Source of the DNA: a virus
DNA: 64,000 bases
Strand: one strand, 5' to 3'
IMG/VR virus record: IMGVR_UViG_3300028734_000021
Coordinates: 1 to 64,000 of that record
Made by a program: the position numbers and the translations under genes. The notes below the pieces were generated by a model that was given only the letters and a program-made list of their open reading frames with translations, did no database searches and was not told the DNA's origin. Positions within the stretch are counted from its first letter, which is position 1. Each line of letters begins with the position of its first letter. Positions 1 through 64,000 of the stretch are shown one piece after another.

Positions 1-1
1 A

Positions 2-181
2 ATATTAATAGTAACACGAGGTTGTTCTAAAGATGGTGAAAGAGAATTTCGTGGAACTATTTTAGCAACATCTGAAAGTTATTTTAAACCAGGAACAACT
101 AAAAGATTCAATAAAGATGAATTTGGAGAAGTTAATTTATATTACAATTTAAATGGATTATTAGAAGAATATTTAGATTAA
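2..181 (+). CDS. C-terminal fragment of an unidentified protein
   Basis: The frame is open from base 2 to a TAA at 179-181 and gives the last 59 residues of a protein whose start lies outside the window. It is a charged, soluble-looking tail ending EEYLD. No family is recognised. It has the same A/T-rich codon use and strand as the genes that follow, and its stop is only 8 bases before the next start, so it probably belongs to the same transcript. Confidence 0.6.
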   Translation: MLIVTRGCSKDGEREFRGTILATSESYFKPGTTKRFNKDEFGEVNLYYNLNGLLEEYLD

Positions 182-188
182 AAATATT

Positions 189-698
189 ATGGAAAGATAT
201 AACAAAATACTACAATCAGATAATTTTGAAAATAAGAAACAAATTTTCAATGATTTAAAAAAACAAATAGCTGAAAATATAAATATTGGTAATGTTAAAG
301 ATAATATTGTTCTTGAAAATATTCTTAAAGTTTTTACAAATTGTTTTTGTAATAATAATGAAATACAAGGAATTATATATTCGAATGAATTAGATAAAAT
401 CAATAATTATTCTGGAAAATTTATTGATTGTTTTAATGAACAATCTGAACAAGGTTTCAGTTATGAATTATTTTGTCATTATAAAAACATAGATTTTGAT
501 CATTCAAATGAAATTTTAACTGAAATTACTTATTTGAAAAATTTGTTGAAAATTTATGATAAGAAATTTAAAGATGAAATTATTTTAATAGTTAAATTGA
601 TAATTGAATTGAAAACTTTTTTTCCAATTTTTATTCAATTTTCTACTGATGAAATTTTTAATCAAGATAGAATAACAGAACAATTAAATAATATTTAA
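189..698 (+). CDS. hypothetical protein, 169 aa
   Basis: Unrecognised acidic protein. The N-terminal 60 residues are rich in Lys, Glu and Asn, consistent with helices; the C-terminal third is hydrophobic (ILIVKLIIELKTFF) but broken by charges, so a membrane segment is uncertain. It sits 8 bases after the previous stop and 6 before the next start. An overlapping reverse-strand frame is a shadow. Confidence 0.7.
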   Translation: MERYNKILQSDNFENKKQIFNDLKKQIAENINIGNVKDNIVLENILKVFTNCFCNNNEIQGIIYSNELDKINNYSGKFIDCFNEQSEQGFSYELFCHYKNIDFDHSNEILTEITYLKNLLKIYDKKFKDEIILIVKLIIELKTFFPIFIQFSTDEIFNQDRITEQLNNI

Positions 699-703
699 AA
701 TAT

Positions 704-970
704 ATGCCAGTAAAATATATTATAAAATGTTCAGAACAAAATTTTAATGAATTTACATATTTAAAACATATGAAAATTTATAAGGAAATTCCAAAATCAT
801 GGTTTTATTGTTCTGAAAAACAACCACAATATGCACATAAATTTGATACTGAAGAATACTGTCAAAAAATCGTAGATAAATTAAATCAAATTCAAGGTGA
901 AATTTATACATATTCTGTTGTTAATTATTTACCAATTTTTAGAAAAGAAAAGTCAGAAAATTTCAACTAA
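704..970 (+). CDS. hypothetical protein, 88 aa
   Basis: Small mixed alpha/beta-looking protein, no signal peptide or membrane segment, two cysteines (SWFYCSE, EEYCQK). No family recognised. Start ATG follows the previous stop by 6 bases, so the two are probably co-transcribed. Confidence 0.7.
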   Translation: MPVKYIIKCSEQNFNEFTYLKHMKIYKEIPKSWFYCSEKQPQYAHKFDTEEYCQKIVDKLNQIQGEIYTYSVVNYLPIFRKEKSENFN

Positions 971-1000
971 TAATTTATAAATTATTTGGATATAATATTA
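967..1000 (+). promoter_or_regulatory. phage promoter, divergent copy
   Basis: CTAATA at 967-972, 15 bp, then GGATATAATATTA at 988-1000. The 3' half and the 15-bp spacing match the window-wide promoter; the upstream hexamer is the poorest of the set. It precedes the gene at 1019 and, by read-through, nrdJ. Confidence 0.55.
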
Positions 1001-1018
1001 ATATTAAAAACATATTAA

Positions 1019-1222
1019 ATGAAAAATGGAATAAAAAATTTAATTGAATGTATATTATTATTTTCAATAATAAGCCTATATTTATTCATAATTGTATTTA
1101 AATTAATCATTTATAATCTAAATTTCATATTAGTATTAATAATATTTTGGTTATTAATATATTATTTTCCGAAAAATAATTTTAATGTTTTTCATTTGGC
1201 AAAAATTTTCTATTTCAATTAA
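1019..1222 (+). CDS. small membrane protein, 67 aa
   Basis: Two hydrophobic stretches, about residues 10-31 and 35-50, predict a two-pass membrane protein with a short polar C-terminus. No family recognised. It starts about 25 bases behind the promoter box at 988-1000 and is followed by a small A/T-rich inverted repeat (CTTAATT/AATTAAG, 1237-1257) before nrdJ. Confidence 0.6.
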   Translation: MKNGIKNLIECILLFSIISLYLFIIVFKLIIYNLNFILVLIIFWLLIYYFPKNNFNVFHLAKIFYFN

Positions 1223-1278
1223 ATTAGTATATAAACCTTAATTCAAGTATAATTAAGTTTAATAAAAATAATAACAAT

Positions 1279-4200
1279 ATGGATAAAGTTTTAGAATTCT
1301 TTCAAGGTGATGAACTGGCCACAAAGGTTTGGAAAAATAAGTATAAATTTGGAGGTGAACAAACTCCAAAAGATATGTTTGAAAGACATATAAAAGAAAT
1401 TGCTGAAAAAGAATTTGAAAGAATTGCTTCACATAATTTAACAGGTGAACAATATGATAATCTTTCAAATTATGGTAAAAAACGTTGTTTTAATTATTTG
1501 GAAAATGATAGAATTCATTTAAATGAATCAATTATTGAAAATCTTCGAAATCAGTTAAATTTCAATGCTATTGTTCTTGGAGGAAGTCCGATGCAAGGAA
1601 TTGGAAATCATAAAATGTTTTCAAGTCTTAGTAATTGTTTTTTCGTTGGTCGTCCTTATGATTCATATTCCGGAATTAATCGCAAAGAAGATGAAATCGC
1701 ACAGTTAATGAAAAGGCGTGGAGGTGCTGGAATTGATTTAAGTTCAATTCGTCCAAATGGTGCAAAAGTTCACAATCAAGCATCAACAAGTTCAGGTGTT
1801 GTTCCATTTGCTGAAGGTTATAGTGCTAAAACAAAACAAGTAGCACAATATGGCAGACGAGGAGCATTAATGATTTCACTTTGTATGCAACATCCCGATT
1901 CTAAAGAATTTATCTTGTCTAAACAAGATGATACTAAAATGACAGGTGCAAATATTTCAGTAATTATTCCTGATGACTTTATGGAAGCTGTTGTTTCAGA
2001 TTCTGATTATCTTTTAAGATTTCCAGTTGATACTGATTTACATAAACAAGGTTGGCCATGTGGAATTGATGAATTACAATATAATGAATTAATTCAATTA
2101 AATAAAGGAGTTTATGTTAAGAAAATCAAAGCAAAAGAATATTGGCAAATATTAATTGAATGTGCTCATAAAACTGCTGAACCAGGAATTCTATTTTCTG
2201 GAAATTGGATGAAAGGTGGAACTGATTGGGTTTACGAACAATTTAGACCAATTGGCACAAATCCATGTTTCGTAGGCAATATGAATTTAAGAACTGAAGA
2301 TGGAGATGAAACTTTTTATGATTTAGCTCGAAAATGTGAAGTTGAATTTAAAGAACGAGGAAAATTTGCTTTAAATCTTGTAAATAAAGAAAATGAAATA
2401 GTTCCTGGAAGAGTTTGGCAAACAGGAATTAAAAGAATAATAACTTTACAACTTGATAATGGAACAATAATAACTTGTACTCCTAATCATGTGTTTTTAT
2501 CTGATGGTGAAGAATGTCAAGCTATTGATACTGAAGGTAAATGGTTAGAAGGTTTTGAAGAAGATTATCAAGTTATTGGAATTGTTGATAATGGTGAAGA
2601 AGAAGTTGTTTATGATTTTGAATTGAAAGGAACCAAAAAAGTTACTAAAGAATCAATAAAATCTGATGATATTTGTCATTGGGGTATTGTTCAGAATGTG
2701 ATTGCTCATAATTGTATGAAAGCAGATACTCCATTATTAACAGATACAGGATATTATCCAATTATTGATTTAGTTGGTTTAAAGGTTAATGTTTGGAATG
2801 GAACTAATTTTTCAGAAGTTGAACCAAAAATAACTGGAGAAAATCAAGAAATGTTAAAAATAACATTAAGTGATGGTTCTGAATTTGAATGCACTAAATA
2901 TCATAAATGGCCAACATGGACAGGATTAAAATCAAGAGATGGAAAAGTTTTAATGAAGGAAACACAACAATTAATTATTGGCGATAAATTACATAAATTT
3001 AATTTACCAATTATTGAATTTGGGGAAACAATTGATACTTCATTAATGTATTCACAAGGATTTTATTCTGGTGATGGAACAGCTGCAAGAAACTCAACAA
3101 GATTATATGGTGAAAAAATTAAACTTTCAACATTTTTAAAAGGTTCAATAAGTAATGATAATGAAAGACAAAACCATTATGGAACAGAATATGTTTGTTT
3201 TATATTTGATGATAAATTACAATCAAAATCATTTGTTCCAATAAATAAATATTCTATTAAATCTCGTTTAGATTGGTTTGCAGGTTTAATTGATGCTGAT
3301 GGAGTTGTAGCTCAAGATGGTAGTTGTCAAATTGTAAGTGTAAATAAACAATTCTTAAAAGATACTCGTTTAATGTTAACAACATTAGGTATTCCAAGTA
3401 AAATTAAATTAGCAAGAAAAGCTGGAAAATATAATTTGCCAGATCAAAAAGGTGGATTAATGTTAGTTGATTGTAATGAATGTAATCGTATTTTAATTAG
3501 TTCTGTAAATATGCAGAAATTATTAAAATTAGGATTAATAACACATAGATGTGATTATACAATTTTTAATCCAAATCGTGATGCAAATAGATTCATAATA
3601 ATTGAAAAAATTGAATCAATTCCAAATGAAGAAAAAGTTTACTGTTTTAATGAACCACAAAAACATATGGCTGTTTTTAATGGTATATTGTTAGGACAAT
3701 GTTCAGAAATACCAATGTCTGAATATGATGCTTGTAGACTATTGGCAAGAAATTTATATACTTTAGTTAAAAATCCATTTACATTAGAATCTGAACTTTT
3801 ATCAGATGATGAACTTTATTCAGCTTTTTATGAACAAATGATTATTGGTGATTTGTTAGTTGATTTAGAATTTGATTATATTGACAGAATTATTGAAAAA
3901 ATTAAATCAGGATCAGATCCTGATGATTTAAAACAATCAGAAATAAATATTTGGAATAAAATAGTTGACAAAGCAAAACAAGGAAGACGTTGTGGTGCAG
4001 GTTTTACAGGTTTTGGTGATATGTTGGCAGCTTTAGGATTACCATATTATTCACCAGAAGTAACTGAAAAAGTTTTCAAGATAAAAATGAAAGCTGAATT
4101 AGATGCAAGTATTGATATGGCCATACAATTCGGATCATTTATTGGATTTGATACTCAACTTGAAAAAAATGCTATTTATAATCTTGAAGTAATTGCAAAA

Positions 4201-5358
4201 GAATTTCCTGAACAATATGCAAGAATGTTGGAATTTGGAAGAAGAAATGTTTCTTGGTCAACAGGAGCTCCAGTTGGAACAGGAAGTATGATGGTTCAAA
4301 CAACTTCCGGAGTTGAACCTTTATTTTTACCATTTATGGAAAGAAAATTAAAGTGTATTTTACCAACTGATCGAGTTGATTATATTGATCCTGCTGATAA
4401 ACAAGCATATTCATTAAATTATTTAATGCATCCAAAATTCATTACTTGGTATATTGAATATATTAGAATATCGATACCTAATATGGATTTAGATTTTATT
4501 AAGATAAAAACATATTTGGAACAATTATCAAATGATGAATTAAATAAAATATTTGAACAAAGTCCTTGGTATAAATCATGTGCAAATGATTTAAATTATC
4601 ATCAAAGAGTTGAAATTCAATCAATTGTTCAAAAATATACAACACATGCAATTTCTTCAACAATAAATTTACCAAATGATATTGATGTTTCTGTTATTGG
4701 TAATATTTATATGGAATCTTGGTTATCAGGATTAAAAGGAAATACTGTATATCGTGAAGGTTCAAGAAGTGGAATAATTACTGCAATTAGTGATAAAAAA
4801 ATTGATGAAAATAATTCAATATTAACTGAAGATGATTTTGAACCAATTTATGCTCCAAAAAGACCAAAAATTCTTACAGCTCATTATCATACTTTAAGAT
4901 ATAAAAAGAAAACTTATTCAGTTATTCTTGGATTTTATAAAAATAGACTTTTTGAAATATTCATAATATCTGGAGTGGAAAATATACCTGAAGTTTTTGA
5001 TGAATTTGAAGATTTTATTTTAGGTGAAACTGTAAAAGATAATGAAAATTGGTATAATTTTGAATCTGAAACTTTTACTGTTCGTGAAATTTCTGATGTT
5101 GAAGGTGAAGAAAAAATGTTATCTTTAATGTTGAGTGGATTACTTCGAGGTAGAACACCAATTGAAAAAGTAATAAAAATATTGAATAAATTACAACCAA
5201 TTGCAGGAAATTTTACACATCGTTTAATTAAAATTTTATCTCATTATGTTGGTGAAGTAGAAAATATTAATAATGATGAATTATGTCCTGAATGTAATGA
5301 AAAATTACGTCATGAAAATGGTTGTGTTATTTGTGTTAATGGACATTCAAAATGTTAA
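1279..5358 (+). CDS. nrdJ: class II (adenosylcobalamin-type) ribonucleotide reductase with two tandem inteins
   Basis: Reduces ribonucleotides to deoxyribonucleotides for phage DNA synthesis. The 1359-residue precursor shows RNR landmarks: GGSPMQGIGN (101-110), a redox-type Cys in SNC (Cys120), RRGGAGIDLS, GRRGALM, TGANIS, and after the interruption NP-CSEI with the thiyl-radical cysteine (Cys808), then the TTSGVEPLF loop. The Cys-rich tail (CPEC, CVIC, HSKC at the C-terminus) is typical of class II NrdJ and argues against class I, as does the absence of an adjacent nrdB. Residues 330-807 are two complete inteins set end to end between Pro329 and Cys808; removing both leaves 881 residues, a normal NrdJ size. 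A terminator follows at 5381. Assignment to class II rather than another cobalamin-independent form is family knowledge; both inteins being active is inference. Confidence 0.93.
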   Translation: MDKVLEFFQGDELATKVWKNKYKFGGEQTPKDMFERHIKEIAEKEFERIASHNLTGEQYDNLSNYGKKRCFNYLENDRIHLNESIIENLRNQLNFNAIVLGGSPMQGIGNHKMFSSLSNCFFVGRPYDSYSGINRKEDEIAQLMKRRGGAGIDLSSIRPNGAKVHNQASTSSGVVPFAEGYSAKTKQVAQYGRRGALMISLCMQHPDSKEFILSKQDDTKMTGANISVIIPDDFMEAVVSDSDYLLRFPVDTDLHKQGWPCGIDELQYNELIQLNKGVYVKKIKAKEYWQILIECAHKTAEPGILFSGNWMKGGTDWVYEQFRPIGTNPCFVGNMNLRTEDGDETFYDLARKCEVEFKERGKFALNLVNKENEIVPGRVWQTGIKRIITLQLDNGTIITCTPNHVFLSDGEECQAIDTEGKWLEGFEEDYQVIGIVDNGEEEVVYDFELKGTKKVTKESIKSDDICHWGIVQNVIAHNCMKADTPLLTDTGYYPIIDLVGLKVNVWNGTNFSEVEPKITGENQEMLKITLSDGSEFECTKYHKWPTWTGLKSRDGKVLMKETQQLIIGDKLHKFNLPIIEFGETIDTSLMYSQGFYSGDGTAARNSTRLYGEKIKLSTFLKGSISNDNERQNHYGTEYVCFIFDDKLQSKSFVPINKYSIKSRLDWFAGLIDADGVVAQDGSCQIVSVNKQFLKDTRLMLTTLGIPSKIKLARKAGKYNLPDQKGGLMLVDCNECNRILISSVNMQKLLKLGLITHRCDYTIFNPNRDANRFIIIEKIESIPNEEKVYCFNEPQKHMAVFNGILLGQCSEIPMSEYDACRLLARNLYTLVKNPFTLESELLSDDELYSAFYEQMIIGDLLVDLEFDYIDRIIEKIKSGSDPDDLKQSEINIWNKIVDKAKQGRRCGAGFTGFGDMLAALGLPYYSPEVTEKVFKIKMKAELDASIDMAIQFGSFIGFDTQLEKNAIYNLEVIAKEFPEQYARMLEFGRRNVSWSTGAPVGTGSMMVQTTSGVEPLFLPFMERKLKCILPTDRVDYIDPADKQAYSLNYLMHPKFITWYIEYIRISIPNMDLDFIKIKTYLEQLSNDELNKIFEQSPWYKSCANDLNYHQRVEIQSIVQKYTTHAISSTINLPNDIDVSVIGNIYMESWLSGLKGNTVYREGSRSGIITAISDKKIDENNSILTEDDFEPIYAPKRPKILTAHYHTLRYKKKTYSVILGFYKNRLFEIFIISGVENIPEVFDEFEDFILGETVKDNENWYNFESETFTVREISDVEGEEKMLSLMLSGLLRGRTPIEKVIKILNKLQPIAGNFTHRLIKILSHYVGEVENINNDELCPECNEKLRHENGCVICVNGHSKC
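2266..2712 (+). other. intein 1 in NrdJ (mini-intein, 149 aa)
   Basis: Residues 330-478. It begins with Cys330, has a block-B-type TxxH (CTPNHVF) and a block-F segment (VVYDFELKGT), and ends VIAHN, directly followed by a Cys. No LAGLIDADG motifs are present, so it is a minimal splicing domain. Its +1 residue is not extein but the first residue of intein 2. Confidence 0.88.
2713..3699 (+). other. intein 2 in NrdJ with LAGLIDADG endonuclease (329 aa)
   Basis: Residues 479-807. It starts at Cys479 (CMKADTPLLTDTG), has TKYH as block B, two homing-endonuclease motifs (GFYSGDGT and GLIDADGVV), a block F (KVYCFNEPQ) and ends NGILLGQ before Cys808. A terminal Gln instead of Asn is known in some RNR inteins. 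The endonuclease part makes this the likely mobile one of the pair. Confidence 0.9.
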
Positions 5359-5380
5359 AATAATAATTTAAATCCAAAAG

Positions 5381-5411
5381 AAAAGTCTTCGAATCAATTT
5401 CGAAGACTTTT
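5381..5411 (+). terminator. terminator after nrdJ
   Basis: AAAAGTCTTCG, 9-nt loop, CGAAGACTTTT: an 11-bp perfect stem with T-rich end, 23 bases after the nrdJ stop. The A-rich 5' arm could let it work on both strands. Confidence 0.85.
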
Positions 5412-5425
5412 CCAATTAATATATT

Positions 5426-5779
5426 ATGAAAAATAAGGATATAAACAATATTATAATAAAAACAAAATTTATGGTTGAATCAATTAAAATATCTGAAGAA
5501 AAATTTAAACAAACAGATGAAGAAATTTTAGAATCAATAAAAGAACTTTATCTTTATACCAAAAAACATTGTTTTTATAAAAAATTTAGATTAAATTATT
5601 CATATGAAGATGAAGAAAAAGTTTTAATATTAAATGAAAAACATATTGATATTGATTTACATCAATCAGAAGAAGATAATATTAAAATAATATTCAAATT
5701 TCAGAAAGAAAAAGTTGGTTTTAAGTTTTGGGAATATTCAGAAGAATATTTCGATTTTATTAATTCATTTGAAATTTAA
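5426..5779 (+). CDS. hypothetical protein, 117 aa
   Basis: Lys/Glu-rich soluble protein, no recognised domain. The ATG lies only 15 bases past the terminator hairpin and no phage promoter box is visible in front of it, so expression probably depends on read-through or an unseen promoter. Confidence 0.65.
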   Translation: MKNKDINNIIIKTKFMVESIKISEEKFKQTDEEILESIKELYLYTKKHCFYKKFRLNYSYEDEEKVLILNEKHIDIDLHQSEEDNIKIIFKFQKEKVGFKFWEYSEEYFDFINSFEI

Positions 5780-5783
5780 AATT

Positions 5784-6167
5784 ATGAAAAACATACAGAT
5801 TAATGGTATTCGTGATAAACAAGATTTATCTAAAACTGGTGTTACTTTTTCAACTTTTAATTTATCACGTTCACAAGAAGTTGTTAAAGAATCATTAAAA
5901 TATTTTTTAGACAATAATTGTATTGAAATATGTGATATTCCTACTTGTACAGATAAAGAACAATTAAAATTAAATTTCAATATTTTTTCAAATAATGAAG
6001 TTGGTTTAATGAAAATGTTAATTCTTTCAATCAAAAATGATTTAGTTGGAAAATTACCAAATACTGATTACAATAAAATATTAGAAAAAATGTTTAAAGT
6101 AACACAAATTTTATTTGAACATGAAGATAAAAACACTAAAGAAATAAATCATGAAATTATCAATTGA
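5784..6167 (+). CDS. hypothetical protein, 127 aa
   Basis: Start placed at the ATG at 5784 (MKNIQING), 4 bases after the preceding stop; an in-frame ATG at 5715 would overlap the previous gene by 65 bases and is less likely. Several regularly spaced leucines and two cysteines (NCIEICD); no family recognised. Confidence 0.65.
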   Translation: MKNIQINGIRDKQDLSKTGVTFSTFNLSRSQEVVKESLKYFLDNNCIEICDIPTCTDKEQLKLNFNIFSNNEVGLMKMLILSIKNDLVGKLPNTDYNKILEKMFKVTQILFEHEDKNTKEINHEIIN

Positions 6168-6501
6168 AGTAAATATAACAAAAAATTTTGAGAAAGATTT
6201 TGAAAATTATGAAAATTATAAATTAATTGATTATATTAAATCAAAAGCAATTCAAGAAATTAGTAAAAATATTTTTAAAAATGATTTAATTGAAGTTGAA
6301 AATGTAATTCCAGATGAAATTAATCAATTAACTGAAAAAAATGAATCAAAATATATTTTTGAAACAAATCTTTTCACAAATGATGAAATAAAAGAAATAA
6401 AAGTTCTTATACATAATTTACGTTTGAATTATGATGATGTTAATGAAAATTCAATGAATCTTGAAAAAATAAAAACAATTTTAAATAAAACAGAAAAATA
6501 A
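6151..6501 (+). CDS. hypothetical protein, 116 aa
   Basis: Acidic, Asn/Lys/Glu-rich. It overlaps the end of the previous gene by 17 bases and its own stop shares bases with the next start (ATAATG), which suggests translational coupling. Its length and layout resemble the preceding protein, so the two could be diverged copies, but identity is too low to claim this by eye. Confidence 0.65.
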   Translation: MKLSIEVNITKNFEKDFENYENYKLIDYIKSKAIQEISKNIFKNDLIEVENVIPDEINQLTEKNESKYIFETNLFTNDEIKEIKVLIHNLRLNYDDVNENSMNLEKIKTILNKTEK

Positions 6502-7022
6502 TGAAAAAATTTTATATGTTAGAAAATACAATAGATATTTATATTTTTCTTTTAATTATACTATTATTGATTATATTCAGTTTATTTATGATTGTTAATC
6601 ATTTCATAAAACAACAAACATCTTATTTGAATCAACTTTCAGACGTTACACCATCACAACTAAAATCACCTTTAGGAAGATTACAAAGATATTCATTAAT
6701 AAATAATTTAAAAATCATGAAAAAATACATTGGAATTTCTATTTTATTACTTGTTATTGTTATGTTGACATTGTCAACTATTGTTGTATTAGATTCAAGA
6801 ACTTATTTCAAACAATATTTTGAAACTCAAAGATTAAAATTAAATCTTCGAAGTGAAGCATCAGTTGATTCATTACAAAATATCGTTATTTATAAAAACA
6901 ATAAAATTGATAGTTTAGTAGTTGAAAATGCAAAAATGCAATATGAAATTATTTCATTAAAAAATAACGAATTTGAAACAAAGAAAATGATCAAATCTTT
7001 TCAGAAACTTGTAAAAAAATAA
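6501..7022 (+). CDS. membrane protein with C-terminal coiled coil, 173 aa
   Basis: Two transmembrane segments, about residues 12-35 (IFLLIILLLIIFSLF core) and 75-96 (YIGISILLLVIVML), with a polar loop between, then a C-terminal region with heptad-like spacing (DSLVVENAKMQYEIISLKN). It is the first of four consecutive envelope-type genes. An inner-membrane lysis or superinfection role is possible but only inferred from context. Confidence 0.65.
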   Translation: MKKFYMLENTIDIYIFLLIILLLIIFSLFMIVNHFIKQQTSYLNQLSDVTPSQLKSPLGRLQRYSLINNLKIMKKYIGISILLLVIVMLTLSTIVVLDSRTYFKQYFETQRLKLNLRSEASVDSLQNIVIYKNNKIDSLVVENAKMQYEIISLKNNEFETKKMIKSFQKLVKK

Positions 7023-7026
7023 TATC

Positions 7027-7452
7027 ATGATAAAGAAAATAATATTGTTTTTATTTATGATTTGTTTAACAATTAATTGTAATTCGCAAGAAAACAAATA
7101 CAATATACTTTGTCAATCTGCTGATAGTGCTTTTAGAACAACAAATAGACAATTTGATAATAAATTAAAAAAATATCATAGTGAAAATAATCAATTAATG
7201 AATGAATTAAAAACATTCAATGAAATTGATTCAATAATAGATAGTACTAAAACTTATCAAAAATATATAACAACAAAATTTATGTTAAGATTATATTGGA
7301 ATGGTTATTTAAACGGTTCAATAAATAGTTTAACAAAAAATAAAGTTGATTTAATAAATTTGAAAAAAGAAATAATTGAAAATAAAAAATCAATTGAAAG
7401 TATGCAAAGAATAATCAATAGATTAATAAAACAACAAAATAAATATGAATAA
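7027..7452 (+). CDS. probable secreted lipoprotein, 141 aa
   Basis: Short basic N-terminus, hydrophobic core (IILFLFMICLTI) and a cysteine at residue 18 (INC) followed by a polar segment with a flexible Asn/Ser/Gln start: a plausible but non-canonical lipobox. The rest is helical and lysine-rich, perhaps coiled coil. Start is 4 bases after the previous stop. Its position between membrane proteins fits a cell-envelope module. Confidence 0.6.
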   Translation: MIKKIILFLFMICLTINCNSQENKYNILCQSADSAFRTTNRQFDNKLKKYHSENNQLMNELKTFNEIDSIIDSTKTYQKYITTKFMLRLYWNGYLNGSINSLTKNKVDLINLKKEIIENKKSIESMQRIINRLIKQQNKYE

Positions 7453-7936
7453 TCCTTGTTTTTTGATTATATCAATAATTATTTTTTATGGAGGAACTTT
7501 GTTCTTTCAGTTAACTTGTAAAAGTTTAAATTCTTTGTCAGTAAGTGCATATAATCTTCCAGAAAAATATTGGATATTTTCTAAAAGATGGAATTGGACA
7601 TTTTTAATATTTACATGGGGTTATGCTTTTCCAATAATTATCTATTGTCATACTGAATTAATGTTGTTTAGTGGTTTGTTCATAATGTTTGTAGGCTTAG
7701 CTTCTCAATTTAGAAGTAATGAAGAAACAAATATTATTCATCAATTATGTGCTGCTATTGGAATAGTTTTAAGTCAAATATCAATAATAGTTGATTATCA
7801 TAATTATTGGATTTGTATAATAATGATTTTAATATCATTATATTTTGTATTGAATATAAAAAAATATCCTGAATGGATGAAAATTATTGAAATCATTGCA
7901 GGTTCATTAATTTACTTAACATTAATTTTAAAATAA
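7445..7936 (+). CDS. polytopic membrane protein, 163 aa
   Basis: Four to five hydrophobic segments (residues about 5-25, 52-70, 74-90, 103-118, 122-138, 147-162) with little soluble sequence. It overlaps the preceding gene by 8 bases. Number of segments and size are compatible with a holin-like or immunity membrane protein, but no signature is recognised. Confidence 0.65.
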   Translation: MNNPCFLIISIIIFYGGTLFFQLTCKSLNSLSVSAYNLPEKYWIFSKRWNWTFLIFTWGYAFPIIIYCHTELMLFSGLFIMFVGLASQFRSNEETNIIHQLCAAIGIVLSQISIIVDYHNYWICIIMILISLYFVLNIKKYPEWMKIIEIIAGSLIYLTLILK

Positions 7937-7947
7937 AATAAATTACT

Positions 7948-8061
7948 ATGAAAAAATTACTTATCTTACTTATTATAATTATTGGATTATCTTCTTGTTT
8001 TTCAAATGGTTTATATAAACATCAACAAAAACAACAAAAAACACATTATAATCGCAAATAA
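7948..8061 (+). CDS. tiny lipoprotein, 37 aa
   Basis: MKKLLILLIIIIGLSSC: a complete lipoprotein signal with lipobox LSSC (Cys17), leaving a 21-residue polar, Lys/Gln/His-rich mature peptide. The ATG is 11 bases after the previous stop and the gene is followed by a terminator. Small outer-membrane lipoproteins near membrane proteins occur in spanin-type lysis modules, but that role is inference. Confidence 0.65.
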   Translation: MKKLLILLIIIIGLSSCFSNGLYKHQQKQQKTHYNRK

Positions 8062-8086
8062 CACAAATAATTTATTAATCATTATT

Positions 8087-8128
8087 AGAACGGACAATAA
8101 AAATCATTTTATTTTTATTGTCCGTTCT
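8087..8128 (+). terminator. terminator overlapping the next promoter
   Basis: AGAACGGACAATAAAAAT pairs with ATTTTTATTGTCCGTTCT, a stem of up to 18 bp. Its 3' end abuts the CTCATA box of the promoter at 8129, so one element ends an operon and begins the next. Confidence 0.85.
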
Positions 8129-8162
8129 CTCATAATATTTAATAAATGAGGATATATAAAAT
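8129..8162 (+). promoter_or_regulatory. phage promoter
   Basis: CTCATA (8129-8134), 15 bp, GGATATATAAAAT from 8150. Drives the operon starting at 8196. Confidence 0.85.
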
Positions 8163-8195
8163 ATAATATTTAACATAAAAACAAAAATCAAGTTT

Positions 8196-8621
8196 ATGAA
8201 AAACCATAAAGTTTATAAAATTTATAAATCAAACAATATTATAAATGGAAAATTCTTACATACTTCAGAAATTATTTCAGATTGGTTTTATATACTGTTT
8301 TTAAAAATTACATTTCAATTTGATAAAATCAATTTTCAATTATTATTAGTTAAAAATAATATTAAAGAAAATGATAATGATTTTTATTTTATTGAAATTC
8401 CAAAAGAAAATACTTATTGGGAAAATGAACATCAATATCGTCAATTAGTTCGTGCATTTTATCAAAATAAAATATATTGGTGTGATGTTAATTCCGGTGG
8501 AGTAACTGATAATTATATATTGACAAAAAATATTAATTTTCCACATAAAGAAAATTGTTGGAAAATTTACTTAAGTTATCCAACAATAAATGAATTTAAA
8601 ATTTTCATAAATAAAGATTAA
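8196..8621 (+). CDS. hypothetical protein, 141 aa
   Basis: Soluble protein rich in aromatic residues, probably mostly beta; no recognised family. First gene behind the promoter at 8129; followed 4 bases later by the next start. Confidence 0.7.
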   Translation: MKNHKVYKIYKSNNIINGKFLHTSEIISDWFYILFLKITFQFDKINFQLLLVKNNIKENDNDFYFIEIPKENTYWENEHQYRQLVRAFYQNKIYWCDVNSGGVTDNYILTKNINFPHKENCWKIYLSYPTINEFKIFINKD

Positions 8622-8625
8622 TAAT

Positions 8626-8847
8626 ATGTCAAAAAAATCTGGAACAATAATAAAATTATCTGATGGTCGTCGTTGTATTGTAAATAATGTACAACCTCTA
8701 TTAGAAGAAAAGAAAAAAATAATATTACATCTTGTTGATGAAGATAATAATCCATTAAAAGATGAAAATGGAAAATCAAAAATTTTAGTTAAAAATTTTG
8801 ATGATTACAATAATGATTTAAAAATAATAATTGGATATATTGATTAA
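8626..8847 (+). CDS. hypothetical protein, 73 aa
   Basis: Small beta-rich basic/acidic protein (MSKKSGTIIKLSDGRRC start, DEDNNP turn) that looks like an SH3-like or OB-like mini-domain, though no family can be assigned. Lies between an unknown gene and the deaminase fusion in one operon. Confidence 0.65.
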   Translation: MSKKSGTIIKLSDGRRCIVNNVQPLLEEKKKIILHLVDEDNNPLKDENGKSKILVKNFDDYNNDLKIIIGYID

Positions 8848-8866
8848 AAAATAAAAAACATAAAAA

Positions 8867-10462
8867 ATGGAGGATCAAATTGGAGGTTCATTGACTCAAA
8901 CTGAAAAAGATTTAATCGAGTTTGATAAGAAAATGTTAGCAAGAGCTTATAAAGAAGCTGAAAAATCAACTGCAAATAAACGAAAAGTTGGTGCAATTAT
9001 TGTCAATATGGAAATTGGACAAGAATTAGAAATTAGTTCAGGTCATAATATGATGTTTCCAGAATTACATAAAAGAAATATTGGATGTGAAAATTCAGAA
9101 GGAAAAACATATGAATGTGTTGTTCATGCTGAAGAATCAGCAATTATGAAAATGTTGATACATTATGGAGAAAAATATAATAATTTTAATAAAACAATTT
9201 ATGTAACTTATTCACCTTGCATGAATTGTGCTAAATTAATTGCTGGTACAGGAATTAAACGTATTGTTTATTGTGAAGAACATGAAAAAAACTTTCAAAA
9301 TACAAACATACTAAATGGCTTTAGTCCTAAAGGATTTTTATTAGCTATGGGAGTTGAATTAGTTCAATATCCAAGTATTGGTGAAATTTGTAGACAAAAA
9401 CCATATACATTTGAATTATCAGTTGTAACTGATTTGAAAGATAAAATTTCAATTGAATCTAAACCACAAAAAATTGCTTTGGTTTATCATTCAGCTGATT
9501 CAGATGGTCTTATGTCTGGTTATTTATTGTCAAAAATATTTCGAGATGAAATTGAATTAGAAAATGCTGATTTAATTCCATATAATTATGGAATAGATGA
9601 TGATTTTTTAAGAAACAGAGAATATATAAGATATATTTTTGTTGATGTTACACCTCCAATTGAATGGTTAGAAGCAAATATTGATAAAATTGGAAAAGAT
9701 TTTGATATTGAAATTTTTGACCATCATGCTCCTAAATTTGATGAAATTTTTGGAAAGTTTTCAAATTTATTTGGAAAAGGTTTAAACTATACTTTTAGTG
9801 ATTGTATGTCAGGTTGTAAAATTCTTTTTATTCATTTATATATAGAATTTATTGATTCTGAATTTAATGATTACTTAGAATTAATGGTAAATTTCATATC
9901 CGATTATGATACTTGGAAATTTTCTGAAAAAGATTATCATTTTGATTATAAAATTAAAAACATATTTAAGGATTTATTAAGAACATATGTAAAAAATGAT
10001 GTTCTTGCTTTCAATATGTATTTACAACAATTACATAAACTTGATGATTTTTGCATAATGATTGATAAAACATTATCATCAAAATCTTTTGAAAGTGAAA
10101 TTAAAAATATTATTTATAACGGAAATACAATTATTAATAAGATTGAATCTGATAATGAACAAATAATTGAAAAATCACAATATCTTGAAGAATTTCCGAT
10201 AGTAATTTATCAAGGTTATCCTAATTATTTTTTACAAATTCAATTATTGGAAAGATATCCTGAATTAAAATATTGGATAGGTTTTCAAATTGATCTTGAA
10301 AAACAACAAATTAAATTTTCCATAAGATCACAATCTCAAAATGATTGTAATTTAATGGCTAAAAAGTTTAATGGTGGTGGACATAAAAAAGCTGCTGGAT
10401 TTATAACTGAATTAAATACAGGATTCAGTTTTTTATCACATCCTGAAAAAATAATTCTTTAA
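8867..10462 (+). CDS. fusion of dCMP/cytidine-type deaminase and DHH/DHHA1 phosphoesterase, 531 aa
   Basis: Residues 1-190 are a zinc-dependent nucleotide deaminase: catalytic HAE (87-89) and PCMNC (117-121). dCMP deaminases feed dUMP to thymidylate synthesis. Residues 200-531 are a DHH-superfamily phosphoesterase: HSADSDG (208-214), FVDVTPP, FDHH (DHH 285-287), SDYDTW (345-350) and a C-terminal DHHA1 motif GGGHKKAAGF (503-512). DHH/DHHA1 enzymes cleave short oligonucleotides and cyclic dinucleotides such as c-di-AMP or pApA. All metal-binding motifs appear intact in both halves. No frameshift or stop lies at the junction, so the fusion is real. It may salvage nucleotides from degraded host nucleic acid, or remove a signalling nucleotide; the second is speculation. 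Confidence 0.88.
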   Translation: MEDQIGGSLTQTEKDLIEFDKKMLARAYKEAEKSTANKRKVGAIIVNMEIGQELEISSGHNMMFPELHKRNIGCENSEGKTYECVVHAEESAIMKMLIHYGEKYNNFNKTIYVTYSPCMNCAKLIAGTGIKRIVYCEEHEKNFQNTNILNGFSPKGFLLAMGVELVQYPSIGEICRQKPYTFELSVVTDLKDKISIESKPQKIALVYHSADSDGLMSGYLLSKIFRDEIELENADLIPYNYGIDDDFLRNREYIRYIFVDVTPPIEWLEANIDKIGKDFDIEIFDHHAPKFDEIFGKFSNLFGKGLNYTFSDCMSGCKILFIHLYIEFIDSEFNDYLELMVNFISDYDTWKFSEKDYHFDYKIKNIFKDLLRTYVKNDVLAFNMYLQQLHKLDDFCIMIDKTLSSKSFESEIKNIIYNGNTIINKIESDNEQIIEKSQYLEEFPIVIYQGYPNYFLQIQLLERYPELKYWIGFQIDLEKQQIKFSIRSQSQNDCNLMAKKFNGGGHKKAAGFITELNTGFSFLSHPEKIIL

Positions 10463-10489
10463 TATTAATATTAAAATATTTTAAAAGTT

Positions 10490-10548
10490 TTAGTCTGAAT
10501 GCTTATATTTTTCCAAATAATTGGATATATATTTAGTATTCAGACTAA
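10490..10548 (+). promoter_or_regulatory. phage promoter framed by an 11-bp inverted repeat
   Basis: CTTATA (10502-10507), 15 bp, GGATATATATTTAG from 10523. The promoter lies between perfect inverted repeats TTAGTCTGAAT (10490-10500) and ATTCAGACTAA (10538-10548). Drives the operon starting at 10597. Confidence 0.85.
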
Positions 10549-10596
10549 TTTTATTTACACAAAAACATACAAATAAACAATTTTAAACAATTTCAA

Positions 10597-11538
10597 ATGG
10601 AAACTAAAATGATTCTCAAGAAAAAATCTCAGATCTCAGAAGAAATTAAATTAGAAGTTAAATTAAACTTTGTAAAAAAATCAGATTTAAATTCTGATTG
10701 TATTTTACATAAAAAAGCAGTATTGGAAGACTTAAAAGAATTGAATAAAGATCCAAACTTTGAAATAATGTCATTGATTCATTTTAAAGTTGATTTTTTA
10801 AATGAGATGAAACCTCGTGAAGCTATTTGGGATCCAAATCCACAAGATGTTCAAAATGCTTTTGATAAGTTAAAAGTAATGTGGAATAAAGATCAAAAAT
10901 CAAGAAATTTCACAAAACATCTTATTTCAGCATTTTTACCATATAATTCTTGGAACAGATTGATGAATGTTCCTGAAAAAGTTGAAACTCCTCTAATTAA
11001 AATTGATGATAATGATTTAAAAAAACCATTTAAATGTGCAATTTTGAATCATAATGTTACAGGAATTGAAAATATTTCCAAACATGCAACAGAATACAAT
11101 ATGAAAAAAATGTTTATTGATGCACATATTGTTTGTGAAGAAGTTGTTGAAGGTCAAGAAAAAAGAACACATTATACTCCTGAAGAATGTGAAGAACTTA
11201 ATTCAATAAAAAGAAAACAACCAATTGAAATTCAAAATTATCGTATTGGTGTTGCATCAGATACTTCTGACAAATATTTACAAGTTGAATCAATCATTGC
11301 ATTATTACATTTTGCAACTGAAATTATGTTTATGTCTGATGAATTGAATTTCACTGTAAAGAAAAACATGATTAATCATGCACAAAGTGAAGTTTCAAAA
11401 GAAAAACAATTAAATAAAAAACAAATCAATCAAGTTGCAGGACAACAACTTTATGGAATGGAACATAAAGTTGATAAATCAACATATTCGGCTTTAGCAA
11501 ATTTGAAACAAGAACTTGAAAAAGCAGGAGAAAATTGA
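10597..11538 (+). CDS. hypothetical protein, 313 aa
   Basis: Soluble, Lys/Glu/Asn-rich, no signal peptide or membrane segment, C-terminal 70 residues highly polar and helical (SEVSKEKQLNKKQ). First gene of a six- or seven-gene operon that includes the DNA ligase, so a replication or repair role is possible from context only. No family recognised. Confidence 0.7.
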   Translation: METKMILKKKSQISEEIKLEVKLNFVKKSDLNSDCILHKKAVLEDLKELNKDPNFEIMSLIHFKVDFLNEMKPREAIWDPNPQDVQNAFDKLKVMWNKDQKSRNFTKHLISAFLPYNSWNRLMNVPEKVETPLIKIDDNDLKKPFKCAILNHNVTGIENISKHATEYNMKKMFIDAHIVCEEVVEGQEKRTHYTPEECEELNSIKRKQPIEIQNYRIGVASDTSDKYLQVESIIALLHFATEIMFMSDELNFTVKKNMINHAQSEVSKEKQLNKKQINQVAGQQLYGMEHKVDKSTYSALANLKQELEKAGEN

Positions 11539-11539
11539 T

Positions 11540-11863
11540 ATGGAAAATATTGATAAAAATTTAATTAACACAGATATTGATTGGCAAAAAGTTATTGAAA
11601 AACAAGGTTTTAAAGTAATTCAAATAAAAACAATAAGACAAGGTTATGCACAATTAAAAATACATGAACCATCAGTTGATGATCAAACAATTATTGAAGA
11701 TTTTCATTACATAATGAATGATGAAGAAATATCAAAAATTGATAAATTAAAACAACCAATTGATTATGAAATTGTTATGAAAAATCGTATTGATATATGG
11801 TGGAGAAATTTTATTGCTAAACAAATGGAATTAATTTTATGTAAATATCCTTTTAATTATTGA
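11540..11863 (+). CDS. hypothetical protein, 107 aa
   Basis: Start chosen at ATG 11540 (MENIDKN), one base after the upstream stop; the earlier in-frame ATG at 11516 would overlap the previous gene by 23 bases. Acidic, mixed secondary structure, WW pair (DIWWRNF). No family recognised. Confidence 0.65.
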   Translation: MENIDKNLINTDIDWQKVIEKQGFKVIQIKTIRQGYAQLKIHEPSVDDQTIIEDFHYIMNDEEISKIDKLKQPIDYEIVMKNRIDIWWRNFIAKQMELILCKYPFNY

Positions 11864-11866
11864 AAT

Positions 11867-12364
11867 ATGGAAAATTTAAATTCAACACAGGTTGCAAATT
11901 TCTGTTATTGGTTAACAGAAAAAAATAATAATCGTGGACTTTTAGATAATAATGGAAAAAATCTTTTCAATGGAAAAGAAAGAATTAAACATATTGACAA
12001 TGTTTTACTTCCAGAATTTTTAAAGAAATATCCTGATGGAATTTTAACTGGTTGGAATGTTACTTTAAAAGATTCACTTCTTGAAAAAATTCATTCAATA
12101 ACTTTAAAAGATTGGAAATTAATTGCCAATTTTGCTGAAAATCGTAGAAATGAACCATTTCATGGATTAGCTAATTATGAACATGGAACAAGATATGACT
12201 TTTCATCAGGTTATGCTTGTGTTTGTATTTCAGTATCTACTGAAAATAAAATATGTGTGTCAACAAGACGTAATGGTGCAAATGATGTTAAAGGACAATC
12301 AGAAATATTGAAAATTCTTAAAAAATATGAACTTGAAAATATATATTTTGTTAAAGGAGATTGA
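11867..12364 (+). CDS. hypothetical protein, 165 aa
   Basis: Soluble protein with a central aromatic and His-rich stretch (EPFHGLANYEHGTRYDF) followed by a beta-rich cysteine-containing segment (YACVCISVS). No family recognised. Spacing of 3 bases on each side to its neighbours indicates an operon. Confidence 0.7.
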   Translation: MENLNSTQVANFCYWLTEKNNNRGLLDNNGKNLFNGKERIKHIDNVLLPEFLKKYPDGILTGWNVTLKDSLLEKIHSITLKDWKLIANFAENRRNEPFHGLANYEHGTRYDFSSGYACVCISVSTENKICVSTRRNGANDVKGQSEILKILKKYELENIYFVKGD

Positions 12365-12366
12365 TT

Positions 12367-12537
12367 ATGGAACAAAATGAAAGAAAAAAATTCATTGACA
12401 AAATAAGAAAAATCATATTATTATTAATAATCATAACAGCTTTTATAATAGAATTACACCTTTTGTGTGTAATTCTATTTGTTATTTTTGTAATATTATG
12501 GTTTTTTGATAATGATTCAGGACATTTACATTTTTAA
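12367..12537 (+). CDS. small membrane protein, 56 aa
   Basis: Basic N-terminus (MEQNERKKFIDKIRK) and two adjacent hydrophobic segments, about residues 16-28 and 31-47, then a polar tail ending SGHLHF. Starts 2 bases after the previous stop. Unrecognised. Confidence 0.6.
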   Translation: MEQNERKKFIDKIRKIILLLIIITAFIIELHLLCVILFVIFVILWFFDNDSGHLHF

Positions 12538-12547
12538 TTAAAAACTT

Positions 12548-13372
12548 ATGAAAGAAGAAGAAAATAAAGAAATGATCAAATTAATTCAAGATATTTGTGA
12601 GAATTTGGAAACAAAAAATAATAATAAAAAATATCCTAAAATTATAATGTGCTCAGATGAACAAACCGAAGAAGAAAAACAATTATTGGATAAAGAATTA
12701 TCTGAAAAAATAACAGAAACAGGACATAATGAATTAAAAAAATTAATTCAAAAATGTAATAATAATTTGGATATAAAAAATTCAGATATTGAAATTCCAA
12801 ATATTATTTTATGGTCTAAAGAAAAAACTGAAGAAGAACAAAAAGAATTTATTCCGGTTGATCTTAGTTTTCAACATCTTTATCCTTTTGAACAAATTAA
12901 TTGGGCTGATCTTAGACCTGATAGTAATCAATTTCATGAAGGTGAAGATATTAAAATTACTGAAGAAAGACTTCAAAAATGTAATGATTCAATTATCAAA
13001 ATGAGGAAAATTATTAAACAAAATCCACAAAAACAAGTTTTAATTCATGAAAACTTAATTGATAATTTTTCTGAAGGAGCTGAAGAAAGATTAAAAAGAT
13101 CAGCAATTTTCAACACGATTTTTAATTCATTGTTAACAGGACAAAGTCCATTTCAAGTAATTGAAGATCTTTGTAATATTCATGACAATATGTGTGCGGA
13201 ACATTCTAAACTAATAATGGAAAATTATAGACCACCTTCAATAAAAGTAGATATTAAAGATTTGAATGGTCCAATGAAATTAGAATTAATGTCATCATAT
13301 GGTAAACTTAAAAAACCAGAATATAAAAGAAAAAACCTAAATAATTTACAAAATCCAGATAATAATGATTGA
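12548..13372 (+). CDS. hypothetical protein with an internal repeat, 274 aa
   Basis: Highly charged. The first about 100 residues contain a loose duplication: LIQDICENLETKNNNKKYP / IMCSDEQTEEEK is echoed by LIQKCNNNLDIKNSDIEIP / ILWSKEKTEEEQ. The rest is helical. It overlaps the DNA ligase gene by 8 bases, suggesting coupled translation. No family recognised. Confidence 0.7.
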   Translation: MKEEENKEMIKLIQDICENLETKNNNKKYPKIIMCSDEQTEEEKQLLDKELSEKITETGHNELKKLIQKCNNNLDIKNSDIEIPNIILWSKEKTEEEQKEFIPVDLSFQHLYPFEQINWADLRPDSNQFHEGEDIKITEERLQKCNDSIIKMRKIIKQNPQKQVLIHENLIDNFSEGAEERLKRSAIFNTIFNSLLTGQSPFQVIEDLCNIHDNMCAEHSKLIMENYRPPSIKVDIKDLNGPMKLELMSSYGKLKKPEYKRKNLNNLQNPDNND

Positions 13373-15230
13373 TCAATTAAAACAATTTTCAGGAATTTTA
13401 GATTTAGATCAATATTTTGATTTACAAAAATTTGTTGAAGCTTCAGAATTATATTATGGTAGAAAAGATGGTGATGTTATTATGTCAGATACTGAATTTG
13501 ATCAATTAACAGAAGATATTGTTTCTTGGAATATTCCTGAAATAACAAAATTCATACAATCAAGAATTTGGGTAGATGATGAAGGGATGGTTGAAGTTGA
13601 TGAACAATTCAATCAAAGACAAGAAATGATTTCATTATTTAAAATTAAATTCAAAGATATGTCATCAATTTCAGAAATACGTAAATTTTTCATTTCAAAT
13701 AAAAAACCTTTATTTTATGGTCCAAAATTTGATGGAGGAGCTTTAAAACTCAATATTCAACATAAAATATTTCCAAAAATTGAAAGAATTATTTCTCGTG
13801 GTGGTGTTGATTGTACAACAAATTTTGAAAATTTACCATCGATTATTGATGCAATAAAATATGGTAAAGAAATTATTGCTGGAGAATTAGTAATTAAGAA
13901 AACAATTTTTAATGAAAAATATTCAAGTGAAGGTGATAATGATTACGAATATGAAAATGCTCGTAATTTTGTTGGTTCATTAATTAAAAAAGGAAATATT
14001 CCGCAAGAAATTCTTGATGACTTAGTTTTCATTCCTTGTACAGATGGAACTAATCCATTAGAAAAAACATTTTGGAAACCTTTCAGTAATGAAGATATGC
14101 ACAGAATGCAGGAAATTGTCAAATTTTATAAATCTGATGAATTTCCTTATTTATGTGATGGAATAGTGATTGCATATCATGAAGATGGCGAACGCCAAGT
14201 TAAGGATAACTATCCTCTCAATATGGTTGCAATCAAGTTTCCAGCTCCAAGAATTAAATCAAAAGTAACTGGATTTTTATGGACTCAGAAAAAATCAGGT
14301 AAATTAACACCAAAAATTTTAATTGAACATGTTAAACTTGAAGGTTCAACTTTAACTTGTGCAAATGGTTATAATTATCAAAACGTTCTTGACAAAGGGA
14401 TTGGAATTGGTTCAGAAGTTGAAGTTGAAAAATCAGGTGATATTATTCCAATTGTTGCAAAAGTTTTAACTCGTTCATCAAATGTAACATTACCTGAATG
14501 TGATTATAGACAAGAAGGTAAACATTTGATTGCAATGAATTTGGAAGAATCAAGAAAATATAAATTTATTCTTGGATTACAATTATTTCAATTAGATGGA
14601 GTTGGACCAGTAATTGCTGATCAAATTGGACAAATTTGCGATTATGATATTGTTCAATTATTTGATTCTAAATTTAAACCAGATATTTGTGCTAAACTTG
14701 GTGGAGGATCAAATTGGAGAAATTTTTCAGAATTTTACAATATTAAAAATGTCAGTTTAGATAAATTAATTCATGTTCTTCAATTTAATGATGTTGGACC
14801 AAAAATAGCATTAAAAGCTGCTTTACTTATTACTAAAAAATCAAATGATACTTCAAATATGTCATCATTTGTTATTTCTCATGTTTGTCGAGGTGAAGGT
14901 TTCATTAAAATAATTGAATCAGTAAATATATTGAAATCTTTTGGAATTGTCGTAAGTAATCCAACAGAAATAAATGAAGATACTATCATATATGAAATGA
15001 CTGTAGAACCAGGAACACAAATAGTATGTGATGGAAAAACAATCAGTAAATCTGATTTTATGCGTGAATTTAAAAAACTTTATCCAAATGCTATTCATTC
15101 AACATTAACAAGAGAAACAACTTATTTATTTACAAATGATTTAAGTTCAACAACAGGAAAAAGTAATAAAGCCAGAAAATATAATGTAAAAATAGTTTTG
15201 TATTCACAAGCATTAAAAAAATTATTATAA
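13365..15230 (+). CDS. ligA: NAD-dependent DNA ligase, 621 aa
   Basis: Seals nicks in duplex DNA using NAD+. Domain Ia-like NAD-contacting region: ELYYGRKDGDVIMSDTEFDQL; adenylation motif KFDG with catalytic Lys121; OB-fold region containing GIGIGSEVEVEKSGDIIP; HhH repeats (LDGVGPVIADQIG; LQFNDVGPKIALKA); C-terminal about 80 residues compatible with BRCT. The usual four-cysteine zinc finger after the OB fold is degraded: only one Cys remains in the LPECDYRQEGK stretch. Slightly shorter than the cellular enzyme (about 670). Expected to act in phage replication or repair together with the helicase encoded downstream. Confidence 0.92.
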   Translation: MIDQLKQFSGILDLDQYFDLQKFVEASELYYGRKDGDVIMSDTEFDQLTEDIVSWNIPEITKFIQSRIWVDDEGMVEVDEQFNQRQEMISLFKIKFKDMSSISEIRKFFISNKKPLFYGPKFDGGALKLNIQHKIFPKIERIISRGGVDCTTNFENLPSIIDAIKYGKEIIAGELVIKKTIFNEKYSSEGDNDYEYENARNFVGSLIKKGNIPQEILDDLVFIPCTDGTNPLEKTFWKPFSNEDMHRMQEIVKFYKSDEFPYLCDGIVIAYHEDGERQVKDNYPLNMVAIKFPAPRIKSKVTGFLWTQKKSGKLTPKILIEHVKLEGSTLTCANGYNYQNVLDKGIGIGSEVEVEKSGDIIPIVAKVLTRSSNVTLPECDYRQEGKHLIAMNLEESRKYKFILGLQLFQLDGVGPVIADQIGQICDYDIVQLFDSKFKPDICAKLGGGSNWRNFSEFYNIKNVSLDKLIHVLQFNDVGPKIALKAALLITKKSNDTSNMSSFVISHVCRGEGFIKIIESVNILKSFGIVVSNPTEINEDTIIYEMTVEPGTQIVCDGKTISKSDFMREFKKLYPNAIHSTLTRETTYLFTNDLSSTTGKSNKARKYNVKIVLYSQALKKLL

Positions 15231-15231
15231 A

Positions 15232-15555
15232 ATGAAAAAATCAAATTTAAATTTTAGTTTAAATAATAATCAAATGATTATTAATCATGGATGTTTTAAT
15301 CAAATTTTTGCTCAATTTTATGTAAAAACTTTTAATGATGGAAAAATTGAAACTCAATTAATAATTGAACATATTGATTATAGAGTAAAAGATTTATTAA
15401 TTATTTGTGAAAAACTTGGATTAAAAGTTGAAACTGAAAAATCAGAATTAAGTTGTAAATGTATTACAAAAGTTTTAGGTTTACCTTATGATGGACTTGG
15501 TGAAAGTGTGAGAAATGCTTTTCAAATTGTTTGGGATTATTATCAATGTTTTTAA
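15232..15555 (+). CDS. hypothetical protein, 107 aa
   Basis: Begins 1 base after the ligase stop. Predicted alpha/beta, with cysteines at LIICEKLG, LSCKCI and YYQCF. No family recognised; co-transcribed with ligA. Confidence 0.65.
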   Translation: MKKSNLNFSLNNNQMIINHGCFNQIFAQFYVKTFNDGKIETQLIIEHIDYRVKDLLIICEKLGLKVETEKSELSCKCITKVLGLPYDGLGESVRNAFQIVWDYYQCF

Positions 15556-15567
15556 ATTGAAGTTAAA

Positions 15568-15888
15568 ATGAAAAAAATTGAATATCAAAAAATTGCTTTA
15601 GATAAATTTAAAAAAGAATTTTTACAAACGGAAAATACTTTTGAATTACGAGCATTTATTTCTGGTTGGCAAAGTTGTGAAGAAAGTTATTTGAAAGAAG
15701 ATAATAAAAGGTTTGTTATTAAAAATCTTGATGCTGAAGATTCATTCATTTCATTAAATAATAATTATGTTTCTATTGATAATGCAATATTTTTCAATAA
15801 AATAGAAATTGCTGAAAAATATAAAAATATATATACAGACAAAAATTGGGAAATTAAAGAACTTTATTTCAAAACATTTTCAATTTAA
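15568..15888 (+). CDS. hypothetical protein, 106 aa
   Basis: N-terminal helix with many lysines, then ISGWQSCEESYL and a mixed alpha/beta remainder. No signal, no membrane segment, no recognised family. Part of the ligase operon. Confidence 0.65.
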   Translation: MKKIEYQKIALDKFKKEFLQTENTFELRAFISGWQSCEESYLKEDNKRFVIKNLDAEDSFISLNNNYVSIDNAIFFNKIEIAEKYKNIYTDKNWEIKELYFKTFSI

Positions 15889-15893
15889 ATATT

Positions 15894-16172
15894 ATGGCAA
15901 AAAATAAATTTAAATTTACTGATAAAACTTGGATAAGTTTTTTCTTAGATAATAAAAAATGCTTAGGTAGAACATGTATTTTAAATAATCAGGAAGTTGT
16001 AGCAACTATTGATGAAACTGGACAAGTTGGACATCTTCCATTTATTGAAGTTGAAAATCCAACAATTTTAAATATTATTAAATCAATATCTAAAGAAGAA
16101 AAACAAAAAAATTTTGGAATAATTGATGACGATATTATTAAAACAATGTGCTTCGTTTGTGGTGAAGCTTAA
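15894..16172 (+). CDS. hypothetical protein, 92 aa
   Basis: Last gene of the ligase operon. Ends with a CFVCGEA segment (one CxxC pair) that could bind a metal only with partners elsewhere. No family recognised. Confidence 0.65.
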   Translation: MAKNKFKFTDKTWISFFLDNKKCLGRTCILNNQEVVATIDETGQVGHLPFIEVENPTILNIIKSISKEEKQKNFGIIDDDIIKTMCFVCGEA

Positions 16173-16201
16173 ATAATATTTTTAATATTTTGGTCTGAAT
16201 G

Positions 16202-16235
16202 ACCATATTTTTTAAATTTTTTGGATATATAATTT
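16202..16235 (+). promoter_or_regulatory. phage promoter
   Basis: ACCATA (16202-16207), 15 bp, GGATATATAATTTAAT from 16223, preceded by GGTCTGAAT like the promoter at 10502. Drives genes from 16272. Confidence 0.85.
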
Positions 16236-16271
16236 AATACAAACATAAAACATATAACATATATTTCAATT

Positions 16272-17219
16272 ATGGATATTATTAATTTTTCTAATTTGGA
16301 AAGTCAAGTTTTAAACCTATTTAATCAAGGTAACAAAACATTTGATTTAATAAATGAATCTTCTTCAATTGCTGAAAAAACTTTAACTTCAGTTTTAGAA
16401 GGTTTAATTTCTAAAAACATTTTTAAATTAAATATAAATACAGGTGAATATGAATATCAAACAAAAGTAAATGGTGAAATATATATTTGTGATGGAAATC
16501 TATTACTTCCAACAACTGTAATAAAATTAAAAGATAAGATTTTAGTTACAAGAGGTGAATGGTACGAATTTCCAGTTGATTTTGATATAAGAAGAATTAT
16601 TTGGAATGTAAAACTTGAATCTAAAACAAATTCAACACTTGTTGATTTAATTCGCACATCTGTTTTGAAAGAGAAAAAATCAAAAATTGTTCAGCTTACA
16701 GAATATCAAAATCTTTGTAATAAAATAGTTCCATATTCATCAACAATTGGTTTATTAATTCATTGTGTTGGTGAATCAGTAACAGATATTTCAATTATTT
16801 TTAAAATAAAAATTAATAAAACTGCTGATATGACTTCAGAACATCGTGGTTTTACAGTACGTTCAGAAATAAGTACTGAAGAATTACTTAGTTCATTAAA
16901 AAAACCAATTGCTGAAAGAAATTATGTTGAAGATATTAAAATAAATCAAATACATAATTTTTCTGATTTTATTTTTTCAAAAAATGAAATACCTATTTCA
17001 ATTTCAAATAATGAATTAAATTTCGTCAAAATAACTGGAATTAAAAAATTATTTGAAATAACATATTTTAAAATGGATATTTTAGGTAATGTTAAAAAAT
17101 TAGATGTTGAATCATTTGATGATTCAAATGAAGCTATTGAAAAACTTCGCGATATTTTTAAAGGTTTACCAACTTTGATTTTATCAGAAAATAATTTTAT
17201 GTCTGAAATGACTGAATAA
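16272..17219 (+). CDS. hypothetical protein with possible N-terminal winged helix, 315 aa
   Basis: Residues 1-60 have a pattern of a winged helix-turn-helix (hydrophobic spacing around VLNLFNQGNKTFDLI and SVLEGLISKNIF, then a short strand GEYEYQ). The remaining 250 residues are unidentified mixed alpha/beta. First gene behind its promoter and upstream of the helicase. DNA binding is inferred from pattern only. Confidence 0.6.
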   Translation: MDIINFSNLESQVLNLFNQGNKTFDLINESSSIAEKTLTSVLEGLISKNIFKLNINTGEYEYQTKVNGEIYICDGNLLLPTTVIKLKDKILVTRGEWYEFPVDFDIRRIIWNVKLESKTNSTLVDLIRTSVLKEKKSKIVQLTEYQNLCNKIVPYSSTIGLLIHCVGESVTDISIIFKIKINKTADMTSEHRGFTVRSEISTEELLSSLKKPIAERNYVEDIKINQIHNFSDFIFSKNEIPISISNNELNFVKITGIKKLFEITYFKMDILGNVKKLDVESFDDSNEAIEKLRDIFKGLPTLILSENNFMSEMTE

Positions 17220-17264
17220 AAATAGTTTTATAATATTAATAAAACATAGAAAATATCTGGAATT

Positions 17265-17963
17265 ATGTCTAAAGGGAAATTAATAGAATCACCATTATCA
17301 GCGTTTAATAATTTACTATTACAAATTTCTAAAAAAATCGAACATATTTATTTTCCACATAAAAGTAAAGTTGAAAATATCGTATTTATTAATCAATTAT
17401 TATTTGAAGAAAAATCAATAACAATTTTAAATGTAATTAAATTAGTTTATCATAAAAATGAAGTAGGAATTCAATTTATTGGTTTCTTTTCAAAAGATAC
17501 TAATTTGATTAGAATAACTTTAGATAATCAAAAAGAATTATTGGAAATTTTTCAAAATTATTTATTTATTATTAATTCAATAACAAATAATTTTGATGCA
17601 GATGTTTCTCAAAAACAAGTACAATCAATATTTAATCAAGTAAATTCAAGAAAAATTTGTCCAGACACAATGTTTATTGTTCCTTACAAAAATAAAATAA
17701 GTCATTTATATGATGAAAAAAGTAATGATAAAACATTAGAAAAAATATTTAACAGATTTACATATGTTATCAAATTTAATACAAATGATAAACAAACTTT
17801 TAAATATAAATTATGTAGAGTTACTTCAACAATTTTAAATGAATCAAAATCTTTAGATAATATTCGTTTTGAAGATATTGAAACATTAAAAGAAGGGAGT
17901 TTAACTTTCGATAAATTAGAAAAATTTTTAATTGATTTGTTTTATTATGGAGATATTAAATAA
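17265..17963 (+). CDS. hypothetical protein, 232 aa
   Basis: Soluble alpha/beta-looking protein, no signal peptide. Its size and helicase-operon position parallel the preceding gene. No family recognised. Start ATG is 45 bases after the previous stop without a visible promoter. Confidence 0.65.
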   Translation: MSKGKLIESPLSAFNNLLLQISKKIEHIYFPHKSKVENIVFINQLLFEEKSITILNVIKLVYHKNEVGIQFIGFFSKDTNLIRITLDNQKELLEIFQNYLFIINSITNNFDADVSQKQVQSIFNQVNSRKICPDTMFIVPYKNKISHLYDEKSNDKTLEKIFNRFTYVIKFNTNDKQTFKYKLCRVTSTILNESKSLDNIRFEDIETLKEGSLTFDKLEKFLIDLFYYGDIK

Positions 17964-17967
17964 AATT

Positions 17968-18231
17968 ATGTGTGAAAATAAAAAAAGTGTAAAAGAATTA
18001 AAAATTGAATTTGTAAATAAATCAGAAGAATTATTACTTAAATCTTCCAAAATTTCATTTATTAAATTATTAGTTGAATATCGATGCGATAAATATTCTG
18101 ATCCAAATACTGAACAATATTTAGGTTTGAAAGAAATGTTTGATTGGTCACAAGCTAATTTTTCAAAAGATAGAATTTTAGCGAGTTGGATGTTCATCAG
18201 AGGTTTAAAAAAATGTAAAACAAATAAATAA
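17968..18231 (+). CDS. hypothetical protein, 87 aa
   Basis: Start placed at ATG 17968 (MCENKK), 4 bases after the upstream stop; earlier in-frame ATGs at 17932 and 17947 lie inside the previous gene. Basic, helical (SKISFIKLLVEYR, FDWSQANF). Stop is 3 bases before the helicase start. Confidence 0.6.
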   Translation: MCENKKSVKELKIEFVNKSEELLLKSSKISFIKLLVEYRCDKYSDPNTEQYLGLKEMFDWSQANFSKDRILASWMFIRGLKKCKTNK

Positions 18232-18234
18232 ATA

Positions 18235-20145
18235 ATGGAAGATATAAATATTGAAGAATTAAGTTCAGAACCAAAAAAAGAATTTGTAAAAATTACTATT
18301 GATGATGTTACACAAGCAGATATTGTTGAATCAATAAAATCGTGTTTAAAAATATCAACATTAATTAGTCCTTCTCAATCATTAGTTAATAGTGTGTATT
18401 CTATTTTAAAATCATTATTTCTTGATAATAAAAAATATATTATTTTAGAAGCTCCTACTGGTTCAGGTAAAACAATCATAGGATTTATGACTTATTTTTG
18501 CATACAATATTTGTTTCGTAAAAAAATGTTGAAAAATACTGATATTGATGTGAGACATGAACCTGTTAAACAATTAGCTTATTCTTTAACATCAGCAAAA
18601 ATGTTGCAAGAACAAATTGATAAGGATTTAGATAGATTTGATTTTCGTGATTATATTGTAATGTTGAAAGGAGTTGCAAATTATGATTGTTTATATGAAA
18701 CTTGGAAATTAAAAGAACCATATGAAATTGGTAAAGATAGAAAACCAATTACACATGTGAGTTATTCAGATCGTCCTTGTAAAGGAATGCCAAAAAAGGA
18801 CAGAATGGAAAAATTTTCTGAATGTGATTCAATTTGTCCATATCAACTTGCTCGTTATGAAGCATCAGAAAAAGCTTGTTCTGTTTTAAATTATGCTTAT
18901 TTTTTAAACATAATGAGAGCTGAATTTAAACCATTTTTTAATGAAAGAATGGTTACTTTTGCAGATGAAGCTCATTTAATACCTGATATTGTTTGTCAAA
19001 TTTTTAATTTTGAATTTAATCAATATTTTTTAAATCAATTGATTAAAATTGTAAATGAAATTGAAATGAATTTAGGTTCATCTGATGTTAAAGAGTTAAA
19101 AGAAATAATAATGGGTAGTTTTAAATATTTTAAACAACCTTTAAATCGTCCTTCAACAATTATCGAATATTTTGAAAATATTAAATTAATGCGACCATTA
19201 ATTGTAATGTTAATTAAAAATGAAGGATATATGAGTTATTGGATTCAATTAAATAAAAATCTTGAAAGACTTGATGAATTAATGATGAATCAAGATGATT
19301 TTAAAAATCTTATTGAAAATAGACAAGATGATATTTATTTTGAATCACAATTGGTTGCTGAAGATAAAGTATCAAATTCAAAAATATATAAACATATTGT
19401 AAGAGATTTAGCTGAAGCAGAACTTGTTAAAAGACATTTTTTATCAAAATTAAATAAATGTGTTTTTATGTCAGCAACTCTTGGGGATATGGATGAATAT
19501 GCTTCAATGATGGGAATGCAAAAAGATGAATATGTTGCATTACGATTACCATCTTTATTTGATTTTGAAAAATCACCAATTTATGTTTGTAAAAGTGTAT
19601 GGTTAAATTATGCTAATTTTGAGAAAAATATTGACAAAGCAATAATGGATACATTAAAGATTTGTAATGTTGAACATCCAAAAGAAAAAGGTATTATTCA
19701 CACATCAACTTTTAAAATTTGTAATTTAATTAAAGAAAAAATAAATTTGGGATTAGTTCCAGATAGGAACAGATTTTTATTTTATCAAACAGCAGAAGAA
19801 AAACAAAAAATGGTTGAATTGATGAAACAATCAACAAAACCTTATATTATTGTTGGTCCAAGTTTGTATGAAGGTCTTGATTTAAAAGATGAACAAGGAA
19901 GATTCAATATTTTATTAAAAGTACCATATTCTGGTATTGATGATTATGCAAAACAAAAGATGAAACGTTTTCCATTTTGGTATGAAAGAAATACTAAAGA
20001 AAAAATTGTACAGGCAATAGGCCGTACCAATAGACATACAAATGATTATTCAAAAGTATATTTAATTGATGGATGTTTTGATAAAATAATTCATTCTTGT
20101 AATGATTCAATAACTTCAAGAATCCAATATAAAACAATTTATTAA
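18235..20145 (+). CDS. XPD/DinG-family superfamily 2 DNA helicase, 636 aa
   Basis: ATP-dependent helicase expected to unwind DNA 5' to 3'. Walker A APTGSGKT (about 74-81), DEAH box (FADEAHLIP, about 245), motif III-like MSATLGD, motif VI QAIGRTNR near residue 600. Between Walker A and DEAH are four well-placed cysteines (DCLY, RPCKG, SECDS, SICPY), the arrangement of the iron-sulphur cluster in XPD and DinG. All core motifs appear intact. Last gene of its operon and followed directly by a terminator. Confidence 0.9.
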   Translation: MEDINIEELSSEPKKEFVKITIDDVTQADIVESIKSCLKISTLISPSQSLVNSVYSILKSLFLDNKKYIILEAPTGSGKTIIGFMTYFCIQYLFRKKMLKNTDIDVRHEPVKQLAYSLTSAKMLQEQIDKDLDRFDFRDYIVMLKGVANYDCLYETWKLKEPYEIGKDRKPITHVSYSDRPCKGMPKKDRMEKFSECDSICPYQLARYEASEKACSVLNYAYFLNIMRAEFKPFFNERMVTFADEAHLIPDIVCQIFNFEFNQYFLNQLIKIVNEIEMNLGSSDVKELKEIIMGSFKYFKQPLNRPSTIIEYFENIKLMRPLIVMLIKNEGYMSYWIQLNKNLERLDELMMNQDDFKNLIENRQDDIYFESQLVAEDKVSNSKIYKHIVRDLAEAELVKRHFLSKLNKCVFMSATLGDMDEYASMMGMQKDEYVALRLPSLFDFEKSPIYVCKSVWLNYANFEKNIDKAIMDTLKICNVEHPKEKGIIHTSTFKICNLIKEKINLGLVPDRNRFLFYQTAEEKQKMVELMKQSTKPYIIVGPSLYEGLDLKDEQGRFNILLKVPYSGIDDYAKQKMKRFPFWYERNTKEKIVQAIGRTNRHTNDYSKVYLIDGCFDKIIHSCNDSITSRIQYKTIY

Positions 20146-20147
20146 TG

Positions 20148-20182
20148 AAAAATCCTGTCGAATTTTGTTCGACAGGATTTTT
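20148..20182 (+). terminator. terminator after helicase gene
   Basis: AAAAATCCTGTCG, 9-nt loop, CGACAGGATTTTT, then TCTTTT. A 13-bp stem that can act in both directions. Confidence 0.9.
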
Positions 20183-20223
20183 CTTTTGTAATATTTTATC
20201 ATCAAAATTTTTTAATATGATTA

Positions 20224-20258
20224 ACCATATTGTATAAAATACAAGGATATATAATATA
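20224..20258 (+). promoter_or_regulatory. phage promoter
   Basis: ACCATA (20224-20229), 15 bp, GGATATATAATATA from 20245. Drives the operon from 20293. Confidence 0.88.
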
Positions 20259-20292
20259 TAAAGAAAATAAATAAGATATTTAAATTAATTTT

Positions 20293-20763
20293 ATGAAAGA
20301 AAAAAATACAACAAATATATGTGTAACGTGTATCAAAGAATTATTGAAATTAAATTTTCCTTCATTAAAATATCAAATAAAATCATCAAACACAATTGAT
20401 GGTTCTTCAATAAATTTGATTTGGTCTGATGGCCCAACAAATATTGAAATTGAAAAAATTATTGAAAAACATAAGTTAGGTGAATTTGATAGATTGAAAA
20501 ATATTTATGTTAATTCAAATTTCCATAAAAATATTCCTCAAGTTAATTACATAACTTGTAAACGAATTATGTCTGATATTGCTTACAATACTATGATTAA
20601 AAAATATCCAATAAATACATTATCTGGAATAATTTATAATGAATTTAAAAACACAACTTTTTCATGTGGACAAACATTAAAAATTAAAATCGATAAATCA
20701 AAAGTATTGGATATTAATGATTATTTCGAAAAAATAAAAAAGAAATCTGTTATAAAAACCTAA
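20293..20763 (+). CDS. hypothetical protein, 156 aa
   Basis: Starts with a cysteine pair CVTC and includes LIWSDGPTNIEIEKII and KRIMSDIAYNTMI. Basic C-terminus. Alpha/beta, soluble. No family recognised. First gene of its operon. Confidence 0.7.
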   Translation: MKEKNTTNICVTCIKELLKLNFPSLKYQIKSSNTIDGSSINLIWSDGPTNIEIEKIIEKHKLGEFDRLKNIYVNSNFHKNIPQVNYITCKRIMSDIAYNTMIKKYPINTLSGIIYNEFKNTTFSCGQTLKIKIDKSKVLDINDYFEKIKKKSVIKT

Positions 20764-20790
20764 ACATTAATTAAATTAAAAAAAATTTTT

Positions 20791-21387
20791 ATGAATAAAT
20801 CTGAATTGAGCCGAAAATTCATTGAAGCAATGTTACGGCTAAAACGTGATACAATTAAACAAGGTGAATTAAAAATTCAACCTTTAGAAGGTTTAAATTT
20901 TAAGATTGGACAAACAAATGAAACAGAAATTCAATATGTTTCAAAAAATGGAACTTGGAGTGTAAATTCCCCAAAATTGAAAGATAATAATTGGAATCCA
21001 ACACTTGTTGAAATTATTGATTTTCTTCTCAATTATACTGAAAAAGAAATTATTGATAGTATTGAAAATTTATATACTATTATTAATTCAGTATATTCAA
21101 AAATTTCAGCTGTATCTTTATTTACTAAAGTTAAATCAATATTACATTTATTGGAATTTGAAGAAAATCAAGTTGAAAAAAATGGATTATCAATTGAAAC
21201 AGAAATTGGCAAATATTATATTTATTATGATAATGATTTAAAATCATTATTGTTCACAAATATTAATCGAGAAGGAAGTATTCATTTGACTGATAAAGAA
21301 TTAATGTTGTTATTGGAAAATACAACTTACTTAAATGTAATGGATGAATTGAATTCTTTTTATTTGAATTTAAAAAGAAAAAAATAA
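20791..21387 (+). CDS. hypothetical protein, 198 aa
   Basis: Basic N-terminal helix (SRKFIEAMLRLKRDTI) followed by mixed alpha/beta; no cysteine clusters or membrane segments. No family recognised. Confidence 0.7.
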   Translation: MNKSELSRKFIEAMLRLKRDTIKQGELKIQPLEGLNFKIGQTNETEIQYVSKNGTWSVNSPKLKDNNWNPTLVEIIDFLLNYTEKEIIDSIENLYTIINSVYSKISAVSLFTKVKSILHLLEFEENQVEKNGLSIETEIGKYYIYYDNDLKSLLFTNINREGSIHLTDKELMLLLENTTYLNVMDELNSFYLNLKRKK

Positions 21388-21389
21388 TT

Positions 21390-21578
21390 ATGAAAAAATT
21401 CATTAATAATTTATCAATAAATTTAGGTATATTTTTTATCATATTACTTATAATTTCAATGTTTGTTGATTTTTTTAATTTAAATTTCTTTTCGAAAGTA
21501 ACAATATTTTTTATTACAATAAATCTTGTAATATATGTTTTTTACTTTTTTACTAAGGATATTAAAAAACAACAATAA
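21390..21578 (+). CDS. small membrane protein, 62 aa
   Basis: Two hydrophobic segments (LGIFFIILLIISMFV and VTIFFITINLVIYVFYF) with a short loop and a lysine-rich C-terminus: a predicted hairpin two-pass protein. Function unknown. Confidence 0.6.
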   Translation: MKKFINNLSINLGIFFIILLIISMFVDFFNLNFFSKVTIFFITINLVIYVFYFFTKDIKKQQ

Positions 21579-21579
21579 T

Positions 21580-21990
21580 ATGAATAAAATTAAATTTAAG
21601 GCAGTAATAAAAGATCATGATTTATATGAAGGTTTTGTTAAAGATGGTTTATTAATTTCACTTGAAAAAGGAAATAAAAATAAATCATTTTTATACATAA
21701 TTGGACTTGAAATATCTTATGATACTATTGATTTTCATGATTATAATAAATTTATTGTATTTCCATTTTCAGATCAATTAGTTCATGATATATATAATTT
21801 ATTATTTGATAATAAATCAACAAAATTTACTGGAAATAATTTAGATATTTTATGTTTAAAAATTCAGAAAATATTTGAATTCAGAAATTTAGATAGATAT
21901 GAAATATTTAAATTAATTGGTATTGATTTATCAACAAAAAAGAATTTAATAACTACTCGTGAATATATTGATAATTTAATTGAAAGATAA
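21580..21990 (+). CDS. hypothetical protein, 136 aa
   Basis: Start set at ATG 21580 (MNKIKF), one base after the previous stop (TAATATG); an upstream in-frame ATG at 21535 lies inside the previous gene. Acidic alpha/beta protein, no recognised domain. Confidence 0.65.
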   Translation: MNKIKFKAVIKDHDLYEGFVKDGLLISLEKGNKNKSFLYIIGLEISYDTIDFHDYNKFIVFPFSDQLVHDIYNLLFDNKSTKFTGNNLDILCLKIQKIFEFRNLDRYEIFKLIGIDLSTKKNLITTREYIDNLIER

Positions 21991-21994
21991 AAAT

Positions 21995-22222
21995 ATGAAA
22001 AAAGGAAAATTGTATAGTTGTAATGATTTTGGATTAATTGTTCTTTGTACTAATGGTATACCAACTGACGTTGATTGTTTTTGCGGTGTTATATTGAAAA
22101 ATACTAAAACATCTAATTCATTAATTTTTTCTGTTGGTAATTATATGGAAAGTTTTAAAAAATCATATTTTATTGAACATCAAGGACAAGTTGATTTAAA
22201 TAATTGTTCATTTAAAGGATAA
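21995..22222 (+). CDS. hypothetical protein, 75 aa
   Basis: Start set at ATG 21995 (MKKGKLYSCND). Beta-rich with cysteines at YSCND, VLCTNG, DCFCG and NNCSF, possibly metal-binding but without a clean motif. Its stop overlaps the next start (TAATGG). Confidence 0.6.
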   Translation: MKKGKLYSCNDFGLIVLCTNGIPTDVDCFCGVILKNTKTSNSLIFSVGNYMESFKKSYFIEHQGQVDLNNCSFKG

Positions 22223-22998
22223 TGGAAGAAGTAGTAGTAGTCAAACAAAAACCAATAGTTAGTTATTATAAATCAGGTGATCCTTGTTTGAATATTAATG
22301 AATGGTTAAATAAACTAACAGAAATAAATATTATAAATACTAAACATTTATCGGATGATTTTCTTGAAATTTGTATTCAAGAAAAACATCGGATATTTAT
22401 TCATCTCAATATTACTGGAATGGGTCGAACAATATTTGAACCAAATATTCCAACTGTTAAAGAAACATTTCATCAGTTAAAAAAACTTATTGATAAAGGT
22501 TTCCCACAAAAACAAATATTGGTTGTTGTTAATCCTATTATTTCAAATGAAAATGGTTTAAAAGCATTGAAATTATTATTGAGAGTTTTCAGTGAATATA
22601 GACCATTAAGATTAAGAAATGTTAGGTTTAATGTTATTCAATATAAGAAAGTTGAAAATATTTATGTTCTTGGTAATAGTAATATAACATCAAGACCGAG
22701 TTTAAAACATGTTTTACCTTTTTTGAATAGAAATGAAATGTTTTATACAGATTATTATAAATTAATAAATGATTATCAATCAATAATAACTGTTGATAAA
22801 GGTGATGAAGCATTAATTGGAATAAAAGAATTAATTGTATTTGGATATAGAAATGAATGGATTTATGCAGATGGAACTCGTGATAAAATTATTTTTTATG
22901 AAAAAAATAATAAACATAAACCTATAGTTAATATTATATCTAAATCATTTCCAATCCGTTGTGAAAATAGATGTCTTCTTTGTCCTTGGAAATATTGA
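22222..22998 (+). CDS. radical-SAM-like protein with a C-terminal CxxxCxxC motif, 258 aa
   Basis: The middle reads like the beta/alpha-barrel core of SPL/DUF1848-type radical SAM proteins: HLNITGMGRTIFEPNIP, then a helix-rich segment, ILVVVNPIISNENGL and VRFNVIQYKK. The only cysteine cluster is at the extreme C-terminus, RCENRCLLCPW (Cys247, 251, 254), spacing CxxxCxxC. In ordinary radical SAM enzymes this motif is N-terminal; DUF1848-type proteins carry it C-terminally, which is my basis for the call. If correct it binds a 4Fe-4S cluster and SAM. Substrate unknown. Last gene of its operon. Confidence 0.5.
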   Translation: MEEVVVVKQKPIVSYYKSGDPCLNINEWLNKLTEINIINTKHLSDDFLEICIQEKHRIFIHLNITGMGRTIFEPNIPTVKETFHQLKKLIDKGFPQKQILVVVNPIISNENGLKALKLLLRVFSEYRPLRLRNVRFNVIQYKKVENIYVLGNSNITSRPSLKHVLPFLNRNEMFYTDYYKLINDYQSIITVDKGDEALIGIKELIVFGYRNEWIYADGTRDKIIFYEKNNKHKPIVNIISKSFPIRCENRCLLCPWKY

Positions 22999-23054
22999 GC
23001 CTAAATTGATATTCCATTCAGATTAAAACTTTTTTAAAAATATTTTATAATTTG

Positions 23055-23090
23055 CCTATATAGAACATATTTTTCGGATATATATATAGT
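23055..23090 (+). promoter_or_regulatory. phage promoter
   Basis: CCTATA (23055-23060), 15 bp, GGATATATATATAGTAA from 23076. Drives genes at 23136 and 23516. Confidence 0.88.
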
Positions 23091-23135
23091 AAGCAAACTA
23101 TATAATATGTACTATAAATAATTTAATTTAATATT

Positions 23136-23462
23136 ATGTTAAATGATAAAATAATTCCAAACATAGATGAAATTGATTTAACAAAAATCGATTGGAATGT
23201 TTTAACAATTAAACAATTCCACGATATTGAAATTAAATTATTAGCAAAACATAATGATAATAAAAAAATTGCTAAGAAAGCGAAAATTAAGGAAAAAAAA
23301 TTAACAAGAAGTTCAGGAATGGTTATTGTTAAAATACATGATAAAAATTATTCAATAAAAGATATTATTTATCAAAGATTGAAAAATTTAAAATCACAAA
23401 AATCAAAAGAAAAATTAATTGATGAAATAATATCAAATCATAATCCTATTGTGGATTTATGA
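23136..23462 (+). CDS. hypothetical basic protein, 108 aa
   Basis: Very lysine-rich in the middle (KKIAKKAKIKEKKL) and at the C-terminus (RLKNLKSQKSKEKL), so possibly nucleic-acid binding. No family recognised. Ends inside the leader of the next gene. Confidence 0.6.
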   Translation: MLNDKIIPNIDEIDLTKIDWNVLTIKQFHDIEIKLLAKHNDNKKIAKKAKIKEKKLTRSSGMVIVKIHDKNYSIKDIIYQRLKNLKSQKSKEKLIDEIISNHNPIVDL

Positions 23463-23515
23463 AAACAATAATTATAAATAATTTTATTTACCAAAAACAA
23501 TTAAAAATTACAATT

Positions 23516-24073
23516 ATGTCAAAAGAAGAAGTATTGCCAGTTGAAGGTTTAGAAGAAGGTGTTGTTACTGCAACTGATGTAACAACTGAAGAAGTTAAGA
23601 AAGAAAAGAAAGTTCAAACTCCTGAAGAAGAAGCTATTCTTGTTGCTGGTGTTGCTAAATTACGCGAAATTGGTATCGATGAAAAACTTTCAGTTGTTCT
23701 TGATCTTGTTAGTGGTTGGAACGGTGATAAAACCGAATTGACTGCAAAAAAGGATGCTGTTATCAAAGCATTTGAAGGTTCAGATAATTTGAAAAATTAT
23801 ATTGATGGTGATTTCCAAACAGCTATGGTTCCTTTTCAGGGGATTTCAAAAGTTATGCCGGTATTGAATAACATCAAATCTTTTTATGCTCGTCGCGAAA
23901 ACGCTGTTTCTACGAAGAAAGCTAAATTGGTTCAAATATCAATCAGTGGTGTTATCTACAATGTTGATCCAATTTATATGGATTCAGTTGCAGCTGAACC
24001 AAAAGATGTTCGTAAAGCACTTATTCTTGCTCACGCTTCTACCGTTAAAGTTGAAGTTGCTGAATTGTTCTAA
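23516..24073 (+). CDS. abundant-type protein, paralogue of 36562 and 37731 genes, 185 aa
   Basis: Start set at ATG 23516 (MSKEEVLPVEG); the frame is open further upstream but that part overlaps the previous gene and has poor coding character. Acidic N-terminus with Val/Glu/Thr repeats, then helices, and a C-terminal domain (about residues 137-185: VQISISGVIYNVDP ... KALILAHASTVKVEVAELF) that matches the C-terminus of the protein at 37731 and the duplicated domain at 36562. Codons are clearly richer in G and C at third positions than in neighbouring genes, which suggests high expression. Function unknown. Confidence 0.8.
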   Translation: MSKEEVLPVEGLEEGVVTATDVTTEEVKKEKKVQTPEEEAILVAGVAKLREIGIDEKLSVVLDLVSGWNGDKTELTAKKDAVIKAFEGSDNLKNYIDGDFQTAMVPFQGISKVMPVLNNIKSFYARRENAVSTKKAKLVQISISGVIYNVDPIYMDSVAAEPKDVRKALILAHASTVKVEVAELF

Positions 24074-24105
24074 ACCAACAAAACAATAAGTTTACAAAGT
24101 AAGTA

Positions 24106-24141
24106 AAAAACATTTGGAACAATTTTGTTCCAAATGTTTTT
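24106..24141 (+). terminator. terminator before tmRNA
   Basis: AAAAACATTTGGAAC, 6-nt loop, GTTCCAAATGTTTTT: a 15-bp perfect stem, usable in both directions. Confidence 0.9.
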
Positions 24142-24170
24142 CTTTAAAATTTTTATTTCAAATTAAAAAC

Positions 24171-24616
24171 GGGGGTGTTTGGTTTTGACAGCAATTTCAA
24201 TAGGATTTAATGCAGCCGATGTTGAGTAAGTCATCGTTAAAAAGATTCACAATTATTAATCGACAAAAAACAAAACATTCAGAAGGATAACAAGGTTATT
24301 GCTTTTGTAAGTAACGTAGTTAAAAGTGCAATGTCTAAATGGAATGAAGTTGATGAAACTCCGGTTTATTCAATTAATCGTTCACAATTAGCAATGGCTG
24401 TTTAATCTTAGATTTTTATTTTGTATTAAAAGGTTATGTGTTTGAGTAAAAACACTTTGGTGTGATTTGGAGGATAACTCACGTTTTCATTCAGTCCCAA
24501 TATTTTGTTTGTTTTTAATTAATTGAAATGTTTAATCAATTAATATAAAATAAAATAAGCTGTAGATTTAAATTTGTTTGGTTGTTTGGACGGCGGTTCG
24601 ACTCCGCCCACTTCCA
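24171..24616 (+). ncRNA. ssrA: transfer-messenger RNA (tmRNA)
   Basis: Rescues stalled ribosomes and tags the unfinished peptide. The 5' end GGGGGTG (24171-24177) pairs with CACTTCC (24609-24615) as a 7-bp acceptor stem with two G-U pairs, discriminator A at 24616, CCA not encoded. The T arm GGCGG-TTCGACT-CCGCC (24592-24608) is perfect, and the 5' segment GGTTTTGACAGC matches the tmRNA D-like region. P2 is supported by ATTTAATGCAGC pairing with GCTGTA(gat)TTAAAT. A tag frame runs from GCA at 24328 to TAA at 24403-24405 and would encode 25 residues beginning AMSKWNEVDE and ending SQLAMAV. The ending resembles the bacterial ALAA-type degron; the tag is longer than the usual host tag. Resume codon is my best estimate. 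Confidence 0.9.
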
Positions 24617-24792
24617 GGATTACAATGTAATATACCTTCACGTGGTGTAGTCTGTTTAAACTAAAATATTACAAATGAAAGAAGAAAGATTTAGATATTT
24701 TGAAAAAGACGCTTTTCAAAAAGTACAATACATCACATATTGAATACTCAATATCTTGATGAACGAATTGAAAAAGATTTAATTTAAAAAAT

Positions 24793-24852
24793 ACCGATTA
24801 CGGACCGGTCATCTACCGAAGTTTATCTTCGCTTATTGACATTCCGATCGGT
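24793..24852 (+). ncRNA. structured RNA segment (long hairpin)
   Basis: Nested pairings: ACCGAT (24793-24798) with ATCGGT (24847-24852), GTCA with TGAC, and CGAAG with CTTCG around a 5-nt loop. No ORF or tRNA fits. Together with the next entry it fills the about 540 bases between the tmRNA and tRNA-Glu that lack genes. Confidence 0.45.
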
Positions 24853-24860
24853 TTTATAAA

Positions 24861-25153
24861 ATCCACAAAAACTGGGATTGTCCGGTAAGATATATAGTGG
24901 TTGAGTTTTCGAGAAAGTTTGGTTCTCTTTGACAAAATATAAATCCACGCACATTAATGAAACTTAATGTACTCTTGCAAATGTTGTAACCTATATGGAT
25001 CAGTTAAATGTACCATAGGTAAATGCAAAATGAACTATCTACGAAGAACACGTGTAAATCCGGTCTGATCAACCGTTAAGAAACTCGTATTTGTTATTGG
25101 TTTTAATTTCAGTGTTGTTTCCAGTTTAACTGAACACTGATTTTTTTTTTTTG
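24861..25153 (+). ncRNA. candidate non-coding RNA ending in a terminator
   Basis: No plausible ORF. Several hairpins can be drawn: GAGAA/TTCTC near 24910, CATTAA/TTAATG near 24955, ACCTAT/ATAGGT near 24990-25020 extended by TTGCA/TGCAA. It ends in a strong terminator at 25109-25153. The boundaries and function are unknown; conserved motifs of RNase P RNA were not found. Confidence 0.4.
25109..25153 (+). terminator. terminator inside RNA locus
   Basis: TCAGTGTT (25109-25116) pairs with AACACTGA (25133-25140), with an inner CAGTT/AACTG pairing, followed by an uninterrupted run of T. Confidence 0.88.
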
Positions 25154-25359
25154 ATTGTGTTATGAATTTTATGATTTAATTTTTTAGAATCTATATGATT
25201 CACAAAATAAACCTTTACAGTCAAATTTTGGTAATATTAATAATTTAATTCATTTTATGATAGGTGAAGTCTAAAACCTGCCCTGGTGGCACAGCTTCAG
25301 AAAATTAATAAATTAATTTTCAAAGGGGAAAACCGCAAATGGAAAACTTTCCCCGAAAT

Positions 25360-25431
25360 GGTCTTATCGAATATCGGTTAGTTCGTCAGGTTTTCATCCT
25401 GGAAAGTGGGGTTCGATTCCCCGTGAGACTA
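25360..25431 (+). tRNA. tRNA-Glu (UUC)
   Basis: Acceptor GGTCTTA/TGAGACT (two G-U pairs), 3-bp D stem GAA/TTC with GGTTAG loop, anticodon stem TCAGG/CCTGG with loop TTTTCAT (anticodon TTC), T arm TGGGG-TTCGATT-CCCCG, discriminator A. CCA is not encoded. Confidence 0.9.
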
Positions 25432-25435
25432 CAAA

Positions 25436-25539
25436 AATTCTCACCGTATTATCAATTGAAGAACATAAAACAAGGATAAAACAATTTAGATACCTTATTA
25501 AAGTTTCACAAAATTGACTATATAAATATCGTGAGAATT
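25436..25539 (+). ncRNA. stem-enclosed segment between tRNA genes (104 nt)
   Basis: AATTCTCAC (25436-25444) and GTGAGAATT (25531-25539) are perfect inverted repeats; after one mismatch the stem continues GTATT/AATAT. Inside are TCAATT/AATTGA and AAGG/CCTT. It begins 5 bases after tRNA-Glu and holds no ORF. May be a small RNA or a processing structure. Confidence 0.45.
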
Positions 25540-25559
25540 GTTTATTAAAATTGAGAGCT

Positions 25560-25625
25560 GTTACATTCACTCAATGAAAAAGTGTTTACCGTGCTTTGTT
25601 CAAACTTTTGTTTGGCACCCGTAAC
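25560..25625 (+). ncRNA. cloverleaf-like structured segment (66 nt)
   Basis: Outer pairing GTTAC (25560-25564) with GTAAC (25621-25625); inside, hairpins CACT/AGTG and GTGC/GCAC, the latter enclosing CAAAC-TTTT-GTTTG. It lacks a T-loop consensus, so it is not a normal tRNA. A further hairpin CTGTT/AACAG lies just downstream. Confidence 0.35.
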
Positions 25626-25679
25626 GGTTAACTGTTAATCTAACAGAAAATAAACATAAGTTTATTGAAATTGATTGGA

Positions 25680-25769
25680 GAAGAATAGGTGTGAGTGGTA
25701 CTATGCACAGGAAAATAATTTTCAATAAAATAATTTTTCAGGGAATCGGTTCGAATCCGATATTCTTCA
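25680..25769 (+). tRNA. tRNA-like gene with an aberrant anticodon arm
   Basis: Acceptor GAAGAAT (25680-25686) pairs perfectly with ATTCTTC (25762-25768), D stem GTGT/GCAC with a GAGTGG-type loop, and a perfect T arm ATCGG-TTCGAAT-CCGAT. The anticodon region is 90-nt-type long: it contains AAAATAATTTT twice, and the best stem GAAAA/TTTTC leaves a 19-nt loop, so no anticodon can be assigned. Could be a tRNA with an insertion, a decayed tRNA, or a type II tRNA folded in a way I could not find. Confidence 0.5.
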
Positions 25770-25879
25770 CAAGGAATTTTAGAAATAAAATTTCGTTTTT
25801 AAGTATATTAAATTAAGTTATAAGATGTTTTTAATGATAAATCATTAAAAATTTGATTTTCTATTTCTTTAATTATTTG

Positions 25880-25941
25880 GAAGTTGTTTGATCTGAATTA
25901 ACAGGGATTTTGAGGAAATTACGGTATTTCCAAGCAACTTC
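25880..25941 (+). ncRNA. stem-enclosed segment (62 nt)
   Basis: GAAGTTGTTTG (25880-25890) pairs with CAAGCAACTTC (25931-25941) over 11 bp with one G-U; inside are CTG/CAG and GGAAAT/ATTTCC hairpins, giving a three-way junction. No T-loop consensus, no ORF. Confidence 0.4.
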
Positions 25942-26086
25942 TATTTATTGTTCTTGGGTTGGTTATTCACTTATCTATAAGAGAACTTTCTTTCAAGCAA
26001 GTAATAATGAATTTTTGGTCAATGTTGTAATTTTTGAACAAACCTAAAATTCATTTATTGAAAATTATTAAAAACAATATATTTTT

Positions 26087-26160
26087 GGGAATGTAGCTCA
26101 GTTGGTTAGAGCATCGCACTGTTAATGCGAAAGTCATTGGTTCGAGTCCAGTCTTGCCCG
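26087..26160 (+). tRNA. tRNA-Asn (GUU)
   Basis: D stem GCTC/GAGC with AGTTGGTTA loop, anticodon stem TCGCA/TGCGA with loop CTGTTAA (anticodon GTT), T arm ATTGG-TTCGAGT-CCAGT, discriminator G. The acceptor GGGAATG/CTTGCCC has two mismatches (A-G and T-T), unusual for a functional tRNA. CCA not encoded. Confidence 0.85.
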
Positions 26161-26162
26161 CT

Positions 26163-26258
26163 AAACAATAATTTCAACGAAGCATGAAATATTTGTTGTA
26201 AGTTTAAAAACAACCGAGTTTTAAACTGAGAATATTAATTGTGGAGAAATTATTGTTT
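26163..26258 (+). ncRNA. stem-enclosed spacer between tRNA-Asn and tRNA-Gln (96 nt)
   Basis: Perfect 13-bp inverted repeat AAACAATAATTTC (26163-26175) / GAAATTATTGTTT (26246-26258), starting 3 bases after tRNA-Asn and ending 10 before tRNA-Gln. Inside are CAAC/GTTG and a perfect AGTTTAAAA/TTTTAAACT hairpin: a cloverleaf-like fold without tRNA consensus. Confidence 0.5.
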
Positions 26259-26268
26259 TTTAAAAATT

Positions 26269-26339
26269 TGTCCGATGGTGTAATGGTAGCACACAAGTCT
26301 TTGGTTCTTGGTGTCCAGGTTCGAACCCTGGTTGGACAA
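26269..26339 (+). tRNA. tRNA-Gln (UUG)
   Basis: Acceptor TGTCCGA/TTGGACA (one G-U), D stem GTGT/GCAC, anticodon stem CAAGT/TCTTG (last pair mismatched) with loop CTTTGGT (anticodon TTG), T arm CCAGG-TTCGAAC-CCTGG, discriminator A. CCA not encoded. Confidence 0.9.
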
Positions 26340-26423
26340 CAAATTTAAATAAATAAGTTCGTGAGAATGTCAGTATTTAAGTAATTCGTTTATAGGTTTT
26401 GTGTTATATGTGTATTAAATTAA

Positions 26424-26458
26424 GGGAAATTTTTATTCGTAAAAATTTCCTTTTTTTT
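26424..26458 (+). terminator. terminator closing the RNA locus
   Basis: GGAAATTTTT, 6-nt loop, AAAAATTTCC followed by eight T. Confidence 0.88.
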
Positions 26459-26499
26459 AAATCATTTTTTAAAAAGTTAAAATATTTTTAATTTGAATA

Positions 26500-26533
26500 C
26501 CTATATTATCTAAAAAATAAGGATATAAATATA
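26500..26533 (+). promoter_or_regulatory. phage promoter
   Basis: CCTATA (26500-26505), 15 bp, GGATATAAATATAAAG from 26521. Drives the operon from 26571. Confidence 0.85.
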
Positions 26534-26570
26534 AAGAATAATTTAGATAATCATTTAAAAATAAATATAA

Positions 26571-27029
26571 ATGACGAGAATTAATTCAGCTATAAATCCA
26601 AAAAATTTAACTGATGAACATTTGTTAGCAGAACATCGTGAAATAAAACGATTATGTAATGTTTTTTATAAAAGAAATTTAATTCATGATTTTTCTGGAA
26701 TTAAAAATCAATTTACTCTTGGAAGTGGACATGTTTTATTTTTCATAAATAAACCAGTTTTCACAAAGAAAAGATATATTGCAATTTATGATGAATGTTT
26801 AAAAAGAAATTTTAAAATTGAAAATTATTTAAATAATTGGGATGTTTATAATGGTTCTAAATTTGAAAATGTTTATTATAAAACAACATATAAAGAACAA
26901 TTATTATTATCAATAAGAATTGAAGAAAGAATAAATGATTCTTCAAAAAGTTTTTTTCATTATTATGGTGAAAAAATATCTAAAGAAAAAGCAATTGAAA
27001 TTCTGTTAAAAGATAATTTTTATGAATAA
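26571..27029 (+). CDS. hypothetical protein, 152 aa
   Basis: Basic soluble protein with an N-terminal LTDEHLLAEHREIKR helix. That start resembles small phage proteins containing a T4-endonuclease-V-type N-terminus (TRINSAINPKNLTDEHLLAEHREIKR is close to the pyrimidine-dimer glycosylase pattern TRIN-LTDQHLLAEYREL), so a DUF/PDDEXK-unrelated denV-like fold is possible. The rest is not clearly conserved, so the role is uncertain. Confidence 0.6.
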   Translation: MTRINSAINPKNLTDEHLLAEHREIKRLCNVFYKRNLIHDFSGIKNQFTLGSGHVLFFINKPVFTKKRYIAIYDECLKRNFKIENYLNNWDVYNGSKFENVYYKTTYKEQLLLSIRIEERINDSSKSFFHYYGEKISKEKAIEILLKDNFYE

Positions 27030-27291
27030 TAAAATGTTAGGAATACTTGGATTATATGGAGCTGCACTTAGTATGATGTCAGATAATAGAAGTATGTATA
27101 CTGATGGAAATAAAAGAAGAGTTTCAGTTGAAAATTTATCAGATGAAACAAAAATTCTTTTAAAACAAAGAAATGATAGAAATAAAATTGATGCAAAGAA
27201 TAAACATTTGAAAAAATTTGAAATATCAGGTGAAATTTATTATGGTTGTAATTATGAATCAGCTTATAAAAAATATAAAAAACATATTTAA
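27022..27291 (+). CDS. hypothetical protein, 89 aa
   Basis: Small glycine-containing hydrophobic N-terminus (LGILGLYGAALSMM) followed by a lysine-rich tail. Overlaps the previous gene by 8 bases and abuts the next start. No family recognised. Confidence 0.6.
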   Translation: MNNKMLGILGLYGAALSMMSDNRSMYTDGNKRRVSVENLSDETKILLKQRNDRNKIDAKNKHLKKFEISGEIYYGCNYESAYKKYKKHI

Positions 27292-27501
27292 ATGAAAAAT
27301 AAAAAATTTCAACTTCATGATACTGATAAATCAATGGAAGATTATGTTGAAGAAATAATATTAAAAATTTCAGAAAAATTAATAAAATTAAAAAATAATG
27401 AAATCACAACAGAAATGATTTTACTTAATTTAAATATTGATTTGCCTGTCGACATAACTTTATGTATTAAAGCAATTATGAATCCAGCAATACTTAATTA
27501 A
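27292..27501 (+). CDS. hypothetical protein, 69 aa
   Basis: Acidic helical protein (SMEDYVEEIILKISEKLIKLK). Start follows the previous stop with no gap. No family recognised. Confidence 0.6.
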   Translation: MKNKKFQLHDTDKSMEDYVEEIILKISEKLIKLKNNEITTEMILLNLNIDLPVDITLCIKAIMNPAILN

Positions 27502-27503
27502 AA

Positions 27504-27878
27504 ATGAAAAAAATAATTTTATCTTTATTGTTATTATCATTTTCTTTTTGTTTAACTTTTTCTCAAACAAAAGAAAATATTGTTTATAAATTTGATAGTT
27601 GTTCTATTAGTCTATTGAATAAAAATAGAATAACTTATGATGTTTGTTTTACTTTGGAAAAACATCAAATAACATTTAATAAAAAATTCGTATTTATTGA
27701 TAAAATTAAATATGTTGTTTATTCAATAAATAATGTTGAAGATTGTATTGAAATTTTAGTAAATAAAAATTTACCATCTGAAAGAACAATAGAAATTTGT
27801 ACTGATAGTATTGGAACATTTGCATCATTATCTGCAACAAAAAAATCAAAAACAATTTATTGGAAAAATTTTTATTAA
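27504..27878 (+). CDS. secreted protein, 124 aa
   Basis: Clear N-terminal signal peptide: MKKIILSLLLLSFSFCLTFSQ, with cleavage likely after TFS. A Cys lies in the signal core but not in a convincing lipobox. The mature part is beta-rich with cysteines (DSCSI, DVCFT, EDCIE, EICTD) that could form disulfides in the periplasm. Function unknown. Confidence 0.65.
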   Translation: MKKIILSLLLLSFSFCLTFSQTKENIVYKFDSCSISLLNKNRITYDVCFTLEKHQITFNKKFVFIDKIKYVVYSINNVEDCIEILVNKNLPSERTIEICTDSIGTFASLSATKKSKTIYWKNFY

Positions 27879-27880
27879 TT

Positions 27881-28291
27881 ATGAAGAAAATTAAAATACA
27901 ATTGATTTTTGATATAAATGAAATTGAGAGATATTCAGAAAATTTTTTAAATTTAAAAAATGAAATTTATTCAGGAGAATTTCAAAGAGAATTTTCAAAA
28001 AACATAATATCTAATCAATATTTTAAACCTGAAAGAGATTATATTCCTGAAAAAGTAAAAGCATCAATATTGATAAATAATTTAAACAAAGGTTTTTATC
28101 AAATAATATATACGATAAATTTCAATATTTCTGAAATTGGTTTTAAATCATCAGAATTTATTGAATTTAAAAATCATATTGAAAATGGTGAAATGAAAAA
28201 AGAATTTGAAACAATAACAGATTCAAAAAATAAAACACCTGAAAAGTGTTTCAAACCAAAAAACTTAACAATAATATTAATAATAAAATAA
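27881..28291 (+). CDS. hypothetical protein, 136 aa
   Basis: Start placed at ATG 27881 (MKKIKIQ), 2 bases after the previous stop. Soluble, with a repeated IYSGEFQREFSKN / IENGEMKKEFETI pattern, so it may contain two copies of a small beta-alpha unit. No family recognised. Confidence 0.6.
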   Translation: MKKIKIQLIFDINEIERYSENFLNLKNEIYSGEFQREFSKNIISNQYFKPERDYIPEKVKASILINNLNKGFYQIIYTINFNISEIGFKSSEFIEFKNHIENGEMKKEFETITDSKNKTPEKCFKPKNLTIILIIK

Positions 28292-28299
28292 AAATATTT

Positions 28300-28605
28300 A
28301 TGGTTGTAACTTTCGGAGTAATACTGAATGTTATGTTTTGTTTGAATTTATATAATATTCCAAATAATTCCAAATATAATTTGTTACAAAAAGAAAATTA
28401 TGTAACTATTGTTGAAGAATATGGTATATCATCGATAAGTATTAATTCAAACATAAATATAATAACAACCGATTTACCTGTCATTTATTTGACAAATAAT
28501 AAAATCCTTAAAAGTTATGATTATGTATTTTCGCGGAAAATAATTATATGGGATTGGGGTAGTTCGGCACGATACGAAAAATTACTAATTGATTTTGATT
28601 TGTAA
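28300..28605 (+). CDS. membrane-anchored protein, 101 aa
   Basis: Start placed at ATG 28300 (MVVTFGVILNVMF), giving an N-terminal hydrophobic anchor of about 16 residues; an in-frame ATG at 28246 overlaps the previous gene. The remainder is beta-rich. Codons near the end (CGC GGA, GGG) are slightly more G/C-rich than in neighbours. Confidence 0.55.
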   Translation: MVVTFGVILNVMFCLNLYNIPNNSKYNLLQKENYVTIVEEYGISSISINSNINIITTDLPVIYLTNNKILKSYDYVFSRKIIIWDWGSSARYEKLLIDFDL

Positions 28606-28624
28606 TAAAGGTCTAATTAAAATC

Positions 28625-28727
28625 AATTGCTTTACAGGAAATTAAGCTATATGTAATTCTTTTTAGGTGTGTGTTTCTTAACAGTTCACACATTTTCAAA
28701 TAAAAAGTCTTCAAGAGTGAAGCAATT
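28625..28727 (+). ncRNA. candidate structured RNA in a 145-bp gap (103 nt)
   Basis: AATTGCTTTAC (28625-28635) pairs with GTGAAGCAATT (28717-28727), 11 bp with one G-U. Inside, CTTTTTA pairs with TAAAAAG and encloses GTGTG/CACAC. No ORF. Strong nested structure suggests a functional RNA or leader element for the gene at 28751. Confidence 0.5.
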
Positions 28728-28750
28728 AAAAAATAATTAAAAATAATATT

Positions 28751-28960
28751 ATGAAAGATTTTTATTTTTCACAAAAATTGAAAACTTCTATTATTAAAAT
28801 AAAGAAAAACAAAAAATTACATTTTGTTTCAGCTTACATTAAAGGAAAAGAATTTACTGAATGTGTTGAATCAGGTAAAAAACCATTATTGGAATATGAT
28901 GATAATGTTTTTATTTGTTCAGGTTTTGAAGAAGAAATAAAATATAAAATAATGAAATAA
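28751..28960 (+). CDS. hypothetical protein, 69 aa
   Basis: Small lysine-rich beta protein. It follows the structured gap, which may therefore be its regulatory leader. No family recognised. Confidence 0.6.
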   Translation: MKDFYFSQKLKTSIIKIKKNKKLHFVSAYIKGKEFTECVESGKKPLLEYDDNVFICSGFEEEIKYKIMK

Positions 28961-28965
28961 TAATT

Positions 28966-29547
28966 ATGTTTGAAATACAATTAAATAATTTACTGCCTTA
29001 TATTGGAAACAATATTGTTATTAAACATTTATATTATCTTTCCAATTATAATGGAAATGAATTTGGTATTTTAAATGGTGTTTATCCTCTTTATGATAAA
29101 GATAAGAATTTATTTTGGCAATATACAACAGATAATAATTCAACAGGACAATCACTAAAATATTGTTTACCATTATTGAAACCATTATCTGATATTATTA
29201 ATATGCAAACTGATAATAAAGTTCCAATTATTGAATGTTCAAGATTAGCTGGATTAGATATGAAATTTGAAAATGAATATATATTCAGAATAGAAAATAA
29301 TACAGTTATTTGTGAAAGACAAAAATCAACAAAAACTTTCATAGGATTTGAAATTGATTTAGATGATTTTGGATTTGATTCATATAAAGTAACGAAAACA
29401 AAAAATGGAGATATAATTAATTTTCTTCCAGTTCAAAATCCTGATTTAATTATAACATATCTTTATTCAAAAGGATTTGATGTTCAAAACTTAATTGAAA
29501 ATAAAATGGCTTTAAATATAAATGATTTTCCACAATTCCAATATTAA
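28966..29547 (+). CDS. hypothetical protein, 193 aa
   Basis: Soluble alpha/beta protein with WQYTTDNNSTGQS and FEIDLDDFGFDSY stretches. No signal peptide, no recognised domain. In an operon with its neighbours (5 and 1 base gaps). Confidence 0.65.
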   Translation: MFEIQLNNLLPYIGNNIVIKHLYYLSNYNGNEFGILNGVYPLYDKDKNLFWQYTTDNNSTGQSLKYCLPLLKPLSDIINMQTDNKVPIIECSRLAGLDMKFENEYIFRIENNTVICERQKSTKTFIGFEIDLDDFGFDSYKVTKTKNGDIINFLPVQNPDLIITYLYSKGFDVQNLIENKMALNINDFPQFQY

Positions 29548-29548
29548 T

Positions 29549-29869
29549 ATGACAAAAGATTATTTATATTATAAATTAACAGGAACTGAAATTCCAAAAT
29601 TTATTAATGAAAGAGAAAATATTATTATTGATAAATGTCTTGAAATTATTAATGATCGTGAATTAGAACTTTTTGAAAGAAATTCAGATTATAATAAACT
29701 TGATGAAAAATATCAAGCTCTTTTATTGGTAAATAAAATTAGTAATAAAATGAATGGAAATCCAATTTTTACAAAAAAGAAAAAATTCATTAAAACAATA
29801 ATTTTTGATGATATTGAAGATGAAAATTTTTCAGGAACTTTTGCAAACCATTTAAATTCAGAAGATTAA
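29549..29869 (+). CDS. hypothetical protein, 106 aa
   Basis: Start set at ATG 29549 (MTKDYLY), one base after the previous stop. Helical, acidic (INDRELELFERN). No family recognised. Confidence 0.6.
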   Translation: MTKDYLYYKLTGTEIPKFINERENIIIDKCLEIINDRELELFERNSDYNKLDEKYQALLLVNKISNKMNGNPIFTKKKKFIKTIIFDDIEDENFSGTFANHLNSED

Positions 29870-29872
29870 ATT

Positions 29873-30475
29873 ATGTACCCATTTAAATTAGAAGATAATT
29901 ATTTCATTCAAGGTTTTGAACGTTATTCTGAAGTGTTTGATAAAGTACTCCAATTAGGAGGTGAACAAAATGTTCTTTTCAAAGGTAAAATATTGAATGT
30001 TAAAGAAGATATTGCTTGTTTATGTGTTGAACATAATATTCAACGTTGTAAATATAAAAATTATAATCCCGATACTTTTCAACCTGATGGAATAAAAGTT
30101 CAAGGTTTTAATTGGGCTGTTTTTTCAATTCAAAGTATTTGCGAAGAAAAATTAAAATATTGTGTGATTTATAAAGGTCAACAAAGGAAAGTTGAATATA
30201 CTCCAAATAAAGTTGATAAAGGAATAATTATTATTGGTACAGGACCAGTTGGACGATTAGTTACAAATATTCCTGAATTTGAAAAAGTTAATGAAGATTT
30301 AGATTTAAATTTATCGAGTTTTGCTGAAAACATAAATAATGATTTATTTAAAAAAGTAAATACCTTATATTCTGAAAATAAAAAAGCTTTCAAACCTCAA
30401 AAGAAAGAAAGAAATTCAAATATGTTTGATTCTCGTTCAGAATGTGGTAAATCTAAAATAAGAAAAATGAAATAA
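29873..30475 (+). CDS. hypothetical protein, 200 aa
   Basis: N-terminal half beta-rich with cysteines IACLCVEH and QRCKY; C-terminal 60 residues disordered and basic (KKAFKPQKKERN). No recognised family. Last gene before a terminator. Confidence 0.65.
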   Translation: MYPFKLEDNYFIQGFERYSEVFDKVLQLGGEQNVLFKGKILNVKEDIACLCVEHNIQRCKYKNYNPDTFQPDGIKVQGFNWAVFSIQSICEEKLKYCVIYKGQQRKVEYTPNKVDKGIIIIGTGPVGRLVTNIPEFEKVNEDLDLNLSSFAENINNDLFKKVNTLYSENKKAFKPQKKERNSNMFDSRSECGKSKIRKMK

Positions 30476-30502
30476 AAATCAATGTTTATTTGATTTATAT
30501 TT

Positions 30503-30556
30503 AATAGGTATTCGAACCAAAAAATTATTTAAATTTTTTGGTTCGAATACCTATTT
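30503..30556 (+). terminator. terminator overlapping the next promoter
   Basis: AATAGGTATTCGAACCAAAAAA pairs with its near-perfect complement over about 20 bp. The 3' arm ends in ACCTATT, which is also the upstream box of the promoter at 30550. Confidence 0.88.
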
Positions 30557-30586
30557 TATTTGAAATTAATGGATATATAAATTATA
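30550..30586 (+). promoter_or_regulatory. phage promoter
   Basis: CCTATT (30550-30555), 15 bp, GGATATATAAATTATA from 30571. Drives the operon from 30627. Confidence 0.85.
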
Positions 30587-30626
30587 TTAAATATTTCCAA
30601 CTTATTAATTTAAACAATATTATATT

Positions 30627-30956
30627 ATGTTTAATGATGCAAAGATTTTTCAGAAGGGTGAAAAAGTAAGAATAAAACATACTTTAATTGAATGTATTAT
30701 TTTTGATAAATTTGATTGTTCAAAACCAAAATATTGGGTATTATTTGATGGAAAAATAATTGAAAAAACTGAAAATGATTTATCTTATAATGTTTTAAAA
30801 ACATGGAAAATCAATATTTTTGAAATTTACAAATTAATAAAAATACAATATTTTTATTTTTTTGGAACAAATTCAAAACAAATAAAAAATTCCAATATTA
30901 AAATATTGTTTGGAATTTGTGTTGGGATATTAATAACAATAATTTTTAAACATTAA
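30627..30956 (+). CDS. tail-anchored membrane protein, 109 aa
   Basis: Soluble N-terminal domain of about 85 residues (beta-rich, KGEKVRIKHTLIEC start) followed by a single C-terminal hydrophobic segment (ILFGICVGILITIIF) and KH: a tail anchor. Function unknown. Confidence 0.6.
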   Translation: MFNDAKIFQKGEKVRIKHTLIECIIFDKFDCSKPKYWVLFDGKIIEKTENDLSYNVLKTWKINIFEIYKLIKIQYFYFFGTNSKQIKNSNIKILFGICVGILITIIFKH

Positions 30957-30960
30957 TATT

Positions 30961-31275
30961 ATGAAAAAATTAATAATAATTGATGGTAAAAAAACTAATA
31001 TATCTGATTTAAAACATTTTACTAAATCTGATTTAGTTATTGAAACATATAAGAAAATCAATATATTCCATTATGGAGATTTAGTTGAAAATCCACTTTG
31101 GTGGCATAAACAAAATCTTAGTCAAACAGCAACTGGTTATGGTTCAAAATTAACCACATCAAAAATGATTTATTTTGAAAATAAATTAAGACGAATTTAT
31201 TGCACAATATATTCAAATTCAGGAACAACTTGGTTCACTTATAAAGGTGAAGAAATTATTGTCAATAATTATTGA
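30961..31275 (+). CDS. hypothetical protein, 104 aa
   Basis: Alpha/beta with aromatic-rich WWHKQNLSQTATGYG. No family recognised. Second gene of its operon. Confidence 0.65.
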   Translation: MKKLIIIDGKKTNISDLKHFTKSDLVIETYKKINIFHYGDLVENPLWWHKQNLSQTATGYGSKLTTSKMIYFENKLRRIYCTIYSNSGTTWFTYKGEEIIVNNY

Positions 31276-31318
31276 AATTAAAAACACACAAACTCAAATA
31301 TTTATAAAACACACAAAA

Positions 31319-31936
31319 ATGCAATACACATCAAAACAAGAAAGAAGAGTACAAGTTAAAAAGGCAATAAATAATATTATTGCAGCTTCGAATGGAATTT
31401 GGACATCAGTAAAAGATCCTGAAAAATCATTATCAGCTATATGTAAAGATGCTGGTTTAGATACAAACTGGACAGCTGCAACAGTAAAAACTTTACGAGA
31501 AGAAACAAATTTCGGTATGGTTCAAGGAATTGCAAGTGGTATAAGATACATATTTCCAACAGATTTGTATTCCGATATTGATAAATTAGTTGAAAAAGTT
31601 GTTATTAATCATGGAAATCAAAAACAATCAAAATCAACTGATACTCAAGCTTTTGTAACAAAAGAAGAAAAAATCAAACCAGGTAAAATTTCAAAAATTG
31701 AAAGAAGAACACATTTTAATATTGATGATAAAGTTTTCATTTTAAATTTGAAAAATGGTTTGATTTGTGAAGTTGAAATTATTGGTGTTTTTAAAGAAAA
31801 AGACGGAACATATCTTCATGATTTAAATTTTGGTAATGAAGAATTTGAAAAAAACATACCAAATAATGCTTTATTCGAATCTGTTGAACAATTGGTAACT
31901 TGTCTTTCTAAACGTGTACAAAAATTTCAAAAATAA
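31319..31936 (+). CDS. hypothetical protein, possible HTH N-terminus, 205 aa
   Basis: Start set at ATG 31319 (MQYTSKQERR); an in-frame ATG at 31247 overlaps the preceding gene. Residues 1-90 are helical with SLSAICKDAGLDTNWTAATVKTLREE, reminiscent of a helix-turn-helix; a linker follows, then a small beta domain. DNA binding is a guess from pattern only. Confidence 0.6.
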   Translation: MQYTSKQERRVQVKKAINNIIAASNGIWTSVKDPEKSLSAICKDAGLDTNWTAATVKTLREETNFGMVQGIASGIRYIFPTDLYSDIDKLVEKVVINHGNQKQSKSTDTQAFVTKEEKIKPGKISKIERRTHFNIDDKVFILNLKNGLICEVEIIGVFKEKDGTYLHDLNFGNEEFEKNIPNNALFESVEQLVTCLSKRVQKFQK

Positions 31937-31941
31937 ATAAA

Positions 31942-32727
31942 ATGAAAACTGAAAATAAAACTCATAAAGTTATTGGAAAATCTGACGATCATGGAACATT
32001 TAATGTTTTTGTTGGAACTGAAGAACAATGTAAAATCAGATTAGATAAAGAAAATGAAATGAATCTTGAATTTGAATTTTCTATTATTCCATTATCAAAA
32101 AAATTACATACACACAAAGTAATTGATACTTTTTCAGAAGCTTCTTATTTTTCTGGAAGTGAATATGATTGTTATGAATTTATTGATGAAGAAAAAATTT
32201 CAGGAGATGCTAAAGTTGTTCTTTTAAATGATGAAGAAAAATTATTTTTTGAAAGATTATCTAAAAAATCAATTATTAAAACTGAAAATAAAACACATAA
32301 AGTTATTGATGAAACTCTTCATGAAGATGAAGGTCAAGATTGTATTGTTGGAACATTACAAGAATGCAATGATTTTATTTCAGAACAAAATACTATTGGT
32401 TTGAATGTTGTTCCTTTAATTGGTATTGAACTTCAATTTCATAATAGAGTTCCTATCAAAGAAAAATCAGATAAAGTTAAATCAGAAGAAAAATTTGATT
32501 ATTTCAAACATGAATTACTTGCAATTCTTCATTGTTTTGAAGATAATATTTTATTTGATTATTCTATTATTGATATTATTATTATTAAAATACCAGAATA
32601 TTCAAGTCCATTTTATTTGGAACATGAAAAAATTGTTAAAATTAAAAAATTGTTGAATGATTATTTTATTCAAAGTTCAACAAATATTATTGAAAATATG
32701 ATTGTAATTAATTCAAAACTAAATTGA
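31942..32727 (+). CDS. protein with three internal repeats, 261 aa
   Basis: The first 160 residues contain three copies of a roughly 45-residue unit starting ENKTHKVIG, LHTHKVID and ENKTHKVID and carrying a G-T/S-x-x-x-C-x-x-x-I/F core (VGTEEQCKI, SGSEYDCYEFI, VGTLQECNDFI). The last 100 residues are a non-repeated helical domain. No family recognised. Confidence 0.7.
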   Translation: MKTENKTHKVIGKSDDHGTFNVFVGTEEQCKIRLDKENEMNLEFEFSIIPLSKKLHTHKVIDTFSEASYFSGSEYDCYEFIDEEKISGDAKVVLLNDEEKLFFERLSKKSIIKTENKTHKVIDETLHEDEGQDCIVGTLQECNDFISEQNTIGLNVVPLIGIELQFHNRVPIKEKSDKVKSEEKFDYFKHELLAILHCFEDNILFDYSIIDIIIIKIPEYSSPFYLEHEKIVKIKKLLNDYFIQSSTNIIENMIVINSKLN

Positions 32728-32728
32728 A

Positions 32729-33193
32729 ATGAATACTATAGTCTCACATGCATTAAAATTGTTTTTGATTGAAAATGATTTTAATTTTATTCCTGTATTT
32801 GAAACATTTGGAACATTAGGTGATTTAATTAAAGAAAATCCTGATCTTTCAAATACAAAAACATTTATTGTTATATTTATCTGGAAAAGAAAAAATGATG
32901 ATAAAGAAACACTTATTAGATTACCAATGATTATAAATGAAAAATGTAGTAATCGTTTGAAATATGAATTTGATAAAGATGAAAATAAATTTATTTTCAC
33001 TATTGATGTTAATGGACAAAGTAATGATAATTGTTTTTCAAAAGGTAAGAATTTTTATGCTCCATTTGCTTCTGATGGTTCTTTATTTTCAAAAACAATA
33101 TTGGATTTAAAAACATTTTTACGTTATAAAGATGATTGGATGAAAATGTTTCCAACTGATCAATGTTGGCAATTTGTTGAAGAATTAAAATAA
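32729..33193 (+). CDS. hypothetical protein, 154 aa
   Basis: Alpha/beta with IVIFIWKRKNDDKETLIRLP strand pair and an aromatic C-terminus. Starts one base after the previous stop. No family recognised; followed by the terminator at 33222. Confidence 0.65.
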   Translation: MNTIVSHALKLFLIENDFNFIPVFETFGTLGDLIKENPDLSNTKTFIVIFIWKRKNDDKETLIRLPMIINEKCSNRLKYEFDKDENKFIFTIDVNGQSNDNCFSKGKNFYAPFASDGSLFSKTILDLKTFLRYKDDWMKMFPTDQCWQFVEELK

Positions 33194-33215
33194 CATAAAT
33201 TCAAAATATATTCAA

Positions 33216-33279
33216 ATCATTAAGGGTTCAGATGAAAAATAATAAAATATTTTTCGTCTGAACCCTTATATTTTTTAAA
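33216..33279 (+). repeat. 64-bp direct repeat, copy 1 (terminator plus promoter box)
   Basis: Identical to 34604-34667. Contains the hairpin AAGGGTTCAGATGAAAAAT / ATTTTTCGTCTGAACCCTT (33222-33268) and the promoter box CTTATA. Confidence 0.95.
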
Positions 33280-33298
33280 TTTCTTGGATATATAATTA
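33265..33298 (+). promoter_or_regulatory. phage promoter fused to terminator
   Basis: CTTATA (33265-33270), 15 bp, GGATATATAATTAAG from 33286. Its upstream box overlaps the end of the hairpin. Drives genes from 33337. Confidence 0.88.
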
Positions 33299-33336
33299 AG
33301 AATGAAAATATTAATAATCAATAAAAATATAATATT

Positions 33337-33672
33337 ATGTCAATATTCATTAATAATAAAACAGTAAATGCACTAAATGTTGGAATGTTAGCATATCCAA
33401 TTGGTCGCGAAAAAGATTCATATTACATTAATTCTTGGTTTACTCAAGATATTGAAACTAAAGTAATAATAGTTGAACATGAATTGGTAAAAAATTTTTT
33501 AGGTCCTGAAAAGAAAAAAGGAGTTAAATATAAGGAAGGTGTTAAATTCAGAGAATTATTGCTTAAAGGAACTTATAAACAATGTCTTTATTACTTTCAG
33601 TATAATGTAATGAATACTGAAAAAGAATGGATTAAAGATGAAAAAGGATATGAAATTTATCCTGAAGATTAA
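33337..33672 (+). CDS. hypothetical protein, 111 aa
   Basis: Alpha/beta with YPIGREKDSYYINSWF start region; basic middle. No family recognised. First gene of a four-gene operon bracketed by identical terminator/promoter elements. Confidence 0.7.
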   Translation: MSIFINNKTVNALNVGMLAYPIGREKDSYYINSWFTQDIETKVIIVEHELVKNFLGPEKKKGVKYKEGVKFRELLLKGTYKQCLYYFQYNVMNTEKEWIKDEKGYEIYPED

Positions 33673-33695
33673 TTAAATTTAAATAAATCAATTTT

Positions 33696-33899
33696 ATGTC
33701 GAAAACATTAGTTCAGTTATTAACTGAAATGCAATCATTTGTTCCAGGAATTACTTCAGAAGAAATTGAAAAAGCTGAAAAATTAATATTACCTGTTTCT
33801 CAAGCTAATGCTGTAAATGAACTTAGAAGAGATTGGATTAATTGTAAGTATGATGAATGTCCTGAAGAATTAGTAAAAGAACTTAGATACTTTATTTAA
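33696..33899 (+). CDS. hypothetical protein, 67 aa
   Basis: Short helical acidic protein (ITSEEIEKAEKLI) ending LRYFI; one base before the next start. No family recognised. Confidence 0.6.
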   Translation: MSKTLVQLLTEMQSFVPGITSEEIEKAEKLILPVSQANAVNELRRDWINCKYDECPEELVKELRYFI

Positions 33900-33900
33900 T

Positions 33901-34164
33901 ATGGAAGTAAAAATAACAGTTCAAAATGACTTTAATGGATTTTTCGAAGCTTTTACAAAAGACTTATTTTCTAAAATTGAAAATCCAGACATTAAAGAAG
34001 TAATAATATCAGCTGAACCTTATAAAGATTCTGATGTTGCTTTTGCTTTTAATCAAAAAACAGGACTTTTAAAACTTGAATATTATTCAGCTGTAAGAGT
34101 ATTTGGTTGGAGTTTTAATACACTTGAATTAATTGAAGAATTTAGAAAATTTAAACTTATTTAA
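33901..34164 (+). CDS. hypothetical protein, 87 aa
   Basis: Alpha/beta small protein starting MEVKITVQNDF. No family recognised. Mid-operon. Confidence 0.6.
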   Translation: MEVKITVQNDFNGFFEAFTKDLFSKIENPDIKEVIISAEPYKDSDVAFAFNQKTGLLKLEYYSAVRVFGWSFNTLELIEEFRKFKLI

Positions 34165-34176
34165 AAACAACATATT

Positions 34177-34581
34177 ATGATAATTACAACATTTAACACA
34201 AACAGTATTGAACTGGTTAGAGCTGAAGTGAATAAAAGACTTCAAAATATGTCCATAGAATTTGGAATTGATTTACATTGTGGTCATTGTACATATTCAA
34301 GTGATGAAATGAATTTCAAACTTGATGTGAAATTTGCAGGAGCTGATCTTGAAAAAACAAAGTTTCAAAGAAATTGTTTTTATTATGATTTGAAATCAAC
34401 TGATTATCATAGAAATTTCATTTATGAAAATGATAGATATGTGATAGTTGGTATTAGTACAAGTTCAAAAAAATATCCAATTAAGGTAAAAAGAGCTGAT
34501 GGAAAGGCATTTAAATTCACTTCAAGTTTGGTCAAAAAATGTTTAGATGTAAAAGTAATTGATATTGATTCAATGATTTAA
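34177..34581 (+). CDS. conserved-type phage hypothetical protein, 134 aa
   Basis: Begins with an F-x(n)-R-AEVNKRL helix followed by GIDLHCGHCTYSSDEMNFKL, a pattern I associate with a widespread phage protein of unknown function (helix, glycine-rich turn, beta strands). C-terminal part is a small beta domain (YVIVGISTSSKKYPIKV). Role unknown. Confidence 0.65.
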   Translation: MIITTFNTNSIELVRAEVNKRLQNMSIEFGIDLHCGHCTYSSDEMNFKLDVKFAGADLEKTKFQRNCFYYDLKSTDYHRNFIYENDRYVIVGISTSSKKYPIKVKRADGKAFKFTSSLVKKCLDVKVIDIDSMI

Positions 34582-34603
34582 TCAAACATAGTTTGAAATA
34601 ATA

Positions 34604-34667
34604 ATCATTAAGGGTTCAGATGAAAAATAATAAAATATTTTTCGTCTGAACCCTTATATTTTTTAAA
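34604..34667 (+). repeat. 64-bp direct repeat, copy 2 (terminator plus promoter box)
   Basis: Identical to 33216-33279. Hairpin arms at 34610-34628 and 34638-34656. The two copies bracket the four-gene operon 33337-34581. Confidence 0.95.
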
Positions 34668-34689
34668 ATATTTGGAAATATATAATATA
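34653..34689 (+). promoter_or_regulatory. phage promoter, variant
   Basis: CTTATA (34653-34658), 15 bp, GGAAATATATAATATA from 34674; differs from consensus by an inserted or changed A after GGA. Drives genes from 34726. Confidence 0.8.
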
Positions 34690-34725
34690 TGAAAATATAA
34701 TATGTAATTCAAAATAAAATATATA

Positions 34726-35148
34726 ATGGAAAACAAATATATCATTGATAATCCGAAAGATTTTATACTTGCTGGAAAATCGAATTTCACACTTGAAAAT
34801 ATTAAAACAAATGTTCATTTAACATTTAGTGTTACAAAAGTTGCTGAAAAACAAATGTATTATATTGGTGTTTGTACGAAATATGAAGGTTATATGTTTA
34901 TTGGTTGTTTATATACCAATAAGGATTTGACAGAATTTTCATTCATTAAAGGAAAGAAATTAAATCCAGATGAAGAACAACTTTCAATCAAAGCATTTAA
35001 TTATATAAAAGCAGATTATCTTGAAAGAAATATTCCCAATGAAAGTATGAAATTTTATCATCATGGTCATTGTTGTAGATGCGGACGAGTATTGACAACT
35101 CCTGAAAGCATAAAAGCAGGTATTGGACCATTTTGTGCTGGATTATAA
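34726..35148 (+). CDS. DUF6011-like protein with C-terminal cysteine motif, 140 aa
   Basis: The C-terminus HCCRCGRVLTTPESIKAGIG, then PFC, matches the pattern CxxCGRxLTxPxSxxxGxGPxC of DUF6011-type proteins, probably a small zinc-binding knuckle. The N-terminal 110 residues are alpha/beta and not identified. Common in phage and plasmid accessory regions; function unknown. Confidence 0.7.
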   Translation: MENKYIIDNPKDFILAGKSNFTLENIKTNVHLTFSVTKVAEKQMYYIGVCTKYEGYMFIGCLYTNKDLTEFSFIKGKKLNPDEEQLSIKAFNYIKADYLERNIPNESMKFYHHGHCCRCGRVLTTPESIKAGIGPFCAGL

Positions 35149-35160
35149 ATCAATAATATT

Positions 35161-35388
35161 ATGGAAACATTAGTATATGAAATAAGAACAATTAATTCAA
35201 ATTGTTATTGGAAACATTCACTTTATTCTAATGGAACATTATTCAGTGAATATTTGAAAGAAAAAATTACAAGAGGAAATTGTTCAATTGAAACTATCAG
35301 AGAAAAAGAAAAAAGTCTAACTCAAGATCAAATTGAAAAATTCAAATTAAAAAATAAACAATATTTTTCATATTCTCAAACAATTTAA
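35161..35388 (+). CDS. hypothetical protein, 75 aa
   Basis: Small protein with central SNGTLFSEYLKEKITRGNC. No family recognised; same operon as the gene at 34726. Confidence 0.6.
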   Translation: METLVYEIRTINSNCYWKHSLYSNGTLFSEYLKEKITRGNCSIETIREKEKSLTQDQIEKFKLKNKQYFSYSQTI

Positions 35389-35398
35389 AACCAATATT

Positions 35399-35821
35399 AT
35401 GATAGTGCAAATGTCAATTTTAAGAAAAGAAAATAATGATATTAATCAATTGAATTTTATGTCAATTCAATTAGATGATGATGAAAAATATTTTTGGACT
35501 AATCAAATAACATTCACACCTGAAGGATTTATTGATTTTTGCAAAAGACAACTAAAAGAATTATTACAAAATGAAACTGAAAATTCAAAATTACAATTAT
35601 TTTTTGTTGAAGATTTAGAATCAGAAGCAAAATGCATTTATGATTTAAAAGAAGATTATGTTGTTATTTTTGAAAGCGAAATAAAAATCTATCATGAAAT
35701 TTGCGAACGTGAATTGAATTTTATTCATTGGCATAATTATGCAAAAGAGTTGAAATGTGATTACAAACACAGACAAGTGTCAATTCCAGATTTAAATAAT
35801 TTCACAGGTTTTGACGTTTAA
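35399..35821 (+). CDS. hypothetical protein, 140 aa
   Basis: Alpha/beta acidic protein; start could be at the first ATG or 4 codons later (MSILRK). His/Trp cluster FIHWHNYAKEL near the C-terminus. Last + strand gene before the repeat zone; its terminator is at 35843. Confidence 0.65.
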   Translation: MIVQMSILRKENNDINQLNFMSIQLDDDEKYFWTNQITFTPEGFIDFCKRQLKELLQNETENSKLQLFFVEDLESEAKCIYDLKEDYVVIFESEIKIYHEICERELNFIHWHNYAKELKCDYKHRQVSIPDLNNFTGFDV

Positions 35822-35842
35822 AAACGAAATAAAAGCGAAATA

Positions 35843-35891
35843 AAAATCAGATTAAAACAAATTAGTTTATATTTGTTTTGATCTGATTTTA
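35843..35891 (+). terminator. terminator at start of repeat zone
   Basis: AAAATCAGAT and ATCTGATTTT form the base, with AAAACAAAT/ATTTGTTTT above a short loop. Confidence 0.85.
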
Positions 35892-35907
35892 TTTGAAAAA
35901 CATGTTT

Positions 35908-36191
35908 ACGTACCAGTAAATAATGAAAATAATGAACATATCAAGACATATATCAAGGAATTTAATTATATTACACATATGGTGTTTATTTACAGGTGCG
36001 TTTTGTCTTCATATGTTTACTTACAGGTGCGTTCAAATGAATATTAAATTATTTTTGATACTCTCCGAAACTTGTTTGAAACTAATTTCCACATAAATAC
36101 GCACCAGTAAATTAGTCTTATATGTTATATTTCAAGACATATATCTTGTAATTAAATTCTATTCGATTATTATGCTTTTTTACTGGTGCGC
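35908..36191. repeat. lattice repeats, cluster 1 (5 copies)
   Basis: Copies of ACGCACCWGTAAA (R) or its complement (F) begin at 35908 R, 35989 F, 36020 F, 36099 R, 36179 F: steps of 81, 31, 79 and 80. Between R and F copies lies an inner palindrome CAAGACATATATCTTG. No gene in this stretch. Confidence 0.9.
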
Positions 36192-36206
36192 TATTTTGAT
36201 TTGTAT

Positions 36207-36247
36207 ACAAAAAATCCTGTCAGAACAAATCTGACAGGATTTTTTGT
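36207..36247. terminator. bidirectional terminator
   Basis: ACAAAAAATCCTGTCAGA, 5-nt loop, TCTGACAGGATTTTTTGT. On the - strand it ends the short transcript from the promoter at 36339. Confidence 0.88.
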
Positions 36248-36300
36248 ACAATAAATTACCTTGAATTAAGCAACTATTTTTCATTTGCTGTTGCACTTAT
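36207..36300 (-). ncRNA. candidate small RNA, promoter-terminator unit without a gene
   Basis: A consensus promoter on the - strand (36303-36339) is followed within about 60-90 bases by a strong terminator, leaving room only for a short transcript. A tiny frame (MKNSCLIQG...) exists but runs through the terminator hairpin, so a small RNA is more likely than a protein. Confidence 0.5.
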
Positions 36301-36302
36301 AT

Positions 36303-36339
36303 TGTATTATATATATCCGAATAATCATTGAAATATAGG
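36303..36339 (-). promoter_or_regulatory. phage promoter (- strand)
   Basis: Read on the - strand: CCTATA (36339-36334), 15 bp, GGATATATATAATA from 36318. No protein gene lies downstream before the terminator. Confidence 0.88.
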
Positions 36340-36371
36340 CAAATTGGAAACTATTTTCAAGCTATTTTAAA

Positions 36372-36465
36372 ACGCACCTGTAAAATATCAATATATGTTG
36401 TAATTCAAGGCATATATCTTGTAATTAAATTCTGTTTGAATATGATAATAATTTACTGGTGCGTT
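36372..36465. repeat. lattice repeats, cluster 2 (2 copies)
   Basis: 36372 R (CTG form) and 36452 F, step 80, with an inner CAAGGCATATATCTTG. Confidence 0.9.
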
Positions 36466-36487
36466 TTTTTGTTTTGAAGTAAAAAAA

Positions 36488-36557
36488 ATTACCGAATTTA
36501 TATAATACTTAACTCCTTACTACAGTCGTCGATAAGTATTTTTAAATTCGGTAATTT
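36488..36557 (-). terminator. terminator of gene 36562
   Basis: AAATTACCGAATTT and AAATTCGGTAATTT with an inner ATACTTA/TAAGTAT pairing. Only 5 bases from the stop. Confidence 0.8.
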
Positions 36558-36561
36558 TATT

Positions 36562-37029
36562 TTAGAACTTTTCCGAAAATTTTACTTCTTTTGAATTTTC
36601 CAAAATGCTTGCTTGTAAAGCAACTTCTTCATTTTTGAAAACTAATTTCGCAGCAGATAATTTTCTGTTTGAAATTTTCAACAAAGTATTTTCAACCAGG
36701 AATAAATTTTTGGTGAAATTTACTTTTTGAGAATTTGCAACAATGAATGCTTTCAAAGCAACTTCGTTATTTTTGAAAATCAATTTTGCAGCGGACAATT
36801 TTTTGGTTGAAACATTGTACAAAAGACCTTCAATCAAAAATAATTTTCGTTTTTCTGATTTTCTTTTCTTTTTTGTTTCGACAACAACTTCGGCAACAAC
36901 TTGAGCAACAACTTGAGCAACAACTTCAGGAACAACTTCGATAACAACTTTTGGAGTACGTACTTTTTTAGTTTTTACAACTTCAGCAGGAACGATAGAA
37001 TTTTCGATTGAATTTTTAACTTTAGTCAT
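36562..37029 (-). CDS. repeat protein with two copies of a paralogous domain, 155 aa
   Basis: N-terminal half has Val/Lys-rich low complexity with VVAQVVAQVVAEVV repeats and basic stretches (ETKKKRKSEKRK). The C-terminal half is a tandem duplication of a 45-residue unit: LFLIEGLLYNVSTKKLSAAKL and LFLVENTLLKISNRKLSAAKL, each followed by NNEVALKAF / NEEVALQAS. The same unit closes the proteins at 23516 and 37731. Codons are G/C-richer than average. It has its own promoter (37072-37108) and terminator. Function unknown; nucleic-acid binding is possible from the basic stretch. Confidence 0.8.
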   Translation of the reverse strand: MTKVKNSIENSIVPAEVVKTKKVRTPKVVIEVVPEVVAQVVAQVVAEVVVETKKKRKSEKRKLFLIEGLLYNVSTKKLSAAKLIFKNNEVALKAFIVANSQKVNFTKNLFLVENTLLKISNRKLSAAKLVFKNEEVALQASILENSKEVKFSEKF

Positions 37030-37071
37030 GATGTTTAATTTTTTTAGTGTTTATAATGTGTGTGTTATTAT

Positions 37072-37108
37072 TGTATTATATATATCCGTATATTCTCGAT
37101 TATATGGG
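37072..37108 (-). promoter_or_regulatory. phage promoter (- strand)
   Basis: On the - strand: CCCATA (37108-37103), 15 bp, GGATATATATAATACAA from 37087. Drives the gene at 37029. Confidence 0.9.
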
Positions 37109-37144
37109 TAAAACGAAATTTATTTTCAAACTATTTTTGTTAAA

Positions 37145-37503
37145 ACGCACCAGTATAATAACATATTTAAAACGCACCAGTAAAATACATTACTTATGTA
37201 CAAATCAAGCACAATATGTTACCATATTGTTTATATCGAATTTTGAATGATTTTTACTGGTGCGTTTTTATCTATTTGTTTCAAATCAGTTCCTTAATAT
37301 ACGAACACGTATGTGTACATGTGTGCACACGTATGGAGTTTCATTGAAGCGTACCTGTACTATAAATAAACAAGACAAAACGCACCTGTAAATAAAGTCA
37401 AAATTTCAAGTATTTACAACTATCAAGACATATAACAAGTATATTGATATTGCAATATTATTTACAGGTGCGTTTTAACTTGAATCTGATACAGGTACGT
37501 ATT
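37145..37503. repeat. lattice repeats, cluster 3 (7 copies)
   Basis: 37145 R, 37172 R, 37253 F, 37349 R (GTACC variant), 37380 R, 37461 F, 37491 F (GTACG variant). Steps 27, 81, 96, 31, 81, 30. The stretch 37110-37530 holds no gene. Confidence 0.88.
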
Positions 37504-37536
37504 TATGAAAATAGTTTGAAAATAAATTTCGTTTTG

Positions 37537-37572
37537 CCCATAATATCATGATTAATCGGATATATATAATAT
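37537..37572 (+). promoter_or_regulatory. phage promoter, distal of a tandem pair
   Basis: CCCATA (37537-37542), 15 bp, GGATATATATAATATAAG from 37558. No gene between it and the second promoter. Confidence 0.9.
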
Positions 37573-37648
37573 AAGAATACTACATTATAAATTCTTTAAA
37601 TGTTATTTCAAACACTTAAATTTTTTAACAAAAGTTTTTCTTGTTTTC

Positions 37649-37684
37649 CCCATAATTATTAAAATATCGGGATATATATAATAC
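37649..37684 (+). promoter_or_regulatory. phage promoter, proximal of a tandem pair
   Basis: CCCATA (37649-37654), 15 bp, GGATATATATAATAC from 37670. Drives the gene at 37731. Confidence 0.9.
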
Positions 37685-37730
37685 AAATAATTTACACAAC
37701 TTAATTTATAAACTTTTAAAACTTACAATC

Positions 37731-38408
37731 ATGTCAAAAAAAGAAAATGTTACCGTTCCTGAAGTTACCGTTCCTGAAGTTACCGTTCCTGAAACTTCTG
37801 CTCCTGTTGAAATGACCATGACAGATGGTCTTGAATCAACTGATGATGTTCCCCTTCTTCCAACTGACGAAAATGGAAAAATTGATTTTTCGTCCCGTGC
37901 ATATCTTGAATCACACAAACCCGTTGTTACTGTTGAATTTGCAAGTTCAAAGTTTGACCCAATTCGTGAAGCAAAAGTTCAGGATGGTTTGGATGCTGTT
38001 TCTGAATTACTTGGTGACAAAATAAATCCACTGGTTATCCTTTTGGCTCGTTATTGGGAAATTAAACCTGCACGTTCTGCGATCAAGAAAATGATCGACG
38101 CTGAAGCAAAAGCAAAAAATATACCTGAAGACAGGTATTTGCAAATTGATCTTCGCAAAAATGTTGATACCCTTGCTTCTTTGTCTCAGGCCATTGACCG
38201 CATGAAATATGCAATTACATACTTCAAACCTCGTGCCGGTATCGATTCCAAACCTGTTTTCCAAATGATGTCAATCGATGGCGTTATGTTTAACGTTGAC
38301 TTGAATGTTTTGGCTATGGCTAAAGAAACTTACAAAGAAGACAGAGTTGCTCTGAAAGCTTTTTTAGCTGAAAATTCTGTAAAAGTTGTTATCGACGAAT
38401 TACTTTAA
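37731..38408 (+). CDS. abundant-type protein with VPEVT repeats, paralogue of 23516 and 36562 genes, 225 aa
   Basis: N-terminus has three tandem copies of VTVPE, encoded by a near-perfect 15-bp DNA repeat, followed by an acidic linker. The middle is helical (LLGDKINPLVILLARYWEI). The C-terminal about 50 residues (MMSIDGVMFNVDLNVLAMAK ... VALKAFLAENSVKV) are the shared domain of the family. Two tandem promoters precede it and codons are G/C-enriched, both pointing to strong expression. Role unknown: no enzyme motif, no signal peptide. Confidence 0.82.
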   Translation: MSKKENVTVPEVTVPEVTVPETSAPVEMTMTDGLESTDDVPLLPTDENGKIDFSSRAYLESHKPVVTVEFASSKFDPIREAKVQDGLDAVSELLGDKINPLVILLARYWEIKPARSAIKKMIDAEAKAKNIPEDRYLQIDLRKNVDTLASLSQAIDRMKYAITYFKPRAGIDSKPVFQMMSIDGVMFNVDLNVLAMAKETYKEDRVALKAFLAENSVKVVIDELL

Positions 38409-38429
38409 TCAACTTACAAATACTAAAAT

Positions 38430-38458
38430 AAATGACCCGTTTTTAACGGGTCATTTTT
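38430..38458 (+). terminator. terminator
   Basis: AAATGACCCGTT, 3-nt loop, AACGGGTCATTT then T run. Confidence 0.9.
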
Positions 38459-38474
38459 TGTTTGAAACATGTTT

Positions 38475-38760
38475 ACGTACCAGTAAAATTTTATCATAAT
38501 CACATTAAATTAAATTACTTGCAATATGTCTTGAAATACAAAACATAAGGTTATTTTACTGGTGCGTTTGAATACAAAATCATAGTATATATGTATATTA
38601 TTCAAATCAATACATATATGATATTTCATTTAAACACACCTGTAGTATAATGAAACAAGACAAAACGCACCTGTAAAAAATTGATTAAAATGACGTATTT
38701 GAAACAAACCTTGGTATTTGTCTTGAAAAATGATAAAACAAATAGTTTTACTGGTGCGTT
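38475..38760. repeat. lattice repeats, cluster 4 (5 copies)
   Basis: 38475 R, 38555 F, 38634 R (ACACACC variant), 38665 R, 38747 F: steps 80, 79, 31, 82. The layout equals cluster 5. No gene in 38460-38790. Confidence 0.92.
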
Positions 38761-38791
38761 TGAAAATAAATCGAAAATAACTCGAATTTTA

Positions 38792-38827
38792 CCCATACTT
38801 TTAGGATTAATCGGATATATATAATAT
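38792..38827 (+). promoter_or_regulatory. phage promoter
   Basis: CCCATA (38792-38797), 15 bp, GGATATATATAATATTAG from 38813. Drives 38857 and 39111. Confidence 0.9.
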
Positions 38828-38856
38828 TAGAATATACACTTTTAAAATATACTATT

Positions 38857-39102
38857 ATGATAGTCTGGAATGAATTTAATGAAAAAACTGACCTTCAAAA
38901 AATAATTGATTTGGTTGGAATGCAAACTGAACGTGAATCAAATCCAATTTTAGTAATGGTAAAATTTGCACTTTTTGATAATGTTTTTAGACCTTGTATG
39001 GCACATGTTAATTTATTCACAAATGTACCAAAAATTAATGTTGAAGGTATGTCTGGAAATGTTAAAATATCACATTGGACTGAAATTAATTTACCTAAAT
39101 AA
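38857..39102 (+). CDS. hypothetical protein, 81 aa
   Basis: Alpha/beta small protein (NPILVMVKFALFDN). Starts about 30 bases after the promoter box. No family recognised. A reverse-strand frame over it is a shadow. Confidence 0.65.
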   Translation: MIVWNEFNEKTDLQKIIDLVGMQTERESNPILVMVKFALFDNVFRPCMAHVNLFTNVPKINVEGMSGNVKISHWTEINLPK

Positions 39103-39110
39103 TATTTAAA

Positions 39111-39269
39111 ATGGAATATACTATTATCAAAAGTACTATTTGTAACGATGTTATTGCAAATATAAATGTACATTTAACTGAAGGTTGGAAAATATCTGGA
39201 TCTTTACAAACAACAATTCTAAAAGGTTTCAATAACATAGAATATGCTCAGGCACTTATTCGTGAATAA
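39111..39269 (+). CDS. hypothetical protein, 52 aa
   Basis: MEYTIIKSTICNDVIANINV start; the GWKISGSL turn and short strands suggest a DUF1737-like fold (single beta-alpha-beta unit with GW motif), but this is tentative. Between the gene at 38857 and the terminator at 39279, so in the same cassette. Confidence 0.6.
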   Translation: MEYTIIKSTICNDVIANINVHLTEGWKISGSLQTTILKGFNNIEYAQALIRE

Positions 39270-39278
39270 TATTAATCG

Positions 39279-39310
39279 AATTTAGCTCGGAATTAGTTCC
39301 GAGCTAAATT
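39279..39310 (+). terminator. terminator
   Basis: AATTTAGCTCGGAA, 4-nt loop, TTCCGAGCTAAATT. Confidence 0.9.
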
Positions 39311-39327
39311 TTACTCAAACCATATTT

Positions 39328-39612
39328 ACGCACCAGCAAATTTTGATCATAATAACATACAATCATTTTCCTTATAATTCCACTTGAAAAATCAATTTAC
39401 AAACTTATTTACTGGTGCGCTAATTTATATTCGATTGAATATATGTAATTTTTGCTCAAATACAATATAATATATATTTCATTCAAACGTACCTGTATTT
39501 TAGTGTATCAAGACAAAACGCACCAGTAAAAAACTAACTATATTTGAATATTTGAAATTTACTGGACATTTGTCTTGATAACTAAATTTAAATTCATTTT
39601 TACTGGTGCGTT
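39328..39612. repeat. lattice repeats, cluster 5 (5 copies)
   Basis: 39328 R, 39408 F, 39487 R (ACGTACC variant), 39518 R, 39599 F: steps 80, 79, 31, 81, the same architecture as cluster 4 though the DNA between copies has diverged. No gene in 39311-39645. Confidence 0.92.
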
Positions 39613-39645
39613 TAACTCAAATTTTTAAATATTTATCTATTTCTA

Positions 39646-39682
39646 CCCATATTTGTTGAATTAATCGGATATATATAATATA
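39646..39682 (+). promoter_or_regulatory. phage promoter
   Basis: CCCATA (39646-39651), 15 bp, GGATATATATAATATAAT from 39667. Drives 39711 and 39847. Confidence 0.9.
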
Positions 39683-39710
39683 ATAATATACAATTTTAAA
39701 AAATACTAAA

Positions 39711-39836
39711 ATGGCACCACTTTACATCTTTATTTCGGTTATCACAATTATTTGTATTTTTTCTTTAGCAAACAAATTAGCTAAATTGAATAGCTCAAAT
39801 TTTATTGTTAAAATTCTGAAAAATCTTTATTTTTAA
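39711..39836 (+). CDS. tiny membrane protein, 41 aa
   Basis: MAPLYIFISVITIICIFSLA: one N-terminal hydrophobic segment, then a polar basic tail. Correctly placed behind a consensus promoter, which supports it as a real gene. Confidence 0.6.
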   Translation: MAPLYIFISVITIICIFSLANKLAKLNSSNFIVKILKNLYF

Positions 39837-39846
39837 ATTGAAATTT

Positions 39847-39969
39847 ATGGAATCAGTTTTTATATATTTAATAATATTTTTTGTTTGTTACTTGATTAAA
39901 CATCATATACTAATAAAAAATAAAATATCAAATTTCATAAAATCATTTATTAATGCAAACAAAAAATAG
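39847..39969 (+). CDS. tiny membrane protein, 40 aa
   Basis: One hydrophobic segment (VFIYLIIFFVCYLI) followed by a lysine-rich tail ending ANKK. Similar in plan to the preceding tiny protein; its TAG stop lies inside the terminator stem. Confidence 0.58.
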   Translation: MESVFIYLIIFFVCYLIKHHILIKNKISNFIKSFINANKK

Positions 39970-39996
39970 TTCGGTAAACAAACCGAACTATTTTTT
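39962..39996 (+). terminator. terminator
   Basis: AAAAATAGTTCGGT, about 5-nt loop, ACCGAACTATTTTT. Confidence 0.9.
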
Positions 39997-40012
39997 ACTC
40001 AATTTCAAATTA

Positions 40013-40106
40013 ACGTACCAGTGAATTTTCATTATAATCACATAAAATTAATTTCCTTGTCAAATGTCTTGAAAACTAAATTTAAATCATATTTTACTGG
40101 TGTGTT
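40013..40106. repeat. lattice repeats, cluster 6 (2 copies)
   Basis: 40013 R (ACGTACCAGTGAA variant) and 40093 F (GTGTG variant), step 80. A last partial F copy (CTGGTGCGT) lies at 40490-40502. Confidence 0.85.
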
Positions 40107-40130
40107 TACTTGAAAATAAACTATGTTCTA

Positions 40131-40165
40131 CCCATTATTTAATGATTAATCGGATATATATTAAT
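40131..40165 (+). promoter_or_regulatory. phage promoter
   Basis: CCCATT (40131-40136), 15 bp, GGATATATATTAATAAAA from 40152. Precedes the broken gene at 40194. Confidence 0.85.
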
Positions 40166-40193
40166 AAAAATACTAATTTAAAACAAATATATT

Positions 40194-40427
40194 ATGTCAG
40201 AAGAAAACTAAATTAAAATTCCATTAACATTTGAAGAGAAAAAACAATTGTTAAATGAAATTGTTAAAGATTATGGAATGGGATTTATGACTATTCACGG
40301 ATTTATTGCACAAATATTTACAATATCTTGGAATTAGTTTGAATTTAGTTTGATTGAACAAACATTAGATAAATGTTTTGAATTTAAACTTGATTCTTTT
40401 CAAATATTTTTGGGATTAAAAAAATAA
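40194..40427 (+). pseudogene. gene interrupted by two in-frame stop codons (78 codons)
   Basis: The frame ATG 40194 to TAA 40425-40427 has coding-like composition (MSEEN-stop-IKIPLTFEEKKQLL ... WN-stop-FEFSLIEQTLDKCF) but carries TAA at 40209-40211 and TAG at 40335-40337. Each differs by one C-to-T change from a Gln codon (CAA, CAG). It keeps a promoter and terminator like its neighbours. Either a recent pseudogene or a read-through gene; TAA and TAG are normal stops elsewhere in the window. Confidence 0.65.
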
Positions 40428-40437
40428 AATTAAGTAA

Positions 40438-40475
40438 AAATTAGCTCGAATCTTTAACGATTCGAGTTAATTTTT
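40438..40475 (+). terminator. terminator after broken gene
   Basis: AAATTAGCTCGAATC, 6-nt loop, GATTCGAGTTAATTT (one G-U). Confidence 0.85.
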
Positions 40476-40521
40476 ACTTAATTTTAAGATTTTCTGGTGC
40501 GTCAAATTGAAAAATAAAAAA

Positions 40522-40552
40522 AAAATAGTTCAGATTAACTCTGAACTATTTT
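40522..40552. terminator. bidirectional terminator at the convergence point
   Basis: AAAATAGTTCAGA, 5-nt loop, TCTGAACTATTTT. Separates the + strand cassettes from the - strand half. Confidence 0.85.
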
Positions 40553-40590
40553 CACACAATAAAACACACTTATAAAACACAATATATTTT

Positions 40591-41079
40591 TTATTTATCT
40601 ACATTTGGACAAAAGTAACTTGGATGTGAATGTTCACCAAGAGTATGATTACAAACAATACAAACTTCATCATAATTTCGTACTCTTTCACCAATGAAAT
40701 TATCTGCATATGTTGATAATAACCATGGAATATCTATGTTGATATTTTTTGCTCGTATTATTATTGCAGCTTCTTTCGATTCTTGTTTGATACAATTTTG
40801 AACCATATCATGAATATTTTTCTGACCTTCTTCATCTAACAATTGATCAAATTTTTTATCCAGCATTTCATCAATTTCATCAAGTTCATTAATCATTTCA
40901 TTTTCATCAGAATAAATAGATAAAGCTGCGATCAAACCATCAAAATCTTCTGACTCATCATAAGCATCAGCAAGTTCAGTTACAAATACTATTGAAAATT
41001 TAAAACGTTCAGCAAGAGATTGTAAATATTCACTACGAGTTTGAAACCCTTTTTTTATTGAAACTTCGTTTGTACTCAT
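40591..41079 (-). CDS. hypothetical protein with C-terminal zinc-binding-type motif, 162 aa
   Basis: Acidic helical body (long runs of Asp/Glu) and a C-terminal CIVCNHTLGEHSHPSYFC, a plausible Cys/His metal site. No family name can be given. Follows the gene at 41081 by 1 base. Confidence 0.65.
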   Translation of the reverse strand: MSTNEVSIKKGFQTRSEYLQSLAERFKFSIVFVTELADAYDESEDFDGLIAALSIYSDENEMINELDEIDEMLDKKFDQLLDEEGQKNIHDMVQNCIKQESKEAAIIIRAKNINIDIPWLLSTYADNFIGERVRNYDEVCIVCNHTLGEHSHPSYFCPNVDK

Positions 41080-41080
41080 T

Positions 41081-41338
41081 TTATTTTGTTTTTAACATGT
41101 TATTCAATTCAAGTTTGATTCTTTTAGCATCTTCACCTCTCCAAGTTGAAGCATTTGAAAGAAAATAACGAACAATATCTGAAGCTGAGTCTTCACCAAA
41201 TTTATCATTAACTGTTCGAAGTTGACTCATAGCATTTAAATATGGTACAGCTCCAAAATAAATATTTTTCCATGTTTTTCTTATGTCTTCTGAAATAAGA
41301 AATAATGAACGAACCGTAGTTGAATTAATATTTTTCAT
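41081..41338 (-). CDS. conserved phage hypothetical protein, 85 aa
   Basis: Pattern IRKTWKNIYFGAVPYLNAM, then SASDIVRYFLSNASTWRGEDA and IKLELN: closely spaced conserved-looking residues (PYL-AM, YFLSNA-TWRG) that I associate with a small protein common in phages, function unknown. First gene behind the promoter at 41356-41392. Confidence 0.7.
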   Translation of the reverse strand: MKNINSTTVRSLFLISEDIRKTWKNIYFGAVPYLNAMSQLRTVNDKFGEDSASDIVRYFLSNASTWRGEDAKRIKLELNNMLKTK

Positions 41339-41355
41339 AACTATTATATTTTATT

Positions 41356-41392
41356 ATAATTTATATATCCTTAATTTTTAAACAATATAAGC
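41356..41392 (-). promoter_or_regulatory. phage promoter (- strand)
   Basis: On the - strand: CTTATA (41392-41387), 15 bp, GGATATATAAATTATAA from 41371. Drives 41338 and 41079. Confidence 0.88.
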
Positions 41393-41416
41393 TTTCAGAT
41401 AAAAACTTTTAAAAAT

Positions 41417-41453
41417 AAAAATACTCGATTCAATAAAGAATCGAGTATTTTTA
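41417..41453 (-). terminator. terminator of the 43088-41455 operon
   Basis: AAAAATACTCGATTC pairs with GAATCGAGTATTTTT, about 15 bp. Confidence 0.9.
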
Positions 41454-41454
41454 T

Positions 41455-41664
41455 TTAATCTTTTGGATTAATTACATCGGAAATTAATCTAAATCTTATT
41501 GTTCTATATAAAATTTTTGTTCTTATTTTTTCTTTATTTCCAATTGATGGAATATCAAGTAATTTACAAATCTTTAAAAGATCATTTTTACTAAGATTTA
41601 TTAATAATTTTTCACCTGATTCAGTTGAATTTTCAAGATATAACTTTTCAATAATTTCTTTCAT
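41455..41664 (-). CDS. SAP-like small protein, 69 aa
   Basis: LSKNDLLKICKLLDIPSIGNKEKIRTKI fits the two-helix SAP pattern (L-x-x-L-x-x-x-C/L-x-x-x-G-I-x-x-x-G-x-K-x-x-L-x-x-R-I). SAP motifs bind A/T-rich DNA. The match is by eye; length suits a single domain. Confidence 0.55.
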   Translation of the reverse strand: MKEIIEKLYLENSTESGEKLLINLSKNDLLKICKLLDIPSIGNKEKIRTKILYRTIRFRLISDVINPKD

Positions 41665-41673
41665 ATGTGATTA

Positions 41674-41907
41674 TTAAATTTCAGTTGAATTTAAACTGTT
41701 TATTAATTCAAGTTCCAATATTGAACCTCCAGTTATTTTAGATAAAGCTTCATCATAATCTTCTGTTTTTTCATCAAACTTTCCATTAGTGAAACCTTTT
41801 TTTGGAAATTCAGTATCTATCCAAAATCTTGAACATGGTCCTAAATTATCATGTTCAATTATCTTTAAACTATTGTTTTCAATAAAAATCGTAAAATATT
41901 TTTTCAT
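41674..41907 (-). CDS. hypothetical protein, 77 aa
   Basis: Short protein with beta start (KYFTIFIENNSLKII) and acidic remainder. No family recognised. Mid-operon. Confidence 0.6.
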   Translation of the reverse strand: MKKYFTIFIENNSLKIIEHDNLGPCSRFWIDTEFPKKGFTNGKFDEKTEDYDEALSKITGGSILELELINSLNSTEI

Positions 41908-41918
41908 CTTTAATTTGT

Positions 41919-42341
41919 TTAATAAATTTTATGAACAATGAATTGTTTATCAATTTCTTCCCAATTAACCATATTACCCCAACCCATACAACACTTTTTT
42001 AATGGTATATCGTTTGAATAATCATCAATAAATATTGTTTTATTTTTAATCATTTCATCCCAATCCCATGAATCAGGTTGAATTTTTAATTTAACAACAT
42101 CCAATATTGGTTTGATTTCTAAATCTTCTGTATGTCTATTTTTAAAGAACATCCATGATTCTTCATTAATAAGACGTAATGCATTTTCTAAATCTTTACC
42201 TGTATAACTTGTATTTAGAATAAATGAATGACCAGCATCTTGAAGTTTTTTTATTATTTCAAAACATCCAAAATTAACACGACCAATTTTTTCATCAGAT
42301 TGTTCAACAATCGTTCCAACAAAATCCAAATATATTTTCAT
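41919..42341 (-). CDS. HAD-like hydrolase with altered motif I, 140 aa
   Basis: HAD landmarks: N-terminal YLDFVGT (Asp6), motif II FILNTS, motif IV FIDDYSND. Size and simple architecture resemble small phage HAD or polynucleotide-phosphatase-like domains. The usual DxDGT is DFVGT here: the second Asp, the general acid/base, is Val8, so phosphatase activity may be lost or changed. Substrate unknown. Confidence 0.7.
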   Translation of the reverse strand: MKIYLDFVGTIVEQSDEKIGRVNFGCFEIIKKLQDAGHSFILNTSYTGKDLENALRLINEESWMFFKNRHTEDLEIKPILDVVKLKIQPDSWDWDEMIKNKTIFIDDYSNDIPLKKCCMGWGNMVNWEEIDKQFIVHKIY

Positions 42342-42344
42342 GTT

Positions 42345-43088
42345 TTAAATGTTTTGATTAATCCATTGTTCCATATTAAATTCAATTGTTTTTGTTTTAT
42401 TTGCATGATAAGCAATTAAAGCTTCATCATAATCACATTTCATTTTAAGCATTTTATTAATCAAATCAATACGAGAAAATTGTTGTTTTAGTTTAATTAT
42501 TGAACATTCATTTTGTGAATTTGTTTTTGGTTTATTAACAACATGTCCTTTACAAATTCCATTATAATTACAAATATTGTAAGATAATAATTGTTCAGCT
42601 CCACAATCTTCACAAATACCAATGTTTGAATCAATTTCAATTAAAACTTCTGTAATTGAACATTTTGATTCAATAAATGAATTCATAAAAGCATCAGAAG
42701 GATGTGGAAAATACAAATTAACATGTATTTTATCAGATCTGTTTTTATCTGTTGTTGAAATAACTCTCAAATAACGATCTTTTCTTTTATTATAATATTC
42801 TAATTCATCAAAAACTTCAACAGGTCCTTCATTTGTATTCATACAATTACAAACAATATCACCATCTTTAAAATTTTCATCTTTAGATAATCTTTCACAA
42901 ATAAAAATATTCCAAAATCTGTCATTTCCAATTTGAAAATGTCCTAATTCAGTTTTACGATAAATTTGTGTATAAGGTTTATTAAACATCATAATTGGAC
43001 CAACTTCTCCACTTCTTGTTTGACATATTACAATTTCAGCTTTTTGATAAAATTTACCTTCAATTTCAATAAGATTTTTCTTTAACAT
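42345..43088 (-). CDS. hypothetical protein with zinc-ribbon-like segment, 247 aa
   Basis: N-terminal beta-rich domain, FICERLSKDEN and VCNCMNT segments, and a cysteine cluster CEDCGAEQLLSYNICNY ... CKGH around residues 160-180 that may bind zinc. C-terminal helices (CDYDEALIAYHANKT). No family recognised. First gene behind the promoter at 43149. Confidence 0.65.
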   Translation of the reverse strand: MLKKNLIEIEGKFYQKAEIVICQTRSGEVGPIMMFNKPYTQIYRKTELGHFQIGNDRFWNIFICERLSKDENFKDGDIVCNCMNTNEGPVEVFDELEYYNKRKDRYLRVISTTDKNRSDKIHVNLYFPHPSDAFMNSFIESKCSITEVLIEIDSNIGICEDCGAEQLLSYNICNYNGICKGHVVNKPKTNSQNECSIIKLKQQFSRIDLINKMLKMKCDYDEALIAYHANKTKTIEFNMEQWINQNI

Positions 43089-43107
43089 AACTTTTAGTTT
43101 TTAGTTT

Positions 43108-43149
43108 TAGAATCTAAATAATATATCCTGTTAATCAAATAAATATGGG
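43108..43149 (-). promoter_or_regulatory. phage promoter (- strand), rightmost copy
   Basis: On the - strand: CCCATA (43149-43144), 15 bp, GGATATATTATTTAG from 43128. No further copy is seen between genes to the right. Confidence 0.87.
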
Positions 43150-43175
43150 TATTCAGACTAAACATATGTATAAAA

Positions 43176-43205
43176 AATAGGTCTGATTTCACAATCAGAC
43201 CTATT
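43176..43205 (-). terminator. terminator at the end of the late block
   Basis: AAATAGGTCTGATT, short loop, AATCAGACCTATT. Just upstream of the early-type promoter on the same strand. Confidence 0.87.
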
Positions 43206-43232
43206 CAAAAATTCAAATAAATACTCACTTAA

Positions 43233-43679
43233 TCACATAATATAAACAGTATGTTTCATATTCAAATCATTACTGAAAATTATTGAAATTTTCATATCAA
43301 TAGTTGTTATTGTAAAATATTGTATAACACCTAAATCATTTTTAATTTGAACTATTAAATTATCTGTAATCCAATCATTTGTTAAATTTGTTATTTCAAT
43401 ATTGAATTCATTAATACGAAAAATATTATATGTTATACCATTAATAATTTGAACATAATTATCACCAATATTTAATGTATTTGGAATAATAATTGCTAAT
43501 TTTTCTCTAATCAATAATGCTTTTATTTTTAATAGATAAATTATTAATGAAGAAAAATTACGACTTAAAATAAATATGTTTGATTTTATTGCTGATGTAC
43601 TATTAGTATCAGTAAATTCAAAATCTGATTGTGTTTTAAATTCTTCTAATTCAATATCAGTAAAATTTGTATTTGACAT
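43233..43679 (-). CDS. hypothetical protein, 148 aa
   Basis: Helical N-terminus (TDIELEEFKTQSDFEF) and beta-rich C-terminus. No family recognised. Last gene of the late block. Confidence 0.6.
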   Translation of the reverse strand: MSNTNFTDIELEEFKTQSDFEFTDTNSTSAIKSNIFILSRNFSSLIIYLLKIKALLIREKLAIIIPNTLNIGDNYVQIINGITYNIFRINEFNIEITNLTNDWITDNLIVQIKNDLGVIQYFTITTIDMKISIIFSNDLNMKHTVYIM

Positions 43680-43683
43680 AATT

Positions 43684-44028
43684 TTAATTTTTTACTTGCT
43701 TAGCATTATATTTACCATATTGTTTTGTTAAATTTTCCTTATCTTTTTCAGATAAAATATTATCTGTTGTTCCAACAAAATTAGATACACTTGATAAAAA
43801 TTCATCAATATTTTTTGTATTGTTATAATGCCATTGTAATCCAAACCTACTTGTCAGATTAACTTTAATACTTCCCATTATTACACCACAATCAAATTTA
43901 AATTGTTTTGATTTTGTTTTCAAAACAACTGTCAATAAATCAACATTAAATTCAACTTTTGGTTCTGAACTTTCATTCAAATTAACATTGATTGAATTAT
44001 CATTAATTATTTTTTTTTCAATATTCAT
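43684..44028 (-). CDS. hypothetical protein, 114 aa
   Basis: Beta-rich middle (VEFNVDLLTVVLKTKSK), helical basic C-terminus. No family recognised. Four bases from the next gene. Confidence 0.6.
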   Translation of the reverse strand: MNIEKKIINDNSINVNLNESSEPKVEFNVDLLTVVLKTKSKQFKFDCGVIMGSIKVNLTSRFGLQWHYNNTKNIDEFLSSVSNFVGTTDNILSEKDKENLTKQYGKYNAKQVKN

Positions 44029-44039
44029 AATTTTATATT

Positions 44040-46157
44040 TTATACGTTAAAAGAATTATTTAATTCATTATCTAATGGATTTTGACTTACTTCATCATAA
44101 ACATCATTAAGTCTTTTACCACTGATAAGATTTTGTTCAATTTCTTCAACATCAGTTTCATCAAATTTTATTAATTCACTACAATTTGTTTGAATATAAT
44201 TATATAAAAATTCTAAACCTGCTTTTATTCCAGGATATTCGAGAAAAGCTGCTTTTAATTTTTCCTGTAATGTTTTTATTTTGGTTGACATTGCTGATTG
44301 AGTGAATGTTTTATTTGTTGCTCCAAAACTTGCATAATAATCGGATAAAACAACACCCATTTCTTCTTGTTTATACATATTATTGGCATTCAATTTTCCT
44401 CCACCAATAACATCATTTTTAACTTCTAAACCATATAACATTTTAAACAGTTTATAATCATATTTGTTAAATATTTTCTTCTTGGTAAATTCTTTTTTAC
44501 CTGTATCTGAATCTATTTTTGTTTCAAATAAATTAAATAATTGTTTAACAGATTTATATAATTCTTCAAATTCAAATCCAATTTCAGCACTCATACTTGA
44601 AGAAGCAACATTAGCCCAAATATCTGCATTTTGTCCACCTTCAGAACCTCCAATTATATCTGAATATTTACTTTCAGTAACAACATTTGCTGGTTTTTCA
44701 ATACTTGACATTCCATCGAGTAATGTGTCAAGCATTTCTTTTGGAAGATCTTTTAATTCAGGATTATTTTTAAGAAAAGATTTTAATTGTCCATCATAAA
44801 AATGTACAATTGTTGCCATTGAACTACCAGAAATAGTACCACCTGAACTAAGTTCATACATTCCTCTTTTAATTGCTCCAGTAACATATCTGTGTGCAAA
44901 ACCATTAAAACTTATTGCTGAATTGGATATTTTTTGTGTTTTATACCATTTATCAATAGCTACTGATAAACCAACAAGACCATAAGCAACACAATCATCA
45001 TAAAGATGCATCATATTTAATTTTGAACAGGAATTATAAGCAATTCCTTTAACATATTCAATATTGGCTGAAGCCAACATTTCTTTTGGTTTTTGTTCTT
45101 CAACTGTTTCAAAATCAAAAATTTCAAACATAACATTTGTTATATCTTGATTACCTTTTAATTTTGATATTTCATTTGCCGATTCAATTTTAATAGTATC
45201 AAGTTTATTAACTAAATCAGTAATTTTATTTTCAGGTGTTGCAAGTATTAAAAGTTTTTTTAATTGATTCAAATTATAATTAGATACTTCTTTTGGTAAT
45301 AAATCAACTATTTCAGATATGTAACCACAAAGATTAGCATATTCTTGTTTTAACGTTAATGGTGCTATTTCAGTTTCAGTTTCATTATCCAAATATTCAT
45401 CAATATCAATTTCTTCTTCAACATCATTATAACTATCAATTTCTTCAAAATAATCTATTTTATTGTCAATTTCCATGTCTGGAAAATTAAGAATCAATAA
45501 TTTACGTAAAAGTTTCATTTTAGATACCAATGAGTTTGGATTAACTAAATTGAATTCATTTTCAAGAGCTTTTCGTTGTTCTTTTAATGATTTAAGTAAC
45601 TCTGAATTTTTAATTTTTTCATCACTAACAACTTTTTCTTCTTTCCAATTTTTATCCTTATAAAGTTTAACAAATTTATTTTTAGTTAATTCAAGATTAT
45701 CTATCATTTCTTGAGTTTTAATAACTAAATCCTTTTCGTTTGAAAATTTATAATTAGCAAGTTCTGATTTTAAAATATCCAATTGATTTTGAAGAACTTT
45801 AAATTGTGGTGATTTTTTCAAATAACTTTCAAGTTTTTCTTTTGCATGTCTTGAAAGAGCATTAGTTGTTGTTCCAACTTCTCCATATTTTTGCATTTTA
45901 TTAAGAGTGACACTTTTACCTCTTTCCATAATATTATTATATTCTGAAGAAGAAACTTTATCTGTATAATGAATATCAGATTCTTCAGTAGATAATTTGG
46001 ATTTTTTTGTTTTATTAACAATAACTTTTTTACCTTCTTTTGTTGTTCCAATAACAACATCTTCATCATTACTTACTGGAATTTCACTTGCAAAAATTTG
46101 TTCATTATCCAAATAGGAATCAATATCAGGAATTTCGCTTTCAAAATCTTGTGTCAT
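44040..46157 (-). CDS. sigma-70-like RNA polymerase sigma factor with long N-terminal extension, 705 aa
   Basis: Residues about 365-435 fit sigma region 2: DDCVAYGLVGLSVAIDKW, then FNGFAHRYVTGAIKRGMYEL. Residues about 555-665 fit region 4: LFKMLYGLEV ... KQEEMGVVLSDYYAS ... SAMSTKIKTLQEKLKAAF, a helix-turn-helix layout. The first 360 residues are acidic, lysine-rich and partly coiled coil, with no known domain. Expected to bind host core RNA polymerase and direct it to phage promoters. A second, gp55-like factor is encoded at the right edge. A Bacteroidota-type -7 element (TATATTTG, 46314-46307 on the - strand) lies upstream. Confidence 0.8.
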   Translation of the reverse strand: MTQDFESEIPDIDSYLDNEQIFASEIPVSNDEDVVIGTTKEGKKVIVNKTKKSKLSTEESDIHYTDKVSSSEYNNIMERGKSVTLNKMQKYGEVGTTTNALSRHAKEKLESYLKKSPQFKVLQNQLDILKSELANYKFSNEKDLVIKTQEMIDNLELTKNKFVKLYKDKNWKEEKVVSDEKIKNSELLKSLKEQRKALENEFNLVNPNSLVSKMKLLRKLLILNFPDMEIDNKIDYFEEIDSYNDVEEEIDIDEYLDNETETEIAPLTLKQEYANLCGYISEIVDLLPKEVSNYNLNQLKKLLILATPENKITDLVNKLDTIKIESANEISKLKGNQDITNVMFEIFDFETVEEQKPKEMLASANIEYVKGIAYNSCSKLNMMHLYDDCVAYGLVGLSVAIDKWYKTQKISNSAISFNGFAHRYVTGAIKRGMYELSSGGTISGSSMATIVHFYDGQLKSFLKNNPELKDLPKEMLDTLLDGMSSIEKPANVVTESKYSDIIGGSEGGQNADIWANVASSSMSAEIGFEFEELYKSVKQLFNLFETKIDSDTGKKEFTKKKIFNKYDYKLFKMLYGLEVKNDVIGGGKLNANNMYKQEEMGVVLSDYYASFGATNKTFTQSAMSTKIKTLQEKLKAAFLEYPGIKAGLEFLYNYIQTNCSELIKFDETDVEEIEQNLISGKRLNDVYDEVSQNPLDNELNNSFNV

Positions 46158-46412
46158 AATTTTGTTTTTTAATTGTGTGATTTAATTGTGAATTATTTGT
46201 TGTTTGTTTATTTATTTCTTTATTAATGTAATGATGTTCAATTCAATTCAAATAATTTATTCCAAGCATTCTTGGATTAAAAAATAATAAATAAAGTTTC
46301 TCAATACAAATATACTAATTATTATTCAAATATGAAAACAAAAAGTATATAATAAAAACTAAAATACAATATTTATGTCATAATTGAATTGAATACGATT
46401 CAATATTGAAAT
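46158..46412 (-). promoter_or_regulatory. 255-bp leader of the sigma gene with possible host-type promoter
   Basis: Longest gap in the late region. Contains TATATTTG, matching TAnnTTTG of Bacteroidota sigma-A promoters, with TTTG 24 bases upstream (longer than the usual 19-21), a CCAAG/CTTGG hairpin near 46262-46276, and an ATTGAAT/ATTCAAT inverted repeat near 46385-46402. No ORF. Confidence 0.35.
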
Positions 46413-48029
46413 TTATTTTAAAAGTTCTTTCATTTTTTGATTGATATTATTTTCAATAGTTATTCCATTTTTATCATTTAATAATTCATTATTATTTTCA
46501 AGACCATCTCCATATTTAGATATTGAATTATTTTCAGTTTTTATTATTGTTTGTGATACGGATTTAACACCGTCAGCAATAAAATCAAAAGATTGTCCTA
46601 AAGTGTTATCAATTTCTTTTTTTTCATAACCGAAAAAACTTCTTGTTTGTTTTGAAATATCTATTTGATTATTATGATGCACAATTTTTGGAGCATAATA
46701 TATTCTTTTACCCATATTGAACATCATTTCAATACCGGCTTTATCTTTGGCCATTCCTGGTTTTAACTTAATCTTAACTTGAAGTTTTGTTGGAAAATCA
46801 CCATAACTTAATGAATCAGTTGGAAATGAAAAATCTGTTCCAGTACAAATAAGATTACCAATTGTCATTATTGGATTAACAGGATTACCAATAGTTATAT
46901 GCCATTGTCCTGTTGGTTCATTAGATAATAAACTATTCATTGTTAAAATTCCAGGACGTCCAATTTTATCAAGAATTTTTCCAAAAGCTAAAGCCATTCC
47001 ACCTTTCATAGCTTGTTTTAAAGCATCAATATGTGAACCACCTTTTGCTGTACCAAAACCAGCAATTGCTGATTTTAATTCATTTAAACTTCCTTTAGCT
47101 CCTTCCATAATAGTAGCCATATTATCGCTATTCATATATTGAATACGTTTATAAAACATTGATGGTCTTTCACCAATCCAATATCTTGCTCCAGGCCAAA
47201 ATTTACCATTATTATAAGTACAAGCTAAAATATTACTTATAATATCCCTCATAGCATATTCGGGAGTTCTTCCATTTATGCTCCGTAATTCATAATCAAA
47301 TACTAATTCAAATTCTTTTCCAAATTCAAAACCAATATCACGTATATTTGTTGTTGTAAGTGAATCAACAGGACCATAAACTTTATTTTGATCAGCTTTT
47401 GGGTCAAGTTGATTTGCATTTTCACCTCTTAATGAATTTTTTATTAATTCTGGATCAAAAGCTGACATTGCTTTTTTCATAAAACCGGAAACTCCACTTT
47501 GTTCACCTTGCATTGTTGCTTGTTCCATTTCAGCAGTTAATTCTTTCCATTTCATATTGTAACTAAATGACAATATTTCATCAAGTTTATTAACATCTTG
47601 ACTATAATAAGTAATTAATCTTGCAATATCTGGTTCTCCTTGAGTTTCTTTATCCCAAATATTGTCAGTACATGGATATGGAAAACGTCGAAGAGTAATT
47701 AAATGATTTATTGGAAATCCAAGATTTTTACAATATAAAAAATCATCAGCATCATATTGCATTGCTCTTGAATCCATTTTACATAAATCAGTAAAAGAAC
47801 GAACTTGAAATAAATCCTTGTGATTTGGAATATCACTATCTTTTGATGGAAAATCGTTTGTTAATTTAATTAAATGTAATCGGTTTATTACTGAACGAGT
47901 AATATCTTTTCCATCAGACATTTTTGCTTTATTTGCACCTTTTGGAATAGCTAATTCATTAAAATCAACTTTTTCATATTCTGGAGCAACAACGTTTGAA
48001 TTTACATCATTATTATCAATAACAGCCAT
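46413..48029 (-). CDS. probable virion protein, 538 aa
   Basis: Large soluble protein. A conserved-looking segment near residues 375-450 (GQWHITIGNPVNPIMTIGN, then a DFPTKLQVKIKLKPGM strand) resembles a domain I have seen in structural proteins of large phages, but I cannot name it. Codon use is somewhat G/C-richer than average. Position between the capsid and sigma genes in the late block supports a structural role. Confidence 0.55.
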   Translation of the reverse strand: MAVIDNNDVNSNVVAPEYEKVDFNELAIPKGANKAKMSDGKDITRSVINRLHLIKLTNDFPSKDSDIPNHKDLFQVRSFTDLCKMDSRAMQYDADDFLYCKNLGFPINHLITLRRFPYPCTDNIWDKETQGEPDIARLITYYSQDVNKLDEILSFSYNMKWKELTAEMEQATMQGEQSGVSGFMKKAMSAFDPELIKNSLRGENANQLDPKADQNKVYGPVDSLTTTNIRDIGFEFGKEFELVFDYELRSINGRTPEYAMRDIISNILACTYNNGKFWPGARYWIGERPSMFYKRIQYMNSDNMATIMEGAKGSLNELKSAIAGFGTAKGGSHIDALKQAMKGGMALAFGKILDKIGRPGILTMNSLLSNEPTGQWHITIGNPVNPIMTIGNLICTGTDFSFPTDSLSYGDFPTKLQVKIKLKPGMAKDKAGIEMMFNMGKRIYYAPKIVHHNNQIDISKQTRSFFGYEKKEIDNTLGQSFDFIADGVKSVSQTIIKTENNSISKYGDGLENNNELLNDKNGITIENNINQKMKELLK

Positions 48030-48039
48030 AATTTATTTT

Positions 48040-48504
48040 TTAAATATTATCAATATCTTGTATTTGTTTAAGAATATCATTCCTAACCATTGACGTATAT
48101 TCTTTACGAAGTTTAATAAGAACTTCAAGAGTATTTCTAACAAAAAATCCTTCAATACAGAATAAATTTAATGAAAAATCAAAATTAGGTAAAATTTTTG
48201 TTGATTTTTTATTAAAAATAACTTTTGTTTCAATATCATATGGGGCAGTATAAAGAAAATTATTTGTGACAAAATCAGCTATTATTTTTGGTGTTTCAAT
48301 AATTTCCAATAATTTTATATAATAAATTTTATTCATACCATCATCAAATTTATCATCAATTATTATACCTCTTCCAACCATAGGTCTATGATAATCTAAT
48401 GTATTTGCAAATAAAAAATAACAATTATCATTTATATTTAAAATTGGATTTTCCTCTGAATAAAAATTAATTAATTCAGTACCAACAATTCCATATGTTT
48501 CCAT
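48040..48504 (-). CDS. hypothetical late protein, 154 aa
   Basis: Mostly beta; segments HRPMVGRGIIIDDKFDDG and VFNKKS-type strands. Late-block position suggests a neck, head or tail component but no family is recognised. Confidence 0.6.
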   Translation of the reverse strand: METYGIVGTELINFYSEENPILNINDNCYFLFANTLDYHRPMVGRGIIIDDKFDDGMNKIYYIKLLEIIETPKIIADFVTNNFLYTAPYDIETKVIFNKKSTKILPNFDFSLNLFCIEGFFVRNTLEVLIKLRKEYTSMVRNDILKQIQDIDNI

Positions 48505-48506
48505 AA

Positions 48507-49298
48507 TTATATTATTGTATTTAAATATTTTTGAATTTCTGAAATACCTTCTTCAATTTCATTATTAACTATTGATTTTTTATCAACTATTATTTCTGGT
48601 TCAGGAGAAACATATATTTCCTTTATAATAGGTTCAGTTTTAATATTGTTAATATTGTCAACTGTTTTAATTATATTTTCAAAAAGTTTTTGTCTTAATT
48701 TTTCTTTAAGCAATAATTTTATATCAATAATTGATATTTCATTAATTAAATATTCAAGTATTATGTTTTCGTTTAGACTCAATAATTCAATTGTTTGTCT
48801 TAATTTTTCAATATCATAATTAAATTCAATTGGTAATTCAATATCAATTATTGGTTTTTTTATTTTATTATCAATACCTAAATCATCGAAAGTTTTTTTA
48901 TTTAAATTATCAATATTTATTTTTTTAATTATTGATATTTCAAATGGTATTATTTTTTCTTCAATTATTTTTATTTGTACAATATCTTGTTTTTTTATTT
49001 TTTCTTCAAATTCAACCATTTGTGAATCATAATCAGATAATTTTTCTTCAATATCTGAACTTTCACCTATCCCTTCTAAAAGATTTTTTGGAAATGGTTT
49101 AGTCTCAATTTTTGATGCAGAAGTATATAATTTTATCCAATTATTTTCTAATTCATAGGTTGGAATACTCTTTGCATCTTGTGTGATCCAATATCCTTCT
49201 TTTTTTGAATCGGGGCCTAAAATTCTAATTATATCAGGCTTATCGGAATTTAACGAATCTATTGATTGATAATGTCCTGTTGTTATTATTTTTTCCAT
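48507..49298 (-). CDS. hypothetical late protein, 263 aa
   Basis: Start set at ATG 49298 (MEKIITTGHYQSID); the frame is open upstream to 49409 but overlaps the previous gene. N-terminal GYWITQDAKSIPTYELENNW resembles a short surface domain; the rest is Ile/Lys/Glu-rich helix, likely fibrous. No family recognised. Confidence 0.6.
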   Translation of the reverse strand: MEKIITTGHYQSIDSLNSDKPDIIRILGPDSKKEGYWITQDAKSIPTYELENNWIKLYTSASKIETKPFPKNLLEGIGESSDIEEKLSDYDSQMVEFEEKIKKQDIVQIKIIEEKIIPFEISIIKKINIDNLNKKTFDDLGIDNKIKKPIIDIELPIEFNYDIEKLRQTIELLSLNENIILEYLINEISIIDIKLLLKEKLRQKLFENIIKTVDNINNIKTEPIIKEIYVSPEPEIIVDKKSIVNNEIEEGISEIQKYLNTII

Positions 49299-49333
49299 AT
49301 TATTGTTAATTATTTTGTTATTATTTGGATATT

Positions 49334-49768
49334 TTAAACTTTTTGTTTTAAAATATCGTTTAAATAATGTAGACAATGTTTTATTGAATCTTTTGATACA
49401 TAATCGCATAATTCTTTATTTTCATTATTGTTACTAATTATTTCGAAATTATTTATAAAATTAATAACAATAAATCGTAACAATTTAATATTATCAAATT
49501 CAATATTATAAAAAATTTCTGTTATTGTTGGAGTAAGAATATTTGTTTTTATTTGATTATAAGAAACATAAATATTACGAATTACTCTTTTATTAAAATC
49601 TGTTATAAAAAAATTATTTTTCTTTTGAAAACAAAAATTCAATAATGCAATAAATTCATTTATATCATTACATTTTATTTCTGAATCTTCAGGTATTTTA
49701 TTTTTAATTTTTTCTCCATAATCTTTGTAAATAATTTTACAAGTTTCAACTAATAATTTTTCCATCAC
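49334..49768 (-). CDS. hypothetical late protein, 144 aa
   Basis: Helical, Asn/Ile-rich, three cysteines. No family recognised. Confidence 0.58.
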   Translation of the reverse strand: MMEKLLVETCKIIYKDYGEKIKNKIPEDSEIKCNDINEFIALLNFCFQKKNNFFITDFNKRVIRNIYVSYNQIKTNILTPTITEIFYNIEFDNIKLLRFIVINFINNFEIISNNNENKELCDYVSKDSIKHCLHYLNDILKQKV

Positions 49769-49783
49769 ATTATTTTTATATTA

Positions 49784-50128
49784 TTATATTTTTATTCTTA
49801 TATTCTTATTTAGTATATTATTGTTTTTATGATTTTCATCTATATTTTCATCTAAAGATAATAATTTATCAACAATACCAATTTGAATGTTTTTTAATCT
49901 CATAACATATTGCACTTGTGCTATTGTCGGAGTTGCTTTTGCATTTATCTGACACTTTTTACAAAAAATAGAATTAACACCATATTGTTTATAACTAACA
50001 TAAATTTCTTTTAAACAATGTAAACACCACCATTTTGTTTTTGTTGTCAATCTATATTTATATTGATTTGTTCTTCTTTGTCTATTATTTATGCAAATTC
50101 TCAAAGTTTGTTCTTTTGTAAATTCCAT
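49784..50128 (-). CDS. zinc-ribbon protein, 114 aa
   Basis: Residues about 34-60 contain WWCLHCLKEIY ... IFCKKCQ: two CxxC pairs 19 residues apart, a zinc-ribbon signature. Basic N-terminus (NNRQRRTNQYKYR). It could be a nucleic-acid-binding late regulator. Positioned just after the capsid terminator. Confidence 0.65.
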   Translation of the reverse strand: MEFTKEQTLRICINNRQRRTNQYKYRLTTKTKWWCLHCLKEIYVSYKQYGVNSIFCKKCQINAKATPTIAQVQYVMRLKNIQIGIVDKLLSLDENIDENHKNNNILNKNIRIKI

Positions 50129-50159
50129 ATAATTATTGATTTAAAATGATTTTTATTAA

Positions 50160-50190
50160 AAAAGGTTGGTTGAAATTCAACCAACCTTTT
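50160..50190 (-). terminator. terminator after major capsid gene
   Basis: AAAAGGTTGGTTGAA, 1-3-nt loop, TTCAACCAACCTTTT. Confidence 0.9.
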
Positions 50191-50213
50191 AATTATTTAA
50201 TAACTTAATTTAA

Positions 50214-52046
50214 TTAAGCCCAACCATATTTATTAATAAATACTGCTGTATAATAATTCAATTCAGGATAAAAACCAATATCTGCAATCTGGAAACGTGA
50301 CCAAACACGAATCTTTTCAGCCATATTCTGTTCAGCAACCATTTGACGACTTGCAGCCAAATCATAAGCTAAGAATTTTGCTCCTGGATCAGTATCATTA
50401 CCACGACGACCAAATAAAATACGAGGATCATCAAAGCTAATTTTTGGATTTTTATAAACATTTACTGTTTCAAAAATAGTACCAGCATAATGCAATTCAG
50501 GATTAGCACTGAAAGAAGTAGTAACAGGACAAGCACTAAAAGTAGATTGTTTTTTCAAACAAGCAGCAAGAGTACCACCAAGAACTACGAAATCAGGAGG
50601 TGCAATACGATTTTGTTGAGCAACAAATTCAAGAATCAACAAAATACGAGCATATAAACGTTCTCCATGAGTCATTTGATTTTCATAAGCAGCAGATACT
50701 AATGAATTTGTCAAATTTTCCATTTTAGTACGACAATCATCACCAATAATATCATCAAATGTAACATCAACATCACTCATTGGTAAAGTTACATTAGTTG
50801 GAGTATCAATGTAAAGTGAATAATTTGCACCTTGTGACTGAAAAGCATTAACTGCATGAGTTACACCTAATTTATATAAGTGAGTTAAAATTACTTCATC
50901 CAAAGATTGAACCAATTGATTCTGAACTCCTGTGTAAAGATGAGAAATAACATTCACACCCATTGCAGCCATATCCTTAATCTGAATGTTACTGGTATCA
51001 GCTTCAATTTCTAAACCAACCATTTCAAGTTGTTTGTCCATTGCAATTACATTCAATTTATGTTTAGGTCCTTTTTCGTGTTGTGCACGAGCCATTCCAC
51101 CAAGAGAATTATTGTTTGAAGCAGCTTCAGCAATATTTTGACGTACAGCAGATGCATATCCAACACCAATAAGACTAATTACAGTACCACCAGCAATAAC
51201 AGTTGGAGCAGCAACATAAACTTTACCAGGAGCTGCATTAATAGCATCAACAACTTCTTTAACAGTTACTGAATTATCATAAACATAAGCAATTTCAGTA
51301 GTTGTTGTTGCTTTACCTGTTGCGATAACTTCAACTGTAATTGCAGCTTTTACAGTTGAACCAAGCATAAAGCGAACTTTTAATACTTTTCCATTAGCAG
51401 CAACAATAATAACTTCTGTAGTTGCACGTTTCAAAGCTTGTGCTTTAATCCATGAACGAGTAAAAATTGGAGAACTCAATTCAATAAATGTTGGCAAATT
51501 AGCAACATCATCAAAAGTACCACCACCATAAACAGTATCAATATAAGTTACTAATACTTTAGGGGTATCAACAGCAATTGTTGGCATAAGGTCAAAACCA
51601 ATACAATTCAAAGCAATATGATTTTGAAGACCAAATACATAACTTGGAACATCACCTGAACCTGCTTTATATCCTGGATTCCAAATACCTCCAGCTAAAG
51701 CTGAAGAAGAAGCTGGATTAGCAACAGCCCCCATTCCAATAACATTACCTGGAGTTGAAACACTTTCAAATAAGTTTTTAAGTTGTGGCATTGCACTTCC
51801 GAAAATACTTGCATCTTCATTCAAAGGACTTGCACCCATTAAATTAGCAATACGTGTACGGTTACCATATTGGTCAGCAACAAACTGCAGACGTTCTTTT
51901 TTAATAGCATCTCTACCTGAACCATGTTCAAATTTTGCAAATTCAGAAGCAAATGCTGATTCCAATAATGGTTTCATAGCATCAGAAGTTCTCTGATCGA
52001 GTTCTGTGTGCTTGTAAATAGATTTCTTAATAATTTCTAAAGCCAT
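50214..52046 (-). CDS. major capsid protein (T4 gp23-like), 610 aa
   Basis: Forms the head shell. The signature VSTPGNVIGMGAVANP (about 96-111) followed by a helix-poor region matches gp23-type capsid proteins, as does the order portal, protease, scaffold, capsid. Candidate prohead-protease sites in the N-terminal region are LLES (27-30), LNED (75-78) and LFES (92-95); cleavage after LNE or LFE would remove a T4-sized propeptide. Codons are clearly G/C-richer than in early genes, as expected for the most abundant protein. An inserted beta-type segment rich in Val/Thr/Ala (about 210-310) may be a surface domain. Confidence 0.92.
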   Translation of the reverse strand: MALEIIKKSIYKHTELDQRTSDAMKPLLESAFASEFAKFEHGSGRDAIKKERLQFVADQYGNRTRIANLMGASPLNEDASIFGSAMPQLKNLFESVSTPGNVIGMGAVANPASSSALAGGIWNPGYKAGSGDVPSYVFGLQNHIALNCIGFDLMPTIAVDTPKVLVTYIDTVYGGGTFDDVANLPTFIELSSPIFTRSWIKAQALKRATTEVIIVAANGKVLKVRFMLGSTVKAAITVEVIATGKATTTTEIAYVYDNSVTVKEVVDAINAAPGKVYVAAPTVIAGGTVISLIGVGYASAVRQNIAEAASNNNSLGGMARAQHEKGPKHKLNVIAMDKQLEMVGLEIEADTSNIQIKDMAAMGVNVISHLYTGVQNQLVQSLDEVILTHLYKLGVTHAVNAFQSQGANYSLYIDTPTNVTLPMSDVDVTFDDIIGDDCRTKMENLTNSLVSAAYENQMTHGERLYARILLILEFVAQQNRIAPPDFVVLGGTLAACLKKQSTFSACPVTTSFSANPELHYAGTIFETVNVYKNPKISFDDPRILFGRRGNDTDPGAKFLAYDLAASRQMVAEQNMAEKIRVWSRFQIADIGFYPELNYYTAVFINKYGWA

Positions 52047-52113
52047 AATAATTTTGTTTTTTTAATTTAACAATATTTTTTAATAAAATTTTAATTCGAA
52101 ATAAGAATGAATT

Positions 52114-53028
52114 TTAGATTCCTAAATAAAATGAACGAACTGATTCATTTAAATTTTGATCTTTTTCTTTCTTTTGTTGTTCAGCATCTTGTTTTTGTTT
52201 CAACTGTTTTTGTTCATCCTGTTGTTTTTGTTTCAACTCCTGTTGTTGTTGTTGTTGAATTTTTTGCAACTTCTGTTGTTTTTCCTGTTGAGCTTGTTTC
52301 AATTGTTGCTTTTCCTGTTGTTTTTTAACCGGAGTTTTTTGCTGAACTTGTTGTTGTTGTTCAAGTTTCTGTTGTTCATTTTCCTGTAACTTTTGAACTT
52401 GTTGTTTTTGTACTTGTTGTTTTTGTTTCAACTCAACTTGTTCTTTCTGTTGTTTTTCCTTCAACTGTTGTTGATCTTTCTGTTGTTTCTGATCTTGTTG
52501 ATCTTTCTGTTGTTTCTGATCTTGTTGATCTTTCTGTTGTTTCTGATCTTGTTGATCTTTATCATCATCTTCATTAAGATCTTTTTGTTTTCCACAAGAT
52601 TCTTTCAACTGTTGTTGCTCTTTCTGTTGTTTTTCTTTCAACTGTTGTTGCTCTTTCTGTTGTTTTTCTTTCAACTGTTGTTGAGCTTTTTGTTGTTGAA
52701 CTTTTTCATCTTTTTCAGATTCAAAAAGTTGTTCATCATCAAGGAAATCTTGATCATTTTGATCTAACTCATTACCGTCAACATCAGCGAAAATATCATT
52801 TTCGTCAAGAAGCATTTGATCTTCAAAATCTTCGTCAGAAAATTGATCATCATCTTGATAGAGTTGATCAGGATTTTCTTCAGATTCTTGCAAATCTAAA
52901 TCATCTTGATTTTGAAATAAATCTTCATCATCAAGAAAATCTTGTTGTGATTCATTCAAATTTTCTAATGCCATTTCGGTTTCAACTTCGGAAATATTCC
53001 CAAGTATCATTTCAATAAAACCTTTCAT
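52114..53028 (-). CDS. glutamine-rich prohead core/scaffold protein (gp22-like), 304 aa
   Basis: Sits between protease and capsid where T4 has gp22. Residues 28-110 are acidic (Asp/Gln/Glu); residues about 112-290 are Lys/Gln/Glu repeats such as LKEKQQKEQQQ (three copies) and KDQQDQKQQ (three copies), predicted as one long coiled coil. Candidate protease sites include LNES (24-27), LFES, LKES and a C-terminal LNES just before VRSFYLGI. An assembly core that is later digested is the expected role. Plus-strand leucine-rich frames opposite it are antisense shadows. Confidence 0.82.
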   Translation of the reverse strand: MKGFIEMILGNISEVETEMALENLNESQQDFLDDEDLFQNQDDLDLQESEENPDQLYQDDDQFSDEDFEDQMLLDENDIFADVDGNELDQNDQDFLDDEQLFESEKDEKVQQQKAQQQLKEKQQKEQQQLKEKQQKEQQQLKESCGKQKDLNEDDDKDQQDQKQQKDQQDQKQQKDQQDQKQQKDQQQLKEKQQKEQVELKQKQQVQKQQVQKLQENEQQKLEQQQQVQQKTPVKKQQEKQQLKQAQQEKQQKLQKIQQQQQQELKQKQQDEQKQLKQKQDAEQQKKEKDQNLNESVRSFYLGI

Positions 53029-53110
53029 ACATTTTTTGTTTTAATTATTAATAATAAATTAATTTATTTTAAAAAAGTTTCCTTTTTAATATCTTTTGTT
53101 ATTTTATATA

Positions 53111-54145
53111 TTATTCAATACTTATGGAATAATCATCTTTTATAAATCCTGCAGCTCCTTGATAATAACTTTTGCCTTGATTTTTTACTTTTAATTTGTT
53201 TTGTGAATTTTGAACCTGTTGAAAAAATTTATTTTGTGATTCTTTCAATTGTTTTTGTTCTTTTTCTTGTGATTCACCTAAATCTTTTTTTGCTGTTGCT
53301 TTTAATTTATCTTCTAATTCTTGTTCATCATTTGATTCACCTTTATCAAGAATTTCAATATCTTCTTTTTTTTCTTGTTTTGAATCATCTTGTTGATCTT
53401 CAGATTCATATAAATCTGTTAAAAGCCATTCATAAAAACAATTTTGCTTTTCATTTAAAGATATATAGTGATTAAATTTATCTGAAATATTTTTTAAATC
53501 TTCTTCATAAATAATACCAGAAAAGCCTTTTTTATTTTTTGATTCAGTTTGAATAAATTTTTGACTTTCATTTAATTCTTTAAAATTTAAAACAGCAGCA
53601 CTAAATCCTGGATGATAAACTAAATCATATGTTGTCATTAATTTGACTTTACAAATTTTAGTTCCATTTGCTTGTTCTTTTTCTTCACCTGCAGCTCTTG
53701 CACTAATTGCAAGTTGTCCACCAGAATGAACTATTTCTTGAGCAATTTTTCCATTAGGAGTATTTAATATAATAAGACGAATATATACTTTCTTTTCTGA
53801 TTCAACATACCAAATATCCAATAATTTATGTGAAATATTTTTTGAATTAATAGCATATGAACTTTCAGGATGTTCTAATTCACCGTAAACTCCTTTTGGT
53901 GAAAAAATTTGTTTTCTTAAAACTTGAACAAGTTGTAAATATGTTGGAATATCATAAAATCTTTTGTTATTATTTGGAGAATCAGCAGATAAATCAGCAC
54001 AACAACCTTCCATCACAATTCCCTTATAAAGATGACCTGTTGTTGGGTCAATCATATTTTCTTTTATTTCAGAATAAGGTATTTCTGTTAAAGGAATCTG
54101 ATTAGATTCAACATAAAGAAATTTTTTCGTTGTAAGTTCAGCCAT
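53111..54145 (-). CDS. prohead serine protease (gp21-like), 344 aa
   Basis: Matures the prohead by cutting scaffold, core and capsid proteins. Residues 1-190 are the protease domain: GVYGELEHPES with His92 and GGQLAISARAAG with Ser148, the spacing of the herpesvirus-assemblin/gp21 fold. The C-terminal 150 residues are charged, Gln/Lys/Glu-rich, with LNES (191-194), LYES and LKES sites, so the enzyme probably also cuts itself. Confidence 0.9.
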   Translation of the reverse strand: MAELTTKKFLYVESNQIPLTEIPYSEIKENMIDPTTGHLYKGIVMEGCCADLSADSPNNNKRFYDIPTYLQLVQVLRKQIFSPKGVYGELEHPESSYAINSKNISHKLLDIWYVESEKKVYIRLIILNTPNGKIAQEIVHSGGQLAISARAAGEEKEQANGTKICKVKLMTTYDLVYHPGFSAAVLNFKELNESQKFIQTESKNKKGFSGIIYEEDLKNISDKFNHYISLNEKQNCFYEWLLTDLYESEDQQDDSKQEKKEDIEILDKGESNDEQELEDKLKATAKKDLGESQEKEQKQLKESQNKFFQQVQNSQNKLKVKNQGKSYYQGAAGFIKDDYSISIE

Positions 54146-54156
54146 AATATGTTGTG

Positions 54157-55038
54157 TTATTTTATTGATTTTAACATTTTATCATTCAAATATGTTTCTC
54201 TATGATATTTTACAAATTCTTTGAAAAATGAATTTTTATTAATTTGTAATTCAACAATAATAAATGGTTTTATATATTTATCCAATATTATATCGTTATT
54301 TCTATGCTTTGATGGTCTTATTTCATTAAATAAATTCTTATAACATTTATTAATTGTTGTATCAATTATATTACATAAAGTTCTTAAATCTTCTTTTGAA
54401 TTTATTTCAATTTCTGAAAAATCATTATTTTTCTTTAAAGTTTCACAAATATCATTACAAATATCGTTAATATTATCTTCTGTAAATTCAGTATCATAAA
54501 CTTCTGTTAAAGTTAACATTGCTTCTAAACCTTTTGGTTCATCTTTTATTTTATTTTCAATAAGTTTTTTTAATTTATTCTTATCATAATTTTCAATAAA
54601 ATCTGAACCTTTTTGAATTTTAATAGAAGTTTCTTCTGATTCTTTTTTAACAACTTTCTTCGCAGGTTTTTTCTTTGCTTCAAATAAATTTGAAAAACTT
54701 TCATTTAAATTTAAATATCCATCAGATTCATTTAAATTATTAATATAAGCTAAAATACCTTGAACAACAACATCTTTTTTATCGTGCTTGTCAGCAATAT
54801 CGTCAACAAAACCATCATAATTATCATTATCTATGTTTTCATTATCATATTTAGTTTCAGCTTCATCACAATATTTTTTGAATTTTTTAAAATCAATTTT
54901 CTTTGCAATATCATCTGTAAAAAAATCCTTTAAAACTTTTTTCTTTTTTCCTTCATTCAAATTAGTTAAATTGTTTTCTCCGAAAACTTCTTGAAATGAT
55001 TCATTCAAGTTTAAAAAACCACCTTGTATATTTTCCAT
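54157..55038 (-). CDS. prohead core protein with LNES repeats, 293 aa
   Basis: Between portal and protease. The N-terminal region contains GFLNLNESFQEVF (7-19) and GYLNLNESFSNLF (107-119), plus LNEG (27-30) and LNES (102-105): a duplicated module ending in candidate protease sites and followed by lysine-rich stretches (KKKKVLK; AKKKPAKKVVKK). Analogous to T4 gp67/gp68 core proteins by position; the C-terminal 160 residues are helical and unidentified. A TATAAATA box lies 18 bases upstream (55063-55056). Confidence 0.68.
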   Translation of the reverse strand: MENIQGGFLNLNESFQEVFGENNLTNLNEGKKKKVLKDFFTDDIAKKIDFKKFKKYCDEAETKYDNENIDNDNYDGFVDDIADKHDKKDVVVQGILAYINNLNESDGYLNLNESFSNLFEAKKKPAKKVVKKESEETSIKIQKGSDFIENYDKNKLKKLIENKIKDEPKGLEAMLTLTEVYDTEFTEDNINDICNDICETLKKNNDFSEIEINSKEDLRTLCNIIDTTINKCYKNLFNEIRPSKHRNNDIILDKYIKPFIIVELQINKNSFFKEFVKYHRETYLNDKMLKSIK

Positions 55039-55081
55039 TTTATAATTTTATAATTTATTTATACTAATAACAATTTGAATT

Positions 55082-56740
55082 TTATTTATAATTTTCATCA
55101 TCAATATTACTAATATCTTCAGCTGTTTCTTCCGTTTCTTCTGGAACTTCTTCAGTTATTTCTTCTTCCTTATCTTCAATTAAAACTGTTTCATCTGGAA
55201 AACCTAACATTTTATTTTCAGCTTTTCTTTCAACTTCCATTGATTTAAGTTGTTCTTGTGTGAAACTTAAATATGTTTTAGAAATCCAACCAATTGGAAT
55301 AGCTTTTCTTGCAACACCGTTAACATCTTCAAGTTCACCAAATCCAGCAATACTTGTTGCTAAATCTACTTTTTTCTGCATTACTTCAAGTTCAGCAAGT
55401 TTTTCATATTCATTAAATGCAATCCAATCCATTTTTATTGCATCAATTAATGATAAATCAACACCAATTTCAGCTTCTTTTAATGTTAATTGAATAATAA
55501 TTGGTTTAATAAATAAAGGATTCATCATTTTCCTTATTGAATTAATGAATTTTCCAAAATTTACTTCAATTTTTCTTAATGAAGTAACATCTGTAAATCC
55601 CCAAGAATCACTTGAATTAGGGTCAATTCTATCATAAGGTATATCAGTATCTTTCCAGAATAATTTTTCCCAATATTGTAAACTATCAACTTCTGTTAAA
55701 TCTGGTCCTTGTGTATTTATTTCTTCAATTTCAGGAGAACCACTTGCTGCTGTTTCAGCTGTAAAAAATTCTCTATAACCACTATTATTTGGTTGATTAT
55801 TAAATTTAACTATTCCATCATCTCCAAAAGTAAAATGATTTATATATTGGTTTTTTGATTCAGTTAGTTTTTGAATTGCTTCTGTTCTTGCAACATCACC
55901 CATTGCGAGTTTTATGTGCATTCTAACTTGTGATTTTGCTGCAAACCAAAGAATTTTTGAAGTTTGCATTGATCTCATTATATTGAATGACATTCTTAAT
56001 CTATCAACATAACTCAAATATCCAAAATCAAATTTATTCCATTCAATTAATAAAACTTGATTTTCATTTAAAATTCTTTGTTTTCCATTATTATCAGATA
56101 ATGATTTTTGAACATAATAAATATAATCTCCTTCCTTAAATTTTTGTAAAGATGATGGATCAATTTCTATTAATCCAATAATATCATGAGGATTTTTTAA
56201 ATTATCATATACAATTTCATAAGCTAATTTACCTGTGATAATAAATTCCTTAACTTTATCAATTAAACCATCTTCTTTAAAATTAAAATACTGATACATT
56301 TTTGGGTAAAAAATAGTATTCAAATATTCATCAATAGCTTTTGCAACATCTTGTTTTGATTCATCAATTAAAGTTAAATTTATTTTTGGATATACTGGAT
56401 ATTTGTTTGTTTCAGTATCCATAATAACTGTTTCATTAGCTATTACATTAACGGCTTTTTTTATTTCATTATTTTCTGAAAATATTAATAAATCATTTCT
56501 ATAATTTATGCTTGTTAATGGTGAAAAAGCATATGTTGTTCTATAACGTATGTCAGGATTAAAAATCATTCCCTGACTATCATTTGTAAAATATACAGGA
56601 TCAGAAGAAGACCCCATTGCTTTTTGTTGAGCTTTTTTATTTATTACTTTATCAGTAGTATTTGCAAGTAAAATCTTTTTCGATAATGTTTTTTCAACAT
56701 TACGACCACCAATTATATTAATCCCTGTTGTTAATTTCAT
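55082..56740 (-). CDS. portal vertex protein (gp20-like), 552 aa
   Basis: Forms the dodecameric DNA gate. Conserved gp20-type features in order: NEIKKAVNVIANETVI near residue 85, YIITGKLAYEIVYD-type clip-adjacent region, QVLLIEWN, SYVDRLRMSFNIMRSMQ, then PEIEEINTQGPDLTEVDSLQYWEKLFW and DIPYDRID. Length matches T4 gp20 (524 aa). The acidic C-terminal tail (EEVPEETEETAED) is longer than usual. Just upstream of the core and protease genes, as in T4. Confidence 0.9.
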   Translation of the reverse strand: MKLTTGINIIGGRNVEKTLSKKILLANTTDKVINKKAQQKAMGSSSDPVYFTNDSQGMIFNPDIRYRTTYAFSPLTSINYRNDLLIFSENNEIKKAVNVIANETVIMDTETNKYPVYPKINLTLIDESKQDVAKAIDEYLNTIFYPKMYQYFNFKEDGLIDKVKEFIITGKLAYEIVYDNLKNPHDIIGLIEIDPSSLQKFKEGDYIYYVQKSLSDNNGKQRILNENQVLLIEWNKFDFGYLSYVDRLRMSFNIMRSMQTSKILWFAAKSQVRMHIKLAMGDVARTEAIQKLTESKNQYINHFTFGDDGIVKFNNQPNNSGYREFFTAETAASGSPEIEEINTQGPDLTEVDSLQYWEKLFWKDTDIPYDRIDPNSSDSWGFTDVTSLRKIEVNFGKFINSIRKMMNPLFIKPIIIQLTLKEAEIGVDLSLIDAIKMDWIAFNEYEKLAELEVMQKKVDLATSIAGFGELEDVNGVARKAIPIGWISKTYLSFTQEQLKSMEVERKAENKMLGFPDETVLIEDKEEEITEEVPEETEETAEDISNIDDENYK

Positions 56741-56747
56741 TTGATTA

Positions 56748-57626
56748 TTATTTAATTAGTGATTTTTGCTTTTGAATAGTTTCAGAATAAGTCTTACGAG
56801 AAATATCACTATATAAATTATCTGAATATTTTAAATCAAGTAAATCAATATTAAAATATAATTCAATAATATTATTATGTATTAATTCTTTAATTTGAAA
56901 TAAATATGTTTTTATATTTAATTTTTCTTGTTTTATTTTATCTTCAATATTTATATTATTATATAAATCAAGAATATCTTCATTTAAATCATAACAAATA
57001 ATATTTGTTGAAACATCTGTTATAAATAATAATTGTTTTTTTGATTTATCAAAACATATTGATATTAATTTATTTATGGATAAATTAAATTTTTCAATTA
57101 ATTCTTTTTGTAAAGCAATATTATTACAAATATCAAATCCATGAATAAATATTGGTCTTTTTGCAAATGTTTTTATTTTAATAATTTCATTTGAAACTGA
57201 ATTTAAATCGTTTTGTTTTTCTAAGTCATTAATGATATTTTTTAAATCAATTTTAAAAGTATCAATATTCATTTGGATAGGATTTTTTACTTTAATATCA
57301 TCAACAATTAAACTTTCATTTAAACTTTGTTGTATATTTGGTTCATATCCTTCAAGAAATTCATTAACTTTTTGAAAATATGAATAATAATTTCCACGAG
57401 TATTTTTAACAAAAATTGAATCTTCTGGAATTTTATTTATTTGAAAATCGTTTTCAAATAATGGATTAATATCACCAAATAATTGAACCATATTAAAATG
57501 ATACATATTGAATTTGGTTGATTCTTTTAAACCAGTTAATTTAGAAAATTTCTTTATTTCATTGTTACAAGATAAAATTGTACCAATAATTAATTGTTCT
57601 TTAGATTGTACGGACAAATTTGCCAT
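56748..57626 (-). CDS. hypothetical late protein with an LNES site, 292 aa
   Basis: Helical, Asn/Ile-rich; LNES at 102-105 (QQSLNESLIVDD) and LKES at 33-36 suggest it may be a prohead-protease substrate. Could be an internal head protein. Starts on the last base of the preceding stop (TAATG). Confidence 0.6.
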   Translation of the reverse strand: MANLSVQSKEQLIIGTILSCNNEIKKFSKLTGLKESTKFNMYHFNMVQLFGDINPLFENDFQINKIPEDSIFVKNTRGNYYSYFQKVNEFLEGYEPNIQQSLNESLIVDDIKVKNPIQMNIDTFKIDLKNIINDLEKQNDLNSVSNEIIKIKTFAKRPIFIHGFDICNNIALQKELIEKFNLSINKLISICFDKSKKQLLFITDVSTNIICYDLNEDILDLYNNINIEDKIKQEKLNIKTYLFQIKELIHNNIIELYFNIDLLDLKYSDNLYSDISRKTYSETIQKQKSLIK

Positions 57627-57781
57627 TATATATCAGTATTTAAAATGTTATCCATTTTTGTTTTAAACTTTTCTAATTCTTTTGATACAACAAATAATGT
57701 TGTTGCAACAGTTTCATTTTCCAGTATTTTATTGGAAAATAATTTCATAAAAAATATTGAAATTCTTGAATTTGTTGCCAT
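57626..57781 (-). CDS. small hypothetical protein, 51 aa
   Basis: Frame ATG 57781 to TAA 57628-57626, sharing a base with the next start. Short amphipathic helix start (MATNSRISIFFMKLF) and a helical lysine-rich end. Fills an otherwise empty 160-bp gap with tight coupling to both neighbours, which supports it. Confidence 0.6.
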   Translation of the reverse strand: MATNSRISIFFMKLFSNKILENETVATTLFVVSKELEKFKTKMDNILNTDI

Positions 57782-57785
57782 TGTA

Positions 57786-58118
57786 TTATAAACCTATTTT
57801 TACTGATGAATTTATTGTTGTTTGTATTGTTCTTATTTGATTATTTAGTTTATCTTCTAATTCCTTTATTTTTGAATTTATTATTTTTTCAACTCCGATA
57901 GTAAATACTTTTAAATTTATGAAAGCATAATTTTCAGCATATCTTATACATTCAACATCATATGAATTATTTGTTAATGGCATAATTTCAAGCATACTGT
58001 CTCTTAATATTTCAAAAATTATTTGTTCATCAATAGATAATTTTGAAAATTTTGTTTCATCAATTATTATTAGTTTAATTGATAATTTATCAGTTATTGT
58101 TGTATCTTTATTATCCAT
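57786..58118 (-). CDS. hypothetical late protein, 110 aa
   Basis: Beta/alpha N-terminus and a C-terminal amphipathic helix (IINSKIKELEDKLNNQIRTI) consistent with coiled coil. No family recognised. Confidence 0.6.
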   Translation of the reverse strand: MDNKDTTITDKLSIKLIIIDETKFSKLSIDEQIIFEILRDSMLEIMPLTNNSYDVECIRYAENYAFINLKVFTIGVEKIINSKIKELEDKLNNQIRTIQTTINSSVKIGL

Positions 58119-58119
58119 A

Positions 58120-58941
58120 TTATTTACCCATTATTGTTGATTTCCAGTCTATATTTTCTCTTGTTGAAAATTTATTTTTACGACAGAATTTTCTCCAAGC
58201 TATGATTAATTTATCTGCCTTAATACTATCATATCCACGACTTGGAATAAAAACAGCTTTATGCCAATCTCTCAAAGGAAAACGAACAATTTGATTCATT
58301 CTTTGAGGAATATACATTCTAACACAAAATTTTATTCCATAACGTTCTAAAGCTTTTATAATTACTTTATAATGTATTTGAACTGGTTTTTCTTGTTTGA
58401 AAAATATTTGATAACGATATAATTTCTTAAATAATTCAAAAATAACACAAACAACAATTATTCTTATTTTTGGTGGAAGTAAATGTAAATTAAATCCAAT
58501 ATTTCTTGGACCATTTTTAGTAACAACTGGACCTAAACTAATAACTAAAGGAAATTTATCAAACCATGGTAAAACTGAAATAACACCTTTATATTTGGGA
58601 TTTTTATATTCAAATTGAAAAAGGCCACCTTGATATATCATTCTTTTAGAATATTTGTAAACAGAAGCATTTTTAAATACTTCTCCAAATAACCATTTAG
58701 TTGCTTTTGAAGCAGGTCTATCATTTATCCAAGGATTTTTCATAATCCTTGTTTTCATTGAATAATAACCTGTTTTTATATTTAGTTTATTTATTAATTC
58801 TGAATCATTATTTGTTGCTCTCGCTTGAGCAAGTGATTGTTTATATTTTATGCCATGAATATCTTTCATGGTTATTTTATCTTTTTTTATATTCAGAACA
58901 TCATCAATATTGATAACATTTTTCTTTTGTTTCATATTCAA
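58120..58941 (-). CDS. conserved phage virion protein, gp2-like candidate, 273 aa
   Basis: Residues about 115-165 contain LPWFDKFPLVISLG and IGFNLHLLPPKIR, a paired motif found in proteins of T4-type phages. Basic overall, C-terminus FIPSRGYDSIKADKLIIAWRKF. Its size and closeness to a gp4-like gene recall T4 gp2 (DNA end protector), which lies near gene 4, but I am not certain of that identity. Confidence 0.55.
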   Translation of the reverse strand: MNMKQKKNVINIDDVLNIKKDKITMKDIHGIKYKQSLAQARATNNDSELINKLNIKTGYYSMKTRIMKNPWINDRPASKATKWLFGEVFKNASVYKYSKRMIYQGGLFQFEYKNPKYKGVISVLPWFDKFPLVISLGPVVTKNGPRNIGFNLHLLPPKIRIIVVCVIFELFKKLYRYQIFFKQEKPVQIHYKVIIKALERYGIKFCVRMYIPQRMNQIVRFPLRDWHKAVFIPSRGYDSIKADKLIIAWRKFCRKNKFSTRENIDWKSTIMGK

Positions 58942-58944
58942 ATA

Positions 58945-59484
58945 TTAAACACAAATTAAATCTTCAACTGATTGAGTTTTACCATAAATTAATGATGGTC
59001 CATTATCATCAAAAGCAAGAATACTATCATTATCTTCAAAATAATAAATCTTTGAACTTAATCCTTTACTTGATTTTTTATTAATAATTGAATAAATATG
59101 TTTTTTTGGATCATAATCCAAATAAACACATGAATTAATTATTTCTGGTTTTAAATCAGATAACATTAATAATAATGATTCTTTTTCTTGAAAAATATTG
59201 TTTTCAATTTGTACTGTTAAAATACCTAATTTTAAATCTTCTGTAATCAATCCAAATAATTCATCATAACCAACAATATTATTTCCTTCAAGTAAGGTTG
59301 AAATTTCAATATAATTTTTATCTGATTTACTTAATCTTCTTTTTAAATCAATAGATGATATAATTTGTCCGGATTTTTCAAATGTCAGAGTACAAGGAAT
59401 ATTTATTTTCAATATTGCAATAAGTTCATTATCATTTAATCCTGAAATTTCAATATTGTTTTGTTTTTTATTAAACTTTGCCAT
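58945..59484 (-). CDS. hypothetical late protein, 179 aa
   Basis: Beta-rich with a flexible basic N-terminus; ends DLICV. No family recognised. Lies between the gp4-like and gp2-like genes. Confidence 0.6.
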   Translation of the reverse strand: MAKFNKKQNNIEISGLNDNELIAILKINIPCTLTFEKSGQIISSIDLKRRLSKSDKNYIEISTLLEGNNIVGYDELFGLITEDLKLGILTVQIENNIFQEKESLLLMLSDLKPEIINSCVYLDYDPKKHIYSIINKKSSKGLSSKIYYFEDNDSILAFDDNGPSLIYGKTQSVEDLICV

Positions 59485-59494
59485 ATTTGTATTT

Positions 59495-59956
59495 TTAAAA
59501 TATTTTTGTTTTTAAATGAGTTTCATTAATTACTTTAAAAATATATCCATTAGCTTTACAATATTCAATTGCTGCTCTCCATTTACAAGCATTTTTATAA
59601 ATAACTGGATTTAAATGAATTTGTGACTCATTTAATGGACTTTGATTTAAAGGTTTTATTTCAACTATTATTGTTTTTCCATCTCTCATTACAACACTAA
59701 AATCCGTATGATAATTATGTCTAACCAATACGAATTTACCATTTTTCTTTTCCTTCATTGTATAAGGAATAATTAAATCTTCTGACGTCCAACGTTCAAC
59801 TAAACTATTTGCTTCCATTTTAAACATAAAAGCTAATTCCCAACTTGAACGATAAATTATCGGAGTTTTTCCAAAGTATTTTTTAGGGTTATAATGGTCA
59901 AAATAACCCTGTTTGAACTTGGATTTGAAATTAGGTTTTAAATTCTTAATGTCCAT
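59495..59956 (-). CDS. head completion nuclease-like protein (gp4-like), 153 aa
   Basis: Fits the T4 gp4 head-completion family, which has a TnsA/restriction-endonuclease-like core: YRSSWELAFMFKMEAN with Glu, then IPYTMKEKKNGKF, YHTDFSVVM with Asp and VEIKP with the Glu-x-Lys pair. Length 153 matches T4 gp4 (150). Acts at the portal or neck after DNA packaging. Confidence 0.88.
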   Translation of the reverse strand: MDIKNLKPNFKSKFKQGYFDHYNPKKYFGKTPIIYRSSWELAFMFKMEANSLVERWTSEDLIIPYTMKEKKNGKFVLVRHNYHTDFSVVMRDGKTIIVEIKPLNQSPLNESQIHLNPVIYKNACKWRAAIEYCKANGYIFKVINETHLKTKIF

Positions 59957-60238
59957 TTATTCCTCTATTAATGGTAAAAATTCAACTTCAATTTCTTTAT
60001 TTTCTATTGTATATTTTTTCCAATTATTAATTGATTCTTCTATTTTTAAATTTATTTCAACAAATATTTTATTTATTGTTGATATTTCATTTACTCTGAA
60101 AAAAGCATCTTCTTTAGATACTTTATTATCAATAAATAAATCCATATGATTATCAATATTTTCAATCAATATTTCTTTTTGTTTATAAAAAATATCCATT
60201 TGTAAATCATATGCTCTTGAAGCTTTTTCTGATGGCAT
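59957..60238 (-). CDS. hypothetical late protein, 93 aa
   Basis: Start chosen at ATG 60238 (MPSEKASRAYDLQ): the frame is open upstream to 60325 but that overlaps the preceding gene. Helical, acidic; stop abuts the gp4-like start. No family recognised. Confidence 0.62.
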   Translation of the reverse strand: MPSEKASRAYDLQMDIFYKQKEILIENIDNHMDLFIDNKVSKEDAFFRVNEISTINKIFVEINLKIEESINNWKKYTIENKEIEVEFLPLIEE

Positions 60239-60248
60239 AAAGTATAAT

Positions 60249-61385
60249 TTAATTAGAACATTTAATATATATTGTATTAGTTTTCTTTGAAATTCCTTCA
60301 ACACTATCTCCAAGTAATTTACCACTATTGTAAATATCTTTTGTTACATCAACATTTAATTTAATACCATAAGGTATACAAATTGAAACTAATTCTTCTA
60401 TAAAAGAAATATCAATTCCTTGAAGATTTTCAAATTCAATTACAACAAAAGTTTTATTTTTTTGTGATTCTGTATTAAGTGAATCTTTATTTATTCCAAA
60501 ATAATTACAATTTTGTTCTAAACTATCAGATAATATTATATATTGTTGAAGAATACAATCATTTTTAATAAAATTTTCAACCCAACCAATTGCACCATCT
60601 TTTGTATTAAATTCCATTACATAAAAATTATTTTTCTTTGTAACAAAATTTAAATTTTCAAATAATTTATTTATTTTTTCAAGATATTTGTAATCAAATT
60701 TATTAATATTACCTAATACTAATTTATTATTGATTACATTTATTTTATCTAAAAAGAAATCAGCAATTATTGTTCTTTCGTTGTCTGTTATTGTTGTAAT
60801 ATCATGTAAATTATTTTCTATTTGAATAGATGCAATAACTTTATTTGCAATAACTGTTTGAACTGGTAAATAACTTAACGTATTTGATTCAAAATCTGTT
60901 AAAGTATGTTTACATGTTGCAGAACGAAATGTTTTTTCCCAAGTTTTAAAATCCCAAATATCTTTATCATTATAAGCATTACCAAATTGTTTACATGTTA
61001 TATCAATAACAAATTGATAATTATCCATTTTATCATAAACAAGAATACTTGTATGCCATTTATTCTGATGTCCTGAATAAGTATTTCCATAATATTGTTC
61101 TTTAATATCAATACTTATTAGTTTAGCTAAAGCTCCTCTATCTTGTAATAATATTTGAAAAATTGGGTCAAGTAATAATGCTTGACTTGCTGAAACACAC
61201 CAACCAGTAGTTGCTAATCCATCACCAATTCCTTTTGGTTTATTTTCAATTAAAAGTTCTCCATTTGGATTTTGATTTTTATGATAACCTAAAGCAGTTC
61301 CATTTTGAACATCAAAACGTTTTTTAAAAGCTGAAATTACTTTTTTATAAGGTATAACTGTTAAAGTTGGATTTTTTGTTTCCAT
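60249..61385 (-). CDS. papain-fold (Cys-His-Asp) enzyme in the tail gene cluster, 378 aa
   Basis: N-terminal half has a catalytic-looking triad in papain-like order: Cys63 in TTGWCVSASQALL, His111 in NKWHTSILV, Asp128 in FVIDITCKQF. The last block closely resembles the H...D-x-T-x-x-Q-F pattern of PLDMTX/transglutaminase-like papain folds found in bacterial toxins and peptidases. The C-terminal 230 residues are an unidentified alpha/beta domain. It lies between the hub gene and the gp4-like gene, so it may be a virion or injected enzyme acting on peptidoglycan, host protein or a virion protein. A TATAAATA box overlaps the stop of the preceding gene, 15 bases upstream (61408-61401). Confidence 0.65.
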   Translation of the reverse strand: METKNPTLTVIPYKKVISAFKKRFDVQNGTALGYHKNQNPNGELLIENKPKGIGDGLATTGWCVSASQALLLDPIFQILLQDRGALAKLISIDIKEQYYGNTYSGHQNKWHTSILVYDKMDNYQFVIDITCKQFGNAYNDKDIWDFKTWEKTFRSATCKHTLTDFESNTLSYLPVQTVIANKVIASIQIENNLHDITTITDNERTIIADFFLDKINVINNKLVLGNINKFDYKYLEKINKLFENLNFVTKKNNFYVMEFNTKDGAIGWVENFIKNDCILQQYIILSDSLEQNCNYFGINKDSLNTESQKNKTFVVIEFENLQGIDISFIEELVSICIPYGIKLNVDVTKDIYNSGKLLGDSVEGISKKTNTIYIKCSN

Positions 61386-61403
61386 AATTTTATATTATTT
61401 TAT

Positions 61404-62594
61404 TTATATCAATTCAATTGTTTGTGATAACATATTTAATGTTTTAGATATTTTCTTATAATCTATTGAATATCCTAAAACTATTTTTTTTCCACTATGT
61501 TCTTCTAAATCGAAATCTTTTCCATTTTTGTTAGCTAAGTATAATTCAAGATAAACAACAGAAAATGGATTTAATTCAAATAGAATATTATTAGTAGTTA
61601 TTTTTATTATATTTCCACCTATTGATTTATTTATCTTATCATTATAATAAGGAAATTTATGTTTTTTAAAACCAATAAAAGTATTTGTTTTATTTGAACC
61701 AATACCAATTGTATTTGTTGATTTAATTTCTTCTTCACCATTTCCTCCAAAACCTATTGCATATGAATTATAGGTTTCTTTATGAACTTGACTAAAATTT
61801 GTGTTTATAGTATAATATTTTATTGGTATTTTATAATCAATAGCATCTGGATTATTTATATCATTTACACTTCTATTTGTTGATTTAAATATTATTGGTT
61901 GTTCATCAATTTTTTTACCTGTTCCCCAGTCTAATGAATATTTATCTAATTCTTGTTTTCTTAATGTTTCAATGTCACCAACATGAATATATGAATGACA
62001 ATCTATTGAATAAATATTTGATGTGTATGTTTTTATTAAAAAATCAAAATAATCGATATATCTTGTTCCTGTCATTAATGAATAATCTAATTCTTTACTT
62101 AAATCAGAATTATTATATGTAAATAAACCCATTTTTGTTTTACCACATATATTTTCCATAATATCAACAATACTCATATTTTTAAATGAATATTGTTGCC
62201 CATTATATAAATTCTGATTATAATATTGTCCTGTCAATATTATGATTGATTCACCAACAGATGAATATGTTGTATCTAATATGCCATTAAATCTAATATA
62301 CCAATTTTGATAACCAATAAAAATTATGCATTTATCAATATCGTTTTTTAATGCTTCTCTAATTTTATATGTTGTATCATCAACAGTTATTGTGAATGAA
62401 GGCAACGAATTTAGGGTGATTTGAAGAGAAAATTCCCTCAAATCACCCGTATTAAGAACATAATCACCAATTTTTATAATTGGTATATTTCTTCCCCAAT
62501 CATCCATTATTGTTTTGGCTGAATCAGAAGAATTGCTATCCATTTGGATTTCAATTTGTTCTACTTTAATATTTGGTTCAATTATTAATCCCAT
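61404..62594 (-). CDS. baseplate hub protein (gp27/VgrG-type), 396 aa
   Basis: The layout follows phage hub proteins: N-terminal strand-rich domain (LREFSLQITLNSLPSFTITVDD), FIGYQNWYIRFNGILDTTYSS, ILTGQYYNQNLYNGQ, IVDIMENICGKTKMG, TGTRYIDYFDFLIK, and a C-terminal beta domain (KKIVLGYSIDYKK). Expected to sit at the tail tip and attach the spike or lysin. Overlaps the upstream LysM gene by one base. Confidence 0.78.
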   Translation of the reverse strand: MGLIIEPNIKVEQIEIQMDSNSSDSAKTIMDDWGRNIPIIKIGDYVLNTGDLREFSLQITLNSLPSFTITVDDTTYKIREALKNDIDKCIIFIGYQNWYIRFNGILDTTYSSVGESIIILTGQYYNQNLYNGQQYSFKNMSIVDIMENICGKTKMGLFTYNNSDLSKELDYSLMTGTRYIDYFDFLIKTYTSNIYSIDCHSYIHVGDIETLRKQELDKYSLDWGTGKKIDEQPIIFKSTNRSVNDINNPDAIDYKIPIKYYTINTNFSQVHKETYNSYAIGFGGNGEEEIKSTNTIGIGSNKTNTFIGFKKHKFPYYNDKINKSIGGNIIKITTNNILFELNPFSVVYLELYLANKNGKDFDLEEHSGKKIVLGYSIDYKKISKTLNMLSQTIELI

Positions 62595-63046
62595 TAAAAT
62601 TTTAATAATCCTGAAACTGAATCATAACTTATTTTTTCCAAAGTTATTTTTAATTTAGGAGAAGCTGTTGTTTTTGATGTGTTTATTTTAACAATAGACA
62701 TATTATTTAATTTACTATTTGTGGAATTATTTATTCCTGGTATATCTGAATTATTTTCATCATCATTTATTTGAGAAATAAAAATTTGTTTCAATAAACT
62801 ATCAATATCTGGTAATTCAATTATTGTTCCTAATTTAATTTCAACAGGATCAGTAATTTTATTAAAAGCCATTATTAATGGTAAATATTTCATTTCACCA
62901 TTATAATATTTATTTATTATAATATCAAATCTACCAAATAAAATATTTGTTATTACTATGACATCTATTAACGGAATATCTACTATTGATATTGAATTTA
63001 AAAATTTATCAATTCCATTATTTTCAAATATTGAATCATCTATCAT
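62594..63046 (-). CDS. LysM-type baseplate wedge protein (gp53-like), 150 aa
   Basis: Residues about 35-85 fit a phage LysM domain: RFDIIINKYYNGEMKYLPLIM, then FNKI-DPVEIKLGTIIELPD. In T4-like phages gp53 carries such a domain and connects wedge to hub. The C-terminus is Ser/Thr/Asn-rich and beta. Next to the hub gene, as expected. Confidence 0.78.
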   Translation of the reverse strand: MIDDSIFENNGIDKFLNSISIVDIPLIDVIVITNILFGRFDIIINKYYNGEMKYLPLIMAFNKITDPVEIKLGTIIELPDIDSLLKQIFISQINDDENNSDIPGINNSTNSKLNNMSIVKINTSKTTASPKLKITLEKISYDSVSGLLKF

Positions 63047-63058
63047 TTCAAAATATTT

Positions 63059-63667
63059 TTAAAAATTAATGTTTAATAAATCAAAATCAGGTAATAAAAA
63101 ATTAATATCAAATTTATTAAATGTGAAACCAACATCAAAAGTTTTTGATTCATTAAATGCTTGATTATAACTAAAACTTAATCCTGGCATTTGACTAATA
63201 AAACAATCACCTAATGCGAAATTAATCATTGGAATTTCAGCACTATCTTTCATAACTAATGACAAACTAAAATCCTTTATCGTAGTTTTTCTTGCATAAT
63301 GTTTATATAAAATTTCGTAACAATACATCCAATTTAAGATAGTATTTCTAAAAGTCACATTAACACTAATACCATCAATAATATCATTTTGATTTGCTGT
63401 TCCCTGATAATGTCTATTTATTGACGTACCTCCTTTTAAATTACCTGTTGGATTTAAACCTAAATTAGGTAAACCATTAGCAACTATTGTACTTAAATTA
63501 ATTCCAGGCATATCAATATTCTGTATTGTTTCATAAAAATATGATTCCAATGATTTGAAAGGATAATTTTTCGTAAACAAAAATTTATCATATTTTTCTG
63601 TAACTTCTTTTGGAAAAAAAGAACTACCAAAAACAACTTGAAAATTTGATAATACTGGATTAATCAT
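63059..63667 (-). CDS. tail tube or tube-initiator-like protein, 202 aa
   Basis: N-terminus FQVVFGSSFFPKEVTEKYDKFL, then IQNIDMPGINLST, NDIIDGISVNVTFRNTILNW and FALGDCFISQMPGLSFSYNQ, closing with FDVGFTFNKFDI. The P-G plus paired long strands is the pattern of tail-tube-fold proteins (gp19/gp54). Adjacent to baseplate genes, so it could be the tube, a tube initiator or a baseplate tube ring. Confidence 0.6.
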   Translation of the reverse strand: MINPVLSNFQVVFGSSFFPKEVTEKYDKFLFTKNYPFKSLESYFYETIQNIDMPGINLSTIVANGLPNLGLNPTGNLKGGTSINRHYQGTANQNDIIDGISVNVTFRNTILNWMYCYEILYKHYARKTTIKDFSLSLVMKDSAEIPMINFALGDCFISQMPGLSFSYNQAFNESKTFDVGFTFNKFDINFLLPDFDLLNINF

Positions 63668-63673
63668 TATTTT

Positions 63674-64000
63674 TTATTCTTTTGAGTTTGAAAATAAAGC
63701 ATCTAAAGATATTTGTTTTCCTTTTCCTCTTGTTATTTGTTTAAAATGTAATTTCATATCATTTGAAATTATCGTAGTATAAAAAGAAAAAAGATTATCT
63801 GATTTTTCTGGATTAAATTTATTCCATTTTTGCCAAGCTTCAGATACTCCAAAATTAATACAGGCATTTAAATCACATTTATTATTTGAATTAAATGTTG
63901 TTGCAAAATTTTTAGCTATTTTTTGAAATAAAACAACTAATTTTTCTGTAGGAACTCCAAGTCCTATTGACTTATCATATTCAGTCAATAGGATTTTTGG
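63674..64000 (-). CDS. gp55-like late sigma factor, cut by window edge
   Basis: The visible C-terminal part aligns with T4 gp55 region 2: a helix (LFQKIAKNFATTFN), INFGVSEAWQKWNKFNPEKS, SFYTTIISNDMKLHFKQ and a basic tail. T4 gp55 is a minimal sigma without region 4 that directs late transcription with the gp45 clamp. The frame stays open to base 64000 (PKIL precedes the TTG at 63988), so the TTG is probably internal and the true start lies beyond the window. Confidence 0.75.
   Translation of the reverse strand, partial: PKILLTEYDKSIGLGVPTEKLVVLFQKIAKNFATTFNSNNKCDLNACINFGVSEAWQKWNKFNPEKSDNLFSFYTTIISNDMKLHFKQITRGKGKQISLDALFSNSKE

Follow-up and report, generated by a model that had tools for sequence, protein, structure and literature searches.

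The stretch of viral DNA analysed here (the window, 64,000 nucleotides) is part of a single metagenomic IMG/VR virus record of 68,093 bases. Positions 1279–5358 on the plus strand form one open reading frame of 1359 amino acids, free of internal stops, whose product is a class II (B12-dependent) ribonucleotide reductase (RNR), NrdJ (TIGR02504 NrdJ_Z, PF02867). The host protein is interrupted by 478 residues between Pro329 and Cys808, at NP/CSEI (slashes denote insertion points and intein boundaries), and the interruption is made up of two inteins. The gene is organized as follows:

1279–2265, plus strand: N-extein of NrdJ, residues 1–329, ending in GTNP (TIGR02504, PF02867; 63% identity to the N-extein of the related virus L003).
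2266–2712, plus strand: intein 1, a mini-intein of 149 amino acids, residues 330–478, CFVGN...VIAHN (TIGR01445; AF2 model and Foldseek; same-site homologues).
2713–2715, plus strand: codon TGT of Cys479 (sequence; HMM boundaries; start of tblastn matches).
2713–3699, plus strand: intein 2, a LAGLIDADG intein of 329 amino acids, residues 479–807, CMKAD...LLGQ (TIGR01445, PF14528; same-site homologues).
3700–5355, plus strand: C-extein of NrdJ, residues 808–1359, starting with CSEIP (extein alignment).

The residue numbering given in a preliminary description of the locus (1–329, 330–478, 479–807 and Cys808 onward) proved to be exact. In alignments, the exteins are conserved, including the invariant RNR residues. 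When aligned by way of the intein-less NrdJ of crAss001, Cys808 corresponds to residue 322 of Thermotoga maritima NrdJ, which we take to be the thiyl radical site. The exteins thus join at the radical cysteine, as had been proposed. Because this cysteine is kept apart from the NP strand until the last splice, the unspliced precursor should be inactive.

Intein 1 lacks an endonuclease. Both class 1 nucleophiles are present (Cys330 at position 1 and Cys479 at +1), block B reads TPNH, with the T and H invariant across the family alignment, and blocks F and G contain VYDF (Asp at F:4), CHWGIV with its His, and the C-terminal AHN. These catalytic positions are conserved in ten aligned mini-inteins, apart from the block F His, which is Asn in some. 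An AlphaFold (AF2) model of intein 1 had a pLDDT of 87.9, and a Foldseek search with this model gave 59 matches at E ≤ 0.001; the 50 listed comprise inteins and intein-like Hint domains, headed by the solved Ssp and Npu DnaB, gp41-1, Npu DnaE and NrdJ-1 (8ubs) inteins. The model predicts a Hint fold. The residues at +2 and +3 are Met-Lys, where the family form is [G/A/S]-Glu, and there is an insertion of about 13 residues inside the block F region; both features could slow intein 1.

The family to which intein 1 belongs has the signature CFTGDMKLLT...HWGVVEGVVAHN. Phage RNRs commonly contain its members, both as mini-inteins and in endonuclease-bearing form (L014, the Nodularia phage L089 and dozens of further loci). 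A single-query scan found no close relatives of intein 1, and a scan with an alignment as the query yielded 57 loci, a few of whose weaker matches (e.g., L211–L213) may belong to other proteins. Some members of the family (L167, L169, L172–L176 and others, near position 3001) appear shifted by one residue, NPC/CFTG..., like the NrdJ-1 site.

Intein 2 likewise has the class 1 residues, with Cys479, TKYH in block B and Cys808 at +1. Block F (VYCF...KHMAVFNG) has kept its His, the two LAGLIDADG motifs (QGFYSGDG and AGLIDADG) have both acidic residues, and the intein matches PF14528 with 39.8 bits and the solved gp41-1 intein with an E value of 3e-5. The C-terminus is Gly-Gln instead of the usual, though not obligatory, penultimate His followed by Asn. 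Since Gly-Gln is the common form among 22 aligned members of the family, we see no sign of decay in this ending. The RNR intein of Chilo iridescent virus, which is single, unlike the pair in the window, also has a native C-terminal Gln, and is reported to splice well, better than with Asn (PMC4031507).

Members of the intein 2 family occur widely in the NrdA and NrdJ proteins of phages. In the family tree, intein 2 of the window joins the NrdJ members L002, L063, L100 and L093 (support 98/94). The second LAGLIDADG motif of L002 (near position 5700) reads LAGIIDSKG; its endonuclease is probably inactive, because Lys replaces the catalytic Asp. Elsewhere in the family, the inteins of L122–L124 and L136 (near position 3001) lie at an ENIH/SETYSLLI motif, in a protein that looks like the RNR small subunit.

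Both inteins scored above the cut-off (24.5 bits) of the curated intein N-terminal model TIGR01445, with 30.6 bits for intein 1 and 26.0 bits for intein 2. A custom HMM of intein N-termini, trained on 28 intein starts with the two from the window among them, matched the reading frame twice (E values of 6e-21 and 3e-27), with position 1 at Cys330 and Cys479. With the catalytic positions of both kept, the two inteins are complete, as the preliminary description had stated. Asn478, the last residue of intein 1, directly abuts Cys479, the first of intein 2. The claim that no extein lies between them stands, since the HN/C junction is direct in the sequence and the HMM boundaries agree with it. Cys479 is thus common to both inteins, standing at +1 for intein 1 and at position 1 for intein 2. 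The usual arrangement in multi-intein proteins, with separate sites and extein between them, does not apply to a pair with zero intervening residues. When the two intein families were aligned jointly, one Hint domain was shifted so as to match the other, and a tandem AlphaFold model from a three-row alignment was uninformative, with a pLDDT of 34. An alternative start inside the frame, at Met480, was rejected because the sequence shows no clear ribosome-binding site and intein 2 would lose its Cys1.

The same site was compared across about 80 viral NrdJ loci, leaving out five (L020, L032, L035, L050 and L077) that gave no clean alignment. In most, NP is followed directly by C, and about a dozen carry one intein of 134–406 residues at exactly this point. 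Residues 330–478 are thus not ordinary RNR sequence. An intein of the intein 1 type occurs alone at NP/C in L003, with 56% identity to intein 1 of the window, and one of the intein 2 type occurs alone there in L002, L063 and L100. By sequence homology, each intein is already known singly from this site in other phages. L003 is a sister virus, with a portal protein 80% identical to that of the window and shared dCMP deaminase and DHH genes. These last two, the dCMP deaminase and a DHH phosphoesterase, form one reading frame of 531 amino acids in the window (8867–10462) and two adjacent genes in L003. A tmRNA called by ARAGORN at 24171–24616 of the window, near three tRNAs, has an odd tag of 25 residues and may be false. 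In L077 (upstream of position 5001) and in L032, L035 and L050 (near position 5000), the RNR exteins fail to align in a single frame around NP/C, possibly because of split inteins, introns or other insertions; the insert in L077 ends in HNFFANGLLIHN, followed by CGEIP.

The metagenomic source, and the separate occurrence of both alleles in other viruses, raise the question of whether the assembly could have fused an allele with intein 1 to one with intein 2. We consider such an artefact extremely improbable: alleles that share their flanks produce a bubble rather than a tandem, the HN/C junction has to come from direct reading, the fusion is precise and keeps the reading frame, and both inteins are similar to the exteins in base composition. 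It is also quite improbable that one or both inteins are degenerate remnants and that the gene yields no active enzyme. While only a single assembled copy is available, the frame is open over 1359 codons, the catalytic positions are kept in both inteins, and the extein conservation extends to the invariant RNR residues.

Class 1 splicing requires residue 1, the +1 residue and a C-terminal Asn or Gln. Intein 1 has such a set in Cys330, Cys479 and Asn478, and intein 2 in Cys479, Cys808 and Gln807, with Cys479 serving one intein at a time, either as a free thiol (intein 1) or as a thioester (intein 2). We infer both splicing activity and the order of excision. Each intein would be excised by the standard four steps. 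With intein 1 out first, NP would be joined to Cys479, placing intein 2 in its native NP/CSEI context; with intein 2 out first, intein 1 would be joined to Cys808, also in its native NP/CSEI context. The preliminary description had held that the order of splicing is constrained. This does not follow: either first excision leaves a normal single-intein precursor, and since both orders end in NP-CSEI, a fixed order is not required. The active enzyme would be identical whichever intein goes first.

The preliminary description had also allowed that the pair could leave as one unit by way of Cys330 and Gln807. In such a composite exit, the N-terminal half of intein 1 would work with the C-terminal half of intein 2 to release 478 residues, with Cys330 as the nucleophile, Cys808 at +1 and Gln807 cyclising. 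In principle, homologous Hint halves may react across inteins, as is established for some pairs, and the two outer halves are intact, so that this exit is possible on paper. However, the inner halves, which it would not need, are fully conserved (block F and HN in the case of intein 1, Cys1 and TKYH in that of intein 2), and the two intein families are divergent in sequence. As the main path, we regard composite exit as very improbable. A broader proposal, that the two active sites exclude each other through the shared Cys479 and so lead either to an ordered two-step maturation or to composite excision as a single unit, is possible, though we are doubtful of it.

Alternatively, intein 2 might leave first, and intein 1, slowed by its changed +2/+3 context, would be spliced onto Cys808 afterwards. 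This order is chemically complete and restores the native context of intein 1, which now faces Cys-Met-Lys and not Cys-[GAS]-Glu. However, it would place Asn478 at the −1 position of intein 2, where nearly all RNR large-subunit relatives of the family have Leu or Pro, and the Asn478 side chain could attack the thioester, leading to cleavage of the chain. Off-pathway N-terminal cleavage from such thioester intermediates has been described (PMC4031507). We therefore think it unlikely that intein 2 is the first to go. Since that order puts a cleavage-prone Asn at −1 of the thioester, excision of intein 1 first is most likely the main route, as far as can be judged from sequence. In this favoured route, Cys330 would form a thioester that is attacked by Cys479, Asn478 would cyclise, and intein 1 would leave; Cys479 would then act as residue 1 and Cys808 as +1, Gln807 would cyclise, and intein 2 would leave.

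Between the window and L003, the identity is 63% in the N-extein, 56% in intein 1 and 59% in the C-extein. The divergence of intein 1 is close to that of the exteins, so it is most likely old, passed down vertically in the gene from a time before the two viruses separated. As in the exteins, the identity of intein 1 to its L003 counterpart is higher at second codon positions (0.72) than at third (0.58), which fits vertical inheritance under protein-level constraint. Intein 2 probably arrived later, by gain in the lineage of the window; its loss in L003 is less probable. These comparisons show the relative ages of the two inteins indirectly. Sliding identity against L003 showed no clear dip of the kind expected had the C-extein been co-converted along with intein 2.

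Intein 2 would have been added at the right-hand junction of intein 1. The half of the intein 2 homing site that the C-extein supplies is intact on the right-hand side of intein 1, and the left half has been replaced, with 4 of 20 bases matching, which is the chance level. With the left half-site missing, ordinary homing alone would not be sufficient for the insertion. The triplet TGT is common to all junctions, both inteins and the C-extein starting with Cys. The second insertion may have come about through a cut that depended on the right half of the site or through microhomology at TGT during repair, each of which would give the observed order. Overall, we consider it likely that the window encodes two independent class 1 inteins of different lineages in tandem at the one site NP/C, an old intein 1 and a later intein 2, which splice by the standard pathway, intein 1 probably first.

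The preliminary description had suggested that directly adjoining inteins are very rare, and this was borne out: no second such pair was found in 154 loci, 283 phage records or motif-limited pattern scans. Among the 154 loci with intein N-terminal matches, adjoining inteins occur in the window (its own record, L001) only, and the nearest other pairs are separated by about 10–12 residues (L137, L141 and L148) or about 40 (L165). None of the 58 intein 2 family loci inspected had an upstream residue from an adjoining intein. A tblastn search with the junction region matched 283 phage records, none of which reaches 80% coverage of the query; for the 40 that were listed, Cys479 is the exact start of the match. 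When IMG/VR and 84,980 genomes of bacteria and archaea were scanned by pattern, no canonical tandem junction was found with HNC[LF]xGDTxxxT (genomes and viruses) or HNCVxPET (viruses), patterns that catch only some motif variants. Of the 13 stretches returned, none is a tandem, and the HN of those that precede an intein belongs to the host protein. The close pairs in L141 (near position 1953), L148 (near 3001) and L137 (near 2324) are in RNR genes, with host residues between the inteins as in HN/SEIILRPYQF/CVSPDT and ITGN/CAEQPLESFEL/CVSGDT.

No description of directly adjoining inteins was found in the open full-text literature; as the search covered open-access text, novelty is not proven. 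An “intein duplication” (PMC3024317) was rejected as a precedent, being a plasmid pop-in and not a natural tandem.

The radical-cysteine inteins of other RNRs (RIR1, NrdA and NrdJ, including NrdA of a Staphylococcus phage and of Vibrio phage ICP1, and a Nodularia phage) belong to the same families, with the same catalytic residues and the same or an equivalent insertion point (NP/C or NL/C), but there is one per site, with extein on both sides, whereas the window has two. NrdJ-1, whose structure (8ubs) was matched by the intein 1 model, likewise lies at the NPC motif of NrdJ and differs from the pair in being a single, split intein. Its insertion point lies one residue further on, and its +1 residue is Ser. 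Two inteins per protein are also found in the DNA polymerase of Thermococcus kodakarensis, CDC21 of Pyrococcus abyssi and the haloarchaeal MCM-a and MCM-d, but there the inteins occupy separate sites and host residues intervene, in contrast to the one site and zero residues of the window. Separations of 85 and 48 residues have been cited for such genes (PMC8966425), which sometimes pair a mini-intein with an endonuclease-bearing neighbour (PMC8966425, PMC10643990).

The pair suggests that occupation of a site gives it incomplete protection against a further intein. If the sharing of Cys479 does impose an ordered maturation, which we doubt, the NrdJ precursor would be a natural splicing relay in which Cys479 acts first as the +1 nucleophile and then as residue 1. 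The pair also lends itself, as a natural system, to testing whether two adjoining Hint domains can make use of one catalytic cysteine, and in what order they splice, and its layout could serve protein engineering by ordered tandem splicing.
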